A stretch of 26,913 nucleotides of DNA from a virus. The stretch spans positions 1 through 26,913 of the IMG/VR virus record IMGVR_UViG_3300008448_000509. One strand, written 5' to 3'. A program made the position numbers and the translations under genes. Below are positions 1 to 26,913 of the stretch, piece by piece. Every line of letters starts with the position of its first letter. The first letter of the stretch is position 1. Under the pieces are notes generated by a model. That model had not been told where the DNA came from and made no database searches. It was given only the letters and a program-made list of their open reading frames with translations.

Positions 1-345
1 CCAACTAGAGCAATCTCTTTAATGTGGAATCAACGTTCAGTAGATACATTCTTAGGTTTACCATTCAACATTGCTTCTTATGGATTGTTATTAGAAATCA
101 TTGCTAAAGAAGTAAACATGGTTCCAGATGAATTGATTGGAAACTTAGGAGATGTACACCTATATTCAAATCACATCGAGCAAGCCAAGGAACAGATTAG
201 TAGAGAACCATTTGAATTACCTAAATTAGGTATGGATTATAGAGATGGTGAATATAATAAGAATTTGACAGATTTTGTTCCTGATGATTTTTATTTAGTA
301 GACTATCAATCGCACCCAACAATTAAAGCACCTTTATCAAACTAG
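1..345 (+). CDS. thyA: Thymidylate synthase, C-terminal part (5' end outside window)
   Basis: The reading frame is open from base 1 and stops at 343-345, so only the last 114 residues are visible. The enzyme methylates dUMP to dTMP using methylenetetrahydrofolate, supplying thymidine for phage DNA synthesis in the cytoplasm. Family hallmarks seen: the RSVDTFLGLPFNIASYGLL block, whose Asn contacts the pyrimidine; the GDVHLYSNHIEQA block, with the His and Tyr that bind the dUMP ribose; an SREP motif; and the C-terminal tail HPTIKAPLSN, which matches the PHPGIKAPVAI tail of bacterial ThyA that closes over the active site. The catalytic Cys lies upstream of the window. The final 13 codons are repeated downstream (see repeats). 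Identity is very secure. Confidence 0.96.
   Translation, partial: PTRAISLMWNQRSVDTFLGLPFNIASYGLLLEIIAKEVNMVPDELIGNLGDVHLYSNHIEQAKEQISREPFELPKLGMDYRDGEYNKNLTDFVPDDFYLVDYQSHPTIKAPLSN
304..345 (+). repeat. thyA tail, copy 1 (the functional one)
   Basis: This is the in-frame end of thyA, encoding YQSHPTIKAPLSN and a TAG stop. It is the reference for two further copies downstream. It is followed directly by CTCATATTTATA, the candidate promoter motif. Confidence 0.9.
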
Positions 346-349
346 CTCA

Positions 350-357
350 TATTTATA
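350..357 (+). promoter_or_regulatory. TATTTATA motif, candidate late promoter
   Basis: An exact TATTTATA ends 13 nt before the ATG at 371. The surrounding 17 nt (TCATATTTATAACAAAA) are identical to those at 5363-5379, ahead of another small gene. The promoter role is inferred from recurrence and position. Confidence 0.5.
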
Positions 358-370
358 ACAAAACATAAAC

Positions 371-643
371 ATGAAAAAATCAGAATTACAACAAATTATC
401 AGGGAAGAGATTTCTAAAGCATTAAATGAAGCTTCAAATTTAAAATTTAAAGACCTACAAATAGGTCAAAAATTTCTAAGATTTGGAGAGAATGGTCAAA
501 TGTGGGAAAAGGTAAATAATAAACAAGCTAAATTTATAAAAAATGTTGGTAAGAAAACCGCACCCTTTAATAAACCGGTAGGTACGCATAATGTGTTTCC
601 ACAAACAATGGATGTAACAATATCAATCACATCCAACAATTAA
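371..643 (+). CDS. Small unknown protein with IREE-type N-terminal helix
   Basis: 90 residues, function not recognised. The N-terminus (MKKSELQQIIREEISKALNE) is a predicted amphipathic helix. A related helix starts the protein at 14180, and I recall similar N-termini in various marine T4-like phage proteins. It contains an I-x-E triplet (I10-R11-E12), the kind of site cut by T4-type prohead proteases, so it could be a head-targeting tag; that is inference. The rest is Lys/Asn-rich and basic. The last seven codons (ISITSNN) and the stop are read out of frame from thyA-tail copy 2, so this gene's 3' end was created by the repeat. A TATTTATA motif sits 13 nt ahead of the start. Probably an inserted cassette gene. 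Confidence 0.7.
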   Translation: MKKSELQQIIREEISKALNEASNLKFKDLQIGQKFLRFGENGQMWEKVNNKQAKFIKNVGKKTAPFNKPVGTHNVFPQTMDVTISITSNN

Positions 644-662
644 AGCACCTTTATCAAATTAA
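621..662 (+). repeat. thyA tail, copy 2 (displaced)
   Basis: 38 of 42 bases match 304-345. Read in the thyA frame it encodes YQSHPTIKAPLSN and a TAA stop. All four differences are synonymous (TCG/TCA, CAC/CAT, AAC/AAT, TAG/TAA). It is no longer attached to a thyA gene and overlaps the end of the 371-643 gene in another frame. Confidence 0.9.
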
Positions 663-674
663 AAAATATAAGTT

Positions 675-881
675 ATGGAAAAATCAAAACAAGTAGAACG
701 AATCGCAACAAAGATTCAAGAAACATTCCAAATGTGGGAAACAATTGGAGGAACACCGGAAACAAAACAGGAATATGAAATTAAACAATTCCCTAAAATG
801 TATCATCCAACAGATGACACAATTAGTATTCCTTTGTTTGTTAATGGTAAAAAAATAGTAGTTGAAATTAAAACCGTTTAA
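675..881 (+). CDS. Small hypothetical protein
   Basis: 68 residues, not recognised. It begins with a probable helix (MEKSKQVERIATKIQETFQMW) and ends in a beta-type segment (ISIPLFVNGKKIVVEIKTV). No membrane segment, signal or metal-binding motif is visible. It starts 12 nt after thyA-tail copy 2. Its start context, AAGTTATGGAAAA, is almost identical to that of the next gene (start 885), and only 3 nt separate the two genes, so they are probably co-translated as one cassette closed by thyA-tail copy 3. Confidence 0.65.
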   Translation: MEKSKQVERIATKIQETFQMWETIGGTPETKQEYEIKQFPKMYHPTDDTISIPLFVNGKKIVVEIKTV

Positions 882-884
882 GTT

Positions 885-1151
885 ATGGAAAATACTAATA
901 ATGAATTACAAGAATTGTTTGTACAAATGACAGCACGACAAGTTTATAACAAGTATATTAAATCAATGAGCGACAATCCTGATTACATATTACCAGAAAA
1001 TGGTGCTATGTTGTTTTATGCTAAAAAACATCCCGAGGGATATAATGTGGATAAAATAATATTTACTTCTCTTGAGGAAGATTATTGTGTTTCCTTGATT
1101 GAATCTGTAATGGATTCTGATGATTTTGCAGGATGGCCGTTTGGAAGGTAA
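885..1151 (+). CDS. Small acidic hypothetical protein
   Basis: 88 residues, acidic and soluble, not recognised. It follows the previous gene by 3 nt and shares the AAGTTATGGAAAA start context. Its stop codon (1149-1151) directly abuts the first matching codon of thyA-tail copy 3 at 1152. The stop occupies the place of the Gln codon (CAA) in the original tail, consistent with the gene having been joined to that tail by recombination. Residues around DEDYCVSL and the acidic C-terminal SVMDSDDFAGWPF carry no family signature I know. Confidence 0.65.
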   Translation: MENTNNELQELFVQMTARQVYNKYIKSMSDNPDYILPENGAMLFYAKKHPEGYNVDKIIFTSLEEDYCVSLIESVMDSDDFAGWPFGR

Positions 1152-1187
1152 TCACACCCAGCAATTAAAGCGCCCTTATCTAATTAG
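1152..1187 (+). repeat. thyA tail, copy 3 (displaced)
   Basis: Read in the thyA frame it encodes SHPAIKAPLSN and a TAG stop. 30 of 36 bases match 310-345. Five of the six differences are synonymous and one changes Thr to Ala. It is followed, as copy 1 is, by an NNCATATTTATA segment, so this copy probably marks the original junction between thyA and the next gene. Confidence 0.88.
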
Positions 1188-1191
1188 TGCA

Positions 1192-1199
1192 TATTTATA
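1192..1199 (+). promoter_or_regulatory. TATTTATA motif, candidate late promoter
   Basis: Exact motif ending 3 nt before the ATG at 1203, directly after thyA-tail copy 3. The short distance would give a leaderless or nearly leaderless transcript if this is a -10 element. Confidence 0.42.
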
Positions 1200-1202
1200 G
1201 GC

Positions 1203-1496
1203 ATGAAGCCAAATATACATAAATTTTCATGGTATGAGATTTTTAATGACTCAAAAGGGCGCACAAGTCCAGGTAAAATTGTTGGCTTTTTTGCTTGTGT
1301 TGTTTCAATTTTAGTGTTTGCCATAGCTTCAATGGAAGCTGTGTTTACGCACTCCATAAACGACCAGACTAACGCAATTTTAACCACGATAACAATGCAA
1401 GCAGTTGCACTATTTACGATAGGTTCAGCCCTGCTTGGAATCAGGCGTTTCACCAAAGATAAAGAGGTTATATCCCCCGAAGACAGTGGAAATTAA
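1203..1496 (+). CDS. Small two-helix membrane protein, possible holin
   Basis: 97 residues with two strong hydrophobic segments: about 24-46 (GKIVGFFACVVSILVFAI and on) and about 61-82 (TTITMQAVALFTIGSALLGI). A short loop joins them, and the tail is charged (RRFTKDKEVISPEDSGN). Size and topology fit small phage holins or other inner-membrane proteins, but no lysis enzyme is visible nearby, so holin is only a guess. The N-terminal SWYEIFNDSKGRTSPGK stretch carries no signal peptide. An opposite-strand open frame over the same DNA (1184-1456) is a shadow. Confidence 0.7.
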   Translation: MKPNIHKFSWYEIFNDSKGRTSPGKIVGFFACVVSILVFAIASMEAVFTHSINDQTNAILTTITMQAVALFTIGSALLGIRRFTKDKEVISPEDSGN

Positions 1497-1793
1497 ACTT
1501 GCAATTCGCGGTTTTCAAGCTTTTTATTCTCAGCTAACCTACTAAAGTGTGGGGTGTAAAATCAATTTTAACACGTTTTTTATTCGTTTATAGAGCGTTT
1601 CGTTTCTCGTTGGTATACGTGGCCATTTTTTCAAAAAAAACACGTATAATAGTGTAAAAATAAGGCTACTAACTAGCTCATAATCAACAAGTTATACAAG
1701 CAAAAAATGAGCATTTTCTCCCTAAAAAAAGAGCGTCTATCTTACATAAAGCCTATTTATTATCACAGTTATTAGTCACACAAATTATATAAA
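1497..1793. other. Non-coding gap with inverted repeat
   Basis: About 297 bases with no convincing gene on either strand. It holds a long inverted repeat (1614-1648), a TATAAT hexamer at 1645-1650, and the 12-mer AACTAGCTCATA (1671-1682), identical to the sequence at the end of thyA (340-351). The only plus-strand ORF with a start is a 22-codon frame at 1707-1775, too weak to call. A near-match TATTTATT at 1753-1760 lies upstream of the next gene. Confidence 0.6.
1614..1648. repeat. Inverted repeat TATACGTG...CACGTATA with internal T6/A8
   Basis: Perfect 8-base arms (1614-1621 and 1641-1648) enclose TTTTTT (1626-1631) and AAAAAAAA (1633-1640), which can also pair. The result is a long interrupted stem with a tiny loop. 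No T-run follows on the plus strand, so it is not a standard terminator. It may be a protein-binding palindrome or structured RNA. Confidence 0.6.
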
Positions 1794-2045
1794 ATGCACT
1801 TTAACTTTGATCCAATGAACATAGACTTATCCAGACCCGGTGAAGCATTTTTAAAATGCATCGGATTTGTGTCAATAGGTAACCTTTTTGAAATAAGCGC
1901 CAACGAAATGCATCTGCCACCAATCATATTAGAAATTGCTCAATTGTTAGCTTATATGGGTGCAAGTGTTGCTTTTTTTAAATTTATTATAAACTTGTTT
2001 AATAAAAAAAAGACTAGAAAAAATAATTTGGAATCAAACCCATAA
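1794..2045 (+). CDS. Small membrane protein, unknown
   Basis: 83 residues. A mildly hydrophobic region at about 22-34 is followed by a clear membrane segment at about 45-68 (IILEIAQLLAYMGASVAFFKFI) and then a strongly basic tail (NKKKTRKNN). This layout suits an inner-membrane protein with a cytoplasmic basic tail, holin-like in size, but no family is recognised. It lies after the long non-coding gap and may be transcribed from it. The start is the first ATG after several in-frame stops. Confidence 0.6.
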   Translation: MHFNFDPMNIDLSRPGEAFLKCIGFVSIGNLFEISANEMHLPPIILEIAQLLAYMGASVAFFKFIINLFNKKKTRKNNLESNP

Positions 2046-2076
2046 TTTCCTATATTATTTTTAAATAAGTCTTTTA

Positions 2077-2601
2077 ATGAAAAACAAGTATTCTAGTTAT
2101 GTTCGTGAGCAACTCAAAATCACAAAAACTCAAGTAAGAAGATGGAGGGATTGGAATCCCGATGATGTCTATCAAGCTTTTTATGAAGCTAGACAAGTTA
2201 TTATACCAAAGCCTGTATGCGATTGGAGCTTCCTAGTAGCTTTACACGAAATAGGACACATAAGTACCGGCCCTAGATTATATAGCCACTTAGCTGAGTA
2301 TAACGCAGAGCAGTGGGCCTTAAAAAGAGCTTCCAGTGTCTATGATATAGTTTGTCCGGCGTATGAGGAGGATGCTAAAACATATGTTACTAACCATTTA
2401 TTAACTGATGTTGTTTGCTTTGGTTATAGTATTAATAAAATCAAACCCTACGTATTAAAGTGGTTAGGAATAACTTCTACAAAGTTGCTGAACTTAATAT
2501 CTACTAAAGTATTAGAGGAACGCACTCATAGTATAAATCTACATAAAGAAACAATAAAAGCATTAAAATGTCACGAGAAGAGTACACAGAGTCCCTTTTG
2601 A
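2077..2601 (+). CDS. Putative HEXXH zinc metallopeptidase-like protein
   Basis: 174 residues. Residues 56-61 read LHEIGH, a zinc-binding HEXXH motif (H57, E58, H61). About 13 residues later comes AEYNAEQWALKRA, with E74 and E78 placed like the third zinc ligand in gluzincin-type and ImmA/IrrE-like proteins (an E-x-x-A-x-x-W-A helix). The N-terminal 45 residues are basic and Trp/Arg-rich (RRWRDWNPDDVYQAF). No signal peptide is seen, so it should act in the cytoplasm. The substrate is unknown. In a phage it could cleave a repressor or host regulator, or serve in assembly; the sequence does not decide. It overlaps the next gene by 34 nt. Confidence 0.75.
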   Translation: MKNKYSSYVREQLKITKTQVRRWRDWNPDDVYQAFYEARQVIIPKPVCDWSFLVALHEIGHISTGPRLYSHLAEYNAEQWALKRASSVYDIVCPAYEEDAKTYVTNHLLTDVVCFGYSINKIKPYVLKWLGITSTKLLNLISTKVLEERTHSINLHKETIKALKCHEKSTQSPF

Positions 2602-2759
2602 TTGAAGCCTATAAATTAGGAATTTACAATCAAGTACTAGAGTTAGCTGACTTTTTCCTAAAGTATAAAAAGATGGACAGATACGAGGCTTTTGACAAAG
2701 CTTTCCATCAACTTAAAGGTCAAGTAGATCCAGATCCATGGAAACTTTTTGAGTATTAA
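2568..2759 (+). CDS. Small hypothetical protein
   Basis: 63 residues, mainly helical by eye (ESLLIEAYKLGIYNQVLELADFFLKY, then a second helix RYEAFDKAFHQLK) with a short DPDPWKLFEY tail. No known motif. It starts inside the end of the metallopeptidase-like gene, in another frame, which suggests translational coupling. Confidence 0.65.
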   Translation: MSREEYTESLLIEAYKLGIYNQVLELADFFLKYKKMDRYEAFDKAFHQLKGQVDPDPWKLFEY

Positions 2760-2783
2760 AAAATCTTATCAGCAAGTTAACCA

Positions 2784-2791
2784 TATTTATA
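2784..2791 (+). promoter_or_regulatory. TATTTATA motif, candidate late promoter
   Basis: Exact motif (in CATATTTATA) ending 7 nt before the ATG at 2799. Confidence 0.45.
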
Positions 2792-2798
2792 AGTAAAA

Positions 2799-3056
2799 AT
2801 GAAGCTTGATGATATAGTACCATTTGATATAGCATTACAACTTTACAAGGCTGGATTCGTAGTGGAATCTCAAAAATATTACAACATTTACAATAAATTT
2901 GTCTTTGAAAGTGTGAAGGAACTTCATAATGAAGCTGTGTGGGCTCCCACTTACAAAGAGGCTATTTCATGGTTTAAAAAAACCTACAACTTGTCTGTGC
3001 AACCAACAGAAGAGTCAATATTAGAGAATGTCAGGAAGGTTCAATATTTTGAATAA
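2799..3056 (+). CDS. Conserved small Bacteroidota-phage-type protein, unknown function
   Basis: 85 residues. The plan is an N-terminal helix (DIALQLYKAGF), aromatic residues in the middle, and a C-terminal WAPTYKEAISWFKKTYNLSV. The pattern APTxxxxxxWFxxxxNL is one I recall from many short hypothetical proteins in Bacteroidota phages and prophages; this is recollection, not a search. Function is unknown. A TATTTATA motif lies 7 nt ahead, and the next small gene overlaps its 3' end in another frame (3028-3056), so the pair is probably co-translated. Confidence 0.72.
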   Translation: MKLDDIVPFDIALQLYKAGFVVESQKYYNIYNKFVFESVKELHNEAVWAPTYKEAISWFKKTYNLSVQPTEESILENVRKVQYFE

Positions 3057-3207
3057 GGATTTACATAAGCAGAGAAAGTCAAGGGTTCGTCAAGAAGCTC
3101 TCGATGGTGGTTATTATGATGGTCGCTTTCGAACCAAAACGATACCAAATAAAAAACACAAAGACGGTAAATATAAAAAACGGTTTGACCCTTTTAACGA
3201 GGATTAG
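3028..3207 (+). CDS. Tiny basic protein with ALDGGYYDGRFRTK motif
   Basis: 59 residues, rich in Lys and Arg, beginning MSGRFNILNKDLHKQRKSR and ending KKRFDPFNED. The central VRQEALDGGYYDGRFRTKTI segment looks conserved-family-like, and I recall similar DGGxYDGRxR segments in short Bacteroidota phage proteins. It overlaps the 3' end of the preceding gene by 29 nt. Its TAG stop (3205-3207) overlaps the stop of the converging minus-strand gene by 4 nt. This frame is preferred over another open frame at 3104-3343, which runs deep into the minus-strand gene. Function unknown; nucleic-acid binding is plausible from charge. Confidence 0.72.
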   Translation: MSGRFNILNKDLHKQRKSRVRQEALDGGYYDGRFRTKTIPNKKHKDGKYKKRFDPFNED

Positions 3208-3776
3208 CGATACAAGGTTATTGTTCCATATTCAAGATCCTCGTGACCAAAAACATCTACATACCTTATTAAATAAACATAAACTCCATCTGGTGAGAGA
3301 GCGCCATTATAGGTGCCATCCCAGTCTTCATTTATATTGGTAGATGTATATGCAATGCTACCCCATCTGGTGTAGATTTGTATTTCATATTTCTCTATGT
3401 TAGTGCCTTTTACCACAAACTTATCGTTAAGGTAATCCTTGTTTGGTGTAAAGGAAGAAGGCACAAACAAGGCTGGTATTCTACAAGGAATAACTAATAT
3501 AGTGTAAGTTTCTGTGTTAGACTCACAAAGTGGATTTTCTATTTGAGCCTTGAGAGTGTATGTTCCTGGTTTATCAAAGTTTACGTTTATAGTCTCGGTT
3601 TCAAAAGAGTTAAGTAATTTACTTTCCTTATATAGTTTCCATGTATAGCTGCATCCCGGAGTTCCTATAGCCGTATAGTTAAAGTAGGTTTTATTTCCAT
3701 CACACAGTTCTATTGTTTGATCTTGTGCTTGAACCTTAAGGTGCAAGAAAACACACAATAATATTAGCCACCTCAT
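3204..3776 (-). CDS. Secreted protein with PKD-like domain and type IX secretion (type B, CHU_C) sorting domain
   Basis: 190 residues. A signal peptide (MRWLILLCVFLHLKVQAQ) gives Sec export. Residues about 20-97 form a PKD/Ig-like beta domain (YTWKLYKES, FDKPGTYTLKAQIEN). Residues about 100-190 match the gliding-motility-associated C-terminal domain used by the type IX secretion system: FVPSSFTPNKDYLNDKF, then YTRWGS, WDGTYNG, DGVYVYLIRY and GTITLYR at the very end. In Bacteroidota this domain sends proteins through the outer membrane to the surface. It is short for the family, whose members are often hundreds to thousands of residues long. It is the last gene of a minus-strand operon, one base after the upstream stop. 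Carriage in a phage structural region is unusual. Domain identity is secure; role is inference. Confidence 0.9.
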   Translation of the reverse strand: MRWLILLCVFLHLKVQAQDQTIELCDGNKTYFNYTAIGTPGCSYTWKLYKESKLLNSFETETINVNFDKPGTYTLKAQIENPLCESNTETYTILVIPCRIPALFVPSSFTPNKDYLNDKFVVKGTNIEKYEIQIYTRWGSIAYTSTNINEDWDGTYNGALSPDGVYVYLIRYVDVFGHEDLEYGTITLYR

Positions 3777-3777
3777 G

Positions 3778-4344
3778 TTAGTTATGTTCTATTGGTAATA
3801 ACACCGGTTGAGGAAGCACATTAACAGATGTTACCTCAGTGAAAACACAACCTGCGTTAGTATATGTATATGTTAAATTAAAAGTGCCTGGACCACTATT
3901 AGTTGGACAAAACTCATTGTTAACTGCATCAACACCTGACCCACTCCAAGTTCCTCCTGCTGGTATTGCTGATAATGCTACGCAGTTAGAGCTTTCACAC
4001 ACATCTACTAAGGATATTAGAGTAGGATCTACGTTATATACAAAGACATCTAATGATACTAAAGGACTTACACAACCTATGCTGTTTATAGCTTGTACTT
4101 GTATTGCATTAATAATTAAGCCTGGATTTGCTCCTGACCAATCTACTTGTATTTGATTTGTGTTTTGGCCACTTACTAATATACCTGGTGGTATAACTGT
4201 CCATGAGTATGTTAATCCTAAGGTCTGTGTTACATTATATATAGATCCGTTTGTTTGGTAACATACCGTATCTGGGTTTATAGTTGTGAATTGTGCAAGT
4301 ACTAAACTTGGTAGTAATGTTAGAAATAATAGTAGTTTTTTCAT
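3778..4344 (-). CDS. Secreted PKD/Ig-like repeat protein
   Basis: 188 residues from the ATG at 4344. This start is chosen because it gives a clean signal peptide (MKKLLLFLTLLPSLVLAQ) and lies 2 nt after the stop of the upstream peptide gene; an in-frame ATG 21 nt earlier would add a non-signal extension. The mature part has two beta-sandwich modules. The first (YSWTVIPPGILVSG...IQVDW) is PKD-like. The second (CVALSAIPAGGTWSGSGV...GPGTFNLTYTYTNAGC) matches a repeat common in Bacteroidota surface adhesins. No type IX sorting domain is present, so the protein may stay periplasmic or rely on the downstream partner. It ends IEHN and its stop is one base before the next ATG. Confidence 0.85.
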   Translation of the reverse strand: MKKLLLFLTLLPSLVLAQFTTINPDTVCYQTNGSIYNVTQTLGLTYSWTVIPPGILVSGQNTNQIQVDWSGANPGLIINAIQVQAINSIGCVSPLVSLDVFVYNVDPTLISLVDVCESSNCVALSAIPAGGTWSGSGVDAVNNEFCPTNSGPGTFNLTYTYTNAGCVFTEVTSVNVLPQPVLLPIEHN

Positions 4345-4346
4345 AG

Positions 4347-4460
4347 TTAAAAATGTTTGTTCCAATATTTTGGTGGTATTGTTTTTATTTGATCTCGTAG
4401 ACTTTTTAGATACTTTAGAAGTTTCTTTTTTAATTTTTTGTTTTTGCTTTTTTTAGACAT
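4347..4460 (-). CDS. 37-residue lysine-rich peptide in the secreted-protein operon
   Basis: The ATG at 4460 overlaps the upstream stop (TAATG), and the TAA at 4347-4349 lies 2 nt before the next gene's ATG, so the small frame fits exactly between two genes as part of a coupled operon. The product is very basic: MSKKSKNKKLKKKLLKYLKS at the start, PPKYWNKHF at the end. It has no signal peptide. Function is unknown. The exact fit is the main support; A-rich sequence could give Lys-rich frames by chance. Confidence 0.55.
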   Translation of the reverse strand: MSKKSKNKKLKKKLLKYLKSLRDQIKTIPPKYWNKHF

Positions 4461-5047
4461 TAGTTGTGATTTATGCTTGTTATACTTGGTAGTGTTATAT
4501 TTATGGTACCATTATAAATTGTAAATGGGTTTGTTGGACAAGAGTTATTAATCCAATTACCCCAATCTCCATCTGCACCTGCTGTTACTTGTATGAGTAG
4601 ATTCTGCGGTATACAAACATTTACAACTGTTACATGAAAACAAAATGACCAAATACATGAACCTGAATCACCCCAATCATCTGCTGGGTTACCATTTAAT
4701 GGACCATTGATACCTGAGTCAAAAAACCAACCAGGACCAATCATCCCTGCAGGTGTGAAATTGTTAGCTATCCAAACCCAGTTACCGCTGCCGCCTTGAC
4801 AATTAGTTGGTGGTCCAACTTGTTGTAGATTAGTCCAGCCTGGGCCTAAGTTTATGTCGAAACCCTCTAGCCAATTTGAACCAACATTTAATCCAGGCCA
4901 ACCATTCATTGTGTAACATACGGTTACCGTAGTACCTGGGTTATATCCTAAAGCTGGAGGAGGAGGGTTTAATGTAAATGATTGTGTACCAACACATTGA
5001 GCTTGTACCAGCGTACTAAGCATTAAAAAAAAGATAAGTAACCTCAT
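4460..5047 (-). CDS. Secreted glycine/tryptophan-rich beta protein
   Basis: 195 residues with a signal peptide (MRLLIFFLMLSTLVQAQ). The mature part is rich in Gly, Trp, Asn and Cys, with motifs VTVCYTMNGWPGLNVGSNWL, WLEGFDINLGPGW, GPGWFFDSG, DDWGDSGSCIWSFCF and TAGADGDWGNW. I recall this pattern as a module inside large gliding-motility-type Bacteroidota surface proteins, usually fused to repeats and a type IX sorting domain; here it stands alone. First gene of the minus-strand operon: TATTTATT (complement of 5051-5058) lies 3 nt ahead of its ATG. Its end (INHN, TAATG) resembles the end of the next secreted gene. Surface or periplasmic location is likely; function unknown. Confidence 0.82.
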   Translation of the reverse strand: MRLLIFFLMLSTLVQAQCVGTQSFTLNPPPPALGYNPGTTVTVCYTMNGWPGLNVGSNWLEGFDINLGPGWTNLQQVGPPTNCQGGSGNWVWIANNFTPAGMIGPGWFFDSGINGPLNGNPADDWGDSGSCIWSFCFHVTVVNVCIPQNLLIQVTAGADGDWGNWINNSCPTNPFTIYNGTINITLPSITSINHN

Positions 5048-5050
5048 GTT

Positions 5051-5058
5051 AATAAATA
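5051..5058 (-). promoter_or_regulatory. TATTTATT motif, candidate promoter of minus-strand operon
   Basis: On the minus strand this reads TATTTATT (7 of 8 match to the recurrent motif), ending 3 nt before the ATG at 5047. It is weaker evidence than the exact plus-strand copies. Confidence 0.35.
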
Positions 5059-5095
5059 TTATGAGTGTTGTTGTTTAATTAAAAATATTTTTATA

Positions 5096-5103
5096 TATTT
5101 ATA
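5096..5103 (+). promoter_or_regulatory. TATTTATA motif, candidate promoter of lipoprotein gene
   Basis: Exact motif 27 nt before the ATG at 5131, in the divergent intergenic region shared with the minus-strand operon. Confidence 0.42.
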
Positions 5104-5130
5104 ATAAATAACAAACAAAATAATAAAACA

Positions 5131-5304
5131 ATGAAAACAAAAACCATTTTAAAAACAATTCTAATGAGCACTGTGTTGCTAGCAGCTGCTTGTTCTATTA
5201 ACTCAAACTCTGGAGAGGTTGCTAAAGACACTTTGTCAACCGACACTAACGTAGTTGAACTTGTTCCGGATACAATTACTATAGACAGTGTTGTAGCTGA
5301 GTAG
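5131..5304 (+). CDS. Small lipoprotein
   Basis: 57 residues. The N-terminus MKTKTILKTILMSTVLLAAACS is a lipoprotein signal: a basic start, a hydrophobic core and a lipobox (LAAAC, Cys21 becoming lipidated). The mature 37 residues are acidic and Thr/Val-rich (DTLSTDTNVVELVPDTITID). It is divergent from the secreted-protein operon, with its own candidate promoter, and a strong terminator lies 25 nt after its stop, so it is an independent unit. Small phage lipoproteins often act in superinfection exclusion or envelope modification; that role is inferred here. Confidence 0.82.
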   Translation: MKTKTILKTILMSTVLLAAACSINSNSGEVAKDTLSTDTNVVELVPDTITIDSVVAE

Positions 5305-5328
5305 TTTGTAATTGGTTATTTCTGAATA

Positions 5329-5357
5329 GAGCCAGGTTTAGCCTGGCTTTCTTTTTG
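5329..5357 (+). terminator. Intrinsic terminator
   Basis: Seven-base stem AGCCAGG (5330-5336) and CCTGGCT (5342-5348), loop TTTAG, followed by TTCTTTTT. It lies 25 nt after the lipoprotein stop. Confidence 0.9.
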
Positions 5358-5365
5358 TTGTGTCA

Positions 5366-5373
5366 TATTTATA
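5366..5373 (+). promoter_or_regulatory. TATTTATA motif, candidate late promoter
   Basis: Exact motif ending 13 nt before the ATG at 5387, directly after the terminator. The 17 bases TCATATTTATAACAAAA are identical to those at 347-363. Confidence 0.52.
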
Positions 5374-5386
5374 ACAAAAGACATAA

Positions 5387-5524
5387 ATGGCCTCTAAAAA
5401 CACACCCGTACTACAATTACAGCAAAAACCTAAGGTCAAGCGGCCTGGGGTGCATGCAAAAACAAAAAGTTCAAAAAATAAAAACTCAAAAAACTACAAA
5501 AAACCAAAAGTTGGCCAGGGTTAA
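5387..5524 (+). CDS. Tiny basic protein (KRPGVHAKTK type)
   Basis: 45 residues, strongly basic, Lys/Asn/Ser-rich. The core KVKRPGVHAKTKSSKNKNSK followed by NYKKPKVGQG matches a pattern I recall from many very short Bacteroidota phage proteins (RPGxHAKTK...SKNYxKxxxGQG). Function unknown; DNA or RNA binding fits the charge. It has its own motif 13 nt upstream and sits just after a terminator, so it starts a new transcription unit. Confidence 0.8.
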   Translation: MASKNTPVLQLQQKPKVKRPGVHAKTKSSKNKNSKNYKKPKVGQG

Positions 5525-5592
5525 ATAACGTAAACTGTTGTTTTTCTGGTAAATTTTTCGGATGTTTAACTAAACAATTAATAAAAAGAGAA

Positions 5593-5826
5593 ATGGGATT
5601 AATAGAAATAATAGTTGATGTAGCCGCTGCAATTGCAGTTGCAATTTGTTCTTACGTAATATATTTACAAAAGAAACTAATTAAGAATTATAGAGATATA
5701 AACGAAACGCTTCATGCTAAGTTTGAAGCAACAAAAAACTTTAGTGAGAAACTCTTATCAGAAAATAAGTCTTTGAAAGAGCAATCAGAAGTAAAGAAAA
5801 ATAGTAAGAAAGCAACTACCAAGTAG
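5593..5826 (+). CDS. Small membrane-anchored coiled-coil protein
   Basis: 77 residues. An N-terminal membrane segment at about 5-26 (EIIVDVAAAIAVAICSYVIY) is followed by a charged helix with coiled-coil character (INETLHAKFEATKNFSEKLL, then ENKSLKEQ) and a Lys-rich end. This is a one-pass inner-membrane protein with a cytoplasmic helix, somewhat like spanin or i-spanin components in shape, but no lysis partner is visible. An A/G-rich AAAAAGAGAA lies just before the ATG. It ends 1 nt before the next gene. Confidence 0.7.
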   Translation: MGLIEIIVDVAAAIAVAICSYVIYLQKKLIKNYRDINETLHAKFEATKNFSEKLLSENKSLKEQSEVKKNSKKATTK

Positions 5827-5827
5827 T

Positions 5828-6247
5828 ATGAGCTGTTTTAAAGACTTAATCAAGTCCCGGTTCTTAGCTGATGCTTTAAAAGAGTTACAAGAAGCTCATC
5901 AATCAATCCAGCAACAAGCACCTTCTACAGGTATGTATAATTACTCTTTTGATAAGAAAGCGCGAGAAGCTGCTTACAAATTCTACATGCAAGTGTATGG
6001 ATTGAAGGACGAGTTATATAGATCAGCTTTAACGGACTCAAAGCACATTATCAATTATATACAAGTTGATCACATATCCTTTTCTTATTCAAGAAGCAAG
6101 AAGCTAATTAAAGAGATGATTGACTATAGTTTTAATTTATATGGCACACTTCCGTATATACGTAAAAAGCATCTTGTTGCTGGTGTTACTGTTTACACAC
6201 TACTATCAGACCTAAGATTTAGTGTTCCTCCAGCAGCCGTGAATTAG
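5828..6247 (+). CDS. Hypothetical protein
   Basis: 139 residues, mostly helical, rich in Lys, Tyr and Ser. No known domain is recognised. Segments of note are EAHQSIQQQAPSTGMYNYSF, AREAAYKFYMQVYGLKDELY and the C-terminal VAGVTVYTLLSDLRFSVPPA. It is spaced 1 nt from the upstream membrane protein gene, so the two are probably co-translated. Confidence 0.68.
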   Translation: MSCFKDLIKSRFLADALKELQEAHQSIQQQAPSTGMYNYSFDKKAREAAYKFYMQVYGLKDELYRSALTDSKHIINYIQVDHISFSYSRSKKLIKEMIDYSFNLYGTLPYIRKKHLVAGVTVYTLLSDLRFSVPPAAVN

Positions 6248-6283
6248 TAAAGTTATCAAGCAAAAAATCTTAATTAAATTAAT

Positions 6284-6694
6284 ATGTCTAAAAGTTTAGA
6301 ATGCACACTGTGTGGAACAGAAGTCCATAAGTGTGATACAAAAGCAGTTGCTGCTATTTGTTGGATATGTGTTTCTGAAAACTTTCAAGGAGAGCCAGCT
6401 AAAAAAAGAAGAGAAGGTTTCCCACGTGGGTGGCGGTTCATGAAAGTGTTTGTGCATAGTAATGGATCCGTCTACTATAAGGGTATTGAACAACCTGAGT
6501 TGAAAGGGACGTTAGCACCAACTACCGTTATTCAGAAACAAGTCATAAAAAAGAGTAAGGTTCAACGAGCTCAAGAAAAACAAGATGCTTTGGCTAAAAT
6601 CAACAAGTTGAAAAAATCTTTGAAAGCTGAAGGTAGAAAAACTTATCAAAAAAAACTACAAACTGAGATTAATAAATTACAAAAAAGCATATGA
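6284..6694 (+). CDS. Zinc-ribbon protein with basic coiled-coil tail
   Basis: 136 residues. The N-terminal zinc ribbon has two CxxC knuckles, C7-x2-C10 (ECTLCGTE) and C26-x2-C29 (ICWICVSE). A central PRGWRFMKVFVHSNGSVYYKG segment follows, then a long Lys/Gln-rich helix (about 86-136). Phage zinc-ribbon proteins of this size often act in transcription or nucleic-acid processing. It overlaps the HD-domain gene by 4 nt (ATGA) and belongs to a tight run of genes ending with the late sigma factor, so a regulatory role is plausible but not shown. Start chosen by the metal-binding N-terminus. Confidence 0.8.
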   Translation: MSKSLECTLCGTEVHKCDTKAVAAICWICVSENFQGEPAKKRREGFPRGWRFMKVFVHSNGSVYYKGIEQPELKGTLAPTTVIQKQVIKKSKVQRAQEKQDALAKINKLKKSLKAEGRKTYQKKLQTEINKLQKSI

Positions 6695-7446
6695 ACTTAA
6701 ACGCAGAACAGTTACAAGAAAACTACAGCAAGTTTCTCACTTATATTGAAAAATATATCACAGGTGAAAGAAAGGAGAAACTTAAGCTATTTTACACAGA
6801 TCACGCAGAACGCATCATGTTAATGCCAGCTGCAAGTGTGGATCACCACCACAACACGTTTCCAGGAGGTTATGTTGATCATGTGATGAGGGTGATGGAT
6901 TGTGCCCTCAAACTAAGGGAACTATGGGCTGCAGCAGGAGCCTATATTAATTACTCAGAGGAAGAGCTTATATTTGCAGCTATGAATCATGACCTAGGTA
7001 AAATAGGTACAGAGGAAGCTGAGCAGTATCTTCCAAACGACTCTGAGTGGCATCGTAAAAACCAAGGCAAGCTTTATAAGCATAACCCAGAGAATCCGTT
7101 TATGACTGTTCCGGATCGTAGTTTGTTTTTATTACAAGCTCGAGGGATTGCCGTAAGCTTTAATGAATACCTAGGTATCAAGCTTCATGATGGGTTGTAT
7201 GAAGATGCTAACAAACCTTATTTTATTTCACACGCTAAGGAATCAAAACTAAGATCAAACTTACCAATCATATTGCATCACGCTGACCATATGGCTGCTC
7301 GAATTGAGTTTGAAATGTGGGATCGTAATGATGGTACACAAACTAAAGAGCCTACAAAAGAGAGAAGGAAGGCACAAATCCCAACAAACATGTCAGATGA
7401 TCAGAAAGAGGATTTAATGAACGTATTTAACAACTTATTCAAATGA
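6691..7446 (+). CDS. HD-domain phosphohydrolase
   Basis: 251 residues. HD-superfamily metal ligands are clear: a His cluster (H52-H54, with GGYVDHVMRVM and H64), the NHDLGKIG motif (H100, D101), and a distal ILHHADHMAARIE (H196, H197, D199, H200). This arrangement resembles YhaM-type 3'-5' exoribonucleases and related HD nucleotidases, but the OB-fold of YhaM is missing and the protein is shorter. It probably hydrolyses a nucleotide or a nucleic-acid phosphate in the cytoplasm; substrate unknown. Coupled by ATGA overlaps to the zinc-ribbon gene before and the membrane-protein gene after. Confidence 0.87.
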   Translation: MNLNAEQLQENYSKFLTYIEKYITGERKEKLKLFYTDHAERIMLMPAASVDHHHNTFPGGYVDHVMRVMDCALKLRELWAAAGAYINYSEEELIFAAMNHDLGKIGTEEAEQYLPNDSEWHRKNQGKLYKHNPENPFMTVPDRSLFLLQARGIAVSFNEYLGIKLHDGLYEDANKPYFISHAKESKLRSNLPIILHHADHMAARIEFEMWDRNDGTQTKEPTKERRKAQIPTNMSDDQKEDLMNVFNNLFK

Positions 7447-7757
7447 TAATAGGAATTATTATATTTCTCACGTTACTAGTGGGATTACTCGGTTATTTAT
7501 TGTATATTAATGTTAGGAAACTAAACACAGTCACAACCTACTGTGAAGCTTATGTGCAGTTTATAAATGCTATGTATTATAGATTTCAGGATACACAAGA
7601 ACGAATGAAGGAAATAGATAGAATTGGTGCGTTTCAGGCTGATGATGAAGTAGGTGTGACATTTAAAAACTTAGATGAGTGCATTAATGAGTTGCACGAC
7701 TTTTTAACAAAATATGTCAACACAACAGACCAAGAAAACAAGGAAACCAAAAACTAA
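7443..7757 (+). CDS. Small membrane protein upstream of late sigma factor
   Basis: 104 residues. An N-terminal membrane helix (about 1-23, MIIGIIIFLTLLVGLLGYLL) precedes a soluble helical region (MYYRFQDTQERMKEIDRIGAF) and an acidic C-terminus (NLDECINELHDFLTKYVN). It overlaps the HD gene by 4 nt and the sigma-factor gene by 44 nt. Function unknown. Confidence 0.72.
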   Translation: MIIGIIIFLTLLVGLLGYLLYINVRKLNTVTTYCEAYVQFINAMYYRFQDTQERMKEIDRIGAFQADDEVGVTFKNLDECINELHDFLTKYVNTTDQENKETKN

Positions 7758-8445
7758 AAGATTATATTTTGGACCTGAAGTAGATCAAGCTATTATTCGG
7801 TACAATGAAACCGAGGATCCATTAGAGCGAAGCATAATTTACTCAAGAGAGATAAAAGCAGCTTTTGAGAAATTAGTTGAGAACATAACTCACACATTCA
7901 AATTTTATTATACAGACGATCAGTCTATGGAGCAATCACAACACGAGGTTGTATCCTTTTTAGTCGAACGCCTTCCCAAGTTTAAAGCTAACAATGGGAA
8001 GGCGTTTAGTTATTTTAGTATTGTAGCAAAAAACTTTTGCATACACAGAAACAAAAATAACTACAAAAAACTAACTGCCCATAATCGTGTGGATCAACAA
8101 GAAAACTTAAACGGTACTGAATTAGAGTTAGCTGATGTGCCAACTCCGATAGATCATGTTTATATTTTCATGGACTTGTTTGTTAATTATTGGGACGAGC
8201 ATCTTGAAAGTACTTTCACAAAAAAGAGTGAAAGATTGGTTTTAAGTGCTGTTTTAGAATTATTTAGAAAAAGAGAAAGCATTGAGATATTCAACAAGAA
8301 AGCTTTATATATTTACATCAGGGAGATGACAAACGCCAGCACACAGCAAGTAACAAAGGGTATAAGAACAATGAAACAAAAATATGCTACTATGTTTGCC
8401 GACTACTTGGAGTTTGGTTACTTACCTAAAAATAAAAAATACTAA
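7714..8445 (+). CDS. gp55-like late-transcription sigma factor
   Basis: 243 residues. It resembles the T4 gp55 family of minimal phage sigma factors that direct host RNA polymerase to late promoters. Recognisable parts are YFGPEVDQAIIRYNETEDPL near the N-terminus, the REIKAAFEKLVENI helix, and the region 2-like core LPKFKANNGKAFSYFSIVAK (about 88-107), where an aromatic-rich segment would open the promoter. It is somewhat longer than T4 gp55 (185 residues). A Lys-rich N-terminal tail (TKKTRKPKTKR) is present. The start lies inside the preceding gene; the next gene overlaps its stop by one base (TAATG). It is the likely reader of the TATTTATA sites. Confidence 0.82.
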   Translation: MSTQQTKKTRKPKTKRLYFGPEVDQAIIRYNETEDPLERSIIYSREIKAAFEKLVENITHTFKFYYTDDQSMEQSQHEVVSFLVERLPKFKANNGKAFSYFSIVAKNFCIHRNKNNYKKLTAHNRVDQQENLNGTELELADVPTPIDHVYIFMDLFVNYWDEHLESTFTKKSERLVLSAVLELFRKRESIEIFNKKALYIYIREMTNASTQQVTKGIRTMKQKYATMFADYLEFGYLPKNKKY

Positions 8446-8693
8446 TGTTAATAGTACTAGAACAAGAGAAATTGCTTGACTTCCTGAGAGAGGAAGTGAC
8501 GTGCTGGCATGAGGTTGGAGGAGGTCCTAACATGAAGGCTTTTAAATTTGATCCTAAGACAATAGATCCTAAGATGTTAGAGGATACTGATTATCATCAA
8601 AACAGGGATTCATGGGTAGCTGGCGTGCAAGTCCAAGCTCTGCTTAAGATGATTGAAATTGTTGAAAACGCACCACAAGCAAAGATAAGGTAG
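8445..8693 (+). CDS. Small hypothetical protein
   Basis: 82 residues with no recognised domain. It starts at the stop of the sigma-factor gene (TAATG), so it is translated with it. Visible segments: LLDFLREEVTCWHEVGGGPN, a middle DPKTIDPKMLEDTDYHQNRD, and a C-terminal helix (VQALLKMIEIVENA). A link to late transcription is possible by position only. Confidence 0.65.
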   Translation: MLIVLEQEKLLDFLREEVTCWHEVGGGPNMKAFKFDPKTIDPKMLEDTDYHQNRDSWVAGVQVQALLKMIEIVENAPQAKIR

Positions 8694-8709
8694 TTTTCTA
8701 AATAACAGC

Positions 8710-8717
8710 TATTTATA
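8710..8717 (+). promoter_or_regulatory. TATTTATA motif, candidate late promoter of the baseplate block
   Basis: Exact motif ending 13 nt before the ATG at 8731, the first gene of the structural block. Confidence 0.52.
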
Positions 8718-8730
8718 AAAAAGTTTTACG

Positions 8731-9072
8731 ATGGACAAAGACTCGATATTATTTGACGACAAATCATTCTCAGATCTTTTGAGAGATGTTTACAACAATA
8801 CAAAAAAGAAAGAAAGTCAGATTAACACTTTAATTGATCAGCTCAAACCTCTAATTAGAAATATGACTGATGCGTCTATGATGGTGCCTTTAATCAAAGA
8901 ATATTTAGAAATCTCGGTTAAAAATGATGACAATTTAGTGAGGTTAACAGCAATCATTCAAAGATTGTTGGTAGTAGCTGATAAAGGTAAAACTGAGGAA
9001 CTAGGTTTGTCTGAGTCAGAAAGACAGCAGTTGTTGAGCGAGGCCCAAGAACTCTTAGATAAAAGTAAATGA
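8731..9072 (+). CDS. Small conserved structural-block protein
   Basis: 113 residues, mostly helical, beginning MDKDSILFDDKSFSDLLRDV and with QINTLIDQLKPLIRNM and YLEISVKNDDNLVRLTAII. It looks like a conserved small protein I associate with T4-like phages of marine bacteria, without a known function. It overlaps the gp5-like gene by 4 nt (ATGA), so it is probably needed in step with the hub protein, perhaps as a chaperone or baseplate component. That role is inferred from position only. Confidence 0.72.
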   Translation: MDKDSILFDDKSFSDLLRDVYNNTKKKESQINTLIDQLKPLIRNMTDASMMVPLIKEYLEISVKNDDNLVRLTAIIQRLLVVADKGKTEELGLSESERQQLLSEAQELLDKSK

Positions 9073-10613
9073 ACACAGATTTTGTAAGTCTTATACGTCA
9101 AGTATTTGGAGCTGGGTCTAGTGGTAACTCAGGTGGCGAATCCCTGCCATTGTGCTTCCCAGCACACGTATTAGATGTTTGCATGGATGAAAATTCCAGC
9201 TTATATAACAATGATCCGACAAACATTGGGAAAATAAAGTTTCGAAATTTGACCCTCAATCCGATGACTCCTCTCTCAGAGGAAGAGTTATTGAAAAGGG
9301 ATAAAGGAAACGAAGCTCTTCCAGCAGATAGATCAAACATTAAATACCCATATCCTGGAGAGCAGGTATTGATCATTGTTGGTGTTGGAGATAAAACGCT
9401 ACCAAATAAAGGAACTGTTGCAGCAACTTTTTATTATGTGGCTGGCATAGCTACTAATAATAGCGTTACTTTTAATAGTCAACCGTTTGTAGGATCTAAA
9501 CCCTCTGTGTCTTCGCCAGGTACACCAGCGGCTATAAGTAAAAACAGGCTTTTGGCTGGCATTAAAGACTTGTCAAAAGTCATAACGGCTGATAACTCTC
9601 CAAAAATTTACAAGCAACTTAAACCTCATGAAGGAGATTACATTCTTCAAGGAAGATTTGGCAATAGTGTAAGGTTTGGATCTACCTCGGCTATAGACGA
9701 ATCTCAGGTATCAGGAGCTTCAGGAGATCCAATTACGATAATTAGAGTGGATAGAGCTAACACTGATAGTTCTAAAGATATGCTTATTAAAGAGGACATA
9801 GATGCAGACGATTCCTCTATCTACCTATGCTCAAGTCAAAAAGTGGATTTAAGCCTTTCTTCCACAAATAGTTTTAAAGCTTGGAAACACACACTGGGAG
9901 TAGAGAGTGATGTGGAAACCGACGATAAGTTAGGACTTAAAAATAAAAACAATCTCAAAGCAAATAACTATGCGGGTGGCAGTCAAATAATAATAACCAG
10001 CGAAAGAATAGTGTTAAATGCTCGTAGTAGTTATTTAATGCTATTTGGAGGGGATGGTGTTGCTATAAACTCTCCTAAGCCAATAAATATTGAATCTGAT
10101 GAAGTAGTTACGTTGTATGGTAATGGTGGTGTTTATTTAGGTGTGCCTAATAAAGGTGAAAAGTTCCCCCCTGCATCAGGTAACGCTACATATAACGCTA
10201 GTGGATATGAACCAATTGCATTAGGCAACAAGTTAAAAACAATAATTGATGATTTGATTGAAGTAATTAAAAAAGCTAAAATAAACTTCTCTACGAGTGG
10301 AATACCATGGGAAAGTTCTACACTGCAAGAATTAAGTAACCTTCAAGCAACCTTACCTGAAATGCTAAGTACAACTGTGTTTGTCGATGGAATATCAACA
10401 AAAGCTGCAGAGGCCTCCGCTACTCAAACCGACAATCTAGCCGACAATACTAATGTAGTTGGTTCTACTACAAACCCTGTTACAAGTCAGGTTGGATCTA
10501 ATCAACCAAGTAATCCAGTAAACACTACACCTAGTCAGGCAACAAACATTCCTCCACAAGGAAGCGCTTATTCAGAAACAGAGACAATAAATCTATATAA
10601 TGATCCTGTATAA
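9069..10613 (+). CDS. gp5-like baseplate hub / tail spike protein
   Basis: 514 residues. Residues about 186-205 (KPHEGDYILQGRFGNSVRFG) match the OB-fold region of gp5-type baseplate spikes in T4-like phages. The later segment SQIIITSERIVLNARSSYLM with GVAINSPKPINIESDEVVTL (about 310-365) has the alternating pattern of the gp5 C-terminal beta-helix needle. The tail end (about 425-500) is a Thr/Asn/Ser/Gln-rich low-complexity linker. I see no lysozyme domain, unlike T4 gp5, which carries one between the OB-fold and needle. It would form the central membrane-piercing spike. Coupled to the gene before (ATGA) and after (TAATG). Confidence 0.82.
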   Translation: MNTDFVSLIRQVFGAGSSGNSGGESLPLCFPAHVLDVCMDENSSLYNNDPTNIGKIKFRNLTLNPMTPLSEEELLKRDKGNEALPADRSNIKYPYPGEQVLIIVGVGDKTLPNKGTVAATFYYVAGIATNNSVTFNSQPFVGSKPSVSSPGTPAAISKNRLLAGIKDLSKVITADNSPKIYKQLKPHEGDYILQGRFGNSVRFGSTSAIDESQVSGASGDPITIIRVDRANTDSSKDMLIKEDIDADDSSIYLCSSQKVDLSLSSTNSFKAWKHTLGVESDVETDDKLGLKNKNNLKANNYAGGSQIIITSERIVLNARSSYLMLFGGDGVAINSPKPINIESDEVVTLYGNGGVYLGVPNKGEKFPPASGNATYNASGYEPIALGNKLKTIIDDLIEVIKKAKINFSTSGIPWESSTLQELSNLQATLPEMLSTTVFVDGISTKAAEASATQTDNLADNTNVVGSTTNPVTSQVGSNQPSNPVNTTPSQATNIPPQGSAYSETETINLYNDPV

Positions 10614-11341
10614 TGAGTGATATAAAACAAAAACTTTTACAAATAGGAAATGCTCAAATACATGAGGATGTCTTTAAGGATTTTGAGCAGATGTCGATAG
10701 CCTTAAAGAATGATAGGGGGATTGATTTGACGGTAGAAGAAAGTTATTTATCTATTTATGAACTTGCTGAGGAGCTACGACTATTAATAACTAACCCTAA
10801 TCAAGTACAAAGCTTTGTAGACATTAGTGGTTTACAACTTGACAAGAGTATGGACGAGATTGTTAAGCGAGGAGAGTTTCAAAAATTACTAGACACACTA
10901 AACAATCTAACAAGAACAGATTTTACACCTCCATTATCAGAACCTTATAAATCACCAGCGAGAGAAACTGGCAGGAAGCGTACAGCTAAAGGTAATAGAT
11001 TTGAGAGAATGGACCAGGAAGATGCTAGGTTTGTGTTTACAGCACCAAACTATCCAAGTCAAGATCCTAGACGTACAGGTAGATTTGTAAAGCCGGGTCC
11101 AAAGGATATACTCAAGTATCCCGAAGTTGTCAAATGGTTGCTTAGAAATAGCACAACTTATGGATTTCTATTGTACCTTGATCTAGGTCTTTATTGGGTA
11201 GGTGTAGACGAATTGCAAGCTCAGTTGAGCAATGCGGTGGATCCCAATAATGTGAGAAGTAGATTCTTAAAAAACATACAGCAGCTAAACCTTATTCAGT
11301 CAAACTCCCATAACAAGCTTGATGGTAATATCGTAAAATAA
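10613..11341 (+). CDS. Baseplate-region structural protein, unknown
   Basis: 242 residues. The N-terminal half is helical (EESYLSIYELAEELRLLITN, LDTLNNLTRT). A Pro/Arg-rich basic linker (about 105-160) leads to a C-terminal region KYPEVVKWLLRNSTTYGFLL followed by YLDLGLYWVG. That end faintly resembles the C-terminal part of M15-type D-Ala-D-Ala carboxypeptidases (W-L-x-x-N-x-x-x-Y-G-F then W-H-W), but the catalytic His is absent, so enzymatic activity is unlikely. Overlaps the gp5-like gene by one base; one base separates it from the next. Virion role inferred from place. Confidence 0.68.
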   Translation: MSDIKQKLLQIGNAQIHEDVFKDFEQMSIALKNDRGIDLTVEESYLSIYELAEELRLLITNPNQVQSFVDISGLQLDKSMDEIVKRGEFQKLLDTLNNLTRTDFTPPLSEPYKSPARETGRKRTAKGNRFERMDQEDARFVFTAPNYPSQDPRRTGRFVKPGPKDILKYPEVVKWLLRNSTTYGFLLYLDLGLYWVGVDELQAQLSNAVDPNNVRSRFLKNIQQLNLIQSNSHNKLDGNIVK

Positions 11342-11342
11342 T

Positions 11343-14147
11343 ATGCCTTACAATTTTCAAGCCACATTTGAAACTCCCTTACTAGCTGATTTTGATCAAG
11401 GTAGGATTGCTAGTAGTAGAGATCTTGCAAATGCAATTACCAAATATTATATAAGCACAATCAAGCAAGGCTTGCCGTCAGGAGTGCCTCCATCTTTACC
11501 TGCACCTGGATTGAATCCAATAGCACCACCACCCTTTGTAATAGGAGCATCCCCTTATAACACAGCTGACAGTAGAAGGCAAATTTTTTTTAAAGTAATA
11601 TATGCTTATTTAACAGCCAGGGATAAAATAGCTAAAAGGAACGCTTTACAAAGCTTACTGCGTTCAATAAACGCCGTTAGATTGCAAATACAGCAAGAGG
11701 AAAGGAGAATTAAAAATCTTGCAGCACAAGCAAAAATAATCACTAAAGAAATAGCGGCTTTACCACAGCTCTTTAGAGAATTATCCACTGGATTAAACGA
11801 TATAGTTGCTACAGAGCTGTTAGGGCTTGATGAATTAGTAGCTATTGTAGATCAATTAAAAGAGCAAGGAAGTCCAGCTGTAGTTGAGTCACTCTTTGCC
11901 CGTGAGATTCAAATTATAAACACTCTAAGATCATTTAATGTTGCAAGTATTGAAGGCATACTTGCATTGGATCAATTTATAAGTAGGGGCTTAACCCTAG
12001 CGGATAGAGCTATAAACATAGCAAGCTCTCCCCAAGAGTTAGCTAGAGTATATGTTGAAAACAGACTTAAAGGAATAGTTGCTATAGTACTACAAATAGC
12101 CGATGTATTAACAAAGCCCCTCACAGCAATGAGCTTTTTAAGGCAACTTGCAACAAGAAACCCCGCTGCAGAAAGGTTGTTAGCTCTTCTTGATAGGATT
12201 ATCTCAATTGAAACAATAGCTAAACCACAACTGGTTAAAATAAATCAAGAAGTTGAGGCTGCTAGACAAGAGGTACAAAACAGGTTACGTAAGAAGCTTG
12301 CCAACTTGCAAATAAGTCAAAGGGAATTGGGTGGTAAACCTAAAAGCAAGAAGGTGGATATTTTTGCAAAGTCAGCCGCAGAAAAAAATAAAGAGCGTAA
12401 AAAAATAAAAGCTAAGTTAAAGAAAGTATCTCAAAAAGTAAAGCTAACAAAAAAGTTGGTAGGATTAGTGACTGTGATTGTGCAACGTACAGCTGCCTTA
12501 GAAGAATCTTTAGTAGAAGAGTTTGAAAATTTAGGTAGAACTATACCTAAATCAAACCTAAGTGCGGAAGCATTACAAACTCAGAATAAATACTTAGAAA
12601 AATATTTCAGAGACAATGGGCTACCTGAGTTTATTCCTTTTGGCTTAGGTGCGATGAACCAAGCAGCTTGCAATATAATAGCATTCAGAGAGTATTTTGA
12701 GAGGCCTATCAGAGCATATACAAACTACCTAAGATCGATCAGAGAAATAGAAGCAGCCATCAACGAGCTTAATAACACAATACAAGAGTTAGTTACTGGT
12801 AAAAAAGCTGAGAAACCTATAGTAAAGGTGTCAGCAGCCCCTGGAAATGTATCGTTAAAAAGTTTGCTGCTGTATGTTGCTAAAACCTTAGCTGCTCAAG
12901 TTAAAAAAAGCCAAAAAGATGTTGAAGGTCAGCAGAAGGATATTGAAGCAGAGAAAAATGACATACTAGATAGAGGGGAAAAGTCGGTAAGTAGTTTAGT
13001 AGAGTCGTCAACACCAACTAACAGTCGTTTAGAGGATTCTAAGAGAAAGGCTATAGAGCTTAAAGCAAAAGAAGAGGAGACAAAAAGCAAAGCTGCTAAA
13101 ATTAAAAAAATTATTACTTATAGTAAATATGTCACTCAGGTTGTTAGAGGTAGTACTGGTCTAACTGCTAACTTAGCTCGTGGAAATTACAGTTCCTCTA
13201 ACAATCTTAAACATATTGATAATATTGTCGAGGGTGTTTATGGTTTTAAAATTCTTGAAGCTTCACCGGTAAATAGACAACCATTGATACAAGAAAGAAA
13301 CGCCTTCAAAAAAAATTTCTACAAACTAGTAGTTGTGGATAACTTGTTTCGCGTTTTCCTCTTGCTAACCCAGGATGTAAATAATGGGGCTTTTAGACGT
13401 GAGTGGAATCAGCTTTTTAATAACACACAAGATTTTACTGAGGCTCAATTAGCCGGCATCAACACACTATATAACTTACTCATTGCTCCACCTAAAAATC
13501 CAAAAGAGTTTATAGATAAACTAAACCTTTTATCTGTTGACGCTATTACAAGCGTTGTGATTACAAACAGACTGCTAGCTATAGAAAGAAAATATCTGCA
13601 GAAAGCTAAGATAGCCATAAACACGCTTACGCAGGTAGATGGATTAGATAATGCAAAGTTACAAAGACTGTCAACTTGCTTAAACAAGCAGCAATCTTTG
13701 ATACTCTATTTAGTAGAGTGGATATCACAAGAAGTTAGGGAGTTTAATGCTTTTTTAAAACGAGAGGTAACTGACTTTATAAAAACAAAACAAATTGAAA
13801 TAGAAAGTAGAAATAAACGAGTAAAAAAGCAATCACAAGAAAATCTGAAAACCATAGCATTCAAGCAAACTAGCGGCCTGCAAAACATACTTTTTTCAGC
13901 TACACTAGGTTTAGCTGCAAGATCCTTTTGGACTGGAGCTTCTTGGGTTGGACCAACTGGCTCAACTCACACCACGATTAGCGTTGGTGTATTTACTCCC
14001 ATAAAAGCTAAGCCCATTGATGGTCCATCAGTGTTTGTTAAGGATATATCAAAGGGTTTTCAAAGACAACTCAAAGCTCTGACCGGCTTTGTAACTCCAC
14101 CAGCTCCAACTTTAATACCCCCTATACCTTTTGTAGGGTATAAATAA
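11343..14147 (+). CDS. Large coiled-coil structural protein of the baseplate block
   Basis: 934 residues. The N-terminus has a Pro-rich patch (GVPPSLPAPGLNPIAPPPF). Long Ala/Lys/Glu-rich helices fill most of the rest: about 100-140 (LRSINAVRLQIQQEERRIKN), 295-395 (a Lys-rich stretch with KERKKIKAKLKKVSQK), 500-590 and 820-860. The last 75 residues change to a compact Gly/Pro/Thr-rich segment (FWTGASWVGPTGSTHTTISV) ending PIPFVGYK. Length and helicity would suit a tape-measure, hub or baseplate scaffold, but no family is recognised and it has no obvious transmembrane span of the tape-measure kind. Lies between the gp5-like and gp25-like genes, so a baseplate role is likely. Confidence 0.72.
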   Translation: MPYNFQATFETPLLADFDQGRIASSRDLANAITKYYISTIKQGLPSGVPPSLPAPGLNPIAPPPFVIGASPYNTADSRRQIFFKVIYAYLTARDKIAKRNALQSLLRSINAVRLQIQQEERRIKNLAAQAKIITKEIAALPQLFRELSTGLNDIVATELLGLDELVAIVDQLKEQGSPAVVESLFAREIQIINTLRSFNVASIEGILALDQFISRGLTLADRAINIASSPQELARVYVENRLKGIVAIVLQIADVLTKPLTAMSFLRQLATRNPAAERLLALLDRIISIETIAKPQLVKINQEVEAARQEVQNRLRKKLANLQISQRELGGKPKSKKVDIFAKSAAEKNKERKKIKAKLKKVSQKVKLTKKLVGLVTVIVQRTAALEESLVEEFENLGRTIPKSNLSAEALQTQNKYLEKYFRDNGLPEFIPFGLGAMNQAACNIIAFREYFERPIRAYTNYLRSIREIEAAINELNNTIQELVTGKKAEKPIVKVSAAPGNVSLKSLLLYVAKTLAAQVKKSQKDVEGQQKDIEAEKNDILDRGEKSVSSLVESSTPTNSRLEDSKRKAIELKAKEEETKSKAAKIKKIITYSKYVTQVVRGSTGLTANLARGNYSSSNNLKHIDNIVEGVYGFKILEASPVNRQPLIQERNAFKKNFYKLVVVDNLFRVFLLLTQDVNNGAFRREWNQLFNNTQDFTEAQLAGINTLYNLLIAPPKNPKEFIDKLNLLSVDAITSVVITNRLLAIERKYLQKAKIAINTLTQVDGLDNAKLQRLSTCLNKQQSLILYLVEWISQEVREFNAFLKREVTDFIKTKQIEIESRNKRVKKQSQENLKTIAFKQTSGLQNILFSATLGLAARSFWTGASWVGPTGSTHTTISVGVFTPIKAKPIDGPSVFVKDISKGFQRQLKALTGFVTPPAPTLIPPIPFVGYK

Positions 14148-14158
14148 AAACAATCAAC

Positions 14159-14166
14159 TATTTATA
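14159..14166 (+). promoter_or_regulatory. TATTTATA motif, candidate late promoter of gp25/gp6 block
   Basis: Exact motif ending 13 nt before the ATG at 14180. Confidence 0.52.
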
Positions 14167-14179
14167 TAAAAGAACTATT

Positions 14180-14620
14180 ATGAAAGCATCACAATTTGCA
14201 AGCATACTAAGAAAGCTTATACACGAAGAAGTTAGATTGGCTGTAAAAGAAGAACTAAAGCCAATCAAAGCCATGTTAGCAGAGGGTAGAAAACCAGTAA
14301 AACAAAGTACCCCACAAAGACCATCAACTCCAAAAAGAAGTAATCCTTTAGTGAGCTTTGATGGACCTATCAGTCAAATTTTAAACGAGACTGCTCAAAG
14401 CATGATTAACCAACAAGAAGAGTGGCCAGACATGAACAACGGCACTTTTACAGCTGAACATGCTCAAAATTTTGGAGGTAGTAGCCTCATGAGCATGTTA
14501 GATTCCACTCCAGAAGATCTTCCAGCAATGGGCTATGGTGCTGATCCAACAGCAGCTTTTATTAAAGATTACTCAGCGGTCATGAAGGCTGCTGATCAAC
14601 ATGCTAGTGGTAGATTTTAA
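14180..14620 (+). CDS. Small virion-block protein with IHEE-type N-terminal helix
   Basis: 146 residues. It starts MKASQFASILRKLIHEEVRL, an amphipathic helix similar in layout to that of the protein at 371 and also containing an I-x-E triplet (I14-H15-E16). A Pro/Ser/Lys linker (QSTPQRPSTPKRSN) leads to an acidic Met-rich C-terminus (EEWPDMNNGTFTAEHAQNFG, SLMSMLDSTPEDLPAMGYG). I recall similar short proteins in marine T4-like phages near baseplate genes. Function unknown; an adaptor or head/tail cargo is possible. Its stop overlaps the gp25 start by one base. Confidence 0.7.
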   Translation: MKASQFASILRKLIHEEVRLAVKEELKPIKAMLAEGRKPVKQSTPQRPSTPKRSNPLVSFDGPISQILNETAQSMINQQEEWPDMNNGTFTAEHAQNFGGSSLMSMLDSTPEDLPAMGYGADPTAAFIKDYSAVMKAADQHASGRF

Positions 14621-15042
14621 TGGCCTACGAGATAAGAATAAACCCTATAGATTTAGAACCTGATGTAGCTGTTGGCATAGATTTACCTATGATAAAAGGT
14701 GGTGCAGTATTTAAACTAAATTACACCACACTTGATCAAGCACTAGCTAATGCAAAAAATCTACTCCTAACAAACAAAGGAGAAAGAATAATGCAACCAG
14801 AGTTTGGATGTGATCTGAGAAGATCCTTGTTTGAGAATATAGGGGATGAGCTTTCCTCAGCAATTGAGAATACCATACAAAGCAATTTTCAATTTTGGCT
14901 TCCTTACATATTTATAAACAAGTTAGAAGTAACTTCAGATTTGGATAATAATGTGGTTAACATATCAATGGTAATAAGTCTAGTAGCCAACAGGTTTGAC
15001 ACCAGATCAATCCAAATACAATTAACTAATACAACATCATAA
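14620..15042 (+). CDS. gp25-like baseplate wedge subunit
   Basis: 140 residues, close to T4 gp25 (132). It carries the GPW/gp25 family signature: KNLLLTNKGERIMQPEFGCD followed by LRRSLFENIGDEL, then a beta-rich end (NIDMVISLVANRF-like, here VVNISMVISLVANRFDTRSI). gp25 joins wedge proteins and starts sheath polymerisation at the baseplate. Overlaps the preceding gene by one base (TAATG), with gp6 starting 2 nt after its stop, the usual gp25-gp6 pairing. Confidence 0.92.
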   Translation: MAYEIRINPIDLEPDVAVGIDLPMIKGGAVFKLNYTTLDQALANAKNLLLTNKGERIMQPEFGCDLRRSLFENIGDELSSAIENTIQSNFQFWLPYIFINKLEVTSDLDNNVVNISMVISLVANRFDTRSIQIQLTNTTS

Positions 15043-15044
15043 TA

Positions 15045-16937
15045 ATGGCGACTGTATCAAAGGCAGCTACAAAGGATATAAAGTATTTAGGCAGAGATTT
15101 CAACACTCTCAAAGAGGGGTTAGTTGAGTTTGCCAAAGTTTACTATCCTAATACGTATAATGATTTTAACGAGGCCTCACCAGGCATGATGTTTGTTGAA
15201 ATGGCTGCTTATGTTGGTGATGTCCTAAATTACTATATTGACTCACAATTTAAAGAGTCTTTATTGATGCACGCTACAGAGCGTAGAAGTTTGTTGTCTA
15301 TGGCTGCGGCACTAGGATATAAACCAAAGATTAGCGTTCCGGCGACAGTAGAGTTGGACGTTTTTCAGCTTTTACCTCCTTCTGGGAGTGGTGCAAATGT
15401 AACTCCAGATTTAAGATATGCTTTAAAAATAGAGCCTGGAATGCGTTGTAGAAGCACTACTGATGCTGTAGAGTTTTTAGTACAAGATAAGATAGATTTT
15501 AGCATTAACGACACTTACAATCCAACACAGATTAGTGTTTATAGCATTGATGCAAACGGAGCTCCAAACTACTTTTTGGCTAGAAAAACGGTGCAAGCAA
15601 TCTCAGCTCAACCAAAAACAATTACAATACCTATAGGAACAGCTCAAAAATATTTTAAGTATTTACTTGAAGACACATCCATTATAGGAATAGATAAAAT
15701 TATTGATTCTGATGACAATACTTGGTATGAAGTACCATACTTGGCTCAGGACACTATCTTTGAGCAAGTTGAAAACACAAGTCTCAATGACCCAGATGCA
15801 GCTGTATATAGTGCTGAAACACCTTATCTACTCAAGCTGAGAAAAGTCCCTCGTAGATTTATTACTCGTGTTGTTGAAAGAGGGATGGAGATTCAATTTG
15901 GAGCCGGGGTCAGCTCATCACCAGATGAAGAGTTAATTGCACTGCCTGAAAATATTGGCCTAGCTTTACCAACAGGAAAGTTGGATTTAGATGCTTCTAT
16001 AGATCCACAAGCTCCAGTATTCACTCAAGCTTATGGTATTGCACCATCTAATACAACTTTGACAGTTACTTATCTTGTAGGAGGTGGTGTGACATCAAAC
16101 GTACCAAGCAATACAATTAGTGAAATTGTTGGGGTTGATATTAACACAGATAATTTTCCAAACACAAACGGAGTATTGTCTAGTACCATTGCCAACTCTA
16201 TTGCTGTGAACAATCGTTTTGCTGCCAGTGGTGGAAAAAGTGAAGAAACCTTAGAAGAAATAAGACAAAACACTTTAGCTCAGTTTACATCCCAGAACAG
16301 AGCTGTTACAAGAGAGGATTATATTGTAAGAGCTTATGCGATGCCAAATATTTATGGTAGTGTAGCTAAGGTGTTTATAACCCCAGACGAACAAGGAAAC
16401 TTAGGTAGTTCTGAGGCTAATGATGCCATAGCTAATCCACTTGCAATGAACATGTATGTTTTAGGATACAATAATAGCAAACAATTAACTACAGTTAATA
16501 AGGCTGTTAAGGAAAATCTTAAAACTTATATTTCTCAATATAAAATGCTAACCGACAGTATTAATATAAGAGATGGTTACATTATAAATATAGGTATTGA
16601 TGTTGACATAATACCACTGCCAAATTTTAATGCAAACGAAGTGTTGTTGAATTGCATAGCTGAGTTGAAAGCTTTTTTTAATATTGATAGATGGCAGATG
16701 AATGAACCAATTGTTTATGGTGACATATATAACATTCTACTTAAAGTTAGTGGTGTACAAACTATCACAGGAGTTGGCATTAAAAACTTAAACGATTCTA
16801 ATGCAGGCTACAGTGATATTTTTTACGATATTAAAGCTTCGACAAAAAACAACATTTTATATCCAAGTTTAGATCCATCTATATTTGAAGTGAGATATCC
16901 TAACAACGATATAAAAGTACGCATAACATCTTTTTAG
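15045..16937 (+). CDS. gp6-like baseplate wedge subunit (baseplate J-like)
   Basis: 630 residues, against about 660 in T4 gp6. The N-terminal block is typical: IKYLGRDFNTLKEGLVEFAK, YYPNTYNDFNEASPGMMFVE, MAAYVGDVLNYYIDSQFKES and the ERRSLLSMAAALGYKP helix. The middle holds EIRQNTLAQFTSQNRAVTRE and DYIVRAYAMPNIYGSVAKVF, the J-like core shared by baseplate wedge proteins of contractile tails. The C-terminal DRWQMNEPIVYGDIYNILLK segment is also typical. It forms the ring that ties the baseplate wedges together. Immediately downstream of gp25 by 2 nt and 1 nt before the next gene. Confidence 0.94.
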   Translation: MATVSKAATKDIKYLGRDFNTLKEGLVEFAKVYYPNTYNDFNEASPGMMFVEMAAYVGDVLNYYIDSQFKESLLMHATERRSLLSMAAALGYKPKISVPATVELDVFQLLPPSGSGANVTPDLRYALKIEPGMRCRSTTDAVEFLVQDKIDFSINDTYNPTQISVYSIDANGAPNYFLARKTVQAISAQPKTITIPIGTAQKYFKYLLEDTSIIGIDKIIDSDDNTWYEVPYLAQDTIFEQVENTSLNDPDAAVYSAETPYLLKLRKVPRRFITRVVERGMEIQFGAGVSSSPDEELIALPENIGLALPTGKLDLDASIDPQAPVFTQAYGIAPSNTTLTVTYLVGGGVTSNVPSNTISEIVGVDINTDNFPNTNGVLSSTIANSIAVNNRFAASGGKSEETLEEIRQNTLAQFTSQNRAVTREDYIVRAYAMPNIYGSVAKVFITPDEQGNLGSSEANDAIANPLAMNMYVLGYNNSKQLTTVNKAVKENLKTYISQYKMLTDSINIRDGYIINIGIDVDIIPLPNFNANEVLLNCIAELKAFFNIDRWQMNEPIVYGDIYNILLKVSGVQTITGVGIKNLNDSNAGYSDIFYDIKASTKNNILYPSLDPSIFEVRYPNNDIKVRITSF

Positions 16938-16938
16938 T

Positions 16939-18033
16939 ATGATATTTAGATTTTTTCCAAAAAAAGATAGCACTGTATATGAGCAATATCCTACCAAAAA
17001 CACTGGGATGGACGCTATACTTGAGATATCAAAAATTGTTGATAGCAACCTAAGCTATAATAGTAGGATACTGATTGATTATGATTATGTGGCTATTTCA
17101 CAGAGTCTTGTGGCATCTGGATATAATCCAAATTTGTTTGACTGGAGATTAAAGCTGTACACAGTTGAGGCTAAAGAAATACCTCTCGAATATAACATTG
17201 AATGCTATGCTGTGTCACAAAGTTGGGGAATGGGCATTGGAAGATACTCAAACTCTCCGGAGACAACTACAGGAGTTAGTTGGAGATATAGACTAGGTGC
17301 CTCAGACAGCACTACAGCCTGGGCCACATCATCTTTTACAAACGGTACAACCGGATCTTGGAGTGAAACTCCAGGTGGTGGAACCTGGTATACTGGAAGT
17401 GCTTCTTCCCAATCTTTTTCCTACTCCACAACTGATTTGGATCTGGATGTGAATGATATAATTAGGAGAGTGCAGTCAGGTAGTTTTACCTTCGAAGGTT
17501 TTATGTTGAGAAGAAACACGGCAGATGAAAATTCAACCTTACCCTTAGGTTCTTTAAAATTTTTTAGCAAAGATACTCACACAATATACTTACCAACATT
17601 AGAAGCACGATATGATGATAGTATTCAAACAGGATCATTGCAAGACATTAACTTGAACGATGAGGTGAATGTGTTAGCTGTGAATCTACAACAAGATTAT
17701 ACTGAGACTAGCACACCAACAATAAGGTTTTCAGCTAGACCCAGATTCACGACTCCATCCTTTACAACTTCATCAACCTATCTAACAAGATATAAACTTC
17801 CTGCAGGATCACAGTACGCTATATATAGTGCTCAGACTGATAATGTTATTATTAATTTTAGCAACTACACCAAACTAAGCAGCGATTCCTCAGGGAGCTA
17901 CTTTAAGTTACCTCTTGAAAACTTTCAGCCGGAGAGACATTATAAAATACTTTTAAAGGTACCATATAGTGGCTCAAACGCTTATCAGATATTTGACAAC
18001 AATTGGATTTTCCGAGTTTCACGTAATCAATGA
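16939..18033 (+). CDS. DNRLRE-like virion protein
   Basis: 364 residues. The start, FRFFPKKDSTVYEQYPTKNT followed by GMDAILEISK, and the later SRILIDYDYVAI and DVNDIIRRVQSGSFTFEGFM match the layout of DNRLRE-type beta-sandwich domains: a Phe-x-Pro-x-x-Asp-x-x-Val opening, and a later Val-x-Asp-Ile. The middle is Ser/Thr/Trp/Gly-rich (WSETPGGGTWYTGSAS), as in surface-exposed phage fibres. Likely a tail or baseplate appendage protein that contacts the cell surface. It begins right after gp6 and overlaps the Ig-domain gene by 4 nt (ATGA). Confidence 0.75.
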   Translation: MIFRFFPKKDSTVYEQYPTKNTGMDAILEISKIVDSNLSYNSRILIDYDYVAISQSLVASGYNPNLFDWRLKLYTVEAKEIPLEYNIECYAVSQSWGMGIGRYSNSPETTTGVSWRYRLGASDSTTAWATSSFTNGTTGSWSETPGGGTWYTGSASSQSFSYSTTDLDLDVNDIIRRVQSGSFTFEGFMLRRNTADENSTLPLGSLKFFSKDTHTIYLPTLEARYDDSIQTGSLQDINLNDEVNVLAVNLQQDYTETSTPTIRFSARPRFTTPSFTTSSTYLTRYKLPAGSQYAIYSAQTDNVIINFSNYTKLSSDSSGSYFKLPLENFQPERHYKILLKVPYSGSNAYQIFDNNWIFRVSRNQ

Positions 18034-19874
18034 GAAATTCAGATGGGACTTTAATAGGAAACTTAGATGATAACATCCCAGCAAACATAAGTGTAAATTT
18101 GCTGCAGGTGTCTGGAAGTACCTTGGATGAAAATCAGACAGTCTATGATTTACTTCCGGTTATAGTAAACCAACCACCAATAATAACCGATCCAATAACA
18201 ACAAAGTCACAACCTCCTATAAAAACGTATAACGCTGTTGATTCTTATGGAAGCGACTTCATGTATTTACACTTAGATGGTACTATAAAAGCTATTATCG
18301 GATCAACAATAAACTTTAATATAGAAGGAGAGCAGCCAAGTAGCTTTAATATTGATAACGGCTTACCTGTCATCAAAAAGCCAAACGTTGAGTTGGGGTA
18401 TGTTTGGAACTATAATGGGGAGAGATTAGAAAACAAAGTAAAGGAGTCCCTAAATAACAGCACTCAGATCATAAACAACACAAAGTTGGAGATTACAAAC
18501 GTGCAACCACAAGACGCTGGAGAGTATGTCTGTGAGATTAGTAACGATGCTGGAGTTACCTCAAGTGAGATAATAAACCTTGAAGTTTTCAATCCTGATA
18601 TTGACTCTTTCTTTTACAGAAATCTAATACAAAATCCCTTTGGAAAGGATGGCGCTGATAATTGGAATGCTTCTAGTGATGATTTCACTACAAAGACTTT
18701 TGCAAAAACAGAGACAATTGCTTTAAAATATCCAACTCAAACAAACTTATTTGGATATAACCCAGAAACACTGCATCCAAGACCTTATCAAGTTGATACG
18801 GATATGTTAAAGGGTGTTGACTATATAAAAAACTTAGATAGTCAAGGTACTTATTTTACCAGATCTCGTTACAAATATATTAACAAAGGTGGATCACACT
18901 TTGTCAAGGCTTATCAGGATATTGACTTGACAGATATTCAGCCATTTATAAAAGGTGGTGTTTTTGGAGTAGATGGAGTAAGAGCCATATTCAGTTGTTA
19001 TATAGGCAATGCAATCAGCTATTTTCAACCTACCAACTTATCTGTTTTACCAAGAAACAGATCCTTTTGCTTTGAGGGTGCTCCACGCGTAAGTGTAGAA
19101 AATTTTGTGACAGCTGGAAGAGGAAAACTTCTAGAAAAGGCTTATGTTACAATTGACGAGTATGACAGGGAAACAAAATTAGTTAGTAATCTATTAAATG
19201 AAGATGGTAGTGTTTCACAAATAAAACCATCAATAACCTTAGTGGATCCGTGGACTAAGAGATTAAATAAATATTATGGGAGACGTTATTATGATAATGA
19301 TTTTCTCGGTTTAGGTACTTTGTCTACTGGTGATACACATGATGCTTTGCTTTTTGTGGCTGATGAATTAGTACCAGATCAAAGAGCTCGGTTCAACTTT
19401 GGGCAGTATGCTGAGCATAACAAGGTTATCCTAGATCGCTTAAACCCAAAGACTAACAAAATTAGGGTTACAATTAATTTTGAAACTAACGATGATAGGC
19501 TCTATGATTTGCATTTAAACTTATTAGAGGAGTCTGATGAAATATTTGAGTATGCTGGATGGCAACAACTACAGCGAGCTGGTACCTTTATCGATGATAA
19601 TAGAAATCGAACTGCTTGGAGTATTATCAGACAAGATGTAGCTTATGCAGAAGCTCCAAGAAAACAAATTGTTCCGTTGGCAGGAGACCCTAGGGTTATG
19701 ATGACTGGACTTAACTTATCTTTGATACCTATTGAAAGGTTTAATCCACAGTGTACGGAATACTATACAAAAAACGCATTTGTGTTAAATAACACTAAAG
19801 CTCAAACCACACTTGTGAATTACAACAACGCTGGTTGGACATCCTTCAGAAGAAACAAATTACAAATTGTGTAA
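18030..19874 (+). CDS. Virion surface protein with Ig-like domain, paralogue 1
   Basis: 614 residues. Residues about 88-190 form an I-set-type immunoglobulin-like domain: VWNYNGE supplies the core Trp, and LEITNVQPQDAGEYVCEISN gives the D-x-G-x-Y-x-C signature of the F strand (C168). The partner Cys of the B strand is missing (GSTINFNIEG). After the Ig domain comes FFYRNLIQNPFGKDGADNW, then a long beta-rich part sharing segments with the next gene (TYFTRSRYKYINKGGSHF; GGVFGVDGVRAIFSCYIGNA). Such Ig domains on phage virions are thought to bind glycans loosely. Overlaps the preceding gene by 4 nt; next gene begins 3 nt after its stop. Confidence 0.8.
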   Translation: MRNSDGTLIGNLDDNIPANISVNLLQVSGSTLDENQTVYDLLPVIVNQPPIITDPITTKSQPPIKTYNAVDSYGSDFMYLHLDGTIKAIIGSTINFNIEGEQPSSFNIDNGLPVIKKPNVELGYVWNYNGERLENKVKESLNNSTQIINNTKLEITNVQPQDAGEYVCEISNDAGVTSSEIINLEVFNPDIDSFFYRNLIQNPFGKDGADNWNASSDDFTTKTFAKTETIALKYPTQTNLFGYNPETLHPRPYQVDTDMLKGVDYIKNLDSQGTYFTRSRYKYINKGGSHFVKAYQDIDLTDIQPFIKGGVFGVDGVRAIFSCYIGNAISYFQPTNLSVLPRNRSFCFEGAPRVSVENFVTAGRGKLLEKAYVTIDEYDRETKLVSNLLNEDGSVSQIKPSITLVDPWTKRLNKYYGRRYYDNDFLGLGTLSTGDTHDALLFVADELVPDQRARFNFGQYAEHNKVILDRLNPKTNKIRVTINFETNDDRLYDLHLNLLEESDEIFEYAGWQQLQRAGTFIDDNRNRTAWSIIRQDVAYAEAPRKQIVPLAGDPRVMMTGLNLSLIPIERFNPQCTEYYTKNAFVLNNTKAQTTLVNYNNAGWTSFRRNKLQIV

Positions 19875-19877
19875 TAG

Positions 19878-22709
19878 ATGAGTAAAAAACAAAAGATACC
19901 ACTTATTAATCAGCCTGAAGAGTTTATAATTAGGTCTGGTGATTTTGAATTGCTTCCACCTAACCAAGGATTGCCAATAATTCTTGTGCAACCCTCTCAA
20001 AGCTTTAATCAAACAACTTGGATAAGACAGTTTGTCAATACTGAGCCTATATATCAAACAATAAAACCTGCTAGTGGTGTTTACACTATGCTTGCTGGCA
20101 CATCCATAAATTGGAAGGTGTCAGCAGTAGATCCTACGACCAACGAGAACCTAGTTTATGTCTGGAAGAGAGATGGTGTAGTTCTACAAGAATTCAACTC
20201 TTTAAATAATAATGCAGGTACTGATGTTATCACTTTTAATTCTAGAGAGTGTCTACCTGACATATCTGGTGAGTATGTTTGTGAGATTTCAAATGCGTTT
20301 GGCACAATAGAGACTAACCCTATATCAATACAAGTTATTGATTCAGTTAATAATCCTTTTTTTTATAAAAACCTTATTATTAATGGTAATGGTGATGGAG
20401 GTTTAAATGAGTGGACAGCTAACGTTGACATAATTACAAAGCCTTTTGCAACAGACTCCATTCGAGCCAACAGAAATTTTGGCAGTTATTATAATTTAGA
20501 GTTTCCAGTAGAGATTTTCCAGAACGATTCCAGTATATACCCTAACTCCTCGAGGCAACAAGACTTTTCTTTTTCTCAAGCGGGTCACTTTAGCTTGTTC
20601 TATCCGATCTGGTATAAGGCAAAGACAAACAATCCTGAATTATTAAATGTGCAGAATGATTCTGCCACAATGGATAATGTTGGATTAGCTTCGTGGGAGG
20701 CTTGGATTGCACAAGGCTTTCCATCTCAAATTGTACTCAACGAAGATGCAGTAGCATCCGGCCAATATGCTGGGTTTTTTCCTGGTCTATACTGGATGGA
20801 CCGATATAATAGAAATTTAGAGGGTAACGGGATTGGTCTGTTTGACGAGTCAGTAAACAATATAATGACTTATTTTACACGTGATAAGATCAAGTTTACA
20901 AAATTTGGAGGATCACAAACAACCCAAATGTCTCAAACAATTGATTTAACGGAATACGCTGATTTAATTAATGGAAATGCTTATGGAATCAATCATGTCT
21001 CCTCTCAATTTTTCTCATATATAGGGGCTGGAATTACTAGATATCAGATCAAAGCCACTACTGAGAACGGAACTGAGGCAATTTATAATTGGTTTATACA
21101 AGGTTCAGAAGATTTTGTTTATCACGTTGTTAAAGGAAATCCGTTTGGGATTAAACTCAAACCAAATACACCAATAGAAATAATTCCAATTGTAGACGAT
21201 ACAACAAACGTCACAATAGATTACATTAATAGTTTTGGTGAAATAATACAAACAGACGTGGTACAAGGACCTGATGAGCAAGATGTATTTGCAGTAAAGG
21301 AAAAAATATATCTACCATTAAGTTTATATCCAGTAGTACAATTCTTTGCTGGAAATTTTTTAAATCTGCGAGAAGAGGCTGATACATTGTTTGGATGGCC
21401 AACAGTAAGCTTAGTTCAACTTATAGCAAAATATTACGGAGATATCACTAGAAACTTCTTTAGCAGTGATATCTTTAACACTATCACTACTACTGACGAG
21501 AATGGAAACCAAATATCTACTAACACCACCTACTTTACTGAGTTAGGGTTAGACCCAAACGAGTATAAAGTTGCTTTAATTGATTATCTATATAAGATTG
21601 ACTTATATATTAACAACGACACTTTCAATAGTGTTCGTAGTAACATGTCTGTGAATGATTTATTAGCATACATAAATCCAAATAATACTTATTTTTGGAG
21701 CACTATTGAAAAAAGGGATTTGCTTTACCAAGCATTAAGGGAGAGTCTCCAGCCTGCTAGAGTATCTGCTAGCTTTGCTAGCGGAAAGGCTATTGCAAGC
21801 TCAATAGATTTAAACGAACCACTACCGTTAAGCTTTATAAATACAAAGTTGGTAACTGGCACTTTACGTAGATCCGATATTGGGTATGAAGTGACTGATG
21901 AGATGATAACATCTCTGCTGAACAGATCTAATTCATCAAACCCCATCACAGTATTTGGACAAAAATACACTGACTTAAACGCCATTAAAGCTGTTAAACT
22001 GAGTAATGGGCCATCAGAAGATGTTTTTTTAGCCAAGGATAGAAATGCTAGGTTTTTGCAAAAGAAGTATAATTTCAAAAAATATAATGCTACAGTTCCT
22101 GCTGGAGGTAGTAGTGCCGGTGAGTTTATACAAGAGCCTTTAAACAAGGATAGAGCTATTATAGACTATGGTGCCTCAGCAATGTTTGGAGTTGGTAAAA
22201 CCACCATCATACCAAAAAACACAACGTCTGTTAAAATCACCGTTAACTTTACACACACCTCTAATGTTCCACTAGATGCTCAACCAGAGTTTAAAGGTTG
22301 GACTAATCAAGAAATTTATGCTAACTTGTTTGGTGAGTACCCTCTCAATAGTGAGAGAGTTATAGAGCATGGTAACCCACGCTGTGGAATAACAAAAATG
22401 AAATTCATACTAATGCCTAACGAGTCTGGAGTATCAACCAATCATATAACTTACTATATACCACCACCAAACAGCACTGTTCTAGGTCTACAAAAAAATA
22501 AGCTTTTTGAGGATAATAATGATACCTCTGAGCCGGGAGATTTTATTTATACACTTGTTCAGCCGCAAAACCTACCTACTCCACCTGTAATAGAAACCAA
22601 TCCGTTATTCAATCAGGATCAGCTAAATAGTCTGCAAAATAACAACTATACAGTTACAAGCATAGAGGATAAAATAATAATGATAGCACCAACTAGCAGT
22701 AGAGCTTAG
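19878..22709 (+). CDS. Virion surface protein with Ig-like domain, paralogue 2
   Basis: 943 residues. The Ig-like domain spans about 65-155, with VYVWKRDGVVLQEF and DISGEYVCEISNAFGTIETN (C135); as in paralogue 1, the B-strand Cys is replaced (GTSINWKVSA). Then NPFFYKNLIINGNGDGGLNE parallels the first gene's FFYRNLIQNPFGKDG, and TYFTRDKIKFTKFGGSQTTQ with IDLTEYADLINGNAYGI parallels its middle. This copy is about 330 residues longer, mainly through an insertion around residues 470-720 that includes a helical part (TEEL-type DPNEYKVALIDYLYKIDLYI). A tandem duplication with growth of one copy explains the pair. Likely a tail-fibre or baseplate appendage. Confidence 0.8.
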   Translation: MSKKQKIPLINQPEEFIIRSGDFELLPPNQGLPIILVQPSQSFNQTTWIRQFVNTEPIYQTIKPASGVYTMLAGTSINWKVSAVDPTTNENLVYVWKRDGVVLQEFNSLNNNAGTDVITFNSRECLPDISGEYVCEISNAFGTIETNPISIQVIDSVNNPFFYKNLIINGNGDGGLNEWTANVDIITKPFATDSIRANRNFGSYYNLEFPVEIFQNDSSIYPNSSRQQDFSFSQAGHFSLFYPIWYKAKTNNPELLNVQNDSATMDNVGLASWEAWIAQGFPSQIVLNEDAVASGQYAGFFPGLYWMDRYNRNLEGNGIGLFDESVNNIMTYFTRDKIKFTKFGGSQTTQMSQTIDLTEYADLINGNAYGINHVSSQFFSYIGAGITRYQIKATTENGTEAIYNWFIQGSEDFVYHVVKGNPFGIKLKPNTPIEIIPIVDDTTNVTIDYINSFGEIIQTDVVQGPDEQDVFAVKEKIYLPLSLYPVVQFFAGNFLNLREEADTLFGWPTVSLVQLIAKYYGDITRNFFSSDIFNTITTTDENGNQISTNTTYFTELGLDPNEYKVALIDYLYKIDLYINNDTFNSVRSNMSVNDLLAYINPNNTYFWSTIEKRDLLYQALRESLQPARVSASFASGKAIASSIDLNEPLPLSFINTKLVTGTLRRSDIGYEVTDEMITSLLNRSNSSNPITVFGQKYTDLNAIKAVKLSNGPSEDVFLAKDRNARFLQKKYNFKKYNATVPAGGSSAGEFIQEPLNKDRAIIDYGASAMFGVGKTTIIPKNTTSVKITVNFTHTSNVPLDAQPEFKGWTNQEIYANLFGEYPLNSERVIEHGNPRCGITKMKFILMPNESGVSTNHITYYIPPPNSTVLGLQKNKLFEDNNDTSEPGDFIYTLVQPQNLPTPPVIETNPLFNQDQLNSLQNNNYTVTSIEDKIIMIAPTSSRA

Positions 22710-22732
22710 TAATGTTTTTTATTGTTTGCTAA

Positions 22733-22740
22733 TATTTATA
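22733..22740 (+). promoter_or_regulatory. TATTTATA motif, candidate late promoter
   Basis: Exact motif ending 9 nt before the GTG start at 22750, in the 40-nt gap between two large structural genes. Confidence 0.47.
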
Positions 22741-22749
22741 TAAAAATAA

Positions 22750-25700
22750 GTGGCTACAAGAAGAGTAATAAACCTAAGTTCGAGACAAGTTGAGCAGCTG
22801 AGTGGATTAGTTAGATCTGACGAGTATAGCAACCCCATTCCAACACAAAGCTTTGCATCGGAAGCACTTATAGTGCAACCAGTAAATACATTATCCACTG
22901 GTACCACAGTAGATGAGTTTGGCACTTATCAGTCAAATACTGAATCTTATCCAAACGATTCACTACAGCTAAATGTTTTTAATGCAGCTAACCAATATCT
23001 TGAAACAGATTATCGCGTTAATGCTTATACAAAAGATGGTAGTGAAGTAACAATAGACGTTGAAAAAAGTGTAAGTGATCTTGGCTACATATCAGGTAAG
23101 TATAAAACTGAATATAGGTTTATACGGAACTATCTTGGATCTCAGGATGGCCATAAACTATTAATACAGGAAGTTAGTGTAACAGGTCTGGAGGTGAGAG
23201 TAGTTCCCGTGTTATCTGATACGCTATCTAATGACAACTTTGTGTCCTTTTTTGCAGAAGGATTTTTTAAGCTTCCTAAATCAAAAAACCTACCAAACTT
23301 ATTTCTTTTTAAGGATGCATTAAATTCGTTTAAGGTTTTTGACTATGTGCAAGATAGCTTCTCGGTACCCGAGAGTCCTTTTAGTATTATTTTCAAGCTT
23401 GCTGTTCCCATAGGTACAAACATATTGGTTGGTGATGTTGTTTGGATTGGGCAAGAAGTTAGTGAGGCTGTGGTTGATGAAGTTACTATAACACCACCAA
23501 AGCTAAAAACAAAAAATAGGTATATAGCTGGTCCTAATTGGGATGCAACTAAAAATGTGCAACAAGCCTTTACAACACAGTATAAGGATTGGGATGATGT
23601 GTTATCAACAACAACACAGACTTCAAATGATATTGTTAACAAGCTTTTGAGTGGCTCTCTTATTGAGAATATTCCACTCAATATAGATTTTAAAGTCTTT
23701 GAAAACTTTATTACATTTGGATCAGCCACAGAGCGACTCCAAAATTTCAAGTATAAGCTACAGTTACTAGAAAACTATAACAGTAGAATAGCTCAACTAA
23801 CAACCTCCTTAAACGGCTTACTCAGTGGCAGTGCATCAAGCAGCTTTTATTATAATGAAAACGTCACTGACGCTACAACAAAAAGAGCCGCCTTACTTGG
23901 AGGCTTTGATAGTTATGAAAGATATCTTTACTTTGAAAGCAGTAGTTATGAAAGCAGTAGTTATGGTGAATTTTATCCAACAACTTGGCCTAAATCAAAT
24001 AGCACAAAGCCATATACCAACTACTCCGTTACATCCTCTCAGGCTGAGGAGTGGTTTGATGGTATTATAGCATCCGCAAGTCTTTACGACCAGAATAACG
24101 AGAAAGCTTTATATAAGTTAGTACCAGCTCACGTATTGGAAGATCCAACTAACGAAGAGTATGTTTTATTTACAAACATGATTGGTCACTATTTTGATTT
24201 AATTTTCACTTATGTAAAACAAGCAACTTTAATATATAATCGAGATCAATCATTATTGGAGGGTTTTAGCAAAGAGCTTGTTTATCATGTCGCTCAAAGC
24301 TTGGGAATTGACTTCAATAATGGAAACTCTCTTGATGATTTGTGGAGTTATGCATTAGGTACTGATGTAACAGGATCGCTGTCATCCACTTATGCTATTA
24401 CAAGTGATGAAAGAACCAAGGAAGTTTGGAAAAGGGTAATCAACAACTTACCTTATTTAATTAAAACTAAGGGAACAGAAAGAGGGGTTAGAGCCTTAAT
24501 AAACTGTTACGGAATACCAACTTCCATCTTAAGAATTCGTGAGTATGGTGGTGTTGAACCTGACTTTGATACAAAAACAGATCTTGTTTACGAGAGGTTT
24601 AACTATGCTTTAAACCTGAAATATAATGTAACTCAGGAAAGGGTGATAATTCCTTGGTTAACACTTAATGAAAACTCCAAATCACCAATGAGTATTCAGC
24701 TACGTGTTAAGATGGCTAAAAACCAAACGAAGGATCAGACCATAATCGAAGTTCCAAACCAATGGAAGATACAAGCTTTCCAGAGTGCTAGTGGAAATTA
24801 TGTAGGATTTTTTCTGCGAAGTGGTTCAGCAGGATCTACATGGGCAACTGCTAGTGTAAGCTCTTCTATTTATGATGGTACTTTTCATAACATTACTTTA
24901 CAAAGAAGCAATGAGACCGATAATAGTGGTAGTAATCAAACTTACAGCTTAATAATAAAGAAGACAAACTACCAAAAAGTGGTGGCTACACACACGGCCT
25001 CTTTAGTGATTAGTGGTGCTACCAGCGCTTCATATAATAGTGCTTTTACTCAAACAAGCTCATTATATATTCCTAGTGCTGCAGATGCTAACACTAATTT
25101 TACTGGAAGTGTGCAGGAGTTTAGATACTGGACTAAGCCTTTGCAGGATTCAATTTTAAATAACCATGCACTTGCTCCAACAAGCTTTCAAGGAAATCAG
25201 ATAGACACCTATACAGGAAGTACTTCTAGCTACTATGATCTGAGTTTCCGTCTATGTTTAGGCTCTGATGATAAAAAGATAAATTACAACTTAACTTCAA
25301 GCTTCTCTTCCCAGCACCCAAACCAATATAATAACGTTTTTGGTAACGTAAGCTTAACAGCTAAATCAGCTTCGTTTAGCAATTTTAGCAATATTTCCTA
25401 TGAACCTATTAACGAAATACATTCATTGGAGTTTCCTGATTTAGGTGCAAACAGAAGTGTAGGTAATAAAATAAGAATTGATTCTACTTTGTTAGCCTCA
25501 AATCAACTTTATAGGAATACAAAGGTTGAAAGAAGCTTAACCGATCAACAACCACCTGATAGCCCTCGTCTAGGCGTTTTTCTATCACCTACCAACGAGA
25601 TCAATCAAGATATTGCAGAGCAGTTTGGTGGCATCAGTATAGATGATTTTATAGGAGATCCAACTTACTTGACGTTGGACAATTATCCAGCACTTGACAA

Positions 25701-26913
25701 ACTTAAATTTGAATATAGCAAGAAGTATACGGGAAGAAACACCGTACAAAATTACATCAGATTAATAAAACATTTTGATGCTAGTTTATTTCAATTGATT
25801 AAAAAAATGGTACCTTACCGAGCAAATACGCAAGTAGGCTTGGTGATAGAACCAACCATATTAGAAAGAAGTAAAGTGGCAGTAAATGTTCCAACAACAG
25901 AGGATTTACACTACTCAGCCTCCATACAAATTCCCGATGTATACACAACAAATGGAGCTATACAGGATGGAGCTAACGATCCTTTTAGGAACATAGATGA
26001 TTATGTTCAAGAAACAACAATTAACTCAATTGAAACTGTTATTATAGATGGGACAGCTCAACAAATAATCGAAGACTCTAATGTTGACGGAGCTTTAATT
26101 GATGCCATCCAGTATGTACAATTAAGAGGAAACGCAAATGAATTTAATAATGGTGGTGTAGCTGATTTACCTACTGTAAGTGGAAGCTTAACTGGTGAAA
26201 TAGATTTTGGAGTATCCAGCTATGGTAGAGATGTTAGAGTGTTAGGATCTCAATACACCTTTACAACTTATGCTACTTCTGGAAGTGGTTCAACAAGATC
26301 AGAACCATATTTAATCTCTAGTAGTAGATACGACTACTCGGAAGCATTAAATCCAGTAATATTAACAAGTAGGTTTAGTGATACTACTAATTTAACTAAT
26401 AATGTGTATGATGTTAACATATTCAATAAAAAGGCTTTTTCTGGAGCTTCTGCCTTTACAGAAAGTGTTGCATTTGCAAACAGTTCAAGACTGCAGGATC
26501 ATCCTTTCACTAGACAATATGGTCTAAGATTGCAAGATACGTACCTCGATAACGTGAATGTAACTCCTTACTCACCAGCTTCTTGGAGTTTGAGTGATAC
26601 AACCGGATTACAATTTTATATTGATAACAGCTCAGAGATATACTCTAGTCCCGTTCAACAGCCACTAACCGGCTCTGTATTGATAGATGCTTTCTTCTAT
26701 GATACGCCTTTTCATAATCCATATGTTGTCGAATCTCTAACTCACACACACGATTATTTATATAAAATTGACTTAACCGTCTACACCTCAGAAAACACTT
26801 TATTTACTTTATACTTTGGTGATTTTTCATCCAACTTAACGCAGAGTTTTACAGTTAATGGTTCTGGTGGATCTCCAGTGACATATAGTACATCTTTTAT
26901 AACAAAAGCAACG
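22750..26913 (+). CDS. Very large tail/baseplate protein with tail-protein-like and LamG-like regions (3' end outside window)
   Basis: Open from a GTG at 22750 to the last base (1388 codons, no stop). GTG is chosen because in-frame TAA codons lie just before it, the first in-frame ATG is only at 24178, well inside conserved-looking sequence, and a TATTTATA motif is 9 nt upstream. The start reads VATRRVINLSSRQVEQLSGL. Residues about 558-600 (NLPYLIKTKGTERGVRALIN, then CYGIPTSILRIREYGG) resemble the K-x-K-G-T segments of phage tail proteins that join fibres to baseplates. Residues about 637-810 look like a LamG/concanavalin-like sugar-binding domain, ending SVQEFRYWTKPLQDSILNNH. An ESSSYESSSY repeat lies near residue 396. 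Likely a baseplate-to-fibre connector or receptor-binding protein. Confidence 0.82.
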   Translation, partial: MATRRVINLSSRQVEQLSGLVRSDEYSNPIPTQSFASEALIVQPVNTLSTGTTVDEFGTYQSNTESYPNDSLQLNVFNAANQYLETDYRVNAYTKDGSEVTIDVEKSVSDLGYISGKYKTEYRFIRNYLGSQDGHKLLIQEVSVTGLEVRVVPVLSDTLSNDNFVSFFAEGFFKLPKSKNLPNLFLFKDALNSFKVFDYVQDSFSVPESPFSIIFKLAVPIGTNILVGDVVWIGQEVSEAVVDEVTITPPKLKTKNRYIAGPNWDATKNVQQAFTTQYKDWDDVLSTTTQTSNDIVNKLLSGSLIENIPLNIDFKVFENFITFGSATERLQNFKYKLQLLENYNSRIAQLTTSLNGLLSGSASSSFYYNENVTDATTKRAALLGGFDSYERYLYFESSSYESSSYGEFYPTTWPKSNSTKPYTNYSVTSSQAEEWFDGIIASASLYDQNNEKALYKLVPAHVLEDPTNEEYVLFTNMIGHYFDLIFTYVKQATLIYNRDQSLLEGFSKELVYHVAQSLGIDFNNGNSLDDLWSYALGTDVTGSLSSTYAITSDERTKEVWKRVINNLPYLIKTKGTERGVRALINCYGIPTSILRIREYGGVEPDFDTKTDLVYERFNYALNLKYNVTQERVIIPWLTLNENSKSPMSIQLRVKMAKNQTKDQTIIEVPNQWKIQAFQSASGNYVGFFLRSGSAGSTWATASVSSSIYDGTFHNITLQRSNETDNSGSNQTYSLIIKKTNYQKVVATHTASLVISGATSASYNSAFTQTSSLYIPSAADANTNFTGSVQEFRYWTKPLQDSILNNHALAPTSFQGNQIDTYTGSTSSYYDLSFRLCLGSDDKKINYNLTSSFSSQHPNQYNNVFGNVSLTAKSASFSNFSNISYEPINEIHSLEFPDLGANRSVGNKIRIDSTLLASNQLYRNTKVERSLTDQQPPDSPRLGVFLSPTNEINQDIAEQFGGISIDDFIGDPTYLTLDNYPALDKLKFEYSKKYTGRNTVQNYIRLIKHFDASLFQLIKKMVPYRANTQVGLVIEPTILERSKVAVNVPTTEDLHYSASIQIPDVYTTNGAIQDGANDPFRNIDDYVQETTINSIETVIIDGTAQQIIEDSNVDGALIDAIQYVQLRGNANEFNNGGVADLPTVSGSLTGEIDFGVSSYGRDVRVLGSQYTFTTYATSGSGSTRSEPYLISSSRYDYSEALNPVILTSRFSDTTNLTNNVYDVNIFNKKAFSGASAFTESVAFANSSRLQDHPFTRQYGLRLQDTYLDNVNVTPYSPASWSLSDTTGLQFYIDNSSEIYSSPVQQPLTGSVLIDAFFYDTPFHNPYVVESLTHTHDYLYKIDLTVYTSENTLFTLYFGDFSSNLTQSFTVNGSGGSPVTYSTSFITKAT

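Follow-up and report, generated by a model that had tools for sequence, protein, structure and literature searches.

The window analysed here, a virus record of 26,913 bases taken whole, carries a phage gene cassette encoding three putatively secreted proteins, A, B and C, and we lean towards the view that these proteins form a tripartite, phage-made complex on the surface of the infected cell. Profile matches support C as phage-borne type B cargo of the type IX secretion system (T9SS). A and B are without sequence relation to each other, yet both end in I-x-H-[N/Y/F/D]-COOH. A bolder reading, which we put at somewhat less than even odds, is that this tail is an undescribed trans-acting tag, with which phages may hang interchangeable proteins that have no T9SS domain on a separate, minimal protein that has one, so that the host system would export or display cargo that it does not recognise.

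Baseplate wedge genes at 14620-15042 and 15045-16937 mark the window as coming from a contractile-tailed phage. Its apparent genes lie on the plus strand throughout, apart from one minus-strand block at 3204-5047 that is transcribed in the order A, a 37-aa basic peptide, B and C (Table 1). The start of the peptide overlaps the stop of A by 1 nt, and the gaps that follow are 2 nt and then 1 nt. The first-pass annotation had described a sole minus-strand block of three signal-peptide proteins and a tiny basic peptide, tightly coupled; the open reading frames and the 1-2 nt spacings agree with this description, the signal peptides being predicted. An ATG start yields the 188 residues of B and makes the TTG start at 4365 in the ORF list unnecessary. 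Divergent from the cassette, a small lipoprotein-like gene (57 aa, LLAAACS) occupies positions 5131-5304 of the window, and similar genes adjoin or lie near the cassette in two other loci, L002 and L028.

Table 1. Coordinates of the cassette and its parts in the window.
Feature	Position	Strand	Basis
Gene A, 195-aa putatively secreted payload: predicted signal peptide, W/G-rich Ig-like beta-sandwich, tail SINHN	4460..5047	-	ORF, relatives and model
C-terminal tail of A, I-N-H-N	4463..4474	-	Conservation among A proteins
37-aa basic peptide ending IPPKYWNKHF	4347..4460	-	ORF and relatives
Gene B, 188-aa putatively secreted adaptor: two predicted Ig-like domains, tail PIEHN	3778..4344	-	PKD_6, viral loci and model
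PKD_6 domain of B	4069..4284	-	Residues 20-91 of the frame starting at 4341
C-terminal tail of B, I-E-H-N	3781..3792	-	Conservation among B proteins
Gene C, 190-aa putatively secreted anchor: PKD-like domain and type B T9SS C-terminal domain	3204..3776	-	Profile matches, 31-row alignment A7
Type B T9SS sorting domain (CHU_C / TIGR04131) of C	3210..3464	-	PF13585 over 3258-3464, TIGR04131
Promoter-like motif TATTTATT, directly upstream of A	5051..5058	-	TATTTATA-type motif

The cassette recurs widely in phages, as emerged from the survey that the first-pass annotation had proposed. Scans of IMG/VR returned 35 loci with A and 64 viral loci with B; C could not be scanned for in the same way, its alignment A7 being too divergent. 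After duplicate removal, the cassette is found in 55 distinct viral loci, 34 of them with A, B and C complete, and A has 44 distinct stand-alone relatives. The gene order is A-B-C, replaced in one clade by B-C-A, and the location varies: in one clade the cassette comes directly behind the genes for tail sheath and tube, whereas elsewhere it stands among replication-type genes. L001, a separate contig belonging to a different record, repeats A, the peptide and B of the window together with its plus-strand phage neighbours. These matching junctions, together with the 55 distinct phage loci, rule out host DNA misjoined to the phage contig, and the block is native phage DNA. None of the 50,697 INPHARED records shows the split cassette, which leaves it without a host known from culture; the matches there were two uncultured huge phages (635 and 642 kb) and one fecal fragment. 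At L003:8676-8800, and identically in the contigs L004 and L005, the signal peptide and the mature part of B lie in different frames, reflecting a pseudogene, an assembly error or slippage.

The upstream regions of these loci, 1007 in all, contain a TATTTATA motif 129 times in the forward and 36 times in the reverse orientation, and this motif is a probable phage promoter element. The T4 late promoter TATAAATA was considered and rejected, the strand-biased motif being TATTTATA instead. In the window, TATTTATA-type motifs at 350, 1192, 2784, 5096, 5366, 8710, 14159 and 22733 lie shortly upstream of the plus-strand genes at 371, 1203, 2799, 5131, 5387, 8731, 14180 and 22750. TATTTATA is at most a possible mark of late transcription, because small non-structural genes are also preceded by it.

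All 133 full-length relatives (44 of A, 43 of B and 46 of C) begin with a hydrophobic N-terminus followed by Q, the residue expected after the signal peptide under the Bacteroidetes Q-rule (PMC5837995), and by this heuristic A, B and C appear to carry Sec signal peptides. The first-pass annotation had assigned a CHU_C / gliding-motility C-terminal domain to the product of 3204-3776, and two profiles recover it above their cut-offs: PF13585 (CHU_C; 7.1e-17, 61.7 bits, cut-off 27) over residues 105-173 and TIGR04131 (52.7 bits, cut-off 35) over residues 105-189. The type A profile TIGR04183 reaches 16.2 bits, under its cut-off of 23. PKD domains, also sought on the annotation's suggestion, are present in B (PKD_6, 36.4 bits, cut-off 25) and fall below threshold in C (21.4 bits, cut-off 23.5). 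A has no Pfam or NCBIfam match, no significant PHROG match and no sequence relative in the PDB up to E = 1; the 37-aa peptide matched no family in Pfam, NCBIfam or PHROG searches, and SprB repeats (PF13573) gave no match in A, B or C. Neither A nor B matches PF13585, PF18962, TIGR04131 or TIGR04183 up to E = 1. With the T9SS domain confined to C, no route across the outer membrane is recognised for A or B by themselves. Of the proposal that the phage sends its own proteins through the host's type IX system, the supported part is that C is phage-borne type B cargo; as stated for A and B, the proposal is not supported.

Nearly all A proteins (42 of 43) and B proteins (46 of 47) have I at -4 and H at -2, with N, Y, F or D as the last residue, and in a 40-row alignment of A with a mean column identity of 47%, I192 and H194 are among just 19 invariant columns. 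The codons are mixed (ATA, ATT or ATC for I, and CAT or CAC for H), indicating that the constraint acts at the protein level. The final residues of A and B in one phage match in kind (N,N in 17; Y,F in 9; Y,Y in 2; F,F in 2). Shared descent accounts in part for both the tail conservation and this matching of end residues.

Where A is missing beside B, the gene upstream codes for an unrelated secreted protein that bears this tail too. In L058 this alternative payload has 490 aa, contains SprB repeats and ends LTPINHN; payloads of about 382 aa end PGIISHD in L065 and L071-L073 and LTRIWHD in L133. A 383-aa relative in L131 ends NEIEHD and is separate from B and C. In one phage (L063/L064 with L131/L132) about 35 kb separate the tailed 383-aa protein from these two genes, showing that tight linkage is not always kept. 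Among the other ORFs of the loci, 13 of 1034 fit a loose tail pattern, 5 of the 13 being alternative tailed payloads. Near the tailed protein, secreted proteins of about 760 aa are also encoded (L131:6818-9100, L133:8129-10399), the one in L131 being a subtilase (PF00082, 110 bits).

We searched host genomes for the tail with strict DNA patterns, which cover part of the tail variants only and which hit A and B when run on the phage loci. They gave 3 matches in 296 Bacteroidota genomes, none ending a real secreted ORF, and 47 matches in 148 Bacteroidota genomes, 30 of which were examined with no convincing secreted protein among them. Of those 30, 28 lay in frames with fewer than 75 codons from the last stop, most with fewer than 20; the longest host frames with a tail match had 151 and 74 codons, both without a signal peptide. 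We rejected the tail as a common host motif, since no secreted protein with it was found in the genomes tested, and dropped its reading as an intein-like HN end, there being no further intein feature.

Joint action of A, B and C is suggested above all by the existence of fused relatives. A-x-C forms a single 505-aa chain in L009 and L030, B-C a single chain in L076 (820 aa) and in the huge phage LR745206 (732 aa), and A-like...C one chain of 1670 aa in LR756502. The L076 junction reads PVISSIQNDLGNLTSEFIELC at the point at which the split B ends PVLSPIQHN, so that the tail occupies the place of the linker to the next module. In this testable sense the first-pass annotation was right to see a host adhesin split into separately exported parts, and by sequence comparison the cassette parts are adhesin modules. 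It had also described A and B as carrying modules usual in giant Bacteroidota adhesins, which holds for B, whereas A is not a common host adhesin module. B-like modules occur in 77 of 395 sampled Bacteroidota genomes, within open frames of about 470-5126 aa among the matches listed. A scan of 84,980 species genomes found A in 2 bacterial loci only (L017 and L018), as the N-terminal domain of roughly 1470-aa CHU_C proteins, and A was present in 2 of the 395 phylum genomes, one being L018's own. The split form was seen in phages only and not in the host genomes scanned (84,980 species; 395 Bacteroidota). As a whole, the earlier interpretation is partly supported, and it is extended by the shared tail, the interchangeable payloads and the breadth of the family. 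In the two Bacteroidota MAGs, L017:3145-10389 and L018:3080-10377 each hold two adjacent giant CHU_C genes, the first similar to the N-terminus of the 732-aa LR745206 protein and the second containing the A domain. That some host CHU_C proteins are small as well counts against the surface complex proposed here, though the example in L141 (181 aa) stands beside a PorP/SprF-like gene and is without a tailed partner.

The model of A (pLDDT 84) is an Ig-like sandwich whose closest structural matches are Ig-like domains of adhesins and pilins (Z up to 9.3, about 125 residues, rmsd 3.1-3.2), and Foldseek returned no match to this model at E <= 0.001. B is modelled as two Ig-like domains (pLDDT 90), both of them covered in alignments with GhpA fragments (Z 7.1-7.3, 154 residues, rmsd 4.5-4.7), middling Z values being common; its second domain also aligns with Ig-like domains of phage capsid proteins (Z 8-9, about 70 residues). 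The predicted Ig-like folds of A and B are common and show no function, and other fold relatives may exist. The likeness of B to modules inside SprB/CHU_C giant adhesins and to GhpA of Aureispira comes with a difference of architecture, in that the host proteins are one giant chain whereas the cassette makes three short ones; unlike an SprB-type gliding adhesin, A, B and C have neither SprB repeats nor giant size. The predicted fold of A is likewise nearest to Ig-like domains of the kind found in Gram-positive sortase-assembled pilins and adhesins, to which a short C-terminal motif offers an analogy. The cassette has no LPXTG-type motif, however, and the likeness does not extend to covalent linkage.

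Where dS was estimable, dN/dS is about 0.1-0.35 over all parts, with 0.11-0.27 for A and 0.10-0.27 for the 37-aa peptide; purifying selection acts on every part, the peptide included. Four versions of the peptide are 62-97% identical to that of the window and a fifth occurs in L020, and most cassettes are without it. Of 141 pairs compared, 99% show less identity in C than in B. When the window is set against L002, the mature proteins A, B and C are 98%, 97% and 51% identical (dS 0.18, 0.11 and 1.28), and L002 is otherwise alignable to the window by blastn in three short stretches only, at 71-81%. We read these sequence differences as payload and adaptor having been exchanged between phages that keep their own anchor.

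The anchor is perhaps matched to the host's shuttle, as C is the fastest-evolving part, a pattern that tuning to different host shuttles would produce. Type B cargoes depend on PorP/SprF-like shuttles, frequently encoded nearby (PMC12618676; PMC9143113); SprB and PG1035 bind such proteins (PMC9143113), and type B C-terminal domains direct cargo to gliding or static surface sites (PMC12618676). PorP/SprF (PF11751) was absent from 13 phage records and was found in 4 bacterial genomes as a positive control, suggesting that C should depend on a host shuttle. The missing nearby shuttle leaves type B membership of C possible because some type B cargoes are known to be orphans, served by a shared shuttle encoded at a distance (PMC12618676).

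In the surface complex that we favour, A, B and C would cross the inner membrane by Sec. C, with one PKD-like domain and a type B T9SS domain, would be a minimal anchor, exported by the host SprA translocon and a host PorP/SprF shuttle and held on the outer surface. The payload exposed on the outside would be A, with B as an adaptor linking it to the anchor. The tail would dock A to B and likewise B to C, the three together being the equivalent of one adhesin, and A and B would either leave the cell along with C or be captured on it. Production of the complex probably falls within infection, since the genes of this contractile-tailed phage share a promoter-like motif with its other genes. The benefit that we favour would be a masked or altered surface, to which further phages would not adsorb and on whose debris progeny would not be lost. 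General phage biology is the basis for such receptor masking, and even as the favoured use of the complex we hold it to be less likely than not.

The same complex could instead serve adhesion, infected cells or debris sticking to cells or particles, or gliding being altered, in ways that help the phage to reach new hosts. This alternative competes with masking and not with the complex itself, and we regard it as possible though on the unlikely side: the predicted resemblance of A to Ig-like domains of bacterial adhesins and pilins (Z about 9) and of B to grappling-hook stretches of GhpA points towards it, as does the payload with SprB repeats in L058, but such common folds are no proof of function and the evidence fits masking equally. 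A different account of the tail dispenses with mutual binding. If a host factor (translocon, shuttle or sortase-like enzyme) recognised it as a minimal signal for export or attachment, the three proteins would be exported side by side, which would explain why unrelated proteins, including the 383-aa one far from B and C, bear the same tail, and why it sits at the extreme C-terminus, where T9SS signals act. We consider this unlikely. The 148 to 296 Bacteroidota genomes searched yielded no secreted protein with the strict tail, which would leave a host receptor for it without any known ligand from the host itself, and both the conserved linkage to C and the existence of fused relatives speak for a joint complex. 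Apart from these readings, A and B could also stay periplasmic or use another export route.

That the Ig-like proteins decorate the capsid or tail of the virion is very improbable, even with one clade's cassette directly after the tail sheath and tube genes and with the modelled likeness of the second domain of B to capsid protein domains: the predicted signal peptides of all three would take them away from the site of virion assembly, the cytoplasm; C bears a T9SS domain; and adjacency to tail genes is not general. We give practically no weight to the block as misjoined host DNA or a passive passenger. B and C do have modules typical of Bacteroidota adhesins, but the junctions shared with L001, the number of distinct phage loci, the purifying selection and the shared promoter-like motif all speak against it, as does the finding of the split form in phages and not in the host genomes scanned.

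With type B T9SS cargo such as SprB of Flavobacterium johnsoniae and PG1035 of Porphyromonas gingivalis (PMC9143113, PMC12618676), C has in common a signal peptide, a type B C-terminal domain, an Ig/PKD-like passenger and predicted surface anchoring. It differs from them in being phage-borne and minimal, at 190 aa, with no cognate PorP/SprF found and with separate tailed partners that have no T9SS domain. Our literature search for phage T9SS cargo found Cryophage alone, with variable type A cargo; Bellas et al. 2020 (PMC7468147), who described it, proposed that the T9SS-domain products hijack the host system and may play a part in competition or superinfection. Both phage systems encode T9SS-domain products, but Cryophage has three variable genes (an endoglucanase, a glycoside hydrolase and a PA14 protein) with type A domains (PMC7468147), whereas the cassette is conserved and multi-gene, with a type B anchor and tailed partners. 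What is new relative to Cryophage is that several proteins make up a conserved cassette, that its anchor is of type B and that it is widespread among uncultured phages of Bacteroidota.

Some cassettes include an extra secreted protein of 402-414 aa (L006:2063-3307, L019:1868-3088, L020:8550-9758), which in L006 and L020 has a PKD domain and a type A T9SS domain above the NCBIfam cut-off, indicating that some phages combine both cargo types. Other phage proteins, of 108-116 aa, consist of a signal peptide and a type B T9SS domain only (L131:4430-4765, L135:5509-5859, L137:4892-5218), two of them in huge phages. Together with the minimal anchor C, these small proteins would be natural probes of how type B domains choose their shuttle. 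The tail, in turn, offers a simple test of whether the T9SS carries partners in trans, and of whether phages remodel the surface of the cell that they infect.
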